The notes under the pieces are model-generated. The model was given only the letters and a program-made list of their open reading frames with translations, did not search any database and was not told where the DNA came from. A program made the translations under genes and the position numbers. 64,000 nt of DNA, taken from Candidatus Aramenus sulfurataquae. GTDB taxonomy: Archaea > Thermoproteota > Thermoprotei_A > Sulfolobales > Sulfolobaceae. The stretch's first letter is position 1. Each line of letters opens with the position of its first letter. The stretch covers positions 124,001 to 188,000 of the forward strand of contig ASRH01000004.1 in the NCBI GenBank assembly GCA_000565255.1, given 5' to 3'. Shown piece after piece: positions 1 through 64,000 of the stretch.

Positions 1-188
1 TAAAGGAGGTCGTAAATGGGCCTCTTGGAGTTGTATCCTCTAATACAAGCTTGAGCATAGCTATCCACTGATATTAGAGCAGAGAGTAACAAGTCTACGT
101 ACCTAACTCCTCTTATATTTTGATACATGGAAGCGTTTCCAGGTTTAAACACACTTGCCTCTATTACGGTTGAACTGGATAGAACCAC
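1..188 (-). CDS. Partial CitG/MdcB-like triphosphoribosyl-dephospho-CoA synthase (N-terminal part)
   Basis: The minus strand reads an open frame from a GTG at 188 off the window edge, about 62 codons. The start region holds 'VIEASVFKPGNAS', matching the EA-x(n)-KPGN motif near the N-terminus of the CitG/MdcB family, whose bacterial members make the prosthetic-group precursor of citrate or malonate lyase from dephospho-CoA and ATP. Archaeal relatives are common but their role is not established. The start is inferred: GTG 188 lies 11 bases past the stop of the upstream nucleotidyltransferase gene, so the two probably share a transcript. The rest of the gene is outside the window. Confidence 0.55.
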   Translation of the reverse strand, partial: MVLSSSTVIEASVFKPGNASMYQNIRGVRYVDLLLSALISVDSYAQACIRGYNSKRPIYDLL

Positions 189-198
189 TGAGGCCTCT

Positions 199-1101
199 CT
201 ACATATCTGGTGTAACGTATCCTCCAACTCTCCTGTCACCTACTACTATTACCTCCTTATCGTTGCACTGCATTAGTGCCCCCTTTACGCTAACTTTACG
301 GGCACCGTACATGACTGAGCTAAATATTCCCTCAAAGGAAATAACTTCGTACTCCTTTTCCGCCTGCAGTACGGCTGAAGAAGGATAGTAGAGGGCCTTA
401 ACATCCCCGTAAATAGTTCCCTTAGTTTCTATTTCTCCTGCTTGCCTACAAACCATTTCGCAGTACCTTCTCGGCTTCTCGTTGACGAATAGCACTGAGA
501 ACTTAACTCCCTTGTATATACCTCTCGTCTTATTATTGTAAAGTCTTTTGGCAACCTCTAGTGACAGGCCATAGTTCCTGGAGGTCTCCAGTATCCAATC
601 GTCGTCTCTCTGAAAGCCTGGGAAGCTGTGTAGGAAGTCCTCCGAGCTCTTGTCCCCGTAAATCACGAGGTCTACATCGGAGTTCTCATGGGCTATGCCC
701 AGTAGAAGTGAGCCAGTGACCCCCGCGTTTCTAGCGTCTATCTCGTGGGCGTAGATAAAGTCAATTAGAGCTTCAGTCGCCTTGTCCTTAGGGCTCTCGC
801 GGACTATTTTCTCTAATCCTTCCTCTGGTCTAAGATGCTCTTTAACTTCTGACAAGTAGACAACTGGGTAGGTGACGCCATAGCACGGTTCGTAGTCAAA
901 CCTTTGAGGCAACTTGATCAGCCTTTTGACGCCGTAATAAGGCAGGACCCTTTCGTAACCCTTCCAAAGTCCCCTGGAGGTGTAGACGTACTTGAGGTAC
1001 GCGAAGAGGTAACCGGGCGGGTTATAGTTTGTGAAAACAAAATAAATATTCCCTTGCTTGTCTACTAGAGCGTCCTTATCAAGGAAGTAATCTCTTCCCA
1101 T
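199..1101 (-). CDS. Nucleotidyltransferase-fold protein (pol beta-like)
   Basis: This 300-residue protein has the hallmark of the DNA polymerase beta-type nucleotidyltransferase superfamily in its middle: a 'GS' turn followed by a 'DVD' metal pair ('GSLLLG...SDVDLVIYG', about residues 130-150). The N-terminal part (about 120 residues) and C-terminal part are not recognisable domains to me. Its start overlaps the upstream DUF1464 gene by 37 bases. Nearby in-frame starts would cut the conserved-looking N-terminus, so the long start is kept. No substrate can be inferred; related archaeal proteins are annotated only by fold. It sits between a DUF1464 kinase-like gene and a CitG-like gene on one strand. 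Confidence 0.75.
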   Translation of the reverse strand: MGRDYFLDKDALVDKQGNIYFVFTNYNPPGYLFAYLKYVYTSRGLWKGYERVLPYYGVKRLIKLPQRFDYEPCYGVTYPVVYLSEVKEHLRPEEGLEKIVRESPKDKATEALIDFIYAHEIDARNAGVTGSLLLGIAHENSDVDLVIYGDKSSEDFLHSFPGFQRDDDWILETSRNYGLSLEVAKRLYNNKTRGIYKGVKFSVLFVNEKPRRYCEMVCRQAGEIETKGTIYGDVKALYYPSSAVLQAEKEYEVISFEGIFSSVMYGARKVSVKGALMQCNDKEVIVVGDRRVGGYVTPDM

Positions 1102-1961
1102 CCCTTTAGTCTCACAAATGATATAGGGGTATTTGAGCTCTTAAGCATATCAACGTAAACCCTATAAATTCCTCCTCCTAAGGCGTTGGCTATTAACGAA
1201 GCCCCAACAGACGCTTCCTTGAACTTCACGTTGAGCTTTATGCCCCAGTCGATTTCATCTTTTCCCCTGCCCGAAACTATTATGGGTATGTCGTACTTTT
1301 GACTGTACCACTCTGAGATTATCCTGGCTATCTCCTTTGCCCTCCTCTCGTTACCTCCTGAGTATATGGTCTCCTTGGTTATCCTAGAGTATTTGGAGAG
1401 GAGGTAAGCCACTTCGCCGTCAATCGCCCCAGGGGATACGGGACCGGGTATGTAGGTACCACCAAATCCGTCTACGATCTTTCCATCGACTACCACCAAA
1501 ATAGAGTAGAAGTGTCTTCCAGCTTCAAGCAGAACAAAGCTGTCGTACAAGGTTCTATAGAAGAATGCAGAGGCAACCTTGTCCGCAGTCCCCATGTCCA
1601 CCGTGTTTACCTTCCTGTACTCTGGGACGCTGTCGAGCTCAATGACAGAGGGAATTGTGATCCCCTCTCCTCTAAAGCTCTTCAGGAACGAGTGTAGAGG
1701 TCCCTCTTTATCTGGGTCGCTCAAAGTAAGCAAAAATATCTCCCTAGCCCCTATTTCCCTGGCTTTAATCAACGGGAGTCCGTGGCCTGAAGGCAAAGCT
1801 ACGAGTTTTGGCTTCCAAGCTAATATGTAGCTAACTAGCGTGGGAGATGCCTTTACCACGAGTGAGGTAGGTACCTCTAAGTACTTCACTACCCTGCCGA
1901 GTTCGTCGACCGCAGATATCGCGTAACTTTCGCTACCAGGATCAACGCCCACGAATAGCAT
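1065..1961 (-). CDS. DUF1464 family protein (predicted butyrate-kinase-like ASKHA fold)
   Basis: The 298-residue protein begins 'MLFVGVDPGSESYAI', the phosphate-1-type motif of the acetate kinase/sugar kinase/Hsp70 (ASKHA) fold, and has a second glycine-rich ATP-contact segment ('GASLIANALGGG', about residues 255-266) near the C-terminus. This agrees with the archaeal DUF1464 family, sometimes called probable butyrate kinase. No biochemical role is certain. It is the first gene of a minus-strand run into the nucleotidyltransferase and CitG-like genes. The start ATG at 1961 lies close to an A/T-rich TATA-like stretch at about 1985-1992, consistent with a leaderless transcript. Confidence 0.7.
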   Translation of the reverse strand: MLFVGVDPGSESYAISAVDELGRVVKYLEVPTSLVVKASPTLVSYILAWKPKLVALPSGHGLPLIKAREIGAREIFLLTLSDPDKEGPLHSFLKSFRGEGITIPSVIELDSVPEYRKVNTVDMGTADKVASAFFYRTLYDSFVLLEAGRHFYSILVVVDGKIVDGFGGTYIPGPVSPGAIDGEVAYLLSKYSRITKETIYSGGNERRAKEIARIISEWYSQKYDIPIIVSGRGKDEIDWGIKLNVKFKEASVGASLIANALGGGIYRVYVDMLKSSNTPISFVRLKGWEEITSLIRTL

Positions 1962-2000
1962 AATAAGACTTTTAAATTCAGGGGAAATAAATCAAATTGA

Positions 2001-2050
2001 ATGATGACACAAAAGAAATCCGAGTAGTGAGGTTAGTGGGCAGCCACTGA
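2001..2050 (+). ncRNA. Candidate C/D-box guide sRNA
   Basis: A C box (ATGATGA, 2001-2007) is followed by exactly 12 bases, a D'-like CCGA (2020-2023), a 3-base spacer, a degenerate C' (GTGAGGT, 2027-2033), 13 bases, and a D box (CTGA, 2047-2050). Archaeal C/D sRNAs have this roughly 50-nt layout with 12-nt guides. A TATA-like CTTTTAAATT (about 1970-1979) lies about 26 bases before the C box, so transcription would begin at the C box. The internal boxes are imperfect and the rRNA or tRNA target is unknown. It lies between two divergent genes and overlaps no coding sequence. Confidence 0.4.
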
Positions 2051-2064
2051 AGATTTATTATTAC

Positions 2065-2080
2065 GTATACAAGTGTATAC
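2065..2080. promoter_or_regulatory. Probable operator: GTATAC-N4-GTATAC
   Basis: Two copies of the self-complementary hexamer GTATAC (2065-2070 and 2075-2080) are separated by AAGT and end four bases before the start codon of the ribbon-helix-helix gene. A TATA-like AGATTTATTA lies at 2051-2060, which puts the transcription start inside or next to the repeat. Ribbon-helix-helix dimers bind short palindromic half-sites, so autorepression is the simplest reading. Confidence 0.5.
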
Positions 2081-2083
2081 ATT

Positions 2084-2629
2084 ATGTCTCCAAGTAGGCA
2101 CTCCTGTTTCATGGAGAGCGGAGTGTACAATAGGCTAGTGGAAGCCGCGAAAAAGAGGAACATGTCAGTATACAAATACACTAATGAGTTGGTATCCCGT
2201 GCACTGGATCTGGAGGAATCCGGCATATCCTTAGAGAGCGTTAGGAGCTACGCGTTACTGTTGGAGAGCCTCTCAAAGTATAAGGGAAGGATAGCAGTAT
2301 TGCCCTTCGATGCGGTGCTTAACACGGAGGTACCTCATTGGGAAGGTCTAGGTAGGGGATTGGGGTTGCTTTTGAGGCAAATGGGCAAAACAAAGGAGGA
2401 ACTAGTTAGTCTAGCCGCTTCGGCCATCAAGTTCTTGTTCCAGTTTATGGGGGAAGTAAGTTACGGCGATGGGATGAGCATTTCGTTTCCGTTCTTACAC
2501 GTCGAGATGCAGAAGAGGTTAGTTCAGTTCGCGAAAGCTTTTGTGATTGCCTTAAGTAGCTCTATGGGGCTAGAGGTCGAGGTAAGGGAAGAGGAATCAG
2601 GGTTAGAGGTCAAGTTCAAAGCGCCCTGA
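2084..2629 (+). CDS. Ribbon-helix-helix DNA-binding protein with C-terminal effector-like domain
   Basis: Residues about 10-42 ('VYNRLVEAAKKRNMSVYKY' then 'ELVSRAL') have the strand-helix-helix pattern of a CopG/MetJ-type ribbon-helix-helix domain. The remaining roughly 130 residues are mostly helical and of unknown function; they may sense a ligand or mediate oligomerisation. Total length is 181 residues. The start ATG immediately follows a paired GTATAC operator, which suggests that the protein controls its own transcription. It is transcribed alone: the DUF1464 gene is divergent and a hairpin follows the stop codon. Confidence 0.65.
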   Translation: MSPSRHSCFMESGVYNRLVEAAKKRNMSVYKYTNELVSRALDLEESGISLESVRSYALLLESLSKYKGRIAVLPFDAVLNTEVPHWEGLGRGLGLLLRQMGKTKEELVSLAASAIKFLFQFMGEVSYGDGMSISFPFLHVEMQKRLVQFAKAFVIALSSSMGLEVEVREEESGLEVKFKAP

Positions 2630-2632
2630 GAA

Positions 2633-2651
2633 ACGACAATATAACTGTCGT
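2633..2651 (+). terminator. Hairpin just after the regulator gene
   Basis: ACGACA (2633-2638) pairs perfectly with TGTCGT (2646-2651) around a 7-base loop, starting four bases after the stop codon. GAG and CTC extend the stem with a small bulge. Archaeal termination depends mainly on T-tracts, and only a weak T-containing stretch follows, so this may instead be an RNA-stabilising hairpin or a DNA inverted repeat. Confidence 0.3.
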
Positions 2652-2882
2652 CTCTATATTAAGACGCAAAATAGCATATAATGTTCTTGCTAAGATCAAA
2701 AGCGATGGCGTCACCAGCAAATCCAGCCATTAATTTGTGAAACCATCGCTGGTTTTGCCTTCGAAAACATGTAGTCCTCTCACTTCTATCTTTACGATTA
2801 AGGTAACTGATTAGGTAGATGCCAGACCCATAAGTTAGCTTTTTATAGACGGGGGACAAATGAATTGTAGGCGGGATAACGC
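2652..2882. other. Gene-free stretch with an inverted repeat before tRNA-iMet
   Basis: AGCGATGG (2701-2708) is repeated in inverted form as CCATCGCT (2743-2750), with a second matching pair nested near it (CCAGC and GCTGG). On the minus strand this area reads as a short protein-like segment with clustered aromatic and basic residues, but it has no credible start because its frame runs back through the tRNA. It could be the decayed end of a mobile-element gene. A TATA-like TTTTTATA (about 2840-2847) would serve the tRNA. Confidence 0.25.
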
Positions 2883-3435
<553 letters not shown>

Positions 3436-4599
3436 ATGAAAAAGAAGGTAGTTGTAATAGGTGGCGGAATAGGGGGAATGGGAGTAGCTACTACTTTAGC
3501 AGGTAGGGGCTTTGACGTAACTGTAGTTAACAAAGACCACTATTACGTAACGGGACCTAGCAGACCTCTACTGTTAACCGGAGAGCAAAGACTCGAGAGA
3601 ATGACGAGAGGATATGAGGAGATGGGTAAGCAGGGGATTAAGGTGATTACGGGCAACGTCTACAAGGTCGATCCCGCAAACAGGAAGGTCTACGTAGCAG
3701 AAACCTACATGGGATCAACGAGGGAATTTACGTACGACTACTTGGTAGTAGCCCCGGGAGTCGTCTACGACGGTAGTAAGATCAACGGCTATGATAAGTT
3801 CTGGTGGAACGTCACTAACGTCTACGACTTAGGCAGGCTCAGCGTCCTAAAGGAAAAGCTATGGAGCTTGAACAGCGGGAACGTGGTAGTTTATGCACCT
3901 AAGGCCCCCTACAGATGCGCTCCCGCTCCAACGGAAACGGCTATGCTGATTCACACAATCCTAGTTAACAGGGGGGTAAGGGATAAGTTTAACATTACTT
4001 TCATTGACGCTAACGACAAGACTCAACCCCCGTTTATAGCGGATATTGTGTCTAAGACTTTTGAACAAGCTAAGATTCAGCTGGTGACTAACCAAGAGAT
4101 AGCAGAGATAGGCGAAAAAGAGGTCGTAACGAGGAGCGGTGAGAGGCATAAGTTCGACTTGCTGGCAATGTTGGAGCCGAACAGAGCTCCCTCATTTATA
4201 TCTGAGGCTGGACTTGGCGAGAACTTCGCAGACGTGAGGTCTCCACAGGACTTGAGGAACCCCAAGTACGACGACATCTTGGCAGTTGGCGACGCTGCAA
4301 AACTACCGTTCCCCAAGAACCAAGAAATAGCATTTGAGAGTTCGTTATTCGCTGCCAACAAGATAATGGAGATGGAGGGACTCTCAGAGAAAATCTCTGT
4401 GCAGTACGCATTTGTGGGTTGGGCCTATTTAGGAAACTTAGAGGGCAAGTTGGATACGCTTAGCCTGCAGTTCAGCCTTGATTTAACCTCCTCGCCTCCA
4501 AAGCCAGGAAAAGACCCTCAGCCAAAGAGGGAGTACACTACGCAGAAAGACAACTGGGAACAAGCGTACTTGGCAAGACTATTTGGGTATAAAGTATAA
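3436..4599 (+). CDS. Sulfide:quinone oxidoreductase-like FAD flavoprotein
   Basis: The protein (387 residues) opens with the FAD-binding dinucleotide motif 'GGGIGGMG' (residues 9-16) and follows the membrane-associated SQR/flavocytochrome-c sulfide dehydrogenase plan, including a C-terminal 'AVGDAA' FAD-contact segment. True SQRs pass electrons from sulfide to quinone through two or three redox cysteines. Here I find only one cysteine in the whole chain, in '[12 protein letters not shown]' (about residue 160), at the place of one of the conserved SQR cysteines. It may therefore be an SQR variant or a type-II NADH dehydrogenase-like enzyme. It has its own promoter region and converges with trxB across a 3-base gap. 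Confidence 0.7.
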
Positions 4600-4602
4600 A
4601 AA

Positions 4603-5601
4603 TTACAACCTAAAAGTCACGACGCTTTTCTTTTTCTCAGCCTTCCAGTCCACATTTACCGGCGGTAGTCCCTTCAAGCTCCTCAAGTAGTTATAAGCAC
4701 TTAGGGCAGCCTTCACGCCTTCAGCCGACGCCACTATAGCCTGCTTATAAGGAGTCTGAGTGACGTCACCTGCAGCAAATACCCCTTCAACTGACGTTCT
4801 ACCTAGCTCGTCCACTATTATCTCCCCTTTTTCGTTTAGCTTAACGAAGCCTTTTAAGAACTCTGTCCTAAGCTCGTATCCCATCTCTATTATAACTCCG
4901 TCAACTTTCAACTCCTTAGTCTCGTGCGTCTTCAAGTTTTCTATTATTATAGCCTCAACCTTGTTCTCTCCTTTGATACCCTTTACGATGTAGCCTAGGT
5001 ACAGCTCGACGTTTTTCCTCTTGGCTACGCTGTCTACTACTTCCGGTTCACCGACCAGTTGCGGCGTCCTGGAAATATAGTAGGCTGGCTTAGAATATCT
5101 TGATAGCAACTCTATTGCCTCAAGTCCTGGCTCTCCTTCGCCTACCACTGCTGCGGGCACGTCTTTGAAGAAGGCAGCGTCGCAGATGGCGCAATAGGAA
5201 ACCCCCTTTCCTTTAAGTTCGCTTTCTCCAGGGACGTTAAGCTCCCTTGGCGACTTACCAAAGGCCAGGATCACTGCCCTAGCCTTGTAGTCACCCTTTA
5301 TTCCCTTAAGGATAAAATAATCACTTTCCTTTGATATCGCCCTGATTTCCTCGTCATAGATAAACTTAGCGCCAAACTTCTTGGCTTGGCTTTCCACTTT
5401 TGTTGCTAACCCTATGCCCGTATCAGCGTTTATGGCCGGGTAGTTCTCTATTAACTGTGTAAGGTTAAGCTGACCTCCTAGATCCTTGGAGACTACTAGG
5501 GTAGAGAGCTTCTGCCTACTGGTGTAAAGGGCAGCGCTTAGTCCTGCAATGCCAGCGCCTACAATTATAACGTCGTACATCTCTTCATACGAATTGCTCA
5601 T
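4603..5601 (-). CDS. trxB: Thioredoxin reductase (NADPH/FAD)
   Basis: The 332-residue protein has the FAD motif GAGIAG at residues 15-20, the redox pair CAIC at 137-140, the pyridine-nucleotide motif GEGEPG at 154-159, and the FAD-tail motif 'AAGDVT' near the C-terminus. This is the complete low-molecular-weight thioredoxin reductase plan. It would reduce thioredoxin-like partners such as the protein disulfide oxidoreductase encoded at 19122-19823. The start ATG at 5601 is followed in frame by a second Met at residue 8; both are possible starts. It ends 3 bases from the convergent SQR-like gene. Confidence 0.9.
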
Positions 5602-5989
5602 GGATTACACCCTCTCAAAACGCAGTTAAAAGTTTATTTTTAAAATCTAATAAATAGATATCAAATAGTGTTTTGTTCTCATATTTCGTTAACATATGAA
5701 ATTTTCAGCAAATACTTAGCGTATGTATAGCCTTAAATAACTTTTTTGTGAGCGATAAAGCTAGTAAAGGTATCCCATTGTCGAAATAGAGAAGTAGAGC
5801 TAGTAAGAGAGAAGACCCGATTATAAGTACGGCGATTACATCATAAACACGAGGAAATGTCGGTATTATGCGAATGAACTAGAAAACGTGGACGGTAAGG
5901 TGAAGGAGACTTACGCCGGTCATTAATTTACATAGTCTAGACTACCTAAAATTGGGAAAAACGGGAGAACTACAGGTTCTTTCTCACAG
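5602..5989. other. 388-bp gene-free region between trxB and tRNA-Gly
   Basis: No intact gene is visible. The half nearest trxB is A/T-rich and should hold the trxB promoter. The other half (5873-5989) is related to the region downstream of tRNA-Val at 44848-44966. A plus-strand frame ending at a stop near 5921-5923 reads like the last residues of a protein, but it is closed by stops on both sides. Confidence 0.4.
5873..5989. repeat. tRNA 3'-flank repeat, copy A
   Basis: This roughly 117-bp segment aligns with copy B at 44848-44966. Shared blocks include GAGACTTACG (5906-5915), an ATTAAT block, the palindromic GTCTAGAC (5935-5942) and AACGGGAG just before the tRNA. Each copy lies directly 3' of a minus-strand tRNA gene, and the GAGACTTACG block is 84 bases (A) or 86 bases (B) from the tRNA end. 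The matching spacing suggests that it was duplicated together with the tRNA, or is a conserved co-transcribed element. Confidence 0.5.
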
Positions 5990-6063
5990 TGCGACCGCCG
6001 GGATTTGAACCCGGGATCACTGGCTTGGGAGGCCAGCGTCCTACCAGGCTAGACTACGGCCGC
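5990..6063 (-). tRNA. tRNA-Gly (CCC)
   Basis: The minus strand folds as a standard cloverleaf with acceptor GCGGCCG/CGGTCGC, anticodon stem CTGGC/GCCAG around the loop CTCCCAA, and a T-arm with TTCAAAT. The anticodon is CCC and the discriminator is A. No intron and no encoded CCA are seen. Confidence 0.93.
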
Positions 6064-6097
6064 AATACTAATTTACTTAGAAGGGCTAAAAAACTTA

Positions 6098-6148
6098 ATG
6101 ATGAGAAGAGGGTCGAATGACCTCGGTGATTGGCGCTGGAAATTCTGA
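6098..6148 (+). ncRNA. Candidate C/D-box guide sRNA (best geometry in the window)
   Basis: The order is C box ATGATGA (6098-6104), 12-nt guide, D' ATGA (6117-6120), 5-nt spacer, C' GTGATTG (6126-6132), 12-nt guide, D box CTGA (6145-6148). Both guides are exactly 12 nt, the strict spacing of archaeal C/D sRNPs, for a total of 51 nt. D' and C' each deviate by one or two bases from consensus, as is common. It lies in the free space between divergent tRNA-Gly and the mutase gene, with an A/T-rich promoter-like stretch (about 6069-6080) upstream. Guides would direct 2'-O-methylation at the fifth paired base before each D/D' box; targets were not identified. Confidence 0.5.
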
Positions 6149-6169
6149 ACGTTTTTGGTCCTGTTTAGG

Positions 6170-6177
6170 TTTATAAT
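6170..6177 (+). promoter_or_regulatory. TATA box of the mutase gene
   Basis: TTTATAAT is centred about 26 bases before the ATG at 6199, so the transcript should start at or next to the start codon (leaderless), as is typical for first genes in Sulfolobales. Confidence 0.6.
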
Positions 6178-6198
6178 CATCGACTTTACTTATAGTCT

Positions 6199-7566
6199 AT
6201 GGGTAAGTTATTTGGTACAGACGGAGTCAGGGGAGTTATAAACAGGGAATTAACCCCGGACCTAGCGCTGAAACTGGGAAAGGCCATAGGTACCTTCTTC
6301 GGAAAGGGGTCTACTATCTTACTCGGAAGGGACGCTAGGGCCGGAGGAGATATGTTTGCTAGGGCCGTGGAGAGCGGGTTAATGAGCGCAGGTGTCAAGG
6401 TTTACGAGGGTGGATTTGCGCCAACTCCAGCCCTACAGTACGCGGTGAAAACGCTGGGCTATGACGCGGGCGTCATAATAACAGCTAGTCACAACCCAGC
6501 TCATTACAACGGCATTAAGGTAATAGATAAGGACGGCGTTGAAGTGTCTAGAGAGAAGGAAAAGGTAATAGAGGACATTTACTTTTTAGAGAAGTTCTCA
6601 GCTGTCGAATGGACCTATCTGACTTATGACGTCAAAAGAGAGGACAGGGTAATAGACACGTACGTTAAGGGCATCTTGTCCCACGTTGACGTCGAAAAGG
6701 TGAGGAAAAAGGGTTACAAGGTACTTATAGACGGCGCTAATAGCGTAGGTTCTATAACTACTCCGATTATTGCAAGGGAACTTGGCTGTAAAATAAACGC
6801 GGTAAACACCAACCTAGACCCTCTGTTCCCGGCAAGAACTCCTGAGCCTACTATGGACAGCTTGAAGGAGACGGCTAAGATAGCGTCTGACTTAGGAGTG
6901 GACCTGGGAGTGGCCCACGATGGCGATGCAGATAGGGCTATATTCATCGACTCTAAGGGAAGAGTGCAGTGGGGAGACAGGAGCGGAGCCCTTCTGTCGT
7001 ATTGGGCGTCAACTAAGGAGAGCGGGTTCCCTAGGAGAATATTCACGGCAGTGTCTAGTTCCATCTTAGTAGAGGAGTTCCTCTCAAAGTTTAACATCGA
7101 GGTGAAGTGGACGAAGGTGGGTAGTGTGGACATAGCCCACGCCCTTATGGAGGAAAAGGGAATAGCCGGATTCGAGGAGAACGGCGGTTTCATATTCCCT
7201 GCACACCAGTACGTCAGGGACGGAGCCATGAGCTTTGCCCTAATGTTAGAGTACATGGCAAGCGAAAACGCTACCTCTGCCCAGCTCTTCGATTCCCTTC
7301 CTCAGTATTATCCAGTGAAGACAAAGGTAGAAATAAAGCCCTCCACAGATGTACAGAGGATCTATGAGGAGCTTAAGGCCACCTACGGCAACAAAGGGGA
7401 AATCATAGCAGTTGATGGCGTGAAAATAGTGACAAAGGATTACTGGTTCCTAGTTAGGAAAAGCGGTACTGAGCCAATAATAAGGATAATGATTGAGGCA
7501 AAGGATCAAAATCTGGCAAACTCTTTAGCCTCAGAGCTGGTTAAGTTTGTGGGGAGTTTAACTTGA
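6199..7566 (+). CDS. glmM: Phosphoglucosamine mutase / phosphomannomutase
   Basis: This alpha-D-phosphohexomutase of 455 residues shows all four motifs of the family: the phosphoserine loop TASHNP (residues 95-100, Ser97), the metal loop DGDADR, the sugar-selecting ENGGF, and the C-terminal phosphate-binding RKSGTEP. It interconverts hexose or hexosamine 6- and 1-phosphates for glycan precursors. Archaeal homologues with this 'FGTDGVRG' N-terminus act on glucosamine phosphate and often also on mannose or glucose phosphate, so the exact substrate is inferred. It is leaderless and overlaps the next gene by 4 bases. Confidence 0.85.
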
Positions 7567-7949
7567 AGTACAGGCTGATGGACCTTTTAGCGTGTCCCAT
7601 GTGTAAGAAGTTCCCGTTAGAGCTATATGCCTTCGAGGTCAGGGAGGTTGAGAGGAATACTGACGAAAAGAAGCCCCTCTGTGAGCTTTACTGCGCTTAC
7701 AAGGGAAGTTATATAAAGGAGCTACAACAACCTCCGCCATGCGACGAGTGCTTCAGGAAGGAGATCGTGGAGGGACTCCTTTTCTGCACCTCCTGTAAGA
7801 GGTGGTATCCAATAATAGACGAGATACCGAGGATGTTGCCCGACAACCTAAGGAAGAAAGAGGAGGACTTGAGATTCCTCGAGAAAAACAAAACTAGGAT
7901 ACCAAAGGAAGTTCTAGAAAGCGGTTTACCAGTGAACATGAAAAGTTAA
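7563..7949 (+). CDS. Trm112-like zinc protein
   Basis: The first residues, '[10 protein letters not shown]', and a later CTSC pair in '[17 protein letters not shown]' match the Trm112 family, small zinc-binding activators of tRNA, rRNA and release-factor methyltransferases. The insert between the two zinc halves is longer than usual and has extra cysteines, giving 128 residues. The TTG start overlaps the TGA stop of the mutase gene (TTGA), so translation is likely coupled. The methyltransferase partners are not in this window. Confidence 0.65.
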
Positions 7950-7996
7950 AATGAGCTTATTAATGTGTTTGCCAAGAGTATAATTGGTGTAACTCG

Positions 7997-8413
7997 ATGG
8001 AAAGTTCCTTTATATCTAACTTAGACGAGTGGATAAAGATGCAGAAGAATTTGCTGGCGACGCTGAAAGACATGGAAAAGCAGGACAAGGATTTAGATAG
8101 GCTTGACTTGATCCTTGAATCGAGGGTAGCGTTTCAACACATGATGAGGACGATAAAGGCCTTTGACCAGTGGCTTCAAGATCCCATGGTTATAAGGCAT
8201 ATGCCTAAGGAGATGTTGGAGGACGTAAAGAGGACAAGTTGGCAGATACTGAGGGAGCTGTTGGAACTAGACATTAGGCACACCTCTGAGGCAAAGGAAC
8301 TGATAACTAAGCTGGGCAAAGAAGGAAAGCTAGATCCGCTAATATGGAGTAGGCCACTCTTTGAAGAACAGCAGGCACAGAGTAGTAGAAGGAGCACTTT
8401 CACAACAATGTAA
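7997..8413 (+). CDS. Helical protein of the DUF2153 type
   Basis: This 138-residue, predominantly alpha-helical and charged protein has no signal peptide or membrane segment. The sequence '[20 protein letters not shown]' followed by long helices fits the small Sulfolobales family DUF2153 as I recall it, whose function is unknown. It follows the Trm112-like gene after 47 bases on the same strand and may belong to the same transcript. Confidence 0.55.
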
Positions 8414-8444
8414 AGTGAAAGAGGAAAAAGAATTTCAAAAACTT

Positions 8445-8921
8445 TTACCTTCTTCTACCTCTTCTTTCAGACCGTAGCTTTAATGAGTACTCCTCATCTA
8501 TAGCTACGATCTTGTTTTTAAGCTCATTGAGGGCTTGAGTTAAGGAGTTTTTGAAAGCGTCGTCAATTAGCGACATGTTACCCTCTACTGTCTCTTCTCC
8601 GCTCATGGTTAGCTTTAGTTTCTTATTACCAGGGTCGTTCTCTATGAGACCTAAGTAGAGGAGCGACGTAATATCGTCCTTTAACTGTTGGCTTACAACG
8701 TTGCCTCCTATTACGCTAAACGGGTAGCCCATATCGAAACCTTTGTCCTTAGCCTCATAGAGAAACTGCGTTAAAGCTTTCTCGGATACTGAGTTTAAGG
8801 TCTTAATAATATAGAGTAATTGTAATTTTCTCTTGTCCTCCTTGATTACTGAAGGATTTATCACTTGGCGAGTGACTACTTTTAGGTCCTTGGACTTAGA
8901 AGTCTGAGATGGTTGCGACAA
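8445..8921 (-). CDS. Probable winged-helix DNA-binding protein
   Basis: The central part (residues about 30-110) alternates helices and a beta hairpin in the way of a winged-helix domain ('LLYIIKTLNSVSEKALTQFL ... LLYLGLIE'), followed by a helical tail that ends in a very basic 'RRGRRR'. No ligand-binding domain is evident. It lies 15 bases downstream of the hexulose-phosphate synthase gene on the same strand, so the two are probably co-transcribed. Family and targets are unknown. Confidence 0.55.
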   Translation of the reverse strand: MSQPSQTSKSKDLKVVTRQVINPSVIKEDKRKLQLLYIIKTLNSVSEKALTQFLYEAKDKGFDMGYPFSVIGGNVVSQQLKDDITSLLYLGLIENDPGNKKLKLTMSGEETVEGNMSLIDDAFKNSLTQALNELKNKIVAIDEEYSLKLRSERRGRRR

Positions 8922-8936
8922 TCTATTTCCCTCTAC

Positions 8937-9620
8937 TTATTTTGTATTACCCCTTATTATATTAACTATTTCCTTAGTCGCTGAATAGGGGTCTTTGCTC
9001 TTGGTTATGGCCCCACCTACAACGTAGATGCTGATCGGTATATCAAGCAAGTCCCTTATAGTGTTCCCGTTTAACCCACCAGCAACAGACACAGCGGTGA
9101 ACTTGGAGATTTCCCTTATCTCCTCTTTCAGTGCGGCCACAGTTATCCCGCGTTTCTTCTGGACGTCTAGGCCCACGTGGAGGCCTATTATGTCCACCCC
9201 AAGCTCCTTAAGCTCCTTTGCCCTAGTTATCACGTCCTTCACGTTTATTAGGTCGGCCTGGACTAGTATGTCTAGCTCTCTTGCCTTCTTTACTGCCGAT
9301 TCAATAGTAGAGTCATCCATAATACCTAGGACAGTCATGATGCTAGCGCCTCCCAGTTTTGCTATTTGTACTTCCACGTCTCCTGCGTCTGCCGTTTTTG
9401 TATCTGCCAATACTGCCCTACCTCTTGACGCCTCCAAGATCCTCTTAATTCCCCCTATACCAGAAGACTTTAACAGCGGAGTCCCAACCTCCACTATGTC
9501 CACACCTGCATCTACCGATTTTTCGGCCACCTTAACGGCCTCCTCTAGGTCGATGAAGTCAAGGGCTACTTGAAGGTGCTTTCTTTGCTTGAGGCTTTGG
9601 AGAATATTTTCCCTGATCAT
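8937..9620 (-). CDS. hxlA: 3-hexulose-6-phosphate synthase (OMP decarboxylase superfamily)
   Basis: The 227-residue TIM barrel begins '[14 protein letters not shown]' and carries the D-x-K-x-x-D active-site signature of the orotidine-phosphate decarboxylase suprafamily as 'ADTKTADAG' (about residues 72-80). The segments '[10 protein letters not shown]' and the short loops fit hexulose-phosphate synthase better than true OMP decarboxylase. In archaea lacking the oxidative pentose phosphate pathway it runs in reverse, releasing formaldehyde and ribulose 5-phosphate from hexulose 6-phosphate. The matching isomerase is encoded far away at 47820-48407. Ketogulonate-phosphate decarboxylase is the main alternative. 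Confidence 0.75.
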
Positions 9621-9713
9621 ATCGATTACTCAGCGGTTTGAGTAATAATAAGCTAAGCTACAAAAGAGTTTTTATTTTAGAAAGTTGAAAAGGCGTTACT
9701 GTGATTGCTAGGG

Positions 9714-11309
9714 ATGACTAAGTATGTGATAGTGACGGGAGGAGTGCTGTCTAGCGTAGGAAAGGGCACGGTGGCAGCTTCCATAGGGCTTCTTTTAAAG
9801 AACATGGGATATAAGGTAACTGCGGTAAAAGTAGACCCCTACATAAACGTAGACGCAGGTACAATGAATCCGTACATGCATGGAGAGGTGTTCGTTACAG
9901 AGGATGGAGCTGAAACTGACCTCGACCTAGGACACTACGAGAGGTTTTTGGACATTAACATGACTAAGCACAACAACATTACTGCTGGGAAAGTCTACTT
10001 TAATGTCATAAAGAAGGAAAGAGAAGGGAAGTACTTGGGGCAAACTGTACAGATAATTCCACACGTAACTGACGAGATAAAGTCTATGATTAGGGAGGCG
10101 GGGAAGCTCGAGAACGCCGATATAGTGATAGTCGAGATAGGCGGTACCGTAGGCGACATAGAGAGTTTGCCTTTCCTAGAAGCAGTAAGGCAACTTAGAC
10201 TTGAGGAAGAGGAGAACAACGTAGTGTTTGTACACGTGGCACTTGTTGAGTACCTTAGCGTAACTGGAGAGCTAAAAACGAAGCCCCTCCAGCATAGCGT
10301 CCAAGAGCTCAGGCGGATTGGGATACAGCCTGACATCGTTATTGCGAGGTCTACAGTCAGTTTAGACGAGGATACCAAGAAAAAGATAGCCCTTTTCACT
10401 AACGTTAGGTACGACTACATATTCTCCAGCTACGACGTTTCAACCGCCTACGAAGTACCGTTAATCTTGAACGATCAGGGTTTAGCCCAAAAGCTTTCTG
10501 AGAAACTTAAGCTAAACGGCGTAGCACCAAACCTCGAGAGATGGAAGAAGTTCGTCGAGTCGTTAAAGGACGGAGATAAGGAAGTTAAGATAGCTCTGGT
10601 AGGCAAGTACACAAGGCTTAAGGACAGTTATATCAGCATTAAGGAAGCAATACTCCACGCTTCTGCCTCTTTGGGCGTAAAGCCCGAGCTGGTTTGGATA
10701 GAGTCAACGGACCTAGAGAACAACGTAAACCTTGACCAAATCTTAGGGAAGGTGAACGGTATCATTGTGTTGCCTGGCTTCGGTAGCAGGGGAGTGGAAG
10801 GTAAAATAAGGGCAATAAACTACGCTAGGACCCACGACATACCCTACTTGGGCATATGTTATGGATTACAGTTAGCAATTGTGGAGTTTGCGCGGAACGT
10901 CTTGGGACTGGAAGGAGCTCACACAACCGAAGTTGATCCCTCTACTCCTCACCCTGTAGTGACCCTTCTTGACGAGCAGAAGAGAGTCACGCAGTACGGG
11001 GGTACTATGAGGTTGGGCTCCCAGAAGATCATCCTAAAGCCAGGAACAATAGCGTATTCCCTTTACGGAAGGAATGAGGTGTACGAGAGGCATAGGCACA
11101 GATACGAGGTTAACCCGCAGTACGTGGACAAATTCCAGGAGGCAGGGCTTGTTATATCTGGAGTGAGCGAGAACGGACTGGTGGAAATGATAGAGCTCAA
11201 AAACCATAGGTTCTTCGTAGCAACGCAGGCGCACCCCGAGTTTAAGAGCAGGCCCCTGAATCCATCGCCCCTGTTCGTGGGGTTCTTAAAAGCTACCTTA
11301 AGTGCTTGA
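9714..11309 (+). CDS. pyrG: CTP synthase
   Basis: The protein (531 residues from ATG 9714) has the N-terminal synthetase domain with '[11 protein letters not shown]' and '[16 protein letters not shown]', and a C-terminal class-I glutamine amidotransferase with nucleophile motif 'GICYGLQ' and a late His-Pro-Glu ('AHPEF'). It makes CTP from UTP, ATP and glutamine. A TTG nine bases upstream is also in frame, but '[10 protein letters not shown]' is the usual family start. A TATA-like TTTTTATTTT lies at about 9668-9677. Its 3' end overlaps the convergent ArsR-type gene by 12 bases. Confidence 0.93.
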
Positions 11310-11582
11310 CTTTAGGTTAATTATTATCTTATCATATTTGTTTTTTACTATTTTCTTAATACCTTTTACTCCATTTGAGTACTCCACTTCAATTAAGCCT
11401 GCGCCCTCCAAAAGGGCTAGTTGACTGCTCACGTTTCCCTTGGTCATCTGCAGTTCCTCGCTCAGTTCGGTTACGCTCTTTGGCGATTCCGCAACTATTT
11501 TTAAGATATTTATCCTAGTCATTGAGGACAAGGCATCGGCAACCCTCATTATCTCCTCAGGATCTTCTAAGACTAGGTCCAT
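11298..11582 (-). CDS. ArsR-type winged-helix regulator
   Basis: This 94-residue protein is almost only a winged helix-turn-helix: '[20 protein letters not shown]' followed by recognition-helix '[20 protein letters not shown]' and a beta wing, which is the ArsR/HTH_20 pattern. It lacks the metal-binding cysteine set of classical ArsR repressors. Expressed convergently with pyrG (12-base overlap), its target is unknown. Confidence 0.75.
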
Positions 11583-11682
11583 GAGGAAGAGCTTGCCTCA
11601 TATCGTTCAAAAGGGTTTGCACATATTGTGCGTCATTCTTTTATAGTGGTTATTATGAAGTAGTAAGAAGAGGAGAGAAATT

Positions 11683-11946
11683 TTGCAGACTAAAGTAGAG
11701 AATCCCTTAAAGAATTTGAGGTCTGCAGTTAATAAAATTGTACTCGTGAAGCTTAAGGATGGCTCTGAGTATATTGGAAGGCTAGAACAGACCGATGGTA
11801 CAATGAACCTAGTACTTAGGGACTGCACAGAGATGGTAGAGGGTTCCAGCGACCCAGTCGCGAAGTACGGGAGAGTTCTCATAAGGGGGAGCAATATTCT
11901 GTTTGTCAGCGTTGACTACGAAAGCATAATGGACAAAGAGAAGTAA
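11683..11946 (+). CDS. Sm-like archaeal protein (LSm)
   Basis: The 87-residue protein contains both Sm motifs: Sm1 '[20 protein letters not shown]' (about residues 20-39) and Sm2 '[13 protein letters not shown]' (about 63-75). Archaeal Sm proteins form heptameric rings that bind U-rich RNA. Translation appears to start at a TTG preceded by a purine-rich GAGGAGAG. The downstream MetK gene follows after 33 bases. Confidence 0.88.
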
Positions 11947-11979
11947 GCTTTTTAAAAAGACGTAGGTAGTTGAGTTACT

Positions 11980-13191
11980 ATGAAAAACATAAACATTCAG
12001 CCTGCCAGAATCGCAAATATGGACAACCTCGAAGTGGAGCTAGTAGAGAGAAAAGGCGTAGGACATCCAGATTACATAGCCGACTCCGCATCCGAAGAAG
12101 CCAGTAGGAAGCTTTCGCTCTACTACCTTAAGGAGTTCAACACTATACTGCATCACAACTTGGACAAGACCTTGGTTGTTGGAGGTCAAGCTAGCCCCAC
12201 ATTCAAAGGAGGAGAAGTCCTTCATCCGATATACGTTATAGTTGCAGGTAGAGCTACTACCGAAGTTAAGACTGAAAAGGGAGTGGAGAATGTACCAGTT
12301 GGAACCATAATATTGGATGCGGTTAAGGAGTGGATAAGGAACAACTTTAGATATCTCGATGCCGACAAGCACGTGATTGTGGATTACAAAATAGGCAAAG
12401 GTTCCGCTGACTTAGTTGGCATATTTGAGAAGAGCAAGACCAAACCATTGTCCAACGATACAAGCTTTGGGGTGGGATTTGCCCCCTACTCTACCCTAGA
12501 GAACTTGGTTTTCCAGACGGAGAGGTTCCTCAACTCAAAGGAGCTAAAGCTAGAGCTACCAGAGGTAGGCGAAGACGTAAAAGTAATGGGGCTCAGGAGA
12601 GGGAAGGAGATCTACTTGACTATAGCTATGGCTACAATAAGTCAGCTCGTCGACGACGCTCAGTCCTACTTATCAGTAAAGGAACAAGTGAAGGAAAAAG
12701 TGCTGAACTTAGCTAACAAACTAGCTCCTGACTTCGATGTTAAGGTGTTTGTGAACACAGGGGACAAACCGGAGAACGGTATTTACTACCTCACCGTAAC
12801 TGGAACATCTGCAGAGCATGGAGATGACGGTATGACGGGCAGGGGAAATAGGGGCGTTGGGCTAATAACTCCCATGAGGCCTATGTCGTTGGAGGCAACT
12901 GCTGGTAAGAACCCAGTAAACCACGTTGGGAAAATATATAACGTACTGGCAAACTTAGTAGCTAAGAAAGTGGTCGAGGAGACCCACGTGTTAAACGCTC
13001 AAGTGGAAGTTCTAGGTCAGATAGGTAGACCCATTGATGATCCGCTAATAGTTAACGTAGAGGTCAACCCAGGCAACGAGAGGATAAGCGATAACTTGAA
13101 GAACGAGATCAACGGTATAGTGGAGGAATACCTTAATTCGATGCAAAAAATAACTGAGCTGATTCTAGAGGGAAAAGTTATGCTCTTTTAA
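11980..13191 (+). CDS. mat: Archaeal S-adenosylmethionine synthetase
   Basis: The 403-residue protein is of the archaeal type, distinct from bacterial MetK: '[20 protein letters not shown]' near residue 30, '[15 protein letters not shown]' in the centre and '[13 protein letters not shown]' further on are family signatures. It makes S-adenosylmethionine from methionine and ATP. Its last 27 bases overlap the convergent DUF460 gene. Confidence 0.92.
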
Positions 13192-14991
13192 CCTAGATAG
13201 CCTATATTTCTCGATTAACCTCTTTACATCATCCACTTTGACATCGTGATTTAACTCTTTTTCCCTCTGCAAGGCCTTTAAGTCTTGTAATAACCTAGGA
13301 TCTACTACAGCTAGGTCGGCATCTACGTAAAGGGCCAACTCCTCGTTTACCTCTTCACCTAAGGCAAAGAGCTTTCCGTTCTTAACATAAAGTATCGGAG
13401 AGTCCTTTGAAACCACGGCTAGTTTTCCCCTAAGTAAATCGTATATGACTGCGTTGTATCTCTCTATCTTCTCTTTCATTCTCAAGTTCTCTTCTTGAAG
13501 TTGAAGTATAGCCTTGTTCTTCTGCTCTATTATGTTGCTGAGCTCGTAAATTTTCCTGTCCTTCTGCACTTCTGCGTTGTACTGTAGTCTAATCTCCTCA
13601 ATCTTCTTCTCTAGTTCCTCCTTCTCCTTAAAGATGCTTTTGAGGAGCGCTCTTAGCCTATTGTTCTCGTGTTTTAAGAACGTTAACTCATCGTTAGCGT
13701 TTTTTAACGATTTTTGTTGAGCGGTTGGGGTAATTACCAGCTTAGGCTGTTCCTTACCCTCCAGTTTCTTCTCGATTTCTCTTTCTATACACTCCGCAAG
13801 TGTACTTCCACTTATTATACATCTAAACACTACGTTTTCATCAATGTCAATGTCGAACCTTCTTATCAAGCTCTCGCTTTGCCTTATCTTCTTTTCCACT
13901 TCGTTATACGCTTTTAAAGCAGCAGCAAGTGCGTCCCTAATGTGAGGATTCGTTATCTTAAGCCCAAATCTCTCGCAGTACTGGTTTAACATTTCCTGCT
14001 TTTCGTCAACGCTCAGGGACTTTTCTGGAACGTAGATTTTTGAGTTGAGGGCACCGGCGAGCCTCTTCACCGTGTCTGGCAAAGGATTAACGTCAGTAGA
14101 CAATATAACTGGGACTCCCTTCTCTCTAACTAAAGATATTATGTCGTCCCTGTCTATACCTCTTCTGCTTTCCAGAAGTACTGGTTTTCCGTAGAAATCT
14201 ATTGCTGCTACCCCCACTTCTATCCCAGGGTCTATGCCTATAATTAGCGGCTTCGATGATTCCTTCTTGTCGGCGAATTCAATTTTGGTCTTATATACAG
14301 GTTTTATTTCAAGATTTATGTCATGTCCCTTCATTTTCTTAACTATCCCGTATAGGCTCTCTCTGGAAGCGTAAACAACGAACACAGCCCCCTCCATGCC
14401 CGACTTAGTCTTCTTTACGATGACGTCGTAGTCAAAGCCGTTCTTGTCTAAGGCCTCCTTTACTTGTTTAAATACCCTTAGCACAAGACCTCTCAGATGT
14501 CTTTTATACCTGTTAGAGCTCATACCGCCTGGTCCAGATCTTCTGCCCTTTGATATAATGATCTTGGTCTTGTTCTCTATTAGTTTAATTTTAGTACCAG
14601 CACCCTTAGATGCAAGAAGGGCAGCTAGGTACGCGGTACGCAGGGGATTTGGTTTGCCTTGCACCTCAATGCCGTAGAGTTTAGCTACCTCCCTTATGTC
14701 CTTGAACTCCCCATTCAAGTAAGTTACTTGGACTACCTCAACGGTCTCCGGAAAGAGGCTAAGTACCTTTACTACTTCTCTATCACTGCTCCCTAACTCG
14801 TAGATGTTGTCTGTTGCAATGACTGAAATTTCCTGTTCCCACGCTATCCTTATAACCCTGCTTAGGGGAACGTTCTCCATTTTCTGAATGACGTTACCCC
14901 CTTCGTCTATTACTACAATAGAGTACCTAGGCTGTGAAGCTGAAAGAGGACTATTCCTAGGCTCAATGTCTATGCCCAGGAATTTCCTCAT
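13165..14991 (-). CDS. DUF460 protein: RNase H-like domain plus coiled coil
   Basis: This 608-residue protein starts '[15 protein letters not shown]' and carries a second RNase H-fold motif '[17 protein letters not shown]' near residue 255, resembling RuvC/YqgF-type nuclease cores. A long charged coiled coil occupies about residues 415-510 before a short C-terminal domain. This matches the archaeal COG2433/DUF460 family, of unknown function. It overlaps the Rio2 kinase gene start-to-stop by 4 bases, and Rio2 and NFACT upstream suggest a link to ribosome biogenesis or quality control. Confidence 0.8.
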
Positions 14992-15857
14992 GACCCACCA
15001 CTTACGTACTCTATAGCTTGGTCTAGGTCGTACTCGATCCCATACTTCCTCCTGAAGAAGTCAAGGATATTCAGCAAGTCCCTCCTTAGAAGTTCGTTGT
15101 TATGTCTCTGCCACTGTGGCCAATCAATCACATACGGTTTCTCTGAGTCGTCAACAATTACGTTGTAAGGGCTTAGGTCCCCGTGTACTAACCCTTCACA
15201 GTAGTTAAAGGCTATCCTGATTGTACCTAGAATAGCGTCCAGGACCTCCTTTGGCGAACTTAGGTTAGCATACATTAACTTGTTTCCTTCAACGAATTCG
15301 CTGGCTACTCCATTGTAGGCGAGCCCCAATGGCCTAGGTACGGATCCCATGTTCTTACTAACGCATTCTAACGCCTCGTATTCTCTCTTGGCGTTGTCTA
15401 GCGTGACTGAGACCCAGCTCTTCCTCTCGGTGTATCCACGGAGTTTACGTGCGTTTCTGTAACTTGTCCTCCCAACCCTGTGGAACTTCACTGCAATTAC
15501 GTTGTCATTGAAGTCATACCCATAATATACTATACTTTCCTTTCCCTCGCCTATTACGTCTCCAAGGGACTTTACGACGCCTTTAGCGTAAAGACTTTTT
15601 GTAGCCACTACGTCAATTCCTGAGAAGCTCAACCTGTAGGACATCTCTCCTTTTATTCTCTCTCTGGAGATTAATCTTAATCCCTCCAACTTTACTAACG
15701 CAACGTCCAACTCTTTGTTAGTAAAACCAAGCCTGTCCTTGAGCACTGATTTTGGTACGTACTCGTAAAGGTCCCTTAGCTCTATCAAGGTCTTGAGAAC
15801 GGCGTAATCAGAAGACGATACTAAAGAAGTCTTCTCTGCTAAACTGGCTAAAGGCAT
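14988..15857 (-). CDS. rio2: Rio2 atypical serine/threonine kinase
   Basis: The 289-residue protein has an N-terminal winged helix (about 1-85) and the RIO kinase core: a short P-loop 'GEGKESIVYYG', catalytic loop 'VHGDLSPYN' and the Rio2-specific metal loop 'VIDWPQ' replacing DFG. Rio2 ATPase activity is needed for late maturation of the small ribosomal subunit. It lies between NFACT (13-base gap) and DUF460 (4-base overlap) on one strand. Confidence 0.93.
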   Translation of the reverse strand: MPLASLAEKTSLVSSSDYAVLKTLIELRDLYEYVPKSVLKDRLGFTNKELDVALVKLEGLRLISRERIKGEMSYRLSFSGIDVVATKSLYAKGVVKSLGDVIGEGKESIVYYGYDFNDNVIAVKFHRVGRTSYRNARKLRGYTERKSWVSVTLDNAKREYEALECVSKNMGSVPRPLGLAYNGVASEFVEGNKLMYANLSSPKEVLDAILGTIRIAFNYCEGLVHGDLSPYNVIVDDSEKPYVIDWPQWQRHNNELLRRDLLNILDFFRRKYGIEYDLDQAIEYVSGGS

Positions 15858-15870
15858 AATTTCTAAAATA

Positions 15871-17691
15871 TTAATGGGAAATTGGGTTATTATTGTTTGT
15901 TGAAGCGACGCTTTTTACCTCGACCTTCTTTATCTCGCTCCTTCCCGGCATAAGCTTAGCAATCTCGTTGGCAATTACCTTTGTAGGTAACTCGAGTTTC
16001 TTGGAAAAATCTCTGGCTATTTTTTCTGCGACTTTACTGGGATCTGTTCCCCCTGGTACAATAACTGCGTAGGCGTCGCATTTTTCTGAGATTGCGTCCA
16101 CAGGCCCAGCCTCCACTCTGACCTCGTTCTCACCCTTGCATACGCCTATAGCTAGCTCGAGTTTTACGTTGTTGACGAAGTTCTTTTTACCGTAAATCAT
16201 GAACGAACCCTTGGGCAAGTACTCTCCTGCAGGCGGGGACTTGGAAACTTGACTTCCATAGACCCAGAAGACGTCCACAGAACCTAGCCCAACTTTCCAA
16301 GCTTTTGAGTAGCACGCTGCTATAACTGCCGCGTCCCTTATGTCTTCCTCTTGTATTCCCTCAGGGTCCTTTATTACAGTAGCCGCTGCGCCTTGTACAT
16401 CAGCGTGGAGGAATATATCTCTCTCCCCTAATAGCTTTCTCACGATGCTCTCGTTTTGGTCCTGGTCTTTTCCCGCTATCACTAGGTACCCGTGTCTAGT
16501 GAATGACCATCTGTACTTCTCGTACCACTCCTTTTTCCTAAACGATATTGCCGACTCCCGGCTCTTTTCCTCTATCTCAGCGCTTAAGCTCTGGAGTTTC
16601 TTCTTTAGCTCCTCAAGCGTTTCCTCCGCCCTTTTAGCCTTTTGCGAGTACTCCTTCGCTTCGTCAAAGTACTTTGAGGCGTTTTTCATTGCAGATAGCT
16701 TTGGGTCTAATTCCACCTCATAACCGTCTAGCTTCAAGGTGAACCTCTTGGCGTTCCTCTTTATTTCGTCCTCTACCAGTTGGTAATTACTCATTATAAG
16801 CTTTCCAATAGTCCTCAACTTTTCCTCTTCTTTCTTGTACTCCTCTATGGTGGAGAGCAATTGGTTAATGGAGCTCTCTAGCCTTTTCTTTTCCTCCTCG
16901 ACTTTCTCCGACTTTCTCTTCACAGCCTCTACTTTTTCCAGCTTGGTGAAGTACTCATCAAGCGCGTCGTTAAACGACTTTGCCTCCACGCAGTTCTCAA
17001 ATCTTATTGGCAAGACGTTATTCTCGCTGTAACATGGTGTGACGCGACCGTTCTTAAGCTGCTCCTCGAACTCCTTAAGCTTTCTCTTAGCCTCTTCTAG
17101 CTCACTCAAGCTGTTGACTTGGATTCCCAAGTAGCTTATGATATCTTGTGGAGCTCCTAGTACCCTGCTCAAGTTCCCCTTCTGTAAGTTCTTCTCTATT
17201 TCCTTGACGTCCATTGTAGGCTTTGGGGGCTCAGAGTACTGGTGTCCTGGTCTTATTGTCCTATCCTTAAATTCCCTGTACTCGGTCGAAAACAAAACCC
17301 TATTCTGCTGGTCAGCGACGACTAACAGTCCTCTGGGCAGTAGCTCGACGTAAATTGAGTTACCGTTGCTTAAATCAATCCTTAGTATTCTCTCGTCGTT
17401 TACAATACTTATGCTTCTTATCGAAGCGTCCCTAACGTACTCCCTCAATATCCTCGCCTTCGTGTCCAACGTCTTTTCCCTTTCATACTTGGTGAAGTGA
17501 ATCCTCCTCCCTGGTTCAATTATCAGTTCCTTGATCCCTTGTGGACAGTGCAGTTTAAAGACAAAGACGTTGGGAATAACGGTAGAGTAAACGTTATCAA
17601 TTCTGCAGTTAACTAGCTGAGAGTTTTCACTTATCCATGCCACGAGGTCATAGTAGCTCATAGATGCCTTCGTTGCAAACTTTAAAGACAT
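15871..17691 (-). CDS. NFACT/Rqc2-family ribosome quality-control protein
   Basis: The 606-residue protein has an N-terminal NFACT-N domain ('MSYYDLVAWI', about residues 10-150), a helical middle with a long coiled coil (about 255-390), and an NFACT-R domain near 'WYEKYRWSFTRHGYLVIAGK'. This is the architecture of Rqc2/RqcH, which binds the split 60S/50S-nascent chain complex and recruits tRNA to add C-terminal tails; archaeal members are thought to do likewise. It ends with an asparagine-rich tail. Confidence 0.85.
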   Translation of the reverse strand: MSLKFATKASMSYYDLVAWISENSQLVNCRIDNVYSTVIPNVFVFKLHCPQGIKELIIEPGRRIHFTKYEREKTLDTKARILREYVRDASIRSISIVNDERILRIDLSNGNSIYVELLPRGLLVVADQQNRVLFSTEYREFKDRTIRPGHQYSEPPKPTMDVKEIEKNLQKGNLSRVLGAPQDIISYLGIQVNSLSELEEAKRKLKEFEEQLKNGRVTPCYSENNVLPIRFENCVEAKSFNDALDEYFTKLEKVEAVKRKSEKVEEEKKRLESSINQLLSTIEEYKKEEEKLRTIGKLIMSNYQLVEDEIKRNAKRFTLKLDGYEVELDPKLSAMKNASKYFDEAKEYSQKAKRAEETLEELKKKLQSLSAEIEEKSRESAISFRKKEWYEKYRWSFTRHGYLVIAGKDQDQNESIVRKLLGERDIFLHADVQGAAATVIKDPEGIQEEDIRDAAVIAACYSKAWKVGLGSVDVFWVYGSQVSKSPPAGEYLPKGSFMIYGKKNFVNNVKLELAIGVCKGENEVRVEAGPVDAISEKCDAYAVIVPGGTDPSKVAEKIARDFSKKLELPTKVIANEIAKLMPGRSEIKKVEVKSVASTNNNNPISH

Positions 17692-17710
17692 CTTCCCTTA
17701 CACACATGAT

Positions 17711-17959
17711 ATGGATATTGAAGATAAAATATTGCTTTTAAGAGGTGTGTTGGGGGTTATCGCAGGTGCTATATCGAGCTTTGTGGGCTCGATTGTCTCA
17801 GCCGGCGTTGTGGCTATAATAGGTTACGTCCTGTCCGTGCTTGTAGTTTACGCTATGTTTAAGCTCGGGAAAAAGTGGCTGTTGTTCGGAAAAGGAACAC
17901 TGACGTACGTTGTTGCTTGGTTTTTAATACTGGTCTTGGTATATAATATCCTAGTTTGA
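17711..17959 (+). CDS. Small membrane protein
   Basis: The 82 residues contain three likely membrane helices (about 8-30, 33-52 and 63-81) joined by short charged loops, with a basic 'KLGKKW' between the second and third. It starts 19 bases from the divergent NFACT gene and ends 3 bases before the Mut7-C gene, suggesting an operon with the latter. No function can be assigned. Confidence 0.6.
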   Translation: MDIEDKILLLRGVLGVIAGAISSFVGSIVSAGVVAIIGYVLSVLVVYAMFKLGKKWLLFGKGTLTYVVAWFLILVLVYNILV

Positions 17960-17962
17960 CAC

Positions 17963-18508
17963 ATGCAGACTCAAAAGTTCATTGTAGACGCCATGCTAGG
18001 AAAGTTGGCGCGGTGGCTCAGGATTCTAGGCTATGATACCCTTTACGACAGTAGCTACGAGGACTGGAAGATAATTAAGACCGCTGAAGAGCAAAAAAGG
18101 ATAATAATCACTAGGGACAGAGGGCTGTGTAACAGGGCTAAGAAAAAAGGACTAGAGTGCTTTATGGTTAATCCGGACTACGATATTGCGAATACGTTAG
18201 CGCAATTAGCTAGGAAGTACAAGATAGACCTCCACGTAAACGTAGATGCAACTAGGTGTTCCGAATGTAATGGTATCTTATTGAAGGTTGGGGACAACAA
18301 GTGGCAGTGTTCTAGGTGCAAGAAGGTATACTGGAAGGGGAGACATTGGAGGACAATTGAGGAGATTCTTATTAAGGCACAGAGCAGAGTAGAAAGTAAT
18401 GAAGGATCTAGTGACAATAGAGGAACTAAACCTAGAGGAAGGGAAAAAGTTAGTAAGGATAGCCAGACTAGCGATAATGTCAAAGCTGAAGTTAACAGAC
18501 AAGTTTGA
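17963..18508 (+). CDS. Mut7-C RNase-domain protein
   Basis: The first 145 residues match the archaeal Mut7-C family: '[18 protein letters not shown]' at the N-terminus, 'IITRDRGL' for the PIN-like acidic site, and a zinc ribbon (CSEC...CSRC) followed by 'VYWKGRHW'. It is a predicted ribonuclease. The last roughly 37 residues (Ser/Asn/Arg-rich, no hydrophobics) are encoded in a frame that overlaps the first 110 bases of the downstream AMMECR1 gene, so the tail may be non-conserved read-on. Confidence 0.8.
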
Positions 18509-19055
18509 AGACATCTCAGACGAAATTCTGAATAAGAAGGGCCTGGCTTTTGTAACTCTAGAGACTAAGAGGGGAAACACCTATTCTCTTAGGGGTTGTA
18601 TAGGGTACGTAGAGGCTGTAGCCCCATTAAAGGACATAGTGTACAACGCTGCAATCGCTGCTGCGTTCTCGGACCCTAGATTTCCGCCCCTTAGAAGGGA
18701 GGAGTTTCAGGACGTGATAATAGAGGTCACCGTTTTAACAAAGCCAGAAGTGGTTGACGTGCCTAAAACGGAATTACCTAAGGTTATCAAGGTTGGCGAA
18801 GACGGGCTTATAGTGGAGAAAGGTATCCTCTACAGTGGGTTACTCCTGCCTCAAGTCCCTATGGAGTACTGCTGGGACTCTGAGACTTTCCTTGCTGAGA
18901 CGTGTATAAAGGCGGGACTTAGTCCAGACTGTTGGCTTTACGAAGATGTTAAGGTTAAGAGGTTCAAGGGGGTAATATTCAGGGAAATAGAACCGGACAA
19001 CGTGATAATGATCAAGCCCTCAGAAGTCAAGTGCAAGAGACTAGGGGAGGAATAG
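18399..19055 (+). CDS. AMMECR1-domain protein
   Basis: This 218-residue protein has the AMMECR1 core motif '[14 protein letters not shown]' (about residues 65-78) and the downstream '[10 protein letters not shown]' and '[19 protein letters not shown]' segments. The fold is widespread in archaea and eukaryotes with no settled function. The start '[19 protein letters not shown]' begins 110 bases inside the Mut7-C gene in another frame; later starts would remove part of the first helix, so the overlap appears genuine. Confidence 0.82.
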
Positions 19056-19121
19056 AAGTGCAAGGTTTTTATCATATATAACTTTTTAGGTTACAAAGAT
19101 AAAGTATCGGGAGTGAATTCC

Positions 19122-19823
19122 ATGTCAGAGGAGGAATATGCGGAGTTATTCACGCCAGAAGTTGAAAGCGCTTTGCAAGATGCCCTTAAAGACATGAAAG
19201 GTCCCGTAGAAGCGTATGTATTTATAGACTCTTCGGACAGGAACTGTAATTACTGTGAGGTAACGAGAAAGTTCCTCGATTTTGTGAGCAAAGCTGCACC
19301 TAAGGACGAAAGCGGATCTAGTTTACTAAAGGTCCACGTTGTGGACAGGGCCAAGGAGAGCGATAAAGCCCTGTTCTCGGAATTTAACGTATCTAGGGTT
19401 CCGACAGTAGCGTTCTACAAGGGATATATCAGGTGGACCGGAGCTCCACTAGGCGAGGAGATAAGGGCGCTAGTGGAAACTATAGTGAGGCTCTCGCAAG
19501 GAGAAAGCGGTCTAAGTCCAGAGACCGTCAACGCGATAAAGGAAAAACTAAACGGACAAGTTAAAGTCGAGGTGGTGGTGACTCCATCTTGTCCATATTG
19601 TCCTTACGCAGCTCTGCTATCTCACATGGTAGCTTATGAGGCCTGTAAGGCAGGTAAATGCAACATTATATCTGACGTAGTTGAGGCATACGAGAACCAG
19701 GATATAGCTGAGAAGTACCAAGTGATGTCTGTACCAACCCTTGCTGTGAACGAGTCAGTGGAGTTCATAGGAGTACCAAACGAGGAAAACTTCATTGATA
19801 CCCTAGTTCAAAAACAGAAGTAA
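19122..19823 (+). CDS. Protein disulfide oxidoreductase (two-thioredoxin-fold PDO)
   Basis: The protein (233 residues from ATG 19122; a GTG nine bases earlier is also in frame) consists of two thioredoxin folds. The first carries CNYC ('RNCNYCEV'), the second CPYC ('SCPYCPYAAL'), each followed by a cis-proline segment ('VSRVPTV' and 'VMSVPTL'). Such PDOs make, reduce and isomerise disulfides in the cytoplasm of hyperthermophiles, where intracellular disulfides are common. The thioredoxin reductase at 4603-5601 is a plausible electron donor. Confidence 0.92.
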   Translation: MSEEEYAELFTPEVESALQDALKDMKGPVEAYVFIDSSDRNCNYCEVTRKFLDFVSKAAPKDESGSSLLKVHVVDRAKESDKALFSEFNVSRVPTVAFYKGYIRWTGAPLGEEIRALVETIVRLSQGESGLSPETVNAIKEKLNGQVKVEVVVTPSCPYCPYAALLSHMVAYEACKAGKCNIISDVVEAYENQDIAEKYQVMSVPTLAVNESVEFIGVPNEENFIDTLVQKQK

Positions 19824-19881
19824 TACCTAAGCCCTGTTTTTCATTAAGTTTATAACGAATAGGGTTTAAGTTTTAAGGATA

Positions 19882-20553
19882 ATGAAGACCATTATAATTA
19901 AACTCACAGATGAGGAATACGCAAAACTTGAGGAAGAGGCAAGAAAGGAGGGCTACGTTCTGTTAACAGAGTACGTGAGGTCTAAGTTGCTCTCTAGCTT
20001 TACTTTAGCCCCTTCAAGCCCTTCACGAGTCGAGAGCGTCAATTACGAAGAAATGTTGCGAAAAATAGAAAGGAAAATACAAGACATGATCAACCCGTTT
20101 ACGTCTCAGATTGAGGATCTTAAGCAAAGATTGGCAGACCTCCAGGAAAAGGTTGATTCTCTTGAAGAGAAGAGTCCCAAACCTAGGGAGCTCCAACCAA
20201 AGGAGAAACTACAAAGACAACCTACCGCCCAGGAGAAAAAGACTGCCCTAGATATCCTATCTGAGCAAGGAGTAATTTTCGAAAGCGAGCTAAAGCTGAA
20301 GGATCCGGATAGGTTCTTTGAAAAATTGGAAAGGGAAGGGGCTAAGATCTTACTCACGGATAAGGAGAGAATAGCAGTCGATCCTAACTTCTATAATAGT
20401 TTCGTGGAGAAGCTCTCTAAGTTATCGGCACAAGACGACGAAACTGCAAAGCAGCAGTTAGGCAAGAAGGAGTTTAAGCTGTTCCAAAGGCTAAAGGAAG
20501 CAGCTTACATATACTTTGATAGTTCCTCGAAATCTTGGAAGTTCGTGAAGTAG
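19882..20553 (+). CDS. Ribbon-helix-helix protein with coiled coil and C-terminal domain
   Basis: Residues 1-40 ('MKTIIIKLTDEEYAKLEEEA' then 'LTEYVRSKLL') form a ribbon-helix-helix DNA-binding domain. A coiled coil follows (about 55-95), then a charged linker and a C-terminal domain of about 95 residues of unknown fold. The length, 223 residues, is large for a simple CopG regulator and suggests a multimeric DNA-binding or chromatin protein. It is transcribed singly toward the convergent dcd gene (3-base gap). Confidence 0.65.
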   Translation: MKTIIIKLTDEEYAKLEEEARKEGYVLLTEYVRSKLLSSFTLAPSSPSRVESVNYEEMLRKIERKIQDMINPFTSQIEDLKQRLADLQEKVDSLEEKSPKPRELQPKEKLQRQPTAQEKKTALDILSEQGVIFESELKLKDPDRFFEKLEREGAKILLTDKERIAVDPNFYNSFVEKLSKLSAQDDETAKQQLGKKEFKLFQRLKEAAYIYFDSSSKSWKFVK

Positions 20554-20556
20554 CGC

Positions 20557-21075
20557 CTAACCTATGAACTTAGGTAATGTCACTCCCTTTTGACCTTGAT
20601 ATTTTCCCTTATAGGGGTTCTCAACTGGAGTCAAGGTTTTAGCAAATATCAAGTGGATGAACCTAGTACCCTCCCTGATCCTTATAGGGAATGAGCTCCC
20701 TATGACCTCTATTGTTACCTGACCCTCAAAGCCTGCGTCAACAATGGTTGGTGGTACCATTAACCCAAGCCTAGCGAAGGAAGACCTTATGTTGACGAAT
20801 GCCATTATATCGTCGGGCAACTTCAAGTACTCCTTGGTCGTCAAGAGGATGTGCTCTTGAGGGTAGATTATGAATTCGCTACCGTTTTCGACGTCGTAAA
20901 AGTCGCTTAAGTCTTCTCCCACCGTGTACACCCTGTCTGTCTTCTTGAACCTCGCTATCTGTCCACCTACTCTCAAGTCGACGCCGTTCTCTCTCACTGT
21001 GTCGTCGCTTATAGGTTCAATGAGTATCCACTTTTTCTCGAGGTAGTATTTTAGATCCCTGTCTCCAAGTATCAT
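20557..21075 (-). CDS. dcd: dCTP deaminase
   Basis: From ATG 21075 the product has 172 residues and starts '[13 protein letters not shown]', the normal family start; the frame extends 28 codons upstream but that part is not conserved-looking. The trimeric dUTPase/dCTP-deaminase fold is shown by '[11 protein letters not shown]' and '[13 protein letters not shown]', which contains the catalytic Glu. It converts dCTP to dUTP on the way to dTMP. A TATA-like TCTTTAAGC (about 21104-21112, minus strand) fits the shorter start. Confidence 0.88.
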
Positions 21076-21133
21076 ATCTAAACAAACACTTTCTTCCATT
21101 TGCTTAAAGACATTATGGGTCAATATTCCAAAG

Positions 21134-21182
21134 TCAGTGTAACTCTGACAAGTCACCAACTCCTATTGCCTTTACTCATCAT
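21134..21182 (-). ncRNA. Candidate C/D-box guide sRNA (weaker)
   Basis: On the minus strand, C box ATGATGA (21182-21176) and D box CTGA (21137-21134) are 49 nt apart end to end. An internal C'-like GTGACTT (21156-21150) is exactly 12 nt before the D box, but the D' position reads GGAG, not CTGA. It sits in the 143-bp space between the dcd start and the ligase gene. The half with C'/D is convincing; the other half is not. Confidence 0.3.
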
Positions 21183-21218
21183 CAAACGTTAATAACGCCA
21201 ACATGAAGATAATAATTT

Positions 21219-23015
21219 ATGGAGTTTAAAATTATAGCTGAGTACTTCGACCGTCTCGAGAAGATAAGCTCAAGGATTCAGCTTACCTCTATTTTAGCTG
21301 ATCTCTTTAAGCAGACAGATAAGAGCGTCATAGACAAAGTAGTCTACCTAATTCAAGGCAAATTGTGGCCAGACTTCTCCGGCCAACCTGAGATAGGAAT
21401 AGGCGAGAAATTCCTAATAAAGGCCATCTCCATTGCCACCGGAGTTAAGGAGGATGAAGTCGAAAGCCTATTTAAAAAGTTGGGAGACCTAGGGCAGGTG
21501 GCCTCTGAGCTAAAAAAGAAGTCTCAATCATCGAGCATACTTTCGTTTCTAGGAGCCCAGAGCGCTCAAGGCCTTACCGTGGAGGAGACTTACGATAACT
21601 TGGCGAAGATAGCTACTGCTCAGGGGGAAGGGAGCAGGGACATAAAGATAAGGCTCCTCGCGGGCCTACTAAAGAAGGCCACTCCAGTTGAGGCGAAGTA
21701 CCTCGTCAGGTTCGTAGACGGTAGGTTAAGGGTGGGAATAGGCGACGCGACCATTCTTGACGCACTTGCAATAACGTTCGGAGGAGGAGAAGCTGCTAGG
21801 GACATTGTGGAAAGGGCATACAACCTCAGGGCGGACCTAGGAAATATAGCGAGAGTATTAGTGGAAAGGGGCATAGAGGCAATAAAGTCCATAAAGCCCA
21901 TGCCGGGTATTCCAATTAGGCCAATGTTAGCTGAGAGGCTTTCCGATCCTGCAGAGATGCTGAAAAAGGTAAACGGAGTTGCCTTAGTAGATTACAAGTA
22001 CGACGGGGAGAGGGCTCAAATACACAAGGCCGGGGACAAAGTCTACATATTCTCGAGGAGGCTCGAGAATATAACAAATCAGTACCCTGACGTAATAGAG
22101 TACGTTACTAACTACGTTAAGGGCAACGAGTTCATAATAGAGGGAGAGATAGTCCCAGTTGACCCCGAAAGCGGTGAGATGAGGCCGTTCCAGGAGCTCA
22201 TGCACAGGAAGAGGAAGACGGACATCCACGAGGCAATAAAGGAGTACCCAGTAAACGTTTTTCTGTTCGACCTTATGTATTACGAGGGAGAAGACTACAC
22301 GACTAAGCCCCTTCCGGAGAGGAGGAGCAAGCTGGAGTCCATAATATCTGGAAACGATAAGATACACATTGCGACGCATATTGTTGTCGACAACGTGGAG
22401 AAACTAAAGGAATTCTTCTTCCAGGCTATTTCAGAAGGAGCCGAGGGCGTTATGGTAAAGTCCATTTCTAGCGATTCTATCTACCAAGCTGGATCGAGGG
22501 GATGGCTATGGATTAAGTTCAAGAGGGATTACCAGAGCGAGATGGCGGACACTGTTGACCTAGTGGTAGTAGGGGCGTTCTATGGAAAGGGTAAAAGAGG
22601 AGGAAAGTACAGTTCGCTATTAATGGCAGCCTATAACCCAGAGAAAGACGTGTTTGAGACCGTGTGCAAGGTAGCGTCTGGCTTTAGCGATGAGGAACTA
22701 GATGAGCTTCAGAAGAAGATTGATGAGCTCAAGAGGCAAGACAAACACCCAAGGGTCGACTCTAAAATGGTTCCAGACGTCTGGGTGACGCCCTCTTTAG
22801 TTGCCGAGATAATAGGCGCAGAGATTACCATATCCCCGCAACACACGTGCTGTAGCGACAAGTACGAAAACGGAGGGCTCTCTATTAGGTTCCCGAGGTT
22901 CATAAGGTGGAGGCCAGACAAGAGCCCTGAAGACGCCACAACAAACCAGGAAATCTACGAGATGTACAACTCCCAGTTAAAGAAGATAACTGAGAAGAGT
23001 GGCGAGAACATCTAA
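21219..23015 (+). CDS. lig: ATP-dependent DNA ligase
   Basis: This 598-residue ligase has the archaeal/eukaryotic ligase-I plan: an N-terminal helical DNA-binding domain (about 1-225), the adenylation domain with catalytic lysine in '[12 protein letters not shown]' (about residue 260), 'GEIVP' and 'EGVMVKS' motifs, and a C-terminal OB domain with 'WIKFKRDY'. It seals nicks in replication and repair. It begins with a leaderless-type start after an A/T-rich stretch and is followed after 28 bases by an MBL-fold nuclease gene. Confidence 0.95.
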
Positions 23016-23043
23016 TATAAAACGCCTTACGCCAATTTATTTT

Positions 23044-24027
23044 ATGCATGTAAAAATCGAAGCCAATGGCGCCATAATAGTAGGGGAGAACTTCACAATT
23101 GACGGGCATTCAGAGAGGAACTTTAGGGTCGTGACGCACTTTCATTCGGACCACATAGTTGACCTATCTAAGAGCGTTAAGGAGTGCAATGGAGTCGTAG
23201 CAACTCCACAGACCTTGGACGCGTTAGAGGTTCTTGGGCACAAAATACCGCAGAAGAAAAGGCTAGGCCTCAAGTACGACTTAAGGCTTCATGTAGAAGA
23301 TGAGTCAGTAGTCCTTAAGCCAGCCGAACACATATTGGGCTCTGCCCAAGTCATGATAACCTTGAAGGACGGTACTACAGTAGCTTACACTGGGGACTTC
23401 AAGAATCCGGGGAAAGGGACGCCAATACTGAACCCGGATATTCTCGTAATTGACTCGACCTATGGTAGGCCGGAATTTAGGAGACCGTTCAAGGAGGAGG
23501 TAAACTCCCTCTTTCCGGACTACGTCAACGACGCCCTTGTCAGTGGGCCCGTGAGGATATACGCCTATCATGGAAAGATCCAAGAGGTGATGAAGTTTCT
23601 CAGAAGGGCACAAGTAATAGCCCCTTTCGTTGCGGAAGGAAAGGTCTACGACTTGACTATAGTGGCCAAGAAATACGGAGAGGAAATAGGGGAGGTATTT
23701 AACAGGAACGACCCCCAAGCCAGGGAGATCCTAAAGGATGGCTGGTACGTTGAGTTTAAGCACTTTCACGAGTTTAGAAACAGGGAAAAGGGGTTCACAA
23801 ATTTCGTGCTCACTGGCTGGCAGTTCGACAAGCCATTTAAGCGGATAGACAGCTCTTCAGTCTCCGTTGCCTTCAGCGATCATGGAGACTTCGAAGAGAC
23901 GATATATTACGTAGACAACTCCTCCGCAAGTCTCGTTATAGTAGACGGAGGGAGAAGGGGGTACTCCAACGACCTCGCCAAATACATTAACGAGAGGCTT
24001 AAGAAAAAGGCTATAAGCATGCCCTAA
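23044..24027 (+). CDS. MBL-fold nuclease of the CPSF73/exonuclease type
   Basis: From ATG 23044 the product is 327 residues. It has the metallo-beta-lactamase motif HFHSDH (about residues 31-36), further metal ligands in 'EHILGSAQVM' and 'YTGDF', and a C-terminal 'VAFSDHGDFEE' motif as in beta-CASP-like or LigD-associated exonucleases. The start is chosen because the 15 upstream residues overlap the ligase stop and contain no motif. Position directly after a DNA ligase suggests a DNA repair role, by analogy to bacterial ligase-linked MBL exonucleases. Confidence 0.8.
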   Translation: MHVKIEANGAIIVGENFTIDGHSERNFRVVTHFHSDHIVDLSKSVKECNGVVATPQTLDALEVLGHKIPQKKRLGLKYDLRLHVEDESVVLKPAEHILGSAQVMITLKDGTTVAYTGDFKNPGKGTPILNPDILVIDSTYGRPEFRRPFKEEVNSLFPDYVNDALVSGPVRIYAYHGKIQEVMKFLRRAQVIAPFVAEGKVYDLTIVAKKYGEEIGEVFNRNDPQAREILKDGWYVEFKHFHEFRNREKGFTNFVLTGWQFDKPFKRIDSSSVSVAFSDHGDFEETIYYVDNSSASLVIVDGGRRGYSNDLAKYINERLKKKAISMP

Positions 24028-25124
24028 ATTACCATCTCTTCTTTCACAAGTCTGTTTTTCTGGAACCTATCTGGGGAAAAAACGTCGAAGAACTTGTTCC
24101 TTTTCCCGTCTGCTATGAGTTCCGCCATTAGTTTCCCGGAGAACGGGGAAAACATCATTCCATGTCCGCTATAGCCTGCGTCCACGTATAGTCCTTCTGG
24201 CCAGTTTTCTGAAAAGCCCATTATGTGAGAGTGATCCGGGGTCATCTCGTAATACCCACTCCATCCCCTCATTATCCCTATTCCCTCCGCACCCCTTACG
24301 AGACCTCTTACGATCCTAAGGAACTTTATGGCTTCTTCTAGGCTTACCGTAAAGGGGAGGTAACCTCTTTCAATGGTAGACTCTACCCCTCCAATGATCT
24401 CTCCTTTCAATGTCTGGGATAAGTAAGCGCCCTTGTCTACGTCGATAACTAGTGGCTTCACTTTGTACTTTAAGTCCTCTGTAATGAATATTTGCTTCCT
24501 CTCAGGGTAAATCGGGAGGTCGGGTATTATTTGAGAGCTCCAGGCCCCAGCAGTTACCACCACTTTGTCTCCTTCGATGAATCTCCCATCGCTGGTAGTC
24601 ACTCCCTTCACCTTCCCTTCACCTACGACACCTTTTACCTCTCCGTAGATCACCTTTACGTCTCTTCTTATTTCCTCAAAGTAGCTGTAGAGTATATAGT
24701 CGTGGTGAAAGGCGCCGTCTTGTGGCGCGAAGTAACAATTTCCCTCTGCCTTAAGGAAGTCGAATTCCCTGCATTCCACGAATTTTCCTCCTACGCCTAG
24801 AGACGCCCAAAGTGAGTGGAGCTTTTTGAAGTAGTCAAGATGCCTCTCGCTTAATATCCACAAATATCCCGATCTGTATAGAAGGGCGTTATAGCGGAGT
24901 TCCTTAGCTGTGCTCTCTAGGTACCTTATGGCTTTCAGCGCAAACTCTACGTTTTCCTTGCTGTAAAAATGATACCTGAACCTTCCTGCATTCCTACTAC
25001 TTGACCCATAGCCTATCCTCTTCTTCTCGATGATTACAACGTCCTTTACGCCCATCTTGTGCAAATGATAAGCTAAGCTTAACCCGTGGCTCCCGCCGCC
25101 AACAATCAGGATCATGGTTACCAC
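24024..25124 (-). CDS. FAD-dependent amine/amino-acid dehydrogenase (DAO family)
   Basis: The 366-residue protein begins with the FAD motif 'ILIVGGGSHGLSLAYHL' and follows the glycine/D-amino-acid oxidase fold, ending with 'YVDAGYSGHGMMFSPFSGKL', which contacts FAD and substrate. Such proteins are the catalytic subunits of dye-linked proline, hydroxyproline or sarcosine dehydrogenases. Its start overlaps by 7 bases the gene for a second flavoprotein whose C-terminus resembles the partner subunit of those enzymes. The substrate is not predictable from sequence. Confidence 0.75.
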   Translation of the reverse strand: MVTMILIVGGGSHGLSLAYHLHKMGVKDVVIIEKKRIGYGSSSRNAGRFRYHFYSKENVEFALKAIRYLESTAKELRYNALLYRSGYLWILSERHLDYFKKLHSLWASLGVGGKFVECREFDFLKAEGNCYFAPQDGAFHHDYILYSYFEEIRRDVKVIYGEVKGVVGEGKVKGVTTSDGRFIEGDKVVVTAGAWSSQIIPDLPIYPERKQIFITEDLKYKVKPLVIDVDKGAYLSQTLKGEIIGGVESTIERGYLPFTVSLEEAIKFLRIVRGLVRGAEGIGIMRGWSGYYEMTPDHSHIMGFSENWPEGLYVDAGYSGHGMMFSPFSGKLMAELIADGKRNKFFDVFSPDRFQKNRLVKEEMVI

Positions 25125-26509
25125 ATTGGGTAAAGGGGTGACCTAAACGTTATTAGCTCGTCGCTCTTCAAATAACTTCCTGCTAAGTACGTGCAGATCT
25201 TTCCCTGGCAACTGCCCGTGGACAAACCAGTGACCCTTTTCACTTCTTCAACGCTTTTGTATCCCCGAAGGCGGGCTTTTTCCAGGTCGTGAAAGGTAAC
25301 ATCCTCGCACTCGCAAACGTAGCCTCCATAGCTAAACAAATATGGGGAATTTCTGCTTTCCCAGACCCCCGAGTAAAAGTTGAGCAAGTGCGTTTCCCTC
25401 TCCTTCAGCCCCGACTTTAGCTGGTCTAGGTATCTGTCATCTAATAGCGCCTTTGAGCTTAAGAAGGAGACTTCGTAGTCCGAAATTCCCCTGCTTCCTC
25501 CTGCTACAGCGATCTCGTGGTCTGCTAACCCAGCGTAGTCGTGCTCCGGCAGGTAGACGTGGGAGAAAGAGTAAAATTTGTACCTTACGCCAAGGTTACT
25601 CATTAATTCAATCCTTGGTTGTTTTATCACTGCAAATACTACGGCGTCGACTTCCTCGTTTATCCCGTCAGAGTAGACAACTAGCTTCTTCCCTTTTCTC
25701 TTTAATTGAAGAGTATCAACTTGGATTACCTCTACTCCCATTTCCTCGGCTCTTTCGCTCCAGAACTTGGAAAAGCTCTCTGTCCCCTTCTTAACCAAGA
25801 GCTTTCCTCCAGAAACCATCGCGGTCCTTAACGCGTCGTCTGAGGAGCCTACGACTATTACTCTTTTAAGCTTACTCCTTAGCCTCAAGTAAAGGTTTCT
25901 GGAAATAATGCCTGGAAGGTCATTACCCTTGAATATCGGTGGAATATACCTTCCACCATTAGATACAATCACCTTATTGGCGTTCACCACGAGGAGTTTG
26001 TTGTCTGTCTTTATGACTATTCCTTCCTCAAATCTCCCCAGAACTACTCCTTTAATTACCTTCTCCCAGGAGCTTTTTGCTATTTCCTTTAACTTCTTGA
26101 TGAGGGAACTGTCAGCTAGAGGGTCAAAGAACACCTGGTCGTTGAGGTCCATGGCCACAACTATAGAGTTACTCAGTCCTTCAAGGGCGGAGAGTCCTGA
26201 AACCCCTCCACCTATTATTAATGTATCTAAGGAGATTTTCTCAACCACGTTCTCTTCTACTGGAGCGTAGTAGGAAGGAAGATTAAGGAGGCTTGGAACG
26301 AACTTGAGCAGGAAAGGAGCCCTTTTCAGAACTCCACTATGGATTACGTCGTTCTTTAACGGAAAGTAAAGCGAGGAGAAGCTCCACTCGAGGTTCTCAC
26401 AAGTACTCCTCCTTTTTCCCCCCTCAACAACCTCAGTGTAAGGCAGACCGTATTCGCAGTCCTTTGGGGACCTACACCGCTTATGCCTTTTACTCCTTAT
26501 ACACGTCAT
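25118..26509 (-). CDS. NAD/FAD oxidoreductase subunit with cysteine-rich ends (HcnB / PDH-alpha-like)
   Basis: Residues about 90-400 form a two-dinucleotide-domain oxidoreductase ('LIIGGGVSGLSAL' and 'VIVVGSSDDALR'). The C-terminal part 'YVCECEDVTFHDLEKAR' with a later 'GSCQGKIC' is the four-cysteine BFD-like iron-sulfur motif found in sarcosine-oxidase-alpha, HcnB and proline-dehydrogenase-alpha subunits. The N-terminus is unusual: basic, with cysteines near residues 3, 13, 18 and 37. It is not clearly the plant-type ferredoxin domain of related proteins. With the DAO subunit downstream it probably forms one complex. Confidence 0.7.
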   Translation of the reverse strand: MTCIRSKRHKRCRSPKDCEYGLPYTEVVEGGKRRSTCENLEWSFSSLYFPLKNDVIHSGVLKRAPFLLKFVPSLLNLPSYYAPVEENVVEKISLDTLIIGGGVSGLSALEGLSNSIVVAMDLNDQVFFDPLADSSLIKKLKEIAKSSWEKVIKGVVLGRFEEGIVIKTDNKLLVVNANKVIVSNGGRYIPPIFKGNDLPGIISRNLYLRLRSKLKRVIVVGSSDDALRTAMVSGGKLLVKKGTESFSKFWSERAEEMGVEVIQVDTLQLKRKGKKLVVYSDGINEEVDAVVFAVIKQPRIELMSNLGVRYKFYSFSHVYLPEHDYAGLADHEIAVAGGSRGISDYEVSFLSSKALLDDRYLDQLKSGLKERETHLLNFYSGVWESRNSPYLFSYGGYVCECEDVTFHDLEKARLRGYKSVEEVKRVTGLSTGSCQGKICTYLAGSYLKSDELITFRSPLYPMW

Positions 26510-28113
26510 CTTAAGGCTTCAATGATAGGTTTGCCGTCTAGCTTATTATAATTTACATCAAAAAGCCTCAAGATGGTAGGTACAATGTCTACGATCTTTG
26601 CGTTAACCTTCTTGCCCCTTGCTATTCCCTTTCCGTATAGTATGACTACGCCGTATAGGTCGTCCTTTCTGTAATAACCGTGGTCTCCGCTGGCGTTCTT
26701 GTATGGTACTACGTCTTCTATTTCCTTCTCCTTCTCAACGTTGGAGCTCATGGCGTAGTAGCTAGATACTGTTAATTCTATGTCCCCCTCCCTGTCGCCG
26801 GCGGGGACTTGTTTCTCGTATATCATAGGGAATATCCTCTCGCCGGTTACTGGATCTACGTAGTTTTCGAGGTTTCTAACAATATAATTTATGAGCTTTG
26901 GGAACTCTTCCCTGCTCACTATCCCCATCTCTTCCCTGTCCCTCAAGTTAACCCTTATGATCCCTCCACCAGCGTAATAAGCCTTGGTCTTTCTCCAGTC
27001 TATCCTGCCGTTGGACACCTTAAGAACGTTTATCCTTTCCAGGATCTTGTTCACGTAGACCCTCTTCTTAACCTTCTCGATCCCGTGATCAGAAGCTACT
27101 ATCATGATGTCGGGGAGGTCTATCAAGGACCTAACGAACTTCCCAGCAAGCTTATACGCTTGGTAAACATAGTCAAAAGCTTTACCATCGTCTATTCCAT
27201 AGAAAAGGTGCTGAAAATTGTCGACTGTGGGCAAATACGATATTGCAAAGTCCCACTCAACTCGTCGGAGAAGGAAATTCGAGTACTCGAAGAAGAAATT
27301 GTAGGAGAGCTGAGCGGTCTTCAAGTACTCCTCTAAAGTTATAGTTCCCTTACTCAGCGACTTGTAGTCTCCGTCAAGCAACATGCCCGTCCTCTTAGAG
27401 ACATTTTCCCATACCTCCTGCAGTAGATCGTCCCTGTTTCCCCACTTTGTCAAGAAACTAGGTGGCGTCACATATACGTCGTTCTCCCTAAAGTGGAAGA
27501 ACGATAGTCCCTTGAAGTTCTTCTCGTTACATAAAGCGGGGAACTCTATTGGACCTACCCACTCACCTTGCTTCCCATTCGCTTCTATCTTGCCCTCAGA
27601 AGTGTCAATGGTTACCTTAAACTCCTCCCCCTCTTTCTCCACCTTCCACTTTCCTCCTAGAACTTCGCTCTCTCCTATTTTGAGGAGAAATCCTTCGCTA
27701 CACTTTCCAAGCTTTGACTTGTATGGGTCAAAAAGCACCGTGTTCTGGTTCTTCCACTTGTCAGGCAATGCTTGTGGAGAGGAGGTGACTAGAGTCTTAA
27801 GTCCCCTCTTGGAAAGGATGTTCCATATAGGCTCTGCAATTAACGTGTTGCTGTTGTAGGCGGTTAGGGGACTAGAGATCTTTCTTCCCTTCACAAATAC
27901 CTTGGTGCTTACCACGCCGTTGTTCTTAGGGTAAAGTCCAGTTACCATTGAAGCCAGAGCAACTGGAGTAATAGAAGGGTAAGTGCTTTCCAAGGGTCCA
28001 TAGTATCCCCCTTCTACTAACTCCCTGAACTCGTCCAAGGAGTAGACGAATTTCTCAAATAAGTGAAAGGCCATCCCATCAACTATCGTTAATAAGACTT
28101 TCAAAAAATCCAC
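26506..28113 (-). CDS. Alkaline-phosphatase-superfamily phosphodiesterase
   Basis: The 535-residue protein has metal-binding motifs of type-I phosphodiesterase/nucleotide pyrophosphatases: 'TIVDGMAFHL' at the N-terminus, the nucleophile region 'TYPSITPVALASMVTGLYP' (Thr nucleophile) and 'IVASDHGIEK'. No signal peptide is visible, so it is probably cytoplasmic. It overlaps the downstream flavoprotein gene by 4 bases and follows the heme operon, so it may share the long minus-strand transcript. The substrate is unknown. Confidence 0.78.
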   Translation of the reverse strand: MDFLKVLLTIVDGMAFHLFEKFVYSLDEFRELVEGGYYGPLESTYPSITPVALASMVTGLYPKNNGVVSTKVFVKGRKISSPLTAYNSNTLIAEPIWNILSKRGLKTLVTSSPQALPDKWKNQNTVLFDPYKSKLGKCSEGFLLKIGESEVLGGKWKVEKEGEEFKVTIDTSEGKIEANGKQGEWVGPIEFPALCNEKNFKGLSFFHFRENDVYVTPPSFLTKWGNRDDLLQEVWENVSKRTGMLLDGDYKSLSKGTITLEEYLKTAQLSYNFFFEYSNFLLRRVEWDFAISYLPTVDNFQHLFYGIDDGKAFDYVYQAYKLAGKFVRSLIDLPDIMIVASDHGIEKVKKRVYVNKILERINVLKVSNGRIDWRKTKAYYAGGGIIRVNLRDREEMGIVSREEFPKLINYIVRNLENYVDPVTGERIFPMIYEKQVPAGDREGDIELTVSSYYAMSSNVEKEKEIEDVVPYKNASGDHGYYRKDDLYGVVILYGKGIARGKKVNAKIVDIVPTILRLFDVNYNKLDGKPIIEALR

Positions 28114-28115
28114 CT

Positions 28116-28373
28116 TTACTTTAATTTATCGTGAAGCTCCTTGTCCAATTCACTTGGTCTTACAAGGTTTATGTGGTTCCTCTTTACGTTACCCTTCCTG
28201 TCAAAGCTTATCGCAAACTCGTAAACTCCGTGAGTACCTTGAAACTCTCCAAAAACGTCGTACCTCTCATTTTTATAGCTTTGGACGTACTTTACATCGA
28301 GGCTCTCTTCGACAAAGTTGGGATCTTCCTTTTTCAATATCTTCACGAGTATGTCCCTAATGTCTTCCATCAT
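28116..28373 (-). CDS. Small hypothetical protein at the end of the heme operon
   Basis: This 85-residue acidic/basic mixed protein has no recognised motif. Its ATGATG start overlaps the TGA of hemD, and the phosphodiesterase gene begins 2 bases after its stop, so it is translated in the operon. A beta-rich centre ('YDVFGEFQGTHGVYEFAISF') is predicted by eye. The start may be either of the two adjacent Met codons. Confidence 0.6.
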   Translation of the reverse strand: MMEDIRDILVKILKKEDPNFVEESLDVKYVQSYKNERYDVFGEFQGTHGVYEFAISFDRKGNVKRNHINLVRPSELDKELHDKLK

Positions 28374-29020
28374 TTTTCACCTAATGCTTTAATTATACCC
28401 TCGAAATCGTGTTCGTTGCTCTCTATAAATGTAATGTCAGGCCTTAAAGAGCTGAGGGTTTTTGATGTCATTGGGCCTATACTAACAACTTTAATCTCAT
28501 TAGTTAAAAAACTAGCTACCATTTTAGCTATTTCCGAGCTTGTTATGGCGACAACTTCTACCTCCCTATTTCTCAGAACTCTTTCCGCTTTTCTCAAGTT
28601 CTCCTCTATTGGCTCCACGTCGTAATCGTAGATTTCCTCGTACTTAATTGACCCTGAAAGGATGTTCCTCATGCACGGCGTAGCCTTCCTGCTTCTGAAC
28701 GCCATCACCGATTTGACACCACTTTGTAATATAAGGCGAGCCAGGTGAGCACTATCGTACTTCTCAGGGTAGACAGAAAAGAAGCCCTTTGAAGTTATTA
28801 ACTCATGCGTGGACTTACCAATTGCAAATATTTTCTTATTTTTAACCTTATCCCAGTCCCTGAAACATTCCACCGAGTTCTTGCTTGTAAACGCTACTCC
28901 TTCAAATGGGGTTAGGTCTACGCGGTATTCTAAGCACTTAACCCGAAACAGTGGGATGTGAACGACCTCGATCCCATGCCCCCTTAGCCTTTCCGGCTCA
29001 ATGGAGGGACTAAAGAACAA
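28370..29020 (-). CDS. hemD: Uroporphyrinogen-III synthase
   Basis: The 216-residue protein is assigned from weak family features ('GVAFTSKNSVECF' and 'VVAITSSEIAKMVAS', the paired TS(K/S) segments of HemD) together with its place directly after hemC, with an 11-base overlap. HemD cyclises hydroxymethylbilane with D-ring inversion to uroporphyrinogen III. HemD proteins diverge strongly, so context matters here. Confidence 0.8.
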   Translation of the reverse strand: MFFSPSIEPERLRGHGIEVVHIPLFRVKCLEYRVDLTPFEGVAFTSKNSVECFRDWDKVKNKKIFAIGKSTHELITSKGFFSVYPEKYDSAHLARLILQSGVKSVMAFRSRKATPCMRNILSGSIKYEEIYDYDVEPIEENLRKAERVLRNREVEVVAITSSEIAKMVASFLTNEIKVVSIGPMTSKTLSSLRPDITFIESNEHDFEGIIKALGEK

Positions 29021-29885
29021 GACCCTCGTTCTTCATCTCCTCCAAGACCTTTTTGCCCAACTCAAGTCCAGCCTCTTTAGGTGGTTTATTTGTGGAGATT
29101 TCAACAGTTATTTTTCTTTTACCGTCACTTACACTCATAATTCCAACGAGCGAATCTCCCTCCTTTCTGAAAAGTACGCCCACGGGAGAGTGACAACCCC
29201 CACCCACTATTTGAGAGGCTGCTCTTTCAGCCATGGCTTCTTCAAAAGTCTCGCTGTCGTTGAGTTCCTTTATTTCCTTTACCATTAGATCCTTTTTTCC
29301 TACTATAGCTATGATACCTTGGTTCACTTCTGGAGTGAAGTCGTAAGGGCTAAGCCTATGGTAAACTACGTCGGCCTTTAACCTTAATATGGAGGCCTCC
29401 GCTACGATTATAGCGTCGTACTCTCCGCTCTGCAGTTTCCTAATCCTTGAATCTATATTACCTCTAAGGTCCTTTACGTTTACGTCTTCTCTCAAGAACT
29501 TGACGAAGTTCTTCCTCCTAACGCTACTCGTACCTATTACCGAACCTCCACCTAACTCGTAAATGTCGTGTTTTCCAATGATAACGTCGAAGGGGGAATC
29601 CCTTTTAATGGTAGCGAGGATTTCAAGATCGTTATCGAGGGAGGAGGTCAAGTCCTTCATGCTGTGCACCGCCAAATCGGCCTTACCTGCAACTACGTAC
29701 TCGTTGACTTCCTTCTCGAATACGCCTTTACCCAGTTTGCTTAGAGGTTCAGTTGTAAATAGGTCAGCCCTTGTCTTAACGCCTATAAACTCCGTCTCTA
29801 TTCCTAACTCGTTTAGTTTTCTCTCTACGATGCTAACTTGTATTCTGCTCAGTGTAGACGTCCTGGCTGCTATTCTTAGCTTCAT
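29010..29885 (-). CDS. hemC: Porphobilinogen deaminase (hydroxymethylbilane synthase)
   Basis: The 291-residue protein has the hallmark '[11 protein letters not shown]' start, 'AVHSMKD' and 'GTSSVRR' substrate motifs, and Cys231 in 'GGGCHSPVG', which anchors the dipyrromethane cofactor. It polymerises four porphobilinogens. It overlaps hemL by 4 bases and hemD by 11 bases. Confidence 0.95.
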
Positions 29886-31156
29886 CTCATTTCACTTAGT
29901 ACCTTCCTAATTTTGTCCAATGTCTCGTTGACTACTTCTTCCGTATGGGCACTGGAAGTAAATACGGACTCGAATTGGCTCGGAGGGAAGAAAACGCCTC
30001 TATCCAGCAAGGCCTTCTGGAACTCGATGTATTTTTCCTTATTTGCCTTTCTTGCGTCGTCGGCGTTCTCGACGCTCTTTACTCCAAAGAATATTTGGAA
30101 CATGCTCTTTACGGAGTTAACTACGTGGTCAAGAGGGGCTTTGTCGAGTTCCTCGCTTATTTCCTTAACTGCTTTGTTGGCAATTTCATAGGCCTTTCCC
30201 TTTTCCAGCTCCTCTATCGTAGCTATCCCTGCAACCATTGAGATGGGGTTGGCGTTGAAGGTACCTGCGTTAAACACCTTCCCAGAGGGCGTGAGGTTTT
30301 CCATGATCTCTCTTTTACCTCCGAAGGCTCCTATGGGAAATCCTCCACCAATAATTTTGCCAAGGGTAGTTAGGTCTGGGTATACAGTGTAGTAGCCCTG
30401 CGCCCCTTCAAGTCCTACTCTAAACCCGGTTATTACCTCGTCGAAAATGAGCAGGGTATTATACGTCCTAGTCAATTCCCTCAATCCTTCTAGGAAGCTC
30501 TGGTTTGCCGGAATTACTCCCATGTTCCCCATGATAGGCTCAACTATTACTGCTGCGACGTCCTCGTTTTTGAGGTGTTTTTCAACGCACTCAAGTTGGT
30601 TGTAGGGACATACTATCACTGTCTTGAGGACGTCCTTTGGGATCCCATCGGAATCTGGGACGCTGAATTCGGTTGCTGCACTCCCAGCGCTAGCGAGAAC
30701 GTAGTCGTGAGCCCCATGGTAGTTTCCGTCGAACTTGATTATTTTCTCCCTCTTGGTGAATCCTCTAGCTAGCCTAATGGCGTTCATAGTAGCTTCCGTT
30801 CCACTGTTGACGAAGCGTATTTTCTCAATAGAGTGCATGTGTGATGTGATCTTCCTAGCCAGTTCTACCTCTGCCCTTGAGGGAGTTCCATAGAGCCAGC
30901 CTTTCTCAATCTGTTCAATTACTTTTTCCTTCACTCTAGGAGGGGAGTGGCCCAATATGAGAGGTCCGTAACCTAGCACGAAGTCTATGAGCTTCCTGCC
31001 GTCCTCGGTGATTAGGAAAGCCCCCCTTCCCTCCTTTGTGTAGAAGGGAAATGGCTTAACGGCTGCTCTTACTGGTGAGTTTACTCCTCCTGGAAATAGC
31101 TCTAGGGCGTTCTTCCACAGTTCCGAGCTCAAAACGGTAACCCCTCTCTTAGCCAT
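29882..31156 (-). CDS. hemL: Glutamate-1-semialdehyde 2,1-aminomutase
   Basis: This 424-residue PLP enzyme has '[11 protein letters not shown]' at its N-terminus, the cofactor-binding '[11 protein letters not shown]' and the Schiff-base lysine in '[12 protein letters not shown]' (about residue 270). It converts glutamate semialdehyde from HemA into 5-aminolevulinate. Its start lies 28 bases inside hemB; shorter in-frame GTG starts a few codons later would reduce the overlap. Confidence 0.95.
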
Positions 31157-32139
31157 CTGGCTATATCGTTAGCGTAGTAGGTCAAAATGAGGTCCGCGCC
31201 AGCCCTCCTTATTGCCGTTGTTATTTCTAGTACAGCTGTCCTCTCGTCAATCCATCCATTTATTGCCGCAGCCTTTATCATTGAGTATTCCCCGCTGACG
31301 TGATACGCTGCTAACGGGTACTCTGGGTAGTTCTCCTTGACTAGCCTTATTACGTCTAAGTAAGTGTGTGCGGGCTTCACCATTAGTATATCCGCTCCCT
31401 CGTTGATGTCCAGCTCCACCTCCTTTAAGCCCTCGTAGGCGTTTCTAGGATCCATCTGGTACGTCTTCCTGTCTCCAAAGGCAGGTTTTGAATAAGCAGC
31501 ATCTCTGAAGGGCGAGTAAAAGGTGGAAGCGTACTTTACGCTATACGACATGATGAGAACATTAGTGAACCCCGATTCGTCAAGTGCCTTTCTTATTGCC
31601 CCAACAACGCCGTCCATCATACTTGAGGGCGCAATCACGTCTGCCCCAGCCTCAGCTTGCGACACAGCTATCCTAGCGTGGACTTTCAGACTTTCGTCGT
31701 TATCTACGTAAAATGAGCCATTGTACGTTTTTACCATACCGCAGTGTCCGTGAGTAGTGTACTCGTCTGTACATTCGTCTGTAATCACGATTAGTCTGTC
31801 AGAGAACGTCTCTTTTATGAGCCTCACTGACCTTTGTATTACTCCGTTCTTGTCGTAGGCGGAGCTAGCTACGTCGTCTTTATATGCCGGAACTCCGAAA
31901 AGGATTACAGCTCTTATCCCGTTATCGTAACTGTCCTCCACAAACTTTATTAACTTGTCATTAGGGGGATACCTAAATACTCCTGGCATGCTTTCAATTT
32001 TCTCAGGTTCTGATATGTTCTCCTTTACAAATATGGGTAGAATGAGGTTTTTCTCCGAAAGGGAGGTCTCGGCAACAAGGTCCCTAATTAGTTTGTTGTT
32101 CCTTAACCTCCTCGGTCTTAACGTCGGGAAGCTTACCAT
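31129..32139 (-). CDS. hemB: Delta-aminolevulinic acid dehydratase (porphobilinogen synthase)
   Basis: The 336-residue TIM-barrel enzyme begins '[15 protein letters not shown]', typical of HemB. It has a metal-site cysteine region ('[16 protein letters not shown]') and the two active-site lysines in 'MSYSVKYAS' and '[12 protein letters not shown]'. The conserved N-terminus is encoded within the last 56 bases of hemA, so the two genes overlap unusually far. Confidence 0.95.
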
Positions 32140-33322
32140 TATTAAATAGTTCGAGTATGAAGTTAATGTAGTTTATGTCGTTGTTCTCTAGAGCGAGCCT
32201 TATCTTCATTAACAACGGCGAGAATATCTTCTTAATCATGGATTTAGTCATGGCGTTGAGGATTTCTTCCTTGTTATTGTCGTTTAACTTCTTGGCGGCC
32301 CTTTGGACTTCCTCCTTCCTTATTTCCTCTATCTTGCCCATTAGCTCGGAAACAAGAGCATCATACACCATGTTCTCGTAGTCCTTTACAAACTCCTTTA
32401 GACTATTCCGGATTATTTCCTTGGCTACTTCGATGTCTTTTTTCCTTTGCTCCAGGTACTTACTCGATAACTGTTGAAGGTCTTCCAGTGTTATCACGTT
32501 GTTTCCCTTAAATACGGGGGGCGAAGATAGGTCAAATAACAAGTTGCTACCGTTAACTTCTACAGACGATGGGTAGTATATTGCAGAAAAGACCACGTCA
32601 AAGTTTCCAATTACTGATAAGTCCAGTCCGCCATACGCATATCCGTACTTTTCCGCAATTTCCTTAGCCCTCTCCACTGTACGATTTAGTACCGTAACGT
32701 TTTTAGCCCCTTCCTTGTTCAGCATGAAGGTGAGCTTCTTAGCCATCTCGCCTGCGCCTATTACGCATATTTTCCTCTCAGACAAGTTGCCTAGTTTAAC
32801 CTTCGCTAGCTCTATGGCTAATGAGTAAACCCCAACCTTTCCTTTAGATATGTTAGTGGAAAGCCTAACCCTCCTTCCCACCTTAATTGCCCTATCCAAG
32901 AGCACCTCTAGGTGTTTTCCGGTTATGTTGATCCTCCTCGCGTTCTGTAGAGCTAGCTTAATTTGGCTCAGAATCTCGTATTCCCCAATCGATAAGGAAT
33001 CTATCCCAGCGGAAACTTCGAAAAGATGAGCGACTGCGTCCATTCCCTTTAAGACAACGGCGTCCTCGCTAATTTTCCTCGTGTGTACGTGGTCTAGGTA
33101 TTCCAACAACTTCTTCACCTCATCTGGGCGTTTCGTGTACAAATACAGCTCTATCCTATTGCAAGTCTGAAGAAGCGCCATTTCTCCGTTGAAATGTCTG
33201 GAGAGCTCCTTGATTTCCTCTTCCTTAAGGTAGTGGTCTGCAAGCTTCTGGATTCCAATCGTCTTGTAGGTGTAAACTATGGCGTAATATCTCTCGTTTA
33301 TTTCATTTTCCAGCACGTTCAT
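32084..33322 (-). CDS. hemA: Glutamyl-tRNA reductase
   Basis: The 412-residue protein has the catalytic cysteine (Cys54) in 'LLQTCNRIELY', an NADPH-binding domain with 'CVIGAGEMAKKL', and a C-terminal helical dimerisation region. It is the entry step of tetrapyrrole synthesis from Glu-tRNA(Glu). It overlaps both the upstream met8-like gene (20 bases) and downstream hemB (56 bases). Confidence 0.95.
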   Translation of the reverse strand: MNVLENEINERYYAIVYTYKTIGIQKLADHYLKEEEIKELSRHFNGEMALLQTCNRIELYLYTKRPDEVKKLLEYLDHVHTRKISEDAVVLKGMDAVAHLFEVSAGIDSLSIGEYEILSQIKLALQNARRINITGKHLEVLLDRAIKVGRRVRLSTNISKGKVGVYSLAIELAKVKLGNLSERKICVIGAGEMAKKLTFMLNKEGAKNVTVLNRTVERAKEIAEKYGYAYGGLDLSVIGNFDVVFSAIYYPSSVEVNGSNLLFDLSSPPVFKGNNVITLEDLQQLSSKYLEQRKKDIEVAKEIIRNSLKEFVKDYENMVYDALVSELMGKIEEIRKEEVQRAAKKLNDNNKEEILNAMTKSMIKKIFSPLLMKIRLALENNDINYINFILELFNNGKLPDVKTEEVKEQQTN

Positions 33323-33956
33323 TCACTATCTCCTCCGCCCTACTTCTCGCGTTTAATATATCTTTATTTTTTATGAAATTTTCGAATTTTTCGTCATTAA
33401 ATATCTCGTGATATAAAGTATATCTCACTGCTGCGTCATTTATTTTTTTCTTTAGCTCCTGTTTGATCTCGTACATTAGCTCTACGTATGTCTTAATGGT
33501 GGGATCGTTCAGGACGTTCTCCATAATTTTCTCCATTACATATTTGGAAACGGTACTTGACTTCCCGTACGTGGTTACGGCTATTCCGATGTCCTCGTCT
33601 TCGTAGAATATCGGCATAATGAAGGAGGAAATCTCGGGGTCGTTGGGGTCGTTACACAGTTTACCTAGCTTCTTGGCCATGAGGCAAATACTCCTGTTTA
33701 GTTGTGGGTCACCAGTAGCAAGGAAAATTACGTCGAACTGCCTCAGGAAGTCTTCCTTAATGTCTCTGGCGTCCCCCTTTATTAGTTTCAAGTTTGACTC
33801 CTTGAGTTCCCTCGAGAACTCAAGGCTAAATACGGTGACGTTAGGGGTGTAAGCTGAAAGTTTCAAAGCTCTCTTTGTCCCCACGAATCCCCCGCCAATG
33901 ACGAGGACTTTGAGATCGCTGAGATTTAGAAACACTGGGAAGTAGTGTAAAGACAC
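33303..33956 (-). CDS. Precorrin-2 dehydrogenase / ferrochelatase-like (siroheme synthase N-terminal type)
   Basis: The protein (217 residues) matches the CysG-N/Met8 family: 'YFPVFLNLSDLKVLVIGGG' NAD-binding start, 'VIFLATGDPQLN' and 'CNDPNDPEISSFIMP'. It oxidises precorrin-2 to sirohydrochlorin and may insert iron. As first gene of the operon it suggests that siroheme, the precursor of archaeal alternative heme, is the pathway's branch. The A/T-rich region 33960-34010 should hold the operon promoter. Confidence 0.85.
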   Translation of the reverse strand: MSLHYFPVFLNLSDLKVLVIGGGFVGTKRALKLSAYTPNVTVFSLEFSRELKESNLKLIKGDARDIKEDFLRQFDVIFLATGDPQLNRSICLMAKKLGKLCNDPNDPEISSFIMPIFYEDEDIGIAVTTYGKSSTVSKYVMEKIMENVLNDPTIKTYVELMYEIKQELKKKINDAAVRYTLYHEIFNDEKFENFIKNKDILNARSRAEEIVNERAGK

Positions 33957-34013
33957 AGGATATTAGTAACCGCCGATAACATATAAACCTAATTATAATC
34001 ACATTTTAACAAT

Positions 34014-35069
34014 CTAGAACCACTGGTCCAACCCCGTTTGCCTAGAGAAGCCCTTAGCCTCCCTCATAGCCCTTTTGAGCCTATCCAACCCGTTCCTTAC
34101 TCTCTCCTCGTTGAAGTTGTGCTCGTTCACGAGAATTGCTATTACTTCTTCGTCGTTAGGTGACCCCATTTCCAACGGTTCTGAAGGAGTTATAACTTCT
34201 GGCTTCAGGAAGAGTTCCCTTATCTTTTCTACGTCGAAGGTGATTTCTCTTTTTGGTATCTCTCCAGCCTCTACGGCCTTCTCTATCTTTCCGTACTTCT
34301 TTATGAGTCTGTAGGCGGTCTTAGGGCCTACTCCCTTTATCCCCTCGGGGTCGTAGTCTGTGCCTATTAGGATGGCTATATCGATTAACTGCTCCCTCGT
34401 TATCCCAAGAGTCTTAAGAACTTGGTCTAAATCGATCCTCTCAGGCTTTACCTCAACGTAGACGTCCTTGTTCGGTAGTTTTCTTTTTCCCGTAACCGTC
34501 AAGTTCCTAATCAAGGTCTTTGCGCCAAAGAGGAGAGAATCGTAGTCTTGACTCGCTGAGGCGTAAGTTAATCCCTGAGCGTTTAGATAAGCTGACTCGG
34601 CCTCACCTTCCGATGGAGCTTGAACAATAGGAATTCCCATAGCTTTAAGCAGTTTTTTACCCTCATCCGCCATCTGATTAGTTAGCCTAGTGGACATCTG
34701 CGAGTACTTCCTCATCTCCGTTACTTTTCCTTCCTCCTTTGCCCTCTCCAGTTTCCTCTCGGCTTCCTCCTTAATTTGCCTCCTCCTCTCCAGTTCTTCT
34801 GCCTTTAACTCTGGGGGTTTCCCGTCGAATACGTAAATAGGTATGATTCCTTCCTCAACAAGGTTTATAGTCCGATAAAAGACACCGCTTAGGTGACTCG
34901 TAATCCTTCCCTGGGAGTCCATAAGGGGAGTCCCGTCTGGTTGCCTTATAGCTGTCAAGAACTGGTAAAGGGCGTTGTATGCGTCAACGCTGACCTTCTT
35001 TCCCCTAAGTTCTGACAGCGAGATCTCCTTTTTTACGTCCTCTATTAGATCGGAGAGATCTACGCCTAT
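34014..35069 (-). CDS. fen: Flap endonuclease FEN-1 with apparent ATA start codon
   Basis: The protein is FEN-1: 'IYVFDGKPPELK', 'APSEGEAESAYLN', 'ASQDYDSLLFG' and 'ILIGTDYDPEGIKGVGPKTA' are nuclease-core motifs, and 'RQTGLDQWF' is the C-terminal PCNA-binding peptide. The essential N-terminus ('GVDLSDLIEDV', with Gly2 at the active site) is encoded in frame only if translation starts at ATA 35069-35067. The first ordinary start, TTG for residue 38, would delete a catalytic region (Asp29). GGTGA (35080-35076) lies 6 bases before ATA, and the ATA overlaps the upstream stop (ATAG). With ATA the product is 351 residues, normal for the family. Confidence 0.9.
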   Translation of the reverse strand: MGVDLSDLIEDVKKEISLSELRGKKVSVDAYNALYQFLTAIRQPDGTPLMDSQGRITSHLSGVFYRTINLVEEGIIPIYVFDGKPPELKAEELERRRQIKEEAERKLERAKEEGKVTEMRKYSQMSTRLTNQMADEGKKLLKAMGIPIVQAPSEGEAESAYLNAQGLTYASASQDYDSLLFGAKTLIRNLTVTGKRKLPNKDVYVEVKPERIDLDQVLKTLGITREQLIDIAILIGTDYDPEGIKGVGPKTAYRLIKKYGKIEKAVEAGEIPKREITFDVEKIRELFLKPEVITPSEPLEMGSPNDEEVIAILVNEHNFNEERVRNGLDRLKRAMREAKGFSRQTGLDQWF

Positions 35070-35296
35070 TCCTTTTCACCTATATAAGTTATCATTCTGG
35101 TGTTCTCCCTAATTAACGATACTGATATGTACCCCCTTATCTCTAGGGCCATTAACGCCTTTAAGAAGTCGGAAAACGAAAAATCGTAATTTACTTCCCT
35201 CTTGATCTCGGAGAACAGATCTTCGTCCTTTATAGGTCCCTCAAGTTTTCTGACTCGCTCTAGGACTATGTAGTTAAGGGGAAGCTGTCTCCACAT
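35066..35296 (-). CDS. Small winged-helix-like protein between cdc48 and fen
   Basis: The 76 residues look like a minimal winged helix ('LERVRKLEGPIKDEDLFSEI' ... 'LMALEIRGYISVSLI' ... 'TRMITYIG'), with no known family. Its stop codon overlaps the ATA start of fen, and its last codons contain the GGTGA motif that serves fen. Its start is 7 bases after the Cdc48 stop. Function unknown; the position suggests translation coupling. Confidence 0.65.
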   Translation of the reverse strand: MWRQLPLNYIVLERVRKLEGPIKDEDLFSEIKREVNYDFSFSDFLKALMALEIRGYISVSLIRENTRMITYIGEKE

Positions 35297-35303
35297 TGGA
35301 CGC

Positions 35304-37607
<2,304 letters not shown>

Positions 37608-37678
37608 CTCTTATCTCCACTAAAACTATATTAAAATAGGGATATAAAGAGATTAACTTTACCTCATGTAACCTCTAT

Positions 37679-37954
37679 TTAAAAACCTAACCTCGTCATT
37701 CCCACGACTTCAGCGTGGCTAACTCCTTCAACTTGGGAAGCTATGCTCTCTAGCTCGTCAGTCCCTCCTTCGCTCTGCTCTGGCATCTGTATGTACAAGA
37801 TCAAAGCATTTATACCAAACGCGATTGGCTCAGTCTCTTTCCTGACTAACTTATAGCCTTGCGGTAGTTTCTTCGTTACTTCCTCAGATACCTTGTTTAG
37901 GTCCACTTCATCCCCTTCAGGGTACACCTTTAACACTACAAGCATGTCTGCCAT
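37679..37954 (-). CDS. ef1b: Elongation factor 1-beta (aEF1B)
   Basis: From ATG 37954 the product is 91 residues, the usual archaeal length, and begins 'MADMLVVLKVYPEGDEVDL'. The 'QGYKLVRKETEPIAFGI' and 'VEGVSHAEVVGMTRLGF' segments match the ferredoxin-like guanine-exchange domain for EF-1alpha. The open frame extends 59 codons further upstream but that part overlaps the zinc-ribbon gene antiframe and is not conserved-looking. The gene lies 10 bases downstream of the zinc-ribbon gene. Confidence 0.88.
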   Translation of the reverse strand: MADMLVVLKVYPEGDEVDLNKVSEEVTKKLPQGYKLVRKETEPIAFGINALILYIQMPEQSEGGTDELESIASQVEGVSHAEVVGMTRLGF

Positions 37955-37964
37955 GTTTTTCACC

Positions 37965-38162
37965 TTAAGGACCGGTAAACCCACACTTCGGGCAAGTGTA
38001 TTCCACGCCCTGTAATCTACAGTATTTGTCCCTCTGTATAAGGACTTCTCCGCAGTTCGGGCAATAGAACTCGACTCCCTTTTCCCTTGGATGAATGAGC
38101 CTACCGCAGCTGGAGCACACTGGAGGAACAATCTCCTCTTTTAGGCTAAGCTTCACTGACAT
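37965..38162 (-). CDS. Small zinc-ribbon RNA-binding-type protein
   Basis: From ATG 38162 the 65-residue protein has zinc-binding cysteine pairs CSSC, CPNC and CPKC plus one more cysteine, which can form two ribbons. This fits the archaeal COG2888/HVO_2753-like family found next to aEF1-beta genes and thought to bind RNA. An earlier ATG eight codons upstream is possible but leaves less space for the promoter shared with divergent pth2. Confidence 0.8.
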
Positions 38163-38213
38163 TTCGCAATCCCTTTTATTAACCACTCTAATTAGTTTAT
38201 AAATGTATCAGAT

Positions 38214-38573
38214 TTGAAGATGGTTGTAATGGTTAGGAGCGACTTAAAGCTCGGCAAAGGTAAGATAGCCGCCCAAGTAGCTCATGCAGCAGTAACCTTA
38301 GTCTTGGAAATAATTGAAGGAAAGAACGAGAAGTGGAAGGAATGGCTCTTTAGGTGGATAGAGGAAGGGCAACCAAAGATAGTAGTTAAAGTGGACTCAT
38401 TAGATCAGCTCAACGAAAGGTTACAGAAAGCTAGGGCAAAGGGACTACCCACGACTGTTATTATGGACGCTGGAAAAACGCAAGTGGAGCCAGGAACCAT
38501 TACGTGCGGAGGTATAGGCCCTGCAGAGGACTCGCTAATTGACGAGATCACCGGTGACCTGAAATTACTGTAG
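38214..38573 (+). CDS. pth2: Peptidyl-tRNA hydrolase, Pth2 type
   Basis: The 119-residue protein is Pth2: 'RSDLKLGKGKIAAQVAHAAV' (about residues 9-28) and 'DAGKTQVEPGTITCGGIGP' are the catalytic signatures. It releases peptides from prematurely dropped peptidyl-tRNA. The start could be TTG 38214, ATG 38220 or ATG 38229; the first two keep the complete first strand. TTTATAAA at 38196-38203 is the probable TATA box. The GGTGA motif in its last codons serves truD. Confidence 0.9.
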   Translation: MKMVVMVRSDLKLGKGKIAAQVAHAAVTLVLEIIEGKNEKWKEWLFRWIEEGQPKIVVKVDSLDQLNERLQKARAKGLPTTVIMDAGKTQVEPGTITCGGIGPAEDSLIDEITGDLKLL

Positions 38574-39670
38574 ACCCCCTTGACATAGCTGTTGGCATAG
38601 AACGACTTTACCACGATTGGGAAAAAATCGACGTAGAAATTCCACGGCCTGAGGGCTTTAAGGTTGTAGAGAAGATAGGGGAAATTCCAGCCACTGAGTG
38701 GAAGGGTAGAGAACAGGGAAGGTATGCCTTCTTCCTCCTTGAAAAGGTAAATAGAGACCACTTTTCCGTTTTGAACGAGCTGGAGAGAGTGCTCGGTAGC
38801 AAGGTAAGGTATCTGGGAATAAAGGACGCCAACGCTGCGACTTACCAATTGGTCTACGTAAAGGCACCATCAAAGGTCACGGAATATGTAGGGGAGAGAT
38901 TTAAGATAACGTTCAGGGGGTACTACGACGGTAAGGTGCCCCACGGAGGTAATGAGTTCACCATAAGGCTAGTTAGTGATAGGCTGGCTGAAATAGAGGA
39001 AAGAGTCAAGGAAATTACGAAGGACCCCTATGTCCCAAACTTTATAGGCTACCAGAGGTTCGGCACTAGAAGGCCAATAACCCATGTCGTAGGATACTAC
39101 CTTCTAAGGAGGGACTGGTGTAACGCTCTCTTCCATATCCTAGGCAGGCCTTTTTACTCCGAATCTGAGACAATGAGAAAAACCAGGAAATTAGTGGACG
39201 AGGGGCGCCTAGAAGAGGCTTTAAAGGAAATCCCAGGGAAGTTTAAGCAGGAGAAGGTTCTCCTCAAGAATTACTTGAAGAAAGGGGGCTGCTATTATGC
39301 TCTCAAAAGCTCTCTAATTCCCTTGTCCTTTTACGCCGAGGCCTTCCAATCATACCTCTTCAATAAATACCTCTCGAGGAAAATGGACAAGGTAAAACAA
39401 GATAAGGAAGCCTACTTGACCCTCCCTGTTGAACCAAGTAAGTGCGACGACGTATGTAGGGAAATATTAGAGGAAGAAGGAATATCTCTTGCTGAGTTTA
39501 AAGTCCCAGAACTTAAGGTAAATCTGAAGGAACTAGCAAGAAAGGCCTTTGTTAAGGTAAGGAATATTAGGTTCAAGGATGGGACACTTACCTTTGAGAT
39601 AGAGAGGGGTGCATATGCTACGGTGGTTTTAAAGGAGTTACTTAACGCAGATCCTCTAAAAATCACTTGA
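38564..39670 (+). CDS. truD: tRNA pseudouridine synthase TruD with apparent ATT start codon
   Basis: The catalytic aspartate lies in 'LGIKDANAATYQ', and 'FIGYQRFGTRRP' and 'LIPLSFYAEAFQSYLFN' are further TruD motifs. TruD isomerises U13 in tRNAs. The first ordinary start (TTG 38771) would lose 69 residues, including the conserved 'RPEGFKVVEKIGE' strand. The frame is open back to ATT 38564 and closed by a TGA just before. GGTGA (38553-38557) lies 6 bases ahead of ATT, and the ATT overlaps the last codons of pth2. From ATT the protein is 368 residues. Confidence 0.85.
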   Translation: MTVDPLDIAVGIERLYHDWEKIDVEIPRPEGFKVVEKIGEIPATEWKGREQGRYAFFLLEKVNRDHFSVLNELERVLGSKVRYLGIKDANAATYQLVYVKAPSKVTEYVGERFKITFRGYYDGKVPHGGNEFTIRLVSDRLAEIEERVKEITKDPYVPNFIGYQRFGTRRPITHVVGYYLLRRDWCNALFHILGRPFYSESETMRKTRKLVDEGRLEEALKEIPGKFKQEKVLLKNYLKKGGCYYALKSSLIPLSFYAEAFQSYLFNKYLSRKMDKVKQDKEAYLTLPVEPSKCDDVCREILEEEGISLAEFKVPELKVNLKELARKAFVKVRNIRFKDGTLTFEIERGAYATVVLKELLNADPLKIT

Positions 39671-39716
39671 GGGAAAAAAGACAGATCTCCTTTGTTTAGA
39701 AATTTAGTTTAGAAAT

Positions 39717-41006
39717 TTATGGAACTAGCCTCTTCTTGTCCCTGGGGAACAGCGATATTTCCTTTACGCTCTGTAGCCCGGTGAACATTAGCATAAGCCT
39801 CTGTAGGCCCATTCCAAAACCCGCGTGCGGGGGCATCCCGTAGTCGAACCACTTTAGGAAGTACTCAAAGTTAACAGGGTTCAACCCCCTAGCCTTCAGC
39901 TCTTCCTCTAGAACTTCCCTCTTATAGTTCCTAGTGCTCCCAGAAACTAGCTCTAGCCACCTGAAGATAAGGTCAAAGCTTTCGCTCAAGTTAGGATCTG
40001 AGTCCTTTCTCTTAGTGTAGAAGGGTCTAGCACTGGCTGGCCACTCTATAATAAAGTATAGATCTTCTCCGAGTTCTTTGTTCAGCGTCCTCAGCTCTGG
40101 GGTGCTAATGTCGTCCCCAAACTTTATGTTAACGTTCTTACTCTGTAGCAACTCTATTGCGTCCTTGTAAGTGATCTTCTTGATAGGCTTTGAAACCTTG
40201 GGCAGCTCATGGTTAAGGAGCTTTAGGTCTTCCTCGTTGTTCTTCTTAACGTACTCTACCATATTGACGAATATGTCCTCTATTAAGTGCATTACATCCA
40301 TGTAGTCGGCAAAGGCCATTTCAACGTCCATGCTGACGAACTCAGCAAGATGATAAGGAGTGTCCGATTCTTCTGCCCTCCAAGCTGGGGCTATCTCAAA
40401 GACCCTCTCTACAGCTCCAGCTAGCAGTTCCTTGTAGAGCTGTGGGCTTTGGGCCAAGAAGGCCTCCTTGCCAAAGTAAATTACAGGGAACAGCTGCGCA
40501 CCTCCCTCTGTTGCAGTCGCTATAATCTTGGGAGTAAAGATCTCGATAAAGCCCTTGCTGTACAGCGTCTCCCTGAACGCTTTAACTACAGAGTTCTGAA
40601 TTCTGAGCACAGCTTGCATCTCTGGCCTCCTGAGGTCCAGGAGCCTTTCCTTCAACCTCGTCTCTATGTCTGCCTTTACCTTTCCAGAGACATCTAGGGG
40701 AAGAGGCGCTTTTGCGACGCTCAAGGTCCTTATCTCTAGGGCATGTATCTCAACTCCGTTTGGAGCTCTCTTGTCCGCCTTAACTACTCCCTTTACGGAG
40801 ATGGTTGACTCTTGAGTTAAGTCCTTGGCTACTTGGAAAGCTTGCGAGTTCCTGTCTATTACCACCTGGCCTATGCCGGACTTGTCCCTCAAAAGTATGA
40901 ACTTCTTACCTCCTAGATCCCTTATTAGGTGTACCCATCCAGCTACGATGACTTCCTTTCCGTCTAGAGTTGGGGTCAAGTCGGAAATAAAATGGGTCTT
41001 TAGCAT
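39717..41006 (-). CDS. aspS: Aspartyl-tRNA synthetase (archaeal type)
   Basis: The 429-residue class-II synthetase has an N-terminal OB anticodon domain ('[20 protein letters not shown]'), motif 2 '[19 protein letters not shown]' and motif 3 '[13 protein letters not shown]'. The archaeal form may be discriminating or not, depending on presence of an asparagine system elsewhere. It is the second gene after a NusA-like KH-domain gene, with adjacent stop and start codons. Confidence 0.95.
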
Positions 41007-41513
41007 TTACTCAACCCTTATCTTCACTCTTGTATCGTGGATCTTTGATAAAGCTGTCTCTAGATCTGGGGCGTCAGCTGGGAGGAGCTTTTTCTCCGCC
41101 TTCGATATCCTAATAACATACTGTACGGAACCGTCGGGCAACCAAACCGTGTTGACGCCCAAGACCCTTGCTGGGGACAGGAGCTGAATGGCGCTGTTTT
41201 TTATGTTGCTAGTCTTCTCGATTATCCTCACTTTCATACCTAGCTTATCCTGAAGGGCCTTAGCCACCTTAATCCACTTCTGGATTGTCATTGAGGGGCC
41301 GCCGCTGACTAGTAAAATCAAAAGGTTGTCGACCTTTATTGCCTTATAGTAGGTAGCGTCCTTTAGCTCCTTAAACTGAGTCTCCTCTAGCTCCAACAGA
41401 ATCCTCATGATGTCTATCTCAGAGGGATCCACTTGCCCGCTGTCAACTAAGCTCTGACACCTGTTACAAAGAAGACCGCTTTTTACACATAAATAATCCA
41501 AAGGAATTTTCAT
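41007..41513 (-). CDS. NusA-like KH-domain RNA-binding protein
   Basis: The 168-residue protein has an N-terminal cysteine group ([11 protein letters not shown], residues 9-19) followed by a KH-type RNA-binding region ('[20 protein letters not shown]'), typical of archaeal NusA-related proteins. The C-terminal '[16 protein letters not shown]' is a conserved-looking beta segment. Archaeal NusA homologues lack the polymerase-binding domain; their role in transcription or translation is not settled. It sits directly ahead of aspS. Confidence 0.75.
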
Positions 41514-41582
41514 TCTGGTTCCACCACTCCCTCTTACCGCAATATTTATGAACTAGTCAGATATATAAGTAGCGGGTTAAAA

Positions 41583-41753
41583 ATGCCTCTTACCGATCCC
41601 GTTAAGTTGCAGATAGTGCAGCAACGCGTATTCATAAAGAAGGTGTGCAGGAACTGCGGTGCATTAAATTCAATTAGGGCCACCAAGTGTAGGAGATGTC
41701 ATAGCACAAATCTGAGGCCAAAGAAGAAGGAGTTACCAACAAAGAAGACCTAA
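41583..41753 (+). CDS. rpl40e: Ribosomal protein L40e
   Basis: This 56-residue basic protein is eukaryote/archaea-type L40e: '[17 protein letters not shown]' followed by '[15 protein letters not shown]', a four-cysteine zinc motif with basic flanks. It is a large-subunit protein. The ATG at 41583 lies after an A/T-rich region shared with the divergent NusA-like gene. Confidence 0.9.
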
Positions 41754-41762
41754 AGACCTTTT

Positions 41763-42323
41763 TTAGACCTTTATTCCAACTGAAGACAGTCTATCTCTTA
41801 TGCTCTTTGAGTTTTCCTCGAAAAGGTCTATGTGGGACTTTAAGTACTCTTTATCGATGGTTAGCTTTCCTTCGCCTATTAGGTAAACCACGGTTTTTAA
41901 TTCGTCCTCGTCCTCCTCCCTAAATGCGTTAGCCTTCAAGAGCAAATAGTCCTCTAGCCTTACTACCTTAAAGTAATCCTTTCCGATTTTCATCTCCTCG
42001 CTACTGTCTAGGATTTCCTTGGGTACGTAAAAGTCCTGTAAGTTCTCGTAAAAGTCGATTTGGAGTTGCTGGTCATCAACGGGAGCAATTACTCTTGGAG
42101 TGTCTAAGGGCGTTGTCCCGTAATCCCATCCACGTTCTAATGCGAATTCCCTTATCTTGTCCTCTTCTGCGAGGACGCTGATGTCCAATGGAAAGAGGTC
42201 AACGTCACTCTCGGTTCCTTTCCTTTTTAGCAGAAGGTCGACAATTGTGTCCCCGATTATAACGAAATCTGTTAACTTCCTTACCTCAGAGAGGACCTTG
42301 TCCACATCATTGAAGCTTATCAA
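41763..42323 (-). CDS. Nucleotidyltransferase-like protein
   Basis: The 186-residue protein has a minimal nucleotidyltransferase core: '[20 protein letters not shown]' followed by 'DVDLFPLDI' with the metal-binding DxD, then helices and '[20 protein letters not shown]'. It resembles archaeal COG-type nucleotidyltransferases with unknown partner. It converges with L40e over a 9-base gap. A perfect CACAAG-CAT-CTTGTG palindrome lies just before its start. Confidence 0.65.
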
Positions 42324-42329
42324 CTAGCT

Positions 42330-42344
42330 CACAAGCATCTTGTG
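42330..42344. promoter_or_regulatory. Palindrome in the promoter of the nucleotidyltransferase gene
   Basis: CACAAG and CTTGTG are separated by CAT, 7 bases before the minus-strand start codon. A TATA-like run (about 42350-42358) lies beyond it and could serve the tRNA gene on the plus strand and this gene on the minus strand. The palindrome would fall at the transcription start of the minus-strand gene, as an operator would. Confidence 0.35.
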
Positions 42345-42383
42345 TGCAAATACTTTATATTTTTTAGTTGACAATAATCTCTT

Positions 42384-42492
42384 GCTGGGGTGGCCGAGCG
42401 GTCTAAGGCGGCACTGCCCATCGGTAGCGCTAAGGGCCGCAGTGGGTTTGCAGAAACCCGTTATCTCGCGGGTTCGAATCCCGCCCCCAGCT
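42384..42492 (+). tRNA. Intron-containing tRNA, probably tRNA-Cys (GCA)
   Basis: Acceptor GCTGGGG/CCCCAGC (42384-42390 with 42485-42491), D-arm with GCC/GGC and a perfect T-arm (GCGGG/CCCGC around TTCGAAT) are certain. The gene is 109 bases long. If 42411-42443 is removed, a 76-nt tRNA remains whose anticodon arm is GGGTT-TGCAGA-AACCC with anticodon GCA (42450-42452). The discriminator at 42492 is T, the base typical of tRNA-Cys and rare elsewhere. The removed 33 bases have self-complementary ends (ACTGC/GCAGT). The remaining anticodon loop is one base short and the variable loop long, so exact splice sites and isotype are not settled; a class-II tRNA is the alternative. Confidence 0.65.
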
Positions 42493-42537
42493 CCTTTTAA
42501 GTTTAAAAGACCTTCTCTTAATATATCTTGAGGAGAT

Positions 42538-44160
42538 TTGAGTCAGCCCAAGAGGAAGGAGGAAACAGTTGGCAGAGAGATGACGGGAGACGAGGCATTA
42601 GCCTACGTTATTAAAGAGATAGGAGTAACGAAGGTGTTCACGACGACTTCTCTTCCCGAGTTCTTAGCCGAGAGGTTAAAGCAATATGGTATCTTCCTAG
42701 ACGTTAGCTTGTCCCCGAGGGAAGCCCTTCTTGGCGCTTACACTTACGCTATGGAGAACAATACCATAGGCACAGTCGTTCAAATCCCTGGAACCCCCCT
42801 ACTTGAGGGGACCAGCGTTATAGCTCAAGCGTTCAGTGACTCTGTCCCACTCCTCATAGTGTCCTCAATTAGATCTTACAGGGATGTTGGAAAGTCAAGG
42901 ATAGGGGAGCTTAGGACAAACGACGATATGTCCTCAATTCTTGCGCCAATAACTAAGATTAGGGAAAGAGCTGTTAGTATTGAGGAGGTCACAGTTAACG
43001 TGGAGAAATGCTATAAGGAAGCCTTAAGCAACAGGCCAAGGCCCGCATACGTGGAAATAGCTGAGGATTTGTTTAAGTTAAAGGCTTATCCCTTGTCGCC
43101 AGCTGAGCAGAAGCCCGAGAAGAAGACGCCTGACAAGACTACGGTTGCCAAGGTAGCAGAGGTTCTAGCTAACTCTAAATCACCAGTAATCATAGCGGGA
43201 TACGGAGTTATATCAAGCGGGGCCACTAAGGAGTTAGTGGAACTGGCAGAGCTCCTGAAGGCGCCTGTTATTACAACAATTAGGGCAAAGGGCGCCATAC
43301 CTGCCTCTAATCCCCTCTTTGCAGGAGAGGGATTAGGGGTTTTCGGCACAGACGTAGCCAATAAGTTGTTGAGTGAAGCTGACGCCATTCTCATACTAGG
43401 TTCTAGGCTGACCCAGTTGTCTACAGGGGGCTGGTCTATGAAACTCAAGGGGTTTGTAATGCACAATAACATAGATGGTGAGGATATAGGAAAGGTCATA
43501 ATGCCCCAACAGCCGATAGTAGCTGACGCCGGACTATTCCTGAAAGAGCTTCTTGCGTTGCTTAAGCAGAAAAACCTCCAGCGTAGTGACGAGGCAATTA
43601 AGACCATAATGGTTAACAAGAAGACTCCCACGTTGAGAGGCCATGGCGGAATATGGCCCTACGACGTGGTAAGACTATTACAGCAGTTCGAGTTCGACAA
43701 GGTGTTCGTGGACCTCTCGGCGGTTACCTTCGATTCTATAAGGCTACCAGTTAATGGCCCGGTATGGTTCACCAGCGAGTCGATCATAGAGAAAGGGATA
43801 GGAGTTATGGGAGTACTGCAGTCCAGCTTCAACTCCCTAGGGATAGTTGACGTAGAAACTGCGTACAGGAATTTGGGCGCTATAATGAGCAGGAGAAAAA
43901 GCGTCAAGGGAACCATAGTGATATTTAATGACGAGGGAGCCACGTATCTAGACTCTTCCAAGTCTGACATGCCAACAATAGGAAAGAGTAGCCGTAGGTT
44001 TAACATCGACAAAGAACTAGAGTCGCTGGGAGCGGTAACGGTTGACACGTATTCTCAGTTGAAGGACGCTCTAAAGAAAAGAGATGTAAATGGGCTAAAC
44101 ATAATAAACGTCAAAATAGACCCTGAGTACGAGTCAGTGGTGCTTTTTAGGCCTTCTTAG
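42538..44160 (+). CDS. Thiamine-diphosphate enzyme-like protein (acetolactate-synthase superfamily)
   Basis: The 540-residue protein follows the three-domain plan of acetolactate synthase-like enzymes: a pyrimidine-binding domain with a likely catalytic Glu in '[15 protein letters not shown]', a central Rossmann-like domain ('[20 protein letters not shown]'), and a C-terminal diphosphate-binding domain. In the last, the usual GDG-x(24-27)-NN metal motif appears as VDV-x25-ND ('GIVDVETAY ... IFNDEGATY'), so glycines are lost while Asp and Asn remain. It may be a divergent enzyme or a non-catalytic paralogue. The TTG start follows a GAGGAG-like motif. It starts 45 bases after the tRNA gene. Confidence 0.7.
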
Positions 44161-44562
44161 CCTTTTTCTGTATAACATAAATCTGCTGGTCGCTATAATA
44201 CCCACGGCTCCAGAGAGCTCTAGTATATCAAGGAAACTTCCAGGCCCAGTGAGAACGTCTATTATTATTTCCCTTGCTAAGAAGGAGACAGTTGCATCTA
44301 GGACGTAAATTAGGCTTCTCCCCCTTCCCTCAAAAAAGTCAACAACGCTTAGGTATACTTCTATGAATACCACCACTAGGAGGGCGTTCTCGAGGATGAC
44401 GAAGGCTAAAGCTAATGGCCCCTGAGAGAACGACAACACCGAGGATACTATTGTGTAACCAATGACCGCAACCAAACCTATCAATAGTAGTACTTGAAGT
44501 ACAACAGACGTTGCTTTTAGGACAAGCTTGTTTGGGGAGAACTTCCTAAAATTAAACTTCAT
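44134..44562 (-). CDS. PsiE-like small membrane protein
   Basis: From ATG 44562 the product is 142 residues with four likely membrane helices (about 15-40, 50-75, 85-105, 115-130) and '[18 protein letters not shown]' between them, resembling the PsiE family first named for phosphate starvation in Escherichia coli. The frame is open 26 codons further to 44640, but '[14 protein letters not shown]' is the better start because it leads straight into the first helix. It overlaps the convergent TPP-enzyme gene by 27 bases and ends in a basic tail. Confidence 0.6.
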
Positions 44563-44669
44563 CACTAGCTTAAGGAAGCTGAAATAGTTAACTTCTTCGT
44601 TAGCTTGAACGCAATGGACTTTAGTAGGGAAGCAGGACATCTAAGACTGACATAGTAATTTTTGCAAAG

Positions 44670-44810
44670 ATGAGCAGGCTCTACATGCTGAAAGCCTTGA
44701 AGGGGCTAGAGCTAAAGGCCTACTGCTCGTTGAGAAGCCTGCGCGTCTATTTGGGGCGTTATCCTATTAAGCAGAAACTAATAGATCTCGTAGAGGTCAA
44801 GGAAAGTTAG
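44670..44810 (+). CDS. Possible small basic protein
   Basis: ATG 44670 opens a 46-codon frame with a leucine- and basic-rich sequence ('MSRLYMLKALKGLELKAY' onward). It lies in otherwise gene-free space. No family is known to me and no clear TATA box sits at the expected distance, so this may be a random frame. Confidence 0.25.
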   Translation: MSRLYMLKALKGLELKAYCSLRSLRVYLGRYPIKQKLIDLVEVKES

Positions 44811-44847
44811 CGATGTAGGCGACTTTCTATCGCTAAATCTAACTTGT

Positions 44848-45041
<194 letters not shown>

Positions 45042-45078
45042 AACGGTAATCTATATTGTATGACTTTGCTTATAAAAG

Positions 45079-45312
45079 TTAACCCGGTACCAGGATTATT
45101 ATAGCGTAACCTTTCTCGAAGTCTCCTAGGTCTGGGTCTATGTTTGTCGCAGCTATCTTATCCTCTGTATTGGCGAGGTTTGTCAGCACTATCGTAAAGT
45201 CCGGGTACATTTTCTTCGCGAGTTCGTAAGACCGTAACGCGTCTTCTTCGTCGTTAGATATGTAGAAAACGCCTGCCTTTTGGGAAATTGTTGGGCCAAC
45301 GACTGACCTCAT
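45079..45312 (-). CDS. Small hypothetical protein
   Basis: The 77-residue protein has an alternating beta-alpha pattern ('AGVFYISNDEEDALRSYELA' then 'FTIVLTNLAN') and a hydrophobic C-terminal strand ('GYAIIILVPG'). No family is known to me. A TTTTTATAAG stretch lies only about 13 bases before the ATG, closer than expected for a leaderless start, so the start is uncertain. Confidence 0.5.
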   Translation of the reverse strand: MRSVVGPTISQKAGVFYISNDEEDALRSYELAKKMYPDFTIVLTNLANTEDKIAATNIDPDLGDFEKGYAIIILVPG

Positions 45313-45449
45313 GAGCTATCTTATAAAAAGGCAGAATAAATCCGTTGTTGTGCTTCACGTTCTCCGCATTGATAGCCATCATCTCAGTGATTAGTAATAT
45401 CGGATTGCACGCTTTTTATACACACTTCCACTAGAGCTATTATTCTGAG

Positions 45450-45755
45450 ATGTTAACCGTAAAAGTGATACATGGGCTTAATGGCGATATGAACTTGGTG
45501 TCCATGATTTACGAGCTAAGTAGGTCCTTTAAGGAAAAAATAAGTATAGATGAAGAGGTAGACCTCCTTTACGACCATCAGTATCCGACGCTGGAAGTAA
45601 ACGGTAGGAGAGTCGTCTTTGACTTTCTCACTGAAGAAGAAGCACGAGTTAAGCTCTCGAAATTAATAAAGGGTGAGGTCGTCGACAGTAGGGGCGACTT
45701 CAAGTTCCTCTCCACTAGCAATAGCTCTTTTGCAGACGGAGTGCCAATTTATTAG
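45450..45755 (+). CDS. Hypothetical protein, possibly thioredoxin-like fold without cysteines
   Basis: The 101-residue protein has a beta-alpha-beta order with 'YPTLEVNGRRVVFDFL', which resembles the cis-proline strand of glutaredoxin or thioredoxin folds, but it contains no cysteine. TTTTTATAC at about 45412-45420 is the likely TATA box. It is followed after 21 bases by a Rossmann-fold flavoprotein-like gene. Function unknown. Confidence 0.55.
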   Translation: MLTVKVIHGLNGDMNLVSMIYELSRSFKEKISIDEEVDLLYDHQYPTLEVNGRRVVFDFLTEEEARVKLSKLIKGEVVDSRGDFKFLSTSNSSFADGVPIY

Positions 45756-45776
45756 TTATCTACCTACTTTAAATCA

Positions 45777-46649
45777 ATGGATATCGTAATAGGCGGAGGC
45801 CTTTCTGGCCTTATTCTCGCTAGAAATAAGGGAGCTCTAGTCCTGGAGAGGCAACCTCATCTAGGTGGACTGGTTCACTTTGCGTTTCAACAGTTTCGCA
45901 TCCCAGCTATCCCTATCTTAATTAGGAAAAAAGAGGTGCTTGAAAGGATCCTTAAGTCGCCCTCGTTTGAGGAATTCGTCCCGCAAGTTGTTGTCGAAAA
46001 GGAGGAACACCTTAAAGAGAAAGTGTGCGACGAGTGCGCAGAACTGCCGTCATGGCTTAACTTCGAGGGGAAGCTCTACTTGGCTAGTGACGTGATTTCC
46101 GAACTAACCGCAAACGTCAGAGTACTTTACGCTTATCCTACAGCGGTCGACGTTAACAACAGGAAAGTGATAACAAATAAAGGGAGCGTGATTAAGTATG
46201 ATACGCTTTACGTCACAAGTTCCAGGATAGAAATGGATGAGATGCTTGGAGTAAAAGAACCACTCTCTTACGTCTCCCTATACGAGTTGATCCTTTTGTT
46301 GCCACATAAGGAGACTGAGTGGAACGTCTACGTCAACGGCAACTCTGGGGTTTCGTTCTCCTACGTTATTAAGGCTGAGCATGAAAGCTTTGACGTGTAT
46401 TACGTGTACGCCTTCTTTAAAAAGAACCAAAGGTATCCAGACAGTTACAGGGTATTTGGAGATCTAAAGAGGTTGAAGATAGTCACTAAGGACGAAGTCC
46501 TTGGCTACAGAACCTTGGTCGTTAAGGAGGCGATCCTCTTTGGGGCTCCTGCACAGATGAGCGTCGAGGGGATAAAGCTCTGCGGAAGGTTAGGGCTGTG
46601 GAGTAACCTCAGCGTGGAAGAGACAATAGAGCAAGCCCGTAAATGCTGA
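45777..46649 (+). CDS. FAD/NAD-binding protein of the amine-oxidase-like type (divergent)
   Basis: The N-terminus 'MDIVIGGGLSGLILARNKGA' is a Rossmann dinucleotide motif, followed by 'LVLERQPHLGGLV', which resembles the second part of the FAD site in protoporphyrinogen-oxidase or UDP-galactopyranose-mutase-like proteins. A CDEC pair sits near residue 82. At 290 residues it is shorter than typical members, so the substrate domain is reduced. Its last 41 bases overlap the convergent PfkB gene. Confidence 0.55.
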   Translation: MDIVIGGGLSGLILARNKGALVLERQPHLGGLVHFAFQQFRIPAIPILIRKKEVLERILKSPSFEEFVPQVVVEKEEHLKEKVCDECAELPSWLNFEGKLYLASDVISELTANVRVLYAYPTAVDVNNRKVITNKGSVIKYDTLYVTSSRIEMDEMLGVKEPLSYVSLYELILLLPHKETEWNVYVNGNSGVSFSYVIKAEHESFDVYYVYAFFKKNQRYPDSYRVFGDLKRLKIVTKDEVLGYRTLVVKEAILFGAPAQMSVEGIKLCGRLGLWSNLSVEETIEQARKC

Positions 46650-47400
46650 AGTCTTCGGAGGCCCTAAGGGCGTTCTCTGAGGCTGAAATCGGGTCTAAAC
46701 CCATAAGCCTCTTAGTGAAGTAATACCCTAACAGGAAGTCTCCATTACCTACGTTTACGGTCCCCTGTACCGAGGGCACAAACTCCTTTTCCCTCCTTTG
46801 AAAATACAGAGTGAAACCCTTAGAGCCGTGGGAGATTATAACTTCGTTGAAGCCAAGAGAGTACAAGTCGTCTATTGACAACCCAGAGCTGTCAAGCTCT
46901 TCGTCGTTAGCGTGAAATACGTGAAAGTTCTTGTTCGGCGATAATGATGTCCTGGTTAAGGTTACTGGCCTGTTCTCGACGCAGTCCCTAATTAGCCCTT
47001 GAACGTCAAGGGCTATCCTCTTATTTACGTCCAAATTAGGGCACACCTCTTTACATACTGGATTAATCACTACGCCGTCGTAGTCGTTGAGGTCTTCTGC
47101 GTTAACCCTTATGGGCGAGACCTTCTTAACGAGCACGAGTTGCCTAGTATTTCCTTGAATTACTATCCTAAACCTTATGCTGTACTCACGTACCTCTATT
47201 TTTCTCCCGACTATAAACTCCGGTACTTTGAACTTGAAATCCTTCCCTATTACGCTGAAGACCTCTGGCGTCCCTCCAGCCCTGTAAATTCCAAGGGAAG
47301 TGTAGAGCGCAGACCCGCCTAACCTTTCCTCTACCTTGCTACCCTCAACTATTTCATCAACAGTAAATCCTCCAACGACAGCCACTCTAATCCTCTTCAC
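46609..47400 (-). CDS. PfkB/ribokinase-family sugar or nucleoside kinase
   Basis: The 263-residue protein starts 'VAVVGGFTVDEIVEG' and has 'RLGGSALYTSLGIYRAG', both typical of PfkB kinases. The C-terminal catalytic motif, normally DTxGAGD, reads 'GTVNVGNGDFLLGYYF', so the final aspartate (base) is kept but Thr-Gly-Ala are changed. The substrate cannot be inferred. It overlaps the upstream zinc-finger gene by 14 bases. Confidence 0.75.
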   Translation of the reverse strand: MKRIRVAVVGGFTVDEIVEGSKVEERLGGSALYTSLGIYRAGGTPEVFSVIGKDFKFKVPEFIVGRKIEVREYSIRFRIVIQGNTRQLVLVKKVSPIRVNAEDLNDYDGVVINPVCKEVCPNLDVNKRIALDVQGLIRDCVENRPVTLTRTSLSPNKNFHVFHANDEELDSSGLSIDDLYSLGFNEVIISHGSKGFTLYFQRREKEFVPSVQGTVNVGNGDFLLGYYFTKRLMGLDPISASENALRASEDFSIYGLALLSLPR

Positions 47401-47662
47401 TTTCTTCCTCCTCTTCTTCCTCCTCTACTTCCGACGGTCTCATCTTCGTCCATAGGCTGTACTTGTGTGCCTTTATGTGCTTCACTAGATCTGCTTGGTG
47501 GAAAAAGTAGCTTCCGTGATCTGGAACACCGCCGTTTAGACAAACAGGACTGCACATGGGACATGCATAGAGCCTGGTTACCTCGTCATAGCAGACCTCG
47601 TATTTCTTTCCGTCAACGTCAATTTCAGTTTTTTTCCATTTCGGCGTCCATCTGTTACCCAT
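47387..47662 (-). CDS. Small C2H2-like zinc protein with acidic tail
   Basis: The 91-residue protein has CPMC followed by a His-x4-His helix ('FFHQADLVKHIKAH'), the layout of a C2H2 zinc finger, with an extra cysteine between. It ends with a run of glutamates, suggesting binding to basic partners or a ribosomal location. It overlaps the PfkB gene by 14 bases. Not assigned to a named family. Confidence 0.6.
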   Translation of the reverse strand: MGNRWTPKWKKTEIDVDGKKYEVCYDEVTRLYACPMCSPVCLNGGVPDHGSYFFHQADLVKHIKAHKYSLWTKMRPSEVEEEEEEEESEED

Positions 47663-47819
47663 TTTTACCTTAGTGACATTGATTGGTAAGCAATTCTTAA
47701 AATGTTATTCTGTCAATCCATAGTAAGATTTAAAAATTCATTTCCGATATTTGGAATTGGTCGGAAAATACTTGTCATCCTCCCCCTCCCTTCTTAACCT
47801 TCCCCTTAGCTTAAAAACC

Positions 47820-48407
47820 ATGTACGATATAACCGAGTTCATAATTAGGGGAGTTCGATTAATAAAACCCGAACAAGTAGAGAAGATGATAGACCTCCTG
47901 GAGGAGTTCTACAAGACCCATAGGAATGGCAAAGTGCTCGTTATGGGAGCTGGAAGGAGTGGGCTCGTTGGCAGAGCGTTTGCGATGAGACTTCTCCACT
48001 TGGGCTACAACGCCTACGTGTTGGGTGAGACCATTACACCCGCAATAGGGGAAAAGGACATAGCTATAGCTATATCGGGATCTGGAAAAACTCGCCTTAT
48101 ACAGACCGCTACTGAGGCAGCAAAGGAAGCCAAAGCCACACTGATTGCCATAACGAGCTACGCCGATAGTCCCATAGGCAGGATTGCAGACGTGGTGGTA
48201 GAGATCCCTGGGAGGACAAAGCACTCCAAGAATGAGGATTACTTCGCAAGGCAGATACTTGGCATAACAGAACCCCTGGCACCCTTGGGTACGTTATTTG
48301 AGGACACCACTCAGATATTCTTGGACGGCGTGGTCGCGGAACTCATGATAAGGTTAAAGAAGTCCGAGGAGGATCTGAGGCAGATTCACGCTAACATAGA
48401 GCTGTAA
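47820..48407 (+). CDS. hxlB: 6-phospho-3-hexuloisomerase
   Basis: From ATG 47820 the product is 195 residues with a SIS fold: '[18 protein letters not shown]' and '[18 protein letters not shown]', and a '[13 protein letters not shown]' segment, all typical of PHI. It converts fructose 6-phosphate to hexulose 6-phosphate for HPS (8937-9620). The frame extends 23 codons to a TTG at 47751, but that stretch is Leu/Ser/Pro-rich and not typical of the family. Confidence 0.88.
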
Positions 48408-48450
48408 CTTTCGCTCCGCCCACGCTCCTTTTTATTCCTTTTTCCTTATC

Positions 48451-50247
48451 ATGGAAGTAAAGCAGGAGAAGTTGTCGTTCCTTGTGGTTATCGTCCTGCC
48501 CGTAATTTTAGCCGTAGTCTATAAGGACCCTTTCTTTCTTTTGCTTTCTATGATATCTTTAATTCTCATTCTCAAGAGAGGACTCATAGACTTAGGCTCG
48601 CTTTGGTTTCTTGGACAGTCTAAGCCAGCTCTAGCTGTTAAGGTAGATGAAGGGTTAATTATTAGCGGGAACGAGTACATAGGCGTCGTGGAGGTACACG
48701 ACGTTCCGGTAAACTACAGAGACGTCTCGGAACTAAGCCTCAAGAACCTCATCGTGTCGTTTTACAAGGTGGTGAACGTTGGCAAGCAAGTGGACATAAC
48801 ATTTAGGAAGAAACACGTGGATATAGGAAAATATAAGGAAAAGCTCATTCATAGGGCTCAGAACTTGAGAGTGATTGTTGAATCAGATCCCTCCAACACC
48901 AGAGCAAGAAGCGAGTTAGATCTAGTAAACAACATCTTGGAAAGACTTAACGAAGGTGAGATTCCTTTTAAATACGTCATCTTTATCCTGGTGCGTTCGT
49001 CGAGCAAGGAAGAGGCGTTGCAGATTTCCAAGGTTATAATCAGGGGACTAGACGGACTAGGCCTTAAGGCCAGACTGGCTAGTAGAGCTGATATATTAGA
49101 CCTCCTGTTCCTCAAGGAGCTCAAAGACGGTTCCACAGCGCTTTCATTGCAAGTTCCTTTTCTCACGCCCTTTTCAGTAGAGAAGCTACCAGAGCTGGAA
49201 GTGAGGTCGGAGGGAATCTATTTAGGTAACGACATTGAGAGGAACATGCCTGTCTTCTGGAACATAGAAAAGGTTGAGAACCCACAAATGTTGGTCATAG
49301 GGCCCTCGGGTTCCGGAAAGACAGAGTTCCTCATTTCTGTAGGCTCAAAAATAGCGTTACAAGAGTCTATTCCAGTGCTGTTCTTTGACGTAAAGGGCGA
49401 CATAAAGAGGAGGTTAAGGGAGAGGAAAGTTCCATTCAAGTTGCTGAACCCTCTTCTGTATAGTATATCGATGCTGGAGCCAAATTCCGTACACTATACG
49501 CTAAGGGCAATACAGCTGGAGAGGATTATAGCGAATTCGTTTTCTTTGGATAGGGTATACAGTTCAATAATCTTTCACCTCCTCAATTCCCTATTTGAGG
49601 AATACGCCTCGGGAAAGCTGCAGAAGTTAAGCTGGGATCTAGTAGAGGAAAGGGCCAAAAACCAGTTTGACGAAGTTACCTTCCTCGTCTTGTCAAAGAT
49701 CATCGAAATATTAAAGGTAGCGGATCACGAAGGTCCCCCGTTGCTTAATCAGATCTCACAAGGAGTTAACGTGATAGACCTAAGCCTTATTAAGTCAGAG
49801 GTTTTGAGGAGATTAATAATACTCTCTGTACTTCAGGATTTTTACAACAAGTATTCCTCCATTGTCGACGAGGGACTTAGGGCCGTTTTAGTGATAGACG
49901 AAGCCTGGACCATATTAAGGAACGAGAGGGAGGAGTATCCAATTGTGTCGGACATTGTAAAGAGGGGAAGAGGCTTCGGAATATCGCTACTCATGGCAAC
50001 GCAAAACGTGGAAGACCTTGGGGATCTGGTGAACGTCTACTTAGACAACGTAGGACTGCTTGTGGTGATGAATAACGGGGACAAGAAGTTCTGGAACGAT
50101 ACTGTGAAGAGATTCGCTAGTATAACCGACCAAGACGTGGAGATTAGGCTCTCTTACATGGGAAAGGGGGAAGCACTAGTGAGATTCTTAGGAGACCCAA
50201 GGCCATTGATCGTTAAATTACACGTGCTAGCTGCTGGCCCTGTCTAG
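48451..50247 (+). CDS. cedB: CedB: HerA/VirB4-type ATPase of the DNA-import system
   Basis: The 598-residue protein has two N-terminal membrane helices (about 8-25 and 28-42), a beta-rich linker domain, then a HerA/VirB4 ATPase with Walker A 'GPSGSGKTEFL' (about residue 290), Walker B 'AVLVIDEAWTIL' (about 478), and 'RGRGFGISLLMATQN'. This is the size and layout of CedB, which powers uptake of single-stranded DNA between Sulfolobales cells after DNA damage. Its position just before the lysine/arginine cluster fits my recollection of the Sulfolobus acidocaldarius order. The cedA membrane genes are not in the window. Confidence 0.8.
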   Translation: MEVKQEKLSFLVVIVLPVILAVVYKDPFFLLLSMISLILILKRGLIDLGSLWFLGQSKPALAVKVDEGLIISGNEYIGVVEVHDVPVNYRDVSELSLKNLIVSFYKVVNVGKQVDITFRKKHVDIGKYKEKLIHRAQNLRVIVESDPSNTRARSELDLVNNILERLNEGEIPFKYVIFILVRSSSKEEALQISKVIIRGLDGLGLKARLASRADILDLLFLKELKDGSTALSLQVPFLTPFSVEKLPELEVRSEGIYLGNDIERNMPVFWNIEKVENPQMLVIGPSGSGKTEFLISVGSKIALQESIPVLFFDVKGDIKRRLRERKVPFKLLNPLLYSISMLEPNSVHYTLRAIQLERIIANSFSLDRVYSSIIFHLLNSLFEEYASGKLQKLSWDLVEERAKNQFDEVTFLVLSKIIEILKVADHEGPPLLNQISQGVNVIDLSLIKSEVLRRLIILSVLQDFYNKYSSIVDEGLRAVLVIDEAWTILRNEREEYPIVSDIVKRGRGFGISLLMATQNVEDLGDLVNVYLDNVGLLVVMNNGDKKFWNDTVKRFASITDQDVEIRLSYMGKGEALVRFLGDPRPLIVKLHVLAAGPV

Positions 50248-50652
50248 TATTACTTGGATCGCCGTCTTGATCTTGTTTAGGGTAAGGTCTTCCTTTACGT
50301 TGCTGATTGCTATTTCCTTGATAGCATCGTTGTCAAACACTATGTTATAGTCTATTTTGTCAGTCGCCTTGGAGTCCTCCAGGATCTTACTGAGGGCGTT
50401 GAGGTAAGCTCTGTGCAATGACAACTTTCTCCTCATTACTATTTTAGCTATTGGCGGAGTAAAGTAAACCTCAGCGACGATTTCTCCCCTTCTGTTCTTT
50501 ATGGAGTCTATGCTCCCCTTATTACCTCTGACCGGAGCGTAACCAGACTCTACTAGGCTCAGTAAGTACTCGTAGTATTCAAGTTCCTTTTTAAGTGACG
50601 ATATCTTGCTCTCCAGAAACTTCTTAAGCTCGTCGGTGTTGGTTTCCATCAT
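50227..50652 (-). CDS. Hypothetical protein with N-terminal coiled coil
   Basis: The 141-residue protein begins with a coiled coil ('ELKKFLESKISSLKKELEYY') and ends with a mixed alpha/beta domain ('EIVAEVYFTPPIAKIVMRRK', then helices). It converges with cedB over 21 bases and diverges from the lysine/arginine cluster, whose promoter lies in the 57-bp gap. Whether it works with CedB is unknown. Confidence 0.6.
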   Translation of the reverse strand: MMETNTDELKKFLESKISSLKKELEYYEYLLSLVESGYAPVRGNKGSIDSIKNRRGEIVAEVYFTPPIAKIVMRRKLSLHRAYLNALSKILEDSKATDKIDYNIVFDNDAIKEIAISNVKEDLTLNKIKTAIQVILDRASS

Positions 50653-50709
50653 TAAAATCTAGTTGAATTCATTATTATTTATAAGTTGAGTTTTGACTTT
50701 GTTGATTAA

Positions 50710-51759
50710 ATGATAAGAGTAGCAGTTGTCGGAGGTTCTGGTTACACGGGGCTTGAGCTCCTAAGGATACTAGCAGTCCATAGGGAAGTAGAAGTTACGA
50801 TGATAACATCAAGAGAGTACGCAGGCAAGCCCATCTCCTTAGTACATCCCAACTTGAGGGGAATCTACAACATGAACTTCAGCGACTTTTCGCTCGACAA
50901 GGTAGGGGATAGGGCGGACACGGTGTTTCTAGCATTACCTCACACCGTATCGCTGAATTACGTACCTAAGCTACTTGAAATGGGGTTACAAGTGGTAGAC
51001 CTCAGCGCAGACTTCAGGCTAAAGAACCCGGAGTTATACAAGGTCTGGTACGACATAGAGCACCCATATCCAGATCTCCTCAAAAAAGCTGTTTACGGCC
51101 TGCCCGAGCTTCATTTCGAGGAGCTCAAGGGTGCAAAGCTAATAGCGTCTCCTGGATGTAACGCCACAGCTACAATACTTGCCCTAGCCCCAATAGTGGC
51201 CTCCGGTATCACGAGCGATCTTAGATTCGTTAGCGACGTGAAGGTCTCCAGTAGTGAGGGGGGAGCTAAGCCACACGAAGGTTCGCACCATCCAGAAAGG
51301 GAGAACGCGATAAGACCTTACGAGGCTACGGGGCACAGACACGCAGCGGAGGCCGAACAGGAGCTTAGTAGATTAGCTGGAAAAGAAGTTAAGGTCAGCA
51401 TAGTCCCCCATGCCGTAAGCAGTGTAAGAGGCGCCCTAGCTTCAGCTCACGTTTGGACAGACATTCCCTTAAAGGAAATGGACGTATGGAAGAGAGTAGC
51501 CGAGTTCTATCGCGGTAGGAAGTTCATCAGAATAATAAGGGGGAACGTTCATCCGTATCCAGATCCGAAGTACGTAATAGGTAGCAACTTTGCCGACGTA
51601 GGTTTTGCTGTTGAGACCAGAGTCAATAGGCTGACTATGTTTGCCGCAATCGACAACCTCATGAAGGGCGCTGCTGGACAAGCAGTGCAAAGCTTTAACA
51701 TCTCCAACGGTCTAAGCGAGGACGAGGGGCTAAGACTACCTCCACTGAGGCCTGCGTAA
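50710..51759 (+). CDS. lysY: LysW-gamma-glutamyl-phosphate / aminoadipyl-phosphate reductase
   Basis: The 349-residue protein is of the ArgC/LysY type: NADP motif 'VAVVGGSGYTGLELLRIL', catalytic cysteine in 'LIASPGCNATATILAL', and a late His in 'KVSIVPHAV'. In the LysW system it reduces the LysW-bound acyl phosphate to a semialdehyde, for lysine and, in Sulfolobales, probably also arginine. It overlaps lysZ by one base (TAATG). Confidence 0.9.
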   Translation: MIRVAVVGGSGYTGLELLRILAVHREVEVTMITSREYAGKPISLVHPNLRGIYNMNFSDFSLDKVGDRADTVFLALPHTVSLNYVPKLLEMGLQVVDLSADFRLKNPELYKVWYDIEHPYPDLLKKAVYGLPELHFEELKGAKLIASPGCNATATILALAPIVASGITSDLRFVSDVKVSSSEGGAKPHEGSHHPERENAIRPYEATGHRHAAEAEQELSRLAGKEVKVSIVPHAVSSVRGALASAHVWTDIPLKEMDVWKRVAEFYRGRKFIRIIRGNVHPYPDPKYVIGSNFADVGFAVETRVNRLTMFAAIDNLMKGAAGQAVQSFNISNGLSEDEGLRLPPLRPA

Positions 51760-52547
51760 TGATAGTCGTAAAAGCCGGTGGAAGGATAATAAGGGACAAC
51801 TTTGAGCAGTTAGTTAACAGTCTGAGCAAGCTTAACGAAAAGGTCGTATTCGTCCACGGGGGCGGGGACATAGTATCCGAGTACTCCAAGAGGATGGGAG
51901 TAGAGCCAGTATTCGTGACCTCTCCTGAGGGAATAAGAAGTAGGTACACTAGCAAGGAGGAACTGGAAGTCTTTATCATGGTAATGAACTTAATTAATAA
52001 AAGAATAGTTACAGGCTTAGTCAGCAAGGGGAAGAAGGCTATAGGGATCACAGGGGCGGACGGACCTTCAGTTTTAGCCCAGAGGAAGAAGAAAATAGTC
52101 ATCGTAGACGAGAGGGGAAGGAAAAGGATTATTGAAGGAGGTTACACGGGCAAAATTACTTCAGTTAACTCAGACTACATAGTCTCCCTCTTCTCAAGCG
52201 TGGACAGCGTAATCGTAGCGCCGTTAGCTGTCGACTTAGAGGAGAACACCCTCCTAAACGTTGATGGAGATCAAATGGCCTTTAGCATAGCAAAGGCGCT
52301 CAAGGCCGAGACCCTAGTTTTCTTGACAGACGTAGAGGGCGTGTTATTTGAAGGCAAAGTAGTTCCCAAAATGAGCGTAACAGAGGCAAAGGAGATGTCG
52401 AAAAAGGTTGGGGCGGGTATGAACAGGAAAATACTCATGGCAGCTGAGGCTGTGGAGTCAGGGGTTGGCAAGGTTATAATATCTTCTGGAAAAATAGAAG
52501 ATTCAATAAACAACGCGTTAAAAGGAAATGGAACGGTGATAGTTTGA
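51759..52547 (+). CDS. lysZ: LysW-aminoadipate / glutamate kinase
   Basis: The 262-residue amino-acid kinase has 'VVKAGGRIIRDN', 'VHGGGDIVSEY' and 'DVEGVLFEGKVVPKMSV', as in ArgB/LysZ. It phosphorylates the LysW-bound side-chain carboxylate. It overlaps both neighbours by one to four bases, which supports coordinated translation. Confidence 0.9.
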   Translation: MIVVKAGGRIIRDNFEQLVNSLSKLNEKVVFVHGGGDIVSEYSKRMGVEPVFVTSPEGIRSRYTSKEELEVFIMVMNLINKRIVTGLVSKGKKAIGITGADGPSVLAQRKKKIVIVDERGRKRIIEGGYTGKITSVNSDYIVSLFSSVDSVIVAPLAVDLEENTLLNVDGDQMAFSIAKALKAETLVFLTDVEGVLFEGKVVPKMSVTEAKEMSKKVGAGMNRKILMAAEAVESGVGKVIISSGKIEDSINNALKGNGTVIV

Positions 52548-52969
52548 GTTCCAAGGTAGACGACAAGGACCTAAAGATATTGGAGTTTTTAAAGAAAAAC
52601 GCTAGGACACCTTATACTATTATAGCAAAGGAACTTAAGATAAGCGAGGCTGCGGTTAGGAAAAGAATAGAGAAGTTGATAAGGCAGGACGTAATCAAGA
52701 GATTTACCATAGAATACGAGCTGGAGAACGAAGTGAAGGCAATTGTGATGGTCAAGTCTACTCCGCAGATCCCCACCCCTGAGATATCCAAGAAGATAGT
52801 TAAGATCTCTGGCGTGGAAACTGTTTACGAGACCACTGGGGACTACGACATAATAGTCATAGTGAGGGGAATAAACATAGCCTCAATCAATAAGACGATA
52901 GATGAGATTAGGAGCATCCAGGGTGTAGTAGGTACTAACAGTACTATAATACTTCGTACATGGTTTTAA
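52544..52969 (+). CDS. lysM: LysM-type Lrp/AsnC regulator
   Basis: The 141-residue protein has an N-terminal helix-turn-helix ('KILEFLKKNARTPYTIIAKE') and an RAM effector domain ('VSGVETVYETTGDYD'-type strands). In Sulfolobus, LysM is encoded within the lysine cluster and controls lysW expression with lysine as effector. The TTG start overlaps the TGA of lysZ (TTGA). A perfect palindrome follows its stop, in front of lysW. Confidence 0.88.
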   Translation: MSSKVDDKDLKILEFLKKNARTPYTIIAKELKISEAAVRKRIEKLIRQDVIKRFTIEYELENEVKAIVMVKSTPQIPTPEISKKIVKISGVETVYETTGDYDIIVIVRGINIASINKTIDEIRSIQGVVGTNSTIILRTWF

Positions 52970-52978
52970 GTTCGAACT
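52969..52978. promoter_or_regulatory. Palindrome AGTTCGAACT before lysW
   Basis: This 10-bp perfect palindrome begins at the last base of the lysM stop, and a partial second copy (TTTGAACAC) follows at about 52998-53006, flanking A/T-rich promoter elements (CATATAAG and TGTATATT). A binding site for LysM is the natural suggestion. Confidence 0.4.
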
Positions 52979-53036
52979 ACTTATTTTCATATAAGCTTTT
53001 GAACACTTTACTTGTATATTTGATACTTGACCCAAT

Positions 53037-53207
53037 ATGGTATCCTTAAAATGCCCCGTTTGTGGAGGAACAGTAAACGTCCCAGACGACGCTTTGCCAG
53101 GGGAAATAATAGAGCACGAATGTGGAGCCCAACTTGAGGTATATAACGACAAAGGTAGGTTAGCCCTTAGGTTAGCAGAGCAAGTAGGTGAGGACTGGGG
53201 AGAGTGA
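53037..53207 (+). CDS. lysW: LysW amino-group carrier protein
   Basis: This 56-residue acidic protein has a zinc site (CPVC and a later Cys in 'HECGAQ') and the defining C-terminus EDWGE, whose last Glu is joined through its side chain to aminoadipate or glutamate by LysX/ArgX. All following steps use it as a carrier. ATG 53037 is preceded by a TGTATATT TATA-like box; lysX starts at a GTG overlapping its stop. Confidence 0.95.
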
Positions 53208-54055
53208 TTTTAGGTATAGCGTACGACCTAGCTAGGTGGGAGGAGAAGAATCTCTTCCACGAGGCCCAGAGGCTAGGTCATAAGGTAGTGCCTTTGTTTT
53301 CCAAGGATTTTTACGTCCTTTTCTCAGAGGACAATGGTCTTCCAAGTATGGACGTGGTTATTCAGAGGAATACCTCCCACAGTAGGGCGTTTTCTACGTC
53401 GGCGATCTTAGAGAGCCTTAACTACAAAGTTGTCAACGACTCCTCTACGTTAATGCGGTGTGAAAACAAGCTTGTGACAACGTCCATCCTAGCGAGACAT
53501 GGCATACCGGTGCCCAAGACTGGGATAGCCTTCTCCAAGGAACACGCGTTTGAGATAGCTAATAAGCTGGGGTACCCAGTGGTAGTGAAACCAGTGGAGG
53601 GTAGTTGGGGTAGGATGGTAGCCAAGGCAGATAACGAGGACTCGCTGAGGAGCCTTTTCGAGTACCAAGAGTATACTACAATGCCCTACAAGTACGTTTA
53701 CTACGTCCAGGAGTTCGTGGAGAAGCCTAACAGAGACATAAGGATATTTGTCGTGGGGGACGAGACGCCAGTAGGGATATACAGGGTTAACTCCAAGAAC
53801 TGGAGGACTAACACAGCGCTTGGAGCAACTGCAGAACCATTGAAGATAGATGAAGAACTAAGGGAGTTAGCGTTAAAGGTTAAGGAAGTCATAGGGGGAT
53901 TTTTCTTGGGCATTGACGTCTTTGAGGACAAGGACAGGGGCTACTTGGTAGGCGAAGTAAATGGAGTTCCAGAATATAAAAACACAGTTAGGGTAAACAA
54001 TTTTAACCTATCGGAGTACTTGATCAGAAAGCTCGAGGAGTGGATTAGGAAATGA
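53204..54055 (+). CDS. lysX: LysW ligase LysX/ArgX (ATP-grasp)
   Basis: The 283-residue protein is a RimK-type ATP-grasp ligase: '[17 protein letters not shown]', '[20 protein letters not shown]' and the metal site '[15 protein letters not shown]'. It attaches aminoadipate and/or glutamate to LysW. Whether this copy is LysX (aminoadipate) or ArgX (glutamate) cannot be told by eye; a second copy would be expected elsewhere. GTG start within the lysW stop (GTGA). Confidence 0.88.
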
Positions 54056-55215
54056 AAATGATAAAATTCTACTCTAGCAGGAACCTCAGGATAGTGAAGG
54101 GAGAAGGACAATACGTGTGGGACGACAAGGGCAGCAAGTACCTCGACCTTCACGCAGGTCACGGAGTAGCCTTCCTCGGTCACAACAACAAGACAGTGGT
54201 AGAGTACCTAGAGAGGCAGATGTCTCAGATAATGACCTTAACCACGGCATTTGACACTCCAATAAGGGAGGAGATGCTAAGGGAGTTGGACAAGGTTAAG
54301 ACTGGCGACCTGGATAACGTGTTCCTCCTGAACAGCGGGACAGAAGCAGTGGAGTTAGCGCTAAAGACGGCGAGGAAAATTACTGGAAGGAAGAAGGTTA
54401 TTGCTTTCAAGAACTCCTTCCACGGGAGGACTTTTGGCTCCTTAGCAGTAACGTGGAACAAAAAATACAGGGAGCCCTTTGAGCCCCTCCCCGGTCCCGT
54501 GGAGTTCCTTGAGTTCAATAACGTCGAGGAACTAAAGAAAATTGATGAAAGTACTGGGGCTGTTATAGTGGAGCCAGTACAAGGAGAAGGCGGTGTAATC
54601 CCGGCAACAGAGGAATTTATGAAGGAACTACGGAGGGTAACCCAGGAGAAGGGTGTACTCCTAATAGTAGACGAGGTACAAGCGGGTTTCGGAAGGACTG
54701 GAAAGGTGTGGGCTCATCAACACTTCGGCATAACTCCGGACATAATGACCGCGGGTAAGGCAATAGGCGGCGGGTTCCCTGTAAGCGCTACCTTTATGCC
54801 GGACTGGATAGCGGAGAAGCTAGAAGAAGGCGACCACGGAACTACCTATGGCGGTAACCCAATGGCTGCCGCGGCTGTCACGGCCTCAGTTAAAGTACTC
54901 CTAGAGAACAACGTACCCCAGCAGGCGTGGGAAAAGGGCCAGATGTTCATGAGGATGCTTAAGGAATCGTTGTCCGAGTTTAAGTCTGTAAGGGAAGTCA
55001 GGGGACTGGGGTTAATGATAGGAGTAGACCTAAGGCTAAATCCAGGAAAAGCAATAAAGGTGATGCAGGACAACGGGGTTCTCTCCATAAAAGCTGGAGT
55101 AACAACTATAAGGTTCTTAGCACCATTTATGATCAACAGGGAGGACATGGAGTGGACTTTAAATGCGCTTAGAAAAGGAATCACTGAAACAGAGGGCAAA
55201 ATCTCTTCTTCTTGA
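54052..55215 (+). CDS. lysJ: LysW-aminoadipate/ornithine semialdehyde aminotransferase
   Basis: The 387-residue class-III PLP aminotransferase has '[20 protein letters not shown]', '[11 protein letters not shown]', '[12 protein letters not shown]' and the Schiff-base Lys in '[14 protein letters not shown]'. It transaminates the LysW-bound semialdehyde with glutamate. Its end overlaps lysK by 53 bases. Confidence 0.92.
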
Positions 55216-56206
55216 GATTCTCTCAATTTATACTCCTTCTGGCGAGGAAGGGAAAGCAAGGAGCTTTTTTGAAAAGGTCTCCAGGGATTTAAACCTTCCC
55301 CTCAAGGTGACCACCACTAACTCCTATTTGTTAGGGGATGGCAATAAGGTACTCTTGGCGTCCCACGTGGACACTGTACCAGGATACATAGAGCCAAGGG
55401 CAGAAGGAGAGACAGTGTATGGTAGGGGGGCTGTTGATGACAAGGGTCCACTGGTGGCCATGCTTTTAGCCGCGTGGCTAGCAAACGAGCAAGGGAGAAA
55501 AGTGACTTTTGTTGCCCTCTCAGACGAGGAAAACAGGAGCGCTGGCGCGAGGGAACTAGTGAAGAGCGGGATGAAGTTCGAGCACGTGATAGTGGGGGAG
55601 CCAAGTAATACGAAGAACGTGGTAGTGGAGTACAGAGGAGTGGCGCACTTAGACGTTGTGTGTAAGGGGGAGGCACAACACTCTTCCTCGTCTACTAAGA
55701 ACCTCATTCTTGAGGTAGCTGATAAAATAAAGGCGATAAGCGCTCTACCCTCTATCTACGATAAGCCCTCAATAGTGCCCACTATAATAAGGGCAGGGGA
55801 CAGAGTGAACGTAACGCCCTCAGAACTGTACCTGCACTTTGATGTGAGGTATCCCTACGGCTACTCCTTGGACTCAATTGTGGAAAAAATAAGAGGCGAA
55901 TTTACCGACTGCGAGGTTAAGATAACCGAACACGTGGAGCCCGTAAGGGTTTCCCCTAATGCCCCAGTTGTGAAGGCGGTGATGAGAGGCCTCATAAAGC
56001 AGGGTCTAAAGCCCTCCCTAGTAAGAAAGGGAGGAACAAGCGACATGAACATACTAAAGGCGATTACGGAGAGCATAGCGAATTATGGTCCTGGCGATTC
56101 GAGGCTGGAACACACTGATTTTGAGAAAATAACTCTCGATGAAATATATATAGGGATTCAAACTTATCTAAACACAATAGAAGAACTATGCTCAAGGCAG
56201 TTCTAA
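55163..56206 (+). CDS. lysK: LysW-lysine/ornithine hydrolase
   Basis: The 347-residue M20-type metallopeptidase has metal ligands in 'ASHVDTVPG', '[10 protein letters not shown]', '[13 protein letters not shown]' and a late His in 'LEHTDFEK'. It releases lysine or ornithine from LysW. The N-terminal 18 codons overlap lysJ; a shorter start may be used. It overlaps the prenyltransferase gene by 19 bases. Confidence 0.92.
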
Positions 56207-56961
56207 AGCCAGTTTACGTCGTATACGAGAGGTATCTCTGGAGCCAAATAAAGAACGGGCCTATACCCTCTCACGTCGCCATTATCCCTGATGGTAACAG
56301 GAGGTGGGCGAGGGAGAACAACTCTTCCGTCTCCAATGCCTATATGTTGGCCTATAAAAAACTAAGAGAGGTCTTAATATGGCTTTTAGAGCTAGGGGTT
56401 AAGAACGTGACCGTGTTTACCCTCTCCACTGAGAACTGTGAGAGGAGATCCCAAGTGGAGCTTAACGCGATACTCAGCTACATAAAAAGGGGTATAGAGG
56501 ATTTACTTACAGAGGACTTCGTCCCTAAGTACAAGGTTAGAGTAAGGGCAATAGGTAAATTAGAGAAGCTCCCCAACGACCTAAGATCCTTAGTCTCAGA
56601 AATTGTAGAAAAATCTTCCATTTACAGCGAGAGGAGGTTAACCCTCGCTATATGTTACGGGGGGAGGCAGGAGATATTAGACGCCGTGCAGAAGTTGTTG
56701 AGGGATTACAAGAGCGGTTTGATAAGCGTTGGCGAACTAAACGAAGAACTGTTTAAGAAGTACTTTTACGATAGTGAGTTGGAGGACATAGATCTGGTTA
56801 TCAGGACTTCTGGGGAAATGAGGATAAGCAACTTCCTCCTCTGGCACATGGCCTATTCCGAGCTCTTCTTCTGCGAGGCCTATTGGCCGGAGTTCAGAAA
56901 GATAGACCTCTGGAGGGCAATAAGGTCCTACCAGAGAAGAAAGAGGAATTTCGGAGCTTAA
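56188..56961 (+). CDS. uppS: cis-Prenyltransferase (undecaprenyl/polyprenyl diphosphate synthase)
   Basis: The 257-residue protein has the signature '[15 protein letters not shown]' (catalytic Asp), 'TVFTLSTEN' and '[19 protein letters not shown]'. It makes the long polyprenyl phosphate carrier for glycosylation. It has an N-terminal extension of about 30 residues and is at the end of the lysine/arginine run by overlap with lysK. Confidence 0.92.
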
Positions 56962-56999
56962 TCTTATTTACCCATTTTCTTATTTACCATGGATAAGTA

Positions 57000-57386
57000 A
57001 TGGGAGTTTACCAAGGTAACGACATTAGGAAAATCTCTGGTGGGCTTAAGGGAGTCCACAGGATGAAGAGAAAGTATGAAATGGGTAGTCCTCCCACTGA
57101 GACTAAGCTATCTAACAAGGAAGAGAGGGAAATAGTTAGAGGGTTTGGCGGAAACCTTAAGGTGAAGCTTAAGTACACTACTTACGCTAACGTGGTAGAT
57201 CCCAACACTAAAACGGCAAAGAAGGTTAAGGTCTTAGCAGTATTGGAAACTCCCGCCAATAAGGAATACGCAAGAAGGGGAATTATAGTTAAGGGATCTA
57301 AGATAAGGACAGAGCTGGGCGTAGCTGTTGTAACTTCAAGGCCAGGACAAGACGGAGTAGTGAACGCCCTGCTGATACAGCAATGA
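57000..57386 (+). CDS. rps8e: Ribosomal protein S8e
   Basis: The 128-residue basic protein matches archaeal S8e: 'GGLKGVHRMKRKYEMGSPP' and 'IVKGSKIRTELGVAVVTSRP'. It overlaps the SRP19 gene by 4 bases. The sequence ATGGATAAGTAATG places a three-codon reading frame (56989-57000) whose stop overlaps the S8e start by one base. Confidence 0.93.
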   Translation: MGVYQGNDIRKISGGLKGVHRMKRKYEMGSPPTETKLSNKEEREIVRGFGGNLKVKLKYTTYANVVDPNTKTAKKVKVLAVLETPANKEYARRGIIVKGSKIRTELGVAVVTSRPGQDGVVNALLIQQ

Positions 57387-57661
57387 CAAACAGAGATTAC
57401 GAGGGAAAAAAAGTATCTATATGGTTAGCTTATTTTGTAGCTAGCAGTAGGAGCAAGGGAAGAAGGTATAGTAAGAAAATAAAGGTAAATGTTACCGATA
57501 TAATTAACGCTTCAAGAGAGCTCGGTCTAAATCCTGAGTACTTAGAAAAGGTTCATCCTGCTAGCAAGATTAAAGGAGTTATCATTGTGGATAAGTTGGG
57601 GAGTAAGAGCCAGACAATTAAGAAAATTATGGAGTATATTCAGTCACAACCTAAAAAGTGA
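57383..57661 (+). CDS. srp19: Signal recognition particle subunit SRP19
   Basis: The 92-residue protein fits archaeal SRP19: 'VSIWLAYFVASSRSKGRRYS' and 'LGLNPEYLEKVHPASKIKG' are the RNA-binding strand and loop regions. SRP19 binds helices 6 and 8 of SRP RNA to help SRP54 assembly. It is coupled to S8e by a 4-base overlap. Confidence 0.88.
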   Translation: MTNRDYEGKKVSIWLAYFVASSRSKGRRYSKKIKVNVTDIINASRELGLNPEYLEKVHPASKIKGVIIVDKLGSKSQTIKKIMEYIQSQPKK

Positions 57662-57880
57662 TGTTAGTGCGAAGAAAGAGAAGTTTCTTATTTTTTGATT
57701 CCCCTTCAACTACTGATGTAAGAAAGAATATGCGAATGGGAAAAATTTGACAACCTTATCTGGTAAGTCTTTAGAGGACTAAGAGGGAGGTTTAAGTTCG
57801 CGTAAGCTAATGCTTGCAGCTCAAGTCTCTTCTCTGCTCCCGTTTACTTTATATATTAAATGTGGTCATAATGAAATCGT

Positions 57881-57977
<97 letters not shown>

Positions 57978-58220
57978 CTTTACCCTAGTTTCCTGGACAA
58001 CATGAACGGCGAGTAGTCGAGTTGTTTTGAGGATAGATGACTTTTGTATTATTTGCACTTATTAGGCGCACATGGTATAGGTTATTAGTAGGTATAGCGT
58101 AAGGACTGGCATTCACAAAACTCGTCTCCAACAATCTTAGTACTTCGTTAGACGCTTTACCCTTTTGAAAGCCTGGAGCTATAGTTAAACTATTTATCTG
58201 ATGGTCTAATTTCTACTTCA

Positions 58221-59135
58221 ATGACCGCGATAGTCACAGGAGGAGCTGGATACATCGGGGGCCATATGGTAGACGCGTTAGTCTCTAAAGGGGAAGACGT
58301 AGTGGTTCTAGACGACTTCTCGTATGGCTCTTATGTTAATCCCAAGTCGAATGTAATAAAGGTAGACCTTAGAAGGGAGTATCCTAAAATCGAGAAGGAC
58401 TCCACTATTTACCACTTCGCTGCTAACCCAGACGTAAGGACCTCCATGTTTGATGTAAGGGAACACTTTGAGAGAGACGTATTAGTGACCCTAAACGTTA
58501 TGGAAATGGCTAGACAATACGACGCTAGAAAGGTAATCTTTGCTTCTTCCTCCACGGTCTATGGAGAGACGATGAGGCTTCCGACTCCGGAGGACTTTGA
58601 GGGCACGCCCATCTCTAATTATGGCCTCTTTAAGCTAATGGGAGAGGAAATCGTAGAGTACTACGCCTTTAATTACGGCATCCAAGGGATAACGTTAAGG
58701 CTCGCAAACATAACTGGTGGAAGGGTGTCACACGGCGTAGTAGTGGACTTCGTTAGAAAGCTAATGAAGAACCCGCAAGAACTCGAGATCCTCGGCAACG
58801 GAAAGCAAAGGAAAAGTTACCTTTACATCTCTGATCTGATTAACGCAATATTTACTTTGGAAAACTTCGTTAAGGACAAGTACGAAACGTTTAACGTGGG
58901 TAATGAGGACTGGGTCACGGTTGAGGAAATAGCCAGAATAGTAGAAGATGAAATGGGGCTTAGGCCAAAGCATATATATGTGGATGGAGGTGAAGGAAGG
59001 GGATGGAAGGGAGACGTGAGGTTCATGTTGTTGGATATTTCTAGACTAAGGGGATTTGGCTGGTCCCCCACATATTCGTCAAAAGAGGTCATTAGGCTGG
59101 CCACGAGGGATGTATTAAATGGTATTAAGGGTTAA
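58221..59135 (+). CDS. NAD-dependent sugar epimerase/dehydratase (UDP-glucose 4-epimerase-like)
   Basis: The 304-residue protein is an extended short-chain dehydrogenase: '[16 protein letters not shown]' for NAD, 'ASSSTVYGE' for the catalytic Ser/Thr and 'YGLFK' for Tyr-x3-Lys. It probably epimerises a nucleotide sugar for glycan or exopolysaccharide synthesis. ATTTATCTGATGG (about 58192-58204) may hold its TATA. The next small membrane-protein gene overlaps its end by 17 bases. Confidence 0.85.
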
Positions 59136-59340
59136 ACTCCTAGGTATTGCGTTAATGCTCCTGTCCGTATTTCTCATTATTTTGTCCTTTGAGATAATCT
59201 TCTTAGGCTTAAGCATAAGGATTATAGGAGTAAATATCTCTCCCTTAGTACTTAAAATAATAAATTTCTCTATCATTTTAATTTTCCTTATTTTTCTGGC
59301 ATATGTAGGATATATTATGGCATTTCAGACAAAGGAATGA
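59119..59340 (+). CDS. Small membrane protein
   Basis: The 73-residue protein is almost entirely hydrophobic, with two likely membrane helices (about 7-30 and 42-66) and few charged residues. Its start overlaps the epimerase gene by 17 bases. It precedes the ECF-type transporter operon by 37 bases. Function unknown. Confidence 0.55.
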
Positions 59341-59377
59341 AGAAAGATTTTTCTTATATAACGCGAAGAGCTCATGT

Positions 59378-59941
59378 ATGACCGAGAAGAAAGTAGAGAA
59401 GAACAAGAAAACGATAGACAAAAGGACTGTTATCTACGCGGCCATATTTTCCGTAGCGTCATATGCAGTCTCTGCAGCTATGGCTCTGGGTTTTGGTGCC
59501 TATACTGTTGGCGTTTTTGGCGTCTTTCTTGATCCAATAGTAACGTTAACAATACCCTTGATTATAATATCTGTAGGAATTCAGGCTATAAACAGGAAAT
59601 ACGGTATTCTCCTCATTTCCCTGATCAGCGCTGTGCTCTATTTAATACTCCCATTCCTTTCAGTTACTTTCCTCGTAGCAGGGCCCATAGTGGAGCTGGT
59701 GTCATGGAGCGTAGGTTACAGGGGATTCAAAGCAGTTATGGTTAATACGACCCTAGCCGGTGGGCTTGTAGGTTTCTTGAGTGTCCTCTTCGGTTTTCTG
59801 TTTTTGGGAGTGCCGCATATAGTAAACCTTGATATGTACCTACTACTCTTTGGAGCGATCTATTTTGTTGAGAGCGGTATAATGGCAATAGCGTCTTATT
59901 ACATTGGTTCCTACCTAATTAGGTCCGGGGTTCTGCGTTGA
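59378..59941 (+). CDS. ECF transporter S-component-like membrane protein
   Basis: After a charged N-terminal segment ('MTEKKVEKNKKTIDKRT'), the 187-residue protein has five to six membrane helices, the size and shape of the substrate-binding S component of energy-coupling-factor transporters. It is followed by a T-like membrane protein and a double ATPase, which supports the assignment. Substrate (a vitamin or metal) is unknown. TTATATAA (59354-59361) is a strong TATA-like box upstream. Confidence 0.6.
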   Translation: MTEKKVEKNKKTIDKRTVIYAAIFSVASYAVSAAMALGFGAYTVGVFGVFLDPIVTLTIPLIIISVGIQAINRKYGILLISLISAVLYLILPFLSVTFLVAGPIVELVSWSVGYRGFKAVMVNTTLAGGLVGFLSVLFGFLFLGVPHIVNLDMYLLLFGAIYFVESGIMAIASYYIGSYLIRSGVLR

Positions 59942-60522
59942 AGTTTAGTTTTTTCTACTCTCTTTTGTTCCTCGGTCTAATAGTAGTTTCCTCGCTTTAC
60001 TACCCTCTAGTCCCCTTTCTTGTCGCTTTAGCTCTTGTGCGCAGGAAGCTCGTTATCTTGATTGATTTGGCTATTGCCTCCCTCTCGTTCTTAATACTGG
60101 ACGTGACCTCTAAAGAGTTCCTCTATGTATTCACGCTGAGGGCTTTGGTTTACATTAACTTGTTCGTAGTTCTAAGCGAAGCCGTGGACAAATCGACTAT
60201 CCTAGACCTATTTGGCGAGAAAGGGGTACCAATAATTGTTGCTCTTTCCTATTATCCATACTTCTACGACCTCGCAATGCAAGTGCTCTTCAACATGAGA
60301 GCAAGGAACGAAAAGTTCAACCCAGTCAAGGTCTCTAGGCCTATTATTGTGGAAATGCTTAAAGTGGCGGAAAACCTATACGTTGCATATACTGTCAAGC
60401 TCTACGGAAAGTACTCCGGAAAGGTAAACCTGTTTCCCTCGCGTTATGACGTTATCGTATTAATTATGGGGGTAGCATCGCTGTGCTTGTCATTAGTCCT
60501 ATACTTATATCTGGGACAATAG
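59938..60522 (+). CDS. ECF transporter T-component-like membrane protein
   Basis: The 194-residue protein has about four N-terminal membrane helices, a cytoplasmic helical part ('[20 protein letters not shown]') and a last membrane helix. In EcfT proteins a short Ala-Arg-containing coupling helix contacts the ATPases; 'NMRARNEKF' resembles it. It overlaps both neighbours, by 4 bases (S component) and 40 bases (ATPase). Confidence 0.6.
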
Positions 60523-61601
60523 AAGTAGAGGACAAGGAAAAGGTGGGCTTACTTGGCAAAAACGGTACTGGAAAGACTACCATCATTAAGTCTACGCTAT
60601 GCGACGGGACGTCTAGGATCTCAGTGGACGGGGAGGATTTCTGCTCAACTAGGGATTACTCAAAGCTCTCGGTAGTCCTCCAGGAACCCTACTCACAGGT
60701 ATTGGCTGAGACGTTTAAGGAAGAGCTAAGGCTAATAAGTAAATTCCACGCGGTGGACGCAAACTTGGCTAAAAAGCTAATGGGCGAGTATATGGACAAG
60801 AAGTTCATCCAGCTATCTGACGGTTACAAGAAGAGGTACGTCATAGCTACTGTCTTAATCTCTAAGCCGAAGTACGTCCTATTAGATGAGCCATTTGCAA
60901 ACTTGGACAGGGAGGCAGTCTCAATGGTAAAGGAAATCCTGCCATTAGGCTCCCTAATAGCGGAGCACAGGACAAGGGAGATAAGGGACTTAGTAGACAG
61001 AGTGTACTTAATTGATGAGGGAAAGGTGGAAGAGATATCTAGGGAAAAGCTATACGACGAGATCTTTTTGAAGTCTAAAGGGCTAAGGGGCTTCAAGCTC
61101 ACGAGGGAAAGAGAGGCCAAGCTCGGAGACGTTGTCCTAGAATTCCAAGCTAAGGGGATGACGCTAAGGCTAAGGGAAAGGGAAGTTCTCTGCCTAGTGG
61201 GGAAAAACGGCGTCGGTAAAACTACTACCTTGAAGAGCCTAGTGGGAAAGGCGTTCGTCATATTCCAGAACCCAGATCTACAGTTCTTCCACGCCACGGT
61301 AAGGGAGGAAGTGAAGGGGGACGAGGCTTTAGAACTCTTTGGCCTAAAAGATAAGGCGGAAAAGAGCCCCTATGCTCTGAGTTATGGAGAGAAGATGAGG
61401 GTCCTAATAGCCTCCGCGTTTTCCTCTAAAAGCAAAGTGATTGCGCTAGATGAGCCGAGCACTGGGATGGACGGGGAGTCACTAATTTCTTTCCAGAAGA
61501 TGATAGACTTACTAGTTCAAGAAAACAGGTCTATTATAATAGCCACTCACGACGAGGACATAATCGGCTTGTGCGATACTGTAGTAAACTTGGAAAAGTA
61601 G
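60483..61601 (+). CDS. Fused double ABC ATPase of the ECF/cobalt type
   Basis: The 372-residue protein holds two ABC domains. The first has Walker A 'GKNGTGKTT', signature 'LSDGYKKR' (the usual LSGGQ changed to LSDGY) and Walker B '[12 protein letters not shown]'. The second has 'GKNGVGKTT', 'LSYGEKMR' and '[12 protein letters not shown]'. Each domain is short. This fits a fused EcfA-EcfA' pair powering the two preceding membrane proteins. The start overlaps the T-component gene by 40 bases. Confidence 0.82.
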
Positions 61602-61606
61602 AGATA

Positions 61607-61699
<93 letters not shown>

Positions 61700-61894
61700 A
61701 CAAATTGATAGAGGAGTGGGCTATTTTAAAATTTAAGTTTTAGATCTAGGATTAAAACGTCTAAAGCGTTAGGGAGAGCGAAGCGTTCTCAAATCTCCAG
61801 AGACCTTTTGTCAAGGTAGTCCTTGCTAACTTGCTTGAGTCACGTAGTTGCTTTTATTTAGACGCTCTAATTAATCCATTTTGATGACGCGGTC

Positions 61895-62503
61895 TTGATA
61901 GGGGAAATAGTGTTCCAAGCGATGAACTACATTGGTATAGTAGCCTTCGCCTTTTCCGGAGTAATAAAGGCCATGGAAAAGGAACTGGACCTATTGGGGG
62001 CTTTAGTTCTAGGCTTTGTGACGTCTTTGGCGGGTGGAATACTCGTAGACGTCCTGTTGGGCATCTATCCACCAGTTAACTTGGTTTACTTGCCTTATCC
62101 CCTGACAGCAATAGCATCTACTTTTATTGCAATAATAGTCAGGAAACAGTTCGATAAGATAGCTAGGCCACTGCTTTACTTTGACGCAATAGGTCTTGGC
62201 GCGTTCACGGCGTCAGGAGCACAGCTGGCTTTCTCCCACGGGCTAAACTTCTTGGGCGTGGCCATACTAGCTTCCATTACTGCAACTGGGGGAGGCGTAA
62301 TAAGGGACGTGTTGGTGTCGGAGATTCCCCTAGTTCTAAAAAGGGACTTCTACGCAACGCCTACCATTATTGGTGGTTTCCTATTCTACGCCATCTCGTC
62401 CTTAGGGTACGAGTCAGTATCGCTGTCTTCTACGTTCTTGTTTGTCCTAATACTTAGGTTAGTGGCAATAAGGAAGAGCTGGAGGTTGCCCAGAGTCGCG
62501 TAA
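61895..62503 (+). CDS. TRIC-family cation channel (UPF0126)
   Basis: The 202-residue membrane protein has seven predicted helices in two repeats of three, each with a glycine-rich kink ('SLAGGILVDVLLG' and 'ATGGGVIRDVLVS') that lines the pore of TRIC-type trimeric channels. Prokaryotic TRIC homologues, including one from Sulfolobus, form monovalent-cation channels. TTG is the likely start. The gene lies 195 bases past tRNA-Lys in an otherwise empty stretch. Confidence 0.85.
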   Translation: MIGEIVFQAMNYIGIVAFAFSGVIKAMEKELDLLGALVLGFVTSLAGGILVDVLLGIYPPVNLVYLPYPLTAIASTFIAIIVRKQFDKIARPLLYFDAIGLGAFTASGAQLAFSHGLNFLGVAILASITATGGGVIRDVLVSEIPLVLKRDFYATPTIIGGFLFYAISSLGYESVSLSSTFLFVLILRLVAIRKSWRLPRVA

Positions 62504-62663
62504 AGACCTGGTTTTGGACAGCACGTGTGAGCTGGAAATAGGTAATTAGTACCGGCCTACTAGATCTTAAGTGCCAAACAGCGCTAACTTAAAAGGCTCC
62601 TGTTTTTCCAAGTTTTCGTGAACTTTTAAAAATTTTAATAATATTACCCCACAAAGTCTATCC

Positions 62664-62777
62664 ATGGGTTATAGAGATCGGCTCTACCATCTGTATAGCA
62701 GGAGGAACTTCTTCTTTAGGTATTCCTTTCTTTTCAGCAGGAGGTTTGTGCTGAAGAGGGCCAGGAAGAAGTCCTAA
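62664..62777 (+). CDS. Very small basic aromatic protein
   Basis: ATG 62664 opens 37 codons with about a third Arg/Lys and nine Phe/Tyr ('RDRLYHLYSRRNFFFRYSF', then 'RRFVLKRARKKS'). An A/T-rich TATA-like TTTTAAAAATTTTAATAA (about 62627-62644) is placed about 26 bases before the ATG, as for leaderless genes. No family is known to me. Nucleic-acid binding or membrane association is conceivable. Confidence 0.45.
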   Translation: MGYRDRLYHLYSRRNFFFRYSFLFSRRFVLKRARKKS

Positions 62778-62862
62778 GAGTTATTCAAGTTAGCTTAAAA
62801 GGGGAAAACTAAGGCAGTTAGAGCAATACGCCTTTTATTTTCAAAGGAAGAAAAAAGATTTC

Positions 62863-63132
62863 ATGGATGCGGGGTTGAGAAACTTAAGTAAAGAGCTATT
62901 GGGAGATTACGAGAAGAAAGGCTCTACTGTTCAAGGAGTGGGGAAGTTCATAGCAATGGGCCTAGACGACCCTTTTCACGTGACAACTGTTAGCGGTTTC
63001 GCCATCTACGGTATCGGAAAGCTCATGGAGAGGAGGACAAACTACGGGATCAGAATGGCCAGAATGGACGTCCAGGAGATCAAGAGACAATTACGCGAAG
63101 CTCTATTAGATATACACTCCCTTAGGCTCTAA
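62863..63132 (+). CDS. Hypothetical protein
   Basis: The 89-residue protein is mostly helical with a short hydrophobic patch ('VSGFAIYGIGKLMERRTNY'). No known motif. It overlaps the convergent sugar nucleotidyltransferase gene by 4 bases. It may be a small Sulfolobales-specific protein. Confidence 0.5.
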   Translation: MDAGLRNLSKELLGDYEKKGSTVQGVGKFIAMGLDDPFHVTTVSGFAIYGIGKLMERRTNYGIRMARMDVQEIKRQLREALLDIHSLRL

Positions 63133-63884
63133 TGGTTAATGGTGTAACTGAGGGCGTTAAAATAGCTCTCTGGGTCTCCTACGTTTAGCCATTTTTCCTC
63201 TTTTAGGAGTATTCCGTAAACTTCTCCTCCAGCGTTTATTAGCTCTTGTATGCCGTATGTCAACTCCAACTCTTTTCCCTCCTCTACCTTTACCTTTTTT
63301 AGGGCTTCAAAGATCCTCGGCGAGAAGATGTAAACGGCAGATATGGCTACGTTAGACCTCGGTCTTTCTGGCTTCTCTTCTGCCCTCAAGATTTTGAATA
63401 GCTTGTGCTTCATGTACTCTCCCTTTTCCTGGACCTCTACAATGCCGTACCTCTTGGGGTTTCCGACCTCCCTTAATAAGAGTACGGCTTCTGGCCTTAT
63501 TTCCTCGAAGAGACTTCTCGCCTCTCTGTATCCTCCGGTGAGCACTCCGTCGTCTGCGTGGACAAAAAACGGCTCTCCAGAAGCGAAGTCCTCCGCCCTG
63601 CTTACAGCATCCCCAAATCCCTTTGGCTCCTCTTGGAAGACGAAGGTGACGTTCCTCCCAAATAAGTAGTCTAGGAGCAACTTACCGTGCTTGCCCACTA
63701 CAATGCAGAACTTCTCTACCCCCTCAGCCTCTAGGGATTCCATGATGAGGTCTATTATGGGCCTCATTACTAGCTTACCGTCCTCTCTCCTTATCAAGGG
63801 CAATAGTGCCTTGGGAAGGACTGAGGTTATGTACTTCATTCTACTGCCCTTACCCGCCGCCGTTATTACCGCTTTTCGTATCAT
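63129..63884 (-). CDS. Sugar-phosphate nucleotidyltransferase
   Basis: The 251-residue protein has the nucleotide-binding start 'AVITAAGKGSRMKYIT' and 'VLPKALLPL', a metal-binding 'FVHADDGVL', and 'EKWLNVGDPESYFNAL' near its end. It resembles UTP-glucose-1-phosphate uridylyltransferase (GalU-like). It probably feeds nucleotide sugars to enzymes such as the epimerase at 58221-59135. It overlaps the upstream partial gene by 3 bases (ATGA). Confidence 0.85.
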   Translation of the reverse strand: MIRKAVITAAGKGSRMKYITSVLPKALLPLIRREDGKLVMRPIIDLIMESLEAEGVEKFCIVVGKHGKLLLDYLFGRNVTFVFQEEPKGFGDAVSRAEDFASGEPFFVHADDGVLTGGYREARSLFEEIRPEAVLLLREVGNPKRYGIVEVQEKGEYMKHKLFKILRAEEKPERPRSNVAISAVYIFSPRIFEALKKVKVEEGKELELTYGIQELINAGGEVYGILLKEEKWLNVGDPESYFNALSYTINH

Positions 63885-64000
63885 TTCTTCCCACTTTTCA
63901 CGAACATCCTATTTAAGGATTTCAAGTTTTCAACTAGGAAGAACAGGGAGACTACAACGTACGTGTCGACTACTGGGGCGAAGTCTGTTACGTAGAAGCT
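63881..64000 (-). CDS. Partial membrane-associated protein (C-terminal end)
   Basis: Thirty-nine codons run from the window edge to a TGA that overlaps the start of the nucleotidyltransferase gene. They encode a hydrophobic stretch ('VVDTYVVVSLFFLVENL') followed by a basic end ('FVKSGKK'). This looks like a last membrane helix with a cytoplasmic tail. The product is unknown as the rest is outside the window. Confidence 0.5.
   Translation of the reverse strand, partial: SFYVTDFAPVVDTYVVVSLFFLVENLKSLNRMFVKSGKK

What the first reader, a model, noticed from the sequence alone, without database searches (positions are those of the whole stretch)
6098..6148. Unannotated C/D-box sRNA with two exact 12-nt guides
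ATGATGA, 12 nt, ATGA, 5 nt, GTGATTG, 12 nt, CTGA: this is the strict archaeal C/D sRNP spacing in a 51-nt gene-free segment.
Basis: partly seen in the sequence, partly recalled or inferred. Interest (0 to 1): 0.6.

Follow-up and report, generated by a model that had tools for sequence, protein, structure and literature searches.

The report
Archaeal sR20 rRNA-methylation guide RNA
This short stretch is a real small-RNA gene, an already catalogued archaeal guide RNA (sR20) that most likely directs methyl groups onto two nearby spots of the large ribosomal RNA, so it is an ordinary gene whose target site is of moderate interest.

Summary
Window 6098-6148 (+) reads ATGATGA, 12 nt, ATGA, 5 nt, GTGATTG, 12 nt, CTGA. 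A strict regular expression finds only this copy in 64 kb and none in 200 order-1 Markov sequences. It matches Rfam RF01140 (sR20, C/D box) over 6094-6150 at 50.5 bits, gathering score 44. In an order-wide sample 63 of 147 genomes match, 22 of them in the window's own family; 17 of 147 pass the cut-off. In those 22 the D' guide core AGAGGGTC is kept in 21 and the D core GCTGGAAA in 22. The best-supported mechanism is a double guide on 23S rRNA: D' at the equivalent of E. coli C1920 (the bacterial TlyA site), D 36 nt downstream at the equivalent of U1956. Both are present in 7 of 7 full-length 23S rRNAs tested; 3 of 20000 shuffled core pairs do as well. Caveats: in this genome alone the pairing is weak (77 of 2000 shuffles do as well), the D duplex has a conserved A x G mismatch, and no expression or methylation data were available. 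An ordinary member of a known kind.

The parts
6094..6150 (+). sR20 C/D-box sRNA (Rfam RF01140), whole match
   Evidence: cmscan 50.5 bits, gathering 44
6098..6104 (+). C box ATGATGA
   Evidence: sequence; TGATGA invariant in the 22 aligned family homologues
6105..6116 (+). D' guide GAAGAGGGTCGA; predicted to pair with own 23S positions 2054-2062 and to methylate C2057 (E. coli C1920 equivalent)
6117..6120 (+). D' box ATGA
   Evidence: sequence
6121..6125 (+). 5-nt D'-C' spacer
   Evidence: sequence; length varies among homologues
6126..6132 (+). C' box GTGATTG (TGA invariant in the 22 aligned homologues)
6133..6144 (+). D guide GCGCTGGAAATT; predicted to pair around own 23S position U2093 (E. 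coli U1956 equivalent), with a mismatch at the third base upstream of the D box
6145..6148 (+). D box CTGA, invariant in the 22 aligned homologues
5989..6063 (-). Neighbouring divergent tRNA-Gly(CCC) gene, 30 nt from the Rfam match; a context feature, not part of the sRNA. tRNA-Gly neighbours are also common beside sR20 in relatives

Best explanation
This is the gene of the C/D-box methylation guide sR20. SHOWN: the box anatomy, membership of the Rfam family, and conservation of both guide cores. INFERRED from established C/D biology: the RNA forms two kink-turns from its C/D and C'/D' boxes, binds L7Ae, Nop5 and fibrillarin, and pairs its guides with 23S rRNA; fibrillarin then methylates the ribose opposite the fifth guide base upstream of each D box. 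PREDICTED sites: own 23S C2057 (E. coli C1920 equivalent, helix 69) from the D' guide and U2093 (E. coli U1956 equivalent) from the D guide. The D' site is the better supported; my estimate is about 0.8 for D' and 0.6 for D. The confidence below is for the gene and its general mechanism.
For: Rfam hit above the gathering score. One copy in the own genome; 63 of 147 sampled genomes of the order match, 22 of them in the own family. Guide cores are invariant or nearly so while spacer and flanks vary. The D' core forms 8 Watson-Crick pairs at the homologous 23S site in 15 of 17 genomes where guide and site could both be read. D guide positions 4-11 pair (one U.G) at the homologous site in 15 of 15. 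The sites are 36 nt apart in 14 of 14 genomes in which both were read without an intron between them; PMC4644070 (passages) calls sRNAs with two targets within 100 nt double guides. Both cores within 100 nt in all of 7 full-length 23S rRNAs was matched by 3 of 20000 shuffled core pairs; singly, 52 of 4000 shuffled D' cores and 225 of 4000 shuffled D cores hit all 7. Neither core pattern matches 16S in 8 of 8 genomes. The D guide has no run above 7 in 43 tRNAs with 17 spliced forms, 2 short tRNA-like hits, 5S (the partial Rfam match), SRP and RNase P RNA of the own genome.
Against: No expression or methylation data. In this genome alone the joint pairing is weak: 77 of 2000 shuffled guide pairs score at least as well. 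The D guide has an A x G mismatch at position 3 in 15 of 15 readable genomes, although that A is invariant in the 22 aligned homologues; the 9-base D core including position 3 has no 23S match in 9 of 10 genomes (the one match, G032 position 136, is elsewhere). The D' core pattern has a second 23S match in 2 of 10 genomes (G032, G136). G022 has lost D' core base C3 and G004's candidate has both guides different. RNase P RNA offers the D' guide an equally long run in the own genome (9, 8 Watson-Crick), and the upstream flank of the own rRNA operon a 10-base run with 7 Watson-Crick. Haloarcula marismortui is listed with eight modified 23S positions not including the 1920 equivalent (PMC2584109, passages).
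Confidence: 0.85

Rival explanations
1. It is sR20, but only the D' guide acts on 23S. The D guide serves another RNA (a tRNA of some species, an mRNA or an unknown RNA) or only helps anchor and fold the rRNA.
For: The D-guide A at position 3, invariant in 22 homologues, is mismatched to 23S in 15 of 15 readable genomes. PMC4644070 (passages) reports guides with no rRNA match and proposes chaperone roles.
Against: No better D target among 43 tRNAs, 5S, SRP or RNase P RNA of the own genome, nor by core pattern in 16S of 8 genomes. The D site lies 36 nt from the D' site in 14 of 14 genomes read without an intron between. mRNAs were not scanned.
Confidence: 0.25
2. The D' guide targets RNase P RNA instead of, or as well as, 23S rRNA.
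For: 9-base run with 8 Watson-Crick pairs in the own RNase P RNA.
Against: Examined in one genome only; the run uses guide bases outside the invariant core, while the 23S site pairs with the whole 8-base core in 15 of 17 genomes.
Confidence: 0.05
3. Chance motif with no transcript.
For: No transcript data were available; no bacterial-type promoter or terminator was found (a scan that does not cover archaeal promoters).
Against: Rfam match, family-wide conservation, 0 of 200 Markov sequences carry the motif.
Confidence: 0.02

Closest known systems
Rfam RF01140 sR20 (C/D-box sRNA; of 14 control genomes Sulfolobus acidocaldarius and Methanocaldococcus jannaschii ring, one of the two over the cut-off)
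   Same: Full-length match 1-56 of 56, same boxes; same guide cores as its family relatives
   Different: One extra base in the D'-C' region relative to the model; the D' guide base facing own 23S position 2063 is not paired here
TlyA (bacterial 2'-O-methyltransferase for 23S C1920; PMC5778110, passages)
   Same: The predicted product is the same ribose methyl at the equivalent nucleotide (the paper's AA[Cm]GGU fragment aligns with archaeal GACCCU)
   Different: TlyA is a stand-alone protein enzyme; here an RNA guide plus fibrillarin would do it. An analogy of outcome, not membership. Whether this genome also encodes a TlyA-like enzyme was not tested
Double-guide archaeal C/D sRNAs targeting helices 68-71 (PMC4644070, sections 7 and 9 read)
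   Same: Two guides aimed at two nearby sites in the domain IV interface region, described there as a methylation hotspot
   Different: In the main text the term sR20 was found only as the start of another species' number (sR206), and 1920 and 1956 not at all; its supplementary site lists could not be opened

Membership tests
Archaeal C/D-box sRNA, Rfam RF01140 (sR20) | Covariance-model score above the curated gathering score | tested here: met
   50.5 against 44 bits
Archaeal C/D-box sRNA, Rfam RF01140 (sR20) | C, D', C' and D boxes in order | tested here: met
   ATGATGA / ATGA / GTGATTG / CTGA
Archaeal C/D-box sRNA, Rfam RF01140 (sR20) | Two guides of about 10-12 nt, both with the family's cores | tested here: met
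   12 nt each; AGAGGGTC and GCTGGAAA
Archaeal C/D-box sRNA, Rfam RF01140 (sR20) | Conserved complementarity to a stable RNA covering the fifth base upstream of the D or D' box | tested here: met
   23S D' site in 15 of 17 and D site in 15 of 15 readable genomes; 3 of 20000 shuffled controls
Archaeal C/D-box sRNA, Rfam RF01140 (sR20) | Nine consecutive Watson-Crick pairs (target-prediction rule of PMC4644070, passages); a threshold for calling targets, not a definition of the family | tested here: not met
   Own genome: 8 Watson-Crick plus 1 G.U (D') and 7 plus 2 (D). G032, G136, G084, G049, G137 and G095 reach 9 for D'. The paper relaxes the rule for some double guides
Archaeal C/D-box sRNA, Rfam RF01140 (sR20) | Transcript bound by L7Ae, Nop5 and fibrillarin | not testable with these tools
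   needs RNA and protein experiments
Functional counterpart of TlyA (Cm at 23S C1920) | 2'-O-methyl at the C1920 equivalent | not testable with these tools
   predicted only; needs RiboMeth-seq or mass spectrometry

The most novel reading that the evidence does not exclude
In Sulfolobaceae an RNA-guided system (sR20 plus fibrillarin) makes the same helix-69 ribose methylation (C1920 equivalent) that some bacteria make with the protein enzyme TlyA: independent solutions to modifying one intersubunit-bridge nucleotide. A second methyl at the U1956 equivalent would be installed by the same RNA.
Probability: 0.5. Interest if true: 0.45.

Novelty: new member of a known kind. Interest (0 to 1): 0.22.

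Why it matters
The gene itself is ordinary: one orthologue of a curated guide-RNA family. The modest extra is a concrete, testable target pair in helix 69 and just downstream of it. If the D' prediction is right, archaea and bacteria reach the same methylated nucleotide of an intersubunit bridge by an RNA guide and by a protein enzyme respectively.

Tried and rejected
tRNA targets: the D' guide has a 9-base run with 7 Watson-Crick pairs in L189 (ARAGORN calls it tRNA-Pyl(cta), doubtful) and an 8-base run with 5 Watson-Crick in tRNA-Gly(UCC); the D guide has at most 7. Rejected as weaker than 23S. A first tRNA scan included flanks and both strands, and a second read 15 tRNA loci without correcting their strand, so its hits in L189 and L191 were antisense; both were superseded.

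Perfect 12-bp targets in 16S or 23S: none. The own rRNA operon with its flanks: for the D' guide many runs of 8-9 and one of 10 (7 Watson-Crick, upstream flank); for the D guide two runs of 9, one of them the 23S site, and three of 8. Conservation of the non-23S sites was not tested, so they were not adopted.

Gene order: of 30 sR20 loci (up to about 1.5 kb either side), the 6199 ORF and the 4603-5601 ORF were found in 2, both of the own genus, so operon-based reasoning was dropped.

Rows dropped before counts: G141 was left out because its 23S is partial; G147 and G154 have 23S but no sR20 locus was fetched for them. In the 15 of 17 and 15 of 15 counts, genomes whose site was not readable or was split (G125 for D'; G004, G137, G095 for D) were not counted; 12 of 22 genomes gave no 23S match, and several 23S loci carry runs of N.

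Literature: eight answered paper searches showed no statement of these sR20 targets in their listings or in the passages read. 'sR20' in PMC9014305 is a Thermococcus kodakarensis number (passages); I did not test whether it is related.

Full report
Observation. A strict regular expression for this arrangement matches once in 64 kb over both strands and in 0 of 200 order-1 Markov sequences of the same length. The segment lies between a divergent tRNA-Gly(CCC) gene (5989-6063, minus) and a 455-aa ORF that starts at 6199, which I take from its sequence to be a phosphoglucomutase/phosphoglucosamine-mutase-type protein (inference, no family search made).

Identity. Rfam release 15 matches 6094-6150 (+) to RF01140, sR20, a C/D-box sRNA, over the whole model (50.5 bits; gathering score 44; E = 7.6e-8 in the window). 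The own genome holds one copy. Of 147 genomes sampled from the order, 63 match at E <= 0.001 and 17 pass the cut-off; 22 of the 63 belong to the window's own family. No family member appears among the 20 non-matching rows shown, but 64 further non-matching rows were not listed, and that search used stricter filters that lose weak matches. Of 14 control genomes Sulfolobus acidocaldarius and Methanocaldococcus jannaschii ring, one of the two over the cut-off.

Conservation. In an alignment of the 22 family members the C-box core TGATGA, the D box CTGA, the C' TGA and the guide bases AGAGGGT and CGCTGGAAA are invariant, while the D'-C' spacer and flanks vary. AGAGGGTC is present in 21 of 22 and GCTGGAAA in 22 of 22; among the 8 more distant loci fetched the counts are 7 and 6. 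The exception in the family is G022, whose D' core has lost its last base. G004, more distant, differs in both guides. L032 (G104) has a C in place of the D-guide U that forms a U.G pair in the family; its 23S site was not found, so whether this is compensatory is open.

Targets. No perfect 12-bp target exists in the own 16S or 23S. Requiring pairing at the fifth base upstream of the D box, the best 23S sites are own positions 2053-2064 for the D' guide (9-base run, 8 Watson-Crick; predicted Cm2057) and 2089-2100 for the D guide (9-base run, 7 Watson-Crick; predicted Um2093), 36 nt apart. In this genome alone that is weak: 77 of 2000 shuffled guide pairs score as well or better. Across genomes it is stronger: both cores pair within 100 nt in all of 7 full-length 23S rRNAs, which 3 of 20000 shuffled core pairs achieve; singly, 52 of 4000 shuffled D' cores and 225 of 4000 shuffled D cores hit all 7. 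Counting every genome in which guide and site are both readable, the D' core forms 8 Watson-Crick pairs in 15 of 17, and D positions 4-11 pair with one U.G in 15 of 15. Neither core pattern occurs in 16S of 8 of 8 genomes; the D' pattern has a second 23S match in 2 of 10, and the 9-base D pattern, which includes the mismatched position 3, matches 23S in 1 of 10, at another place. In 43 tRNAs with 17 spliced forms, 2 short tRNA-like hits, 5S (partial match), SRP and RNase P RNA of the own genome the D guide has no run above 7; the D' guide has one 9-base run with 8 Watson-Crick pairs in RNase P RNA.

Position names. E. coli rrlA carries AACGGU with the C at index 1921 of that 2905-base gene. 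The Campylobacter TlyA paper gives the methylated fragment as AA[Cm]GGU and names it C1920 (PMC5778110, passages), so the archaeal GA[C]CCU is its equivalent; the index differs by one from the usual numbering. The D site lies 36 nt downstream in both, that is U1956. TlyA papers seen as passages say that type I TlyA methylates C1920 (PMC12805891; PMC5778110) and that it lies at intersubunit bridge B2a (PMC5778110). PMC4644070 (sections 7 and 9 read; other passages) calls helices 68, 69 and 71 methylation hotspots. Haloarcula marismortui is reported with eight modified 23S positions not including this one (PMC2584109, passages), so the site is not general in archaea.

Mechanism. By established C/D biology (described in PMC4644070, passages) the RNA would bind L7Ae, Nop5 and fibrillarin, and fibrillarin would methylate the base opposite the fifth guide nucleotide. 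The anatomy and conservation are shown here; expression, protein binding and methylation are inferred. Against the D half of the model stands the A x G mismatch at position 3, present in 15 of 15 readable genomes. The guide base there is invariant, so something other than this duplex may constrain it.

Verdict. The predicted C1920-equivalent target is the one part that may interest specialists. I found no statement of it in the papers searched, but the supplement most likely to hold it could not be opened.

Noticed in passing
window 5989-6063 and homologous loci L001, L004-L016, L018, L019, L022, L023, L025, L027, L029, L030: sR20 sits beside a tRNA-Gly gene in 13 of 22 family loci (12 CCC, 1 TCC), plus 3 with an unnamed tRNA call (ccca/ccaa) at the same place; 6 have none within the locus. 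Of the 16, 9 are divergent and 7 on the same strand, so the association survives inversions.
   Followed up: partly
G066:C17:360315-360369 and 365035-365089 (L204, L022): One genome has two sR20 copies 4.7 kb apart, each with a tRNA-Gly(CCC) 122 nt upstream: apparently a duplicated segment.
   Followed up: partly
L223 (G004), L224 (G137), L225 (G095): Insertions, probably 23S rRNA introns, sit next to the sR20 target sites: before CTCTGACCC (G137, G095), after CTCTTAA (G137) and at the AAGUUCC stretch (all three). In G137 the start of the insertion (GGGAGGGTC) could pair with the D' target itself, so splicing and guide binding may compete.
   Followed up: partly
window 42384-42492 (+): A long tRNA-like gene found by Rfam with permissive filters (39.2 bits) and in the genome search but absent from the default Rfam and ARAGORN scans of the window; cut out, ARAGORN calls it tRNA-Ala(cgc) with an intron, identity doubtful.
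   Followed up: no
window 61607-61699 (-): tRNA reported with a four-base anticodon (ttta), possibly an intron-containing tRNA misread by ARAGORN.
   Followed up: no

Follow-up and report, generated by a model that had tools for sequence, protein, structure and literature searches.

The truD gene of Candidatus Aramenus sulfurataquae raises the question of where its translation begins. Its reading frame runs for tens of codons, which include conserved TruD sequence, before any canonical start codon is met, and it overlaps the gene upstream, pth2. A first-pass annotation of the window (the whole stretch of 64,000 nucleotides that was analysed) had placed the start at an ATT codon inside the end of pth2.

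The truD locus and its product

The features of the locus, in window coordinates, are as follows.

38220-38573, plus strand: pth2 (peptidyl-tRNA hydrolase 2; PF01981, NF003314), the overlapping gene upstream of truD
38553-38557, plus strand: GGTGA, core of the Shine-Dalgarno match, within the pth2 codons GGT GAC; its own TGA shuts the truD frame
38564-38566, plus strand: ATT, the inferred truD start codon, 6 nt past GGTGA and the sole near-cognate before Asp7
38564-39670, plus strand: truD (TruD/Pus7 family, tRNA pseudouridine-13 synthase), 368 codons from ATT
38570-38572, plus strand: GTA, third codon of truD, overlapping the pth2 stop; NTG in some relatives; rejected as a start
38582-38584, plus strand: invariant Asp codon, residue 7 from ATT (30 of 30 aligned TruD sequences), which the start must precede
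38771-38773, plus strand: TTG, first canonical start in the truD frame; rejected because 69 conserved codons would be lost and no Shine-Dalgarno match precedes it

The identity of pth2 is secure (Pfam PF01981, E 1e-40; NCBIfam NF003314 above its cut-off). Its stop codon is TAG at 38571-38573, giving an overlap of 10 nt with truD when counted from ATT. The truD frame is closed by the TGA at 38555-38557, which forms the last bases of GGTGA, and then reads CCT GAA ATT ACT GTA GAC CCC CTT GAC ATA GCT GTT GGC ATA GAA. Its earliest ATG, GTG or TTG is TTG 38771, 69 codons downstream of ATT 38564; the same-genus genome likewise has none ahead of the TruD N-terminus. Between the TGA and the Asp7 codon, only ATT 38564 is one base away from ATG. 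The first-pass annotation had described just this arrangement, an open stretch of 69 codons free of ATG, GTG and TTG, the TGA immediately upstream and the overlap with the end of pth2, and our analysis reproduces every element of it. Over 384 kb of this genome, 441 gene-like frames were compared. Their median stretch without a canonical start is 4 codons; that of truD (71 codons) is the second longest, and the longest belongs to ftsY, whose N-terminus is also conserved.

The truD product belongs to the TruD/Pus7 family by profile, motif and fold; its pseudouridine-13 synthase activity is inferred, there being no enzyme assay. It matches Pfam PF01142 over most of the protein (E 3.1e-60, 204.6 bits against a cut-off of 27), and it scores 154.8 against the NCBIfam equivalog TIGR00094, under the cut-off of 172.2. 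The first solved-structure match found by Foldseek is the TruD 1z2z (E 3.3e-23, TM 0.77), and the GxKDxxA motif with its catalytic Asp is present, residues G85, K87, D88 and A91 being identical throughout the 30 TruD sequences. In a review (PMC6313347, citing Muller 2009), the TruD-type enzyme of S. solfataricus (aPus7) is credited with weak pseudouridine-13 activity.

The 69 codons ahead of TTG 38771 carry the Pfam TruD N-terminus (profile positions 3-73), including the expected first strand, RPEGFKVVEK, in which R28 and E36 are invariant in the 30 sequences. Nearer the start, Asp7 and Gly11 (numbered from ATT) are invariant in all 30. The AlphaFold2 model has a mean pLDDT of 94.6; its first ten residues average 84, and residues 5-9 from ATT are helical. 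Compared with the same-genus genome, the 69 codons show 10 synonymous and 4 non-synonymous changes. On this comparison, we conclude that they are conserved coding sequence.

The Shine-Dalgarno match and its spacing

The 3' end of the 16S rRNA of this genome is GGATCACCTCA, complementary to TGAGGTGATCC; because the rRNA ends in GGATCACCTCA, GGTGA is a core Shine-Dalgarno match. As a reference for spacing, we used 45 canonical genes with a clear match from three genomes of the family. The distance from GGTGA to the start codon peaks at 6 nt (20 of 45 genes) and is 5-7 nt in 32 of them. The 6 bases that the first-pass annotation had counted between GGTGA and ATT are correct and equal the mode of this set.

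Conservation of the ATT codon

The first-pass annotation had also suggested comparing orthologues at this codon. Start regions of truD were compared at 70 loci of the order, 29 of them from the family of the window (Sulfolobaceae). GGTGA-N6-ATT is kept inside pth2 in 21 genomes from nine genera and two families of the order. Eleven genomes have a truD that overlaps pth2 and no canonical start before the Asp; in all 11, three of which come from a different family, ATT lies at exactly the same place. The ten further ATT genomes also have a canonical codon further on, in nine of them an NTG two codons later. ATT is absent from the sampled family genomes in which truD starts elsewhere or is detached from pth2. 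In other families, a canonical start precedes (I/L)D-x-x-x-G in almost all loci where that anchor could be found. One locus of another family (L052, genome G037) is an exception, as its truD frame lacks a canonical start throughout the 60 codons that precede the LD anchor; in its congener L048, an ATG lies about 10 codons ahead of the anchor.

Part of the conservation of ATT and GGTGA is explained by pth2 itself, since both lie in its codons: ATT sits in AAA TTR, which encodes Lys-Leu, and GGTGA in GGT GA(Y/A). The choice among synonymous codons in the tail of pth2 tells the two sources of constraint apart. In the 21 ATT genomes, Gly is GGT in 21/21, Lys is AAA in 21/21 and Leu is TTA or TTG in 21/21; no such uniformity is seen in the adjacent codons for Thr, Asp, the middle Leu and the last Leu, which vary freely. 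Under each genus's own codon usage, the chance of AAA-TTR alone across the nine genera is 10^-5.4, and that of GGT, AAA and TTR jointly is about 10^-11. The product assumes independent genera and for that reason is only a guide. AAA-TTR and GGT occur together in none of the remaining 11 (non-ATT) genomes of the window's family. In one genus, a truD that overlaps pth2 goes with the pth2 codons GGT and AAA TTA; where the two genes lie about 145 nt apart, as in three species of that genus, the codons are GGA or GGG and AAA CTT. Of the second family, one genus carries the ATT, and another carries ATG together with AAA CTC. Judged from these patterns of codon choice, the AUU at the start of truD is maintained by selection, across two families.

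At three loci of one genus whose truD lies about 145 nt from pth2 (L014, L016 and L017), the frame opens with CTG GTA ACT ACA CC(G/A) CAT; PHPID is conserved and no canonical start precedes the Asp. Possibly, truD starts there at CTG or is leaderless.

Other genes with unusual starts

A second gene in the window, fen1, has the same peculiarity. Its features are as follows.

34014-35069, minus strand: fen1 (flap endonuclease 1), 351 codons from ATA; aligns over its full length with the FEN1 proteins of 29 genomes
35067-35069, minus strand: ATA, the inferred fen1 start codon, directly before Gly2; AUH (AUU, AUA or AUC) in 29 of 29 family genomes
35076-35081, minus strand: AGGTGA, the Shine-Dalgarno sequence of fen1, 6 nt before ATA

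On the minus strand, the start region reads AGGTGA-N6-ATA-GGC-GTA, and the frame (34014-35075) contains no ATG, GTG or TTG before the conserved N-terminus. FEN1 proteins begin with Met-Gly-Val, and the N-terminal glycine belongs to the active-site region. The codon before Gly2 is ATA in 25, ATC in three and ATT in one of the 29 family genomes; in other families, it is ATG, GTG or TTG in 22 of 22 (L212 included). At 346 residues, the deposited S. solfataricus FEN1 chain (2IZO) aligns only from residue 7 of the window FEN1 and lacks the first residues, Gly2 among them, which is consistent with a start placed too late.

Both fen1 and truD have an AUH codon and no canonical start, but fen1, where AUH follows AGGTGA-N6 throughout the family, shows such a start more clearly. 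All three isoleucine codons occur at the fen1 start because the site is untied to any upstream reading frame, whereas in truD the third base of the start doubles as the middle base of a pth2 leucine codon, which is why it is always AUU.

About 245 genes conserved between three genera were surveyed for conserved N-terminal sequence ahead of the first canonical start; apart from truD, fen1 was the clearest case. Low-scoring candidates were dropped as antisense frames, low-complexity leaders or unclear. In 22 of 29 family genomes, a further gene, trm56 (tRNA Cm56 methyltransferase; L246 at G000 C4:66981-67550, and L247-L274), lacks a canonical start ahead of its conserved YVLR. Nearly all of the 22 carry ATT, ATA or ATC at a single position downstream of an AGGGAT-type motif; the outgroups start canonically. 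Of the genes surveyed, no fewer than three (truD, fen1 and trm56) are inferred to start at AUH. Since fen1 and trm56 carry ATA, ATC or ATT at the start position, the constraint is on AUH, with only AUU in truD. Given these two genes in addition to truD, we lean towards the view that AUH is probably a regular, if minor, fourth class of start codon throughout the family, dependent on a correctly placed Shine-Dalgarno match and used by few conserved genes. The tolerance of AUH may be a property of aIF1, of the ribosome or of the initiator tRNA. Such a class would have been overlooked because annotation programs admit only AUG, GUG and UUG.

Other start regions are unusual in different ways. In ftsY (L216 at G000 C2:29307-30482, minus strand, and L217-L245), AAGGTG(A/G) and about six nucleotides are followed by TGT TTY GAY, and most family genomes lack a canonical start in this frame, whereas the gene opens with NTG TTY in other families. 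Read in the -1 frame, the codon before TTT is TTG at 20, CTG at nine and ACG at one of the 30 loci. This looks like a start codon with one extra T, and either a +1 slip at codon 2 or a UGU start is possible. The isoleucyl-tRNA synthetase gene ileS (G000 C4:99670-102864) has a conserved N-terminus that extends about 30 codons before the first canonical start, with AGGTGG-N6-TTA at the expected start position. Two genes from another genus (genome G021, L144-L163; frames C440, 151995-152432 plus strand, and C924, 24118-25173 minus strand, in joined coordinates) show AGGTGA-TTTTTT-CTG where the genome of the window has TTG, and GGT ATT CTG GAG where it has ATG; the comparison suggests CUG and AUU starts.

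Alternative explanations for truD

Translation of truD could begin at a later near-cognate codon, ATA 38585 or ATA 38597. ATA is used by fen1, and ATA 38597 aligns with the Met of 'GMERYY', which is ATG in many relatives. Against this, both codons lie past Asp7, the codons upstream of them change mostly synonymously between many related genomes, ATA 38585 is CTA in the same-genus genome, and the distance from GGTGA would be 27 or 39 nt. We consider that such a start has only a slim chance of being correct.

The third codon, GTA 38570, is where the pth2 stop overlaps, and NTG stands there in nine ATT genomes as well as in L025 and L035. A start at this codon is nevertheless very improbable. The codon is GTA in the window, the same-genus genome and another family have TTA, four others have ATA, and GTG, TTG and ATG also occur among relatives; because it varies in this way it is not the constrained position, and it merely reflects which stop codon pth2 uses. 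Neither GTA nor TTA is known as a start codon, and GGTGA would be 12 nt away, a spacing found in one of the 45 canonical genes.

TruD could also be made as a Pth2-TruD fusion, through programmed -1 frameshifting near the pth2 stop. The nucleotide stretch GGTGA..AAATTACT is conserved, and -1 frameshifting is documented for fucA1 of S. solfataricus (PMC8211752). However, the pth2 frame (CTG AAA TTA CTG TAG) contains no X-XXY-YYZ heptamer, and relatives have A or G, in one case C, ahead of AAA, so a -1 slip cannot be general. RNA folding at the pth2/truD junction is no stronger than in shuffled sequences (z -0.27), and in other families of the order TruD is translated from a canonical start of its own. 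We regard the fusion as highly improbable.

The two findings that the first-pass annotation had said would refute an ATT start can practically be set aside. TTG 38771, the first canonical codon and the choice of an automatic annotator, would yield a shortened TruD without RPEGFKVVEK and Pfam positions 3-73, would discard 69 codons that change mostly synonymously, and has no Shine-Dalgarno match of 5 nt within 26 nt upstream; a sequencing or assembly error that removed an ATG is conceivable in a draft of 46 contigs, but the same codons recur in the same-genus genome and 19 more, many of which are closed genomes, and such independent genomes exclude it.

Proposed mechanism of initiation

In the end, we concluded that translation of truD very probably starts at AUU 38564, as the first-pass annotation had proposed. 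The codon is the only near-cognate available, its spacing is the preferred one and it is conserved in 21 genomes; the N-terminal residue is inferred and there is no protein-level proof. Nine of the 21 ATT genomes could start at the NTG two codons later. In three genomes with a detached truD, nothing ahead of the Asp stands out as a start (there is CTG or a late ATG), so experimental proof that Asp7 is required is lacking.

We suggest that ribosomes translating pth2 would terminate at UAG 38571-38573 and that a 30S subunit, either just released or new, would pair its 3' end with GGUGA in the pth2 message. This pairing would put the truD AUU in the P site, where the ordinary CAU initiator tRNA would read it as Met with the third base mismatched, the well-spaced Shine-Dalgarno match compensating for the weak codon. 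The insertion of Met is inferred, as are the coupling to pth2, by which the overlap would tie expression of truD to that of pth2, and a role of the weak AUU in keeping TruD low. For AUH codons generally, the simplest account is ordinary initiation with Met-tRNAi (CAU), tolerated because Shine-Dalgarno pairing would keep the codon in the P site. An unusual initiator tRNA was considered; the anticodon of one tRNA-Met gene, at 2883-2956 of the window, is a normal CAU, a check that did not extend to every Met tRNA. The aIF1 of S. solfataricus is reported to destabilise initiation complexes on a non-AUG mRNA (work cited in PMC6237735). This suggests that AUH starts would be weak and could keep the enzymes scarce.

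Relation to known systems

What is new here is an archaeal, family-wide start of the AUH class under apparent selection; it rests on comparison between genomes, without protein data. We found no archaeal AUU start in the literature searched, and no report of AUU or AUA start codons in Sulfolobus, with most subscription papers outside the scope of the search. The finding offers a testable rule on the start-codon strictness of archaeal ribosomes. It also has a practical side, since with AUH starts in truD, fen1 and trm56 standard annotation would cut these proteins short. In this well-used model group, proteins may be shortened in annotation and in constructs, of which the S. solfataricus FEN1 chain would be an example, and recombinant TruD made from an annotated late start would miss part of the fold.

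Compared with the TruD/Pus7 enzymes 1z2z, 5kkp and 1sb7, with which it shares the Pfam family, the fold and the GxKDxxA motif, the TruD of the window is unusual in its start codon alone. The natural AUU starts of infC and pcnB in Escherichia coli are textbook exceptions; AUU starts are discriminated there by IF3, and infC is autoregulated. They share with truD the AUU and an upstream Shine-Dalgarno match, but they are bacterial (IF3), whereas truD is archaeal (aIF1) and its AUU lies inside an overlapping upstream gene. No link of truD to autoregulation is known, and it encodes no initiation factor. With overlapping genes coupled by termination and reinitiation, truD shares a start just before the upstream stop and a Shine-Dalgarno match inside the upstream gene. 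It differs in having AUU in place of the NUG of an NUGA overlap; in relatives, NUGA lies two codons later.
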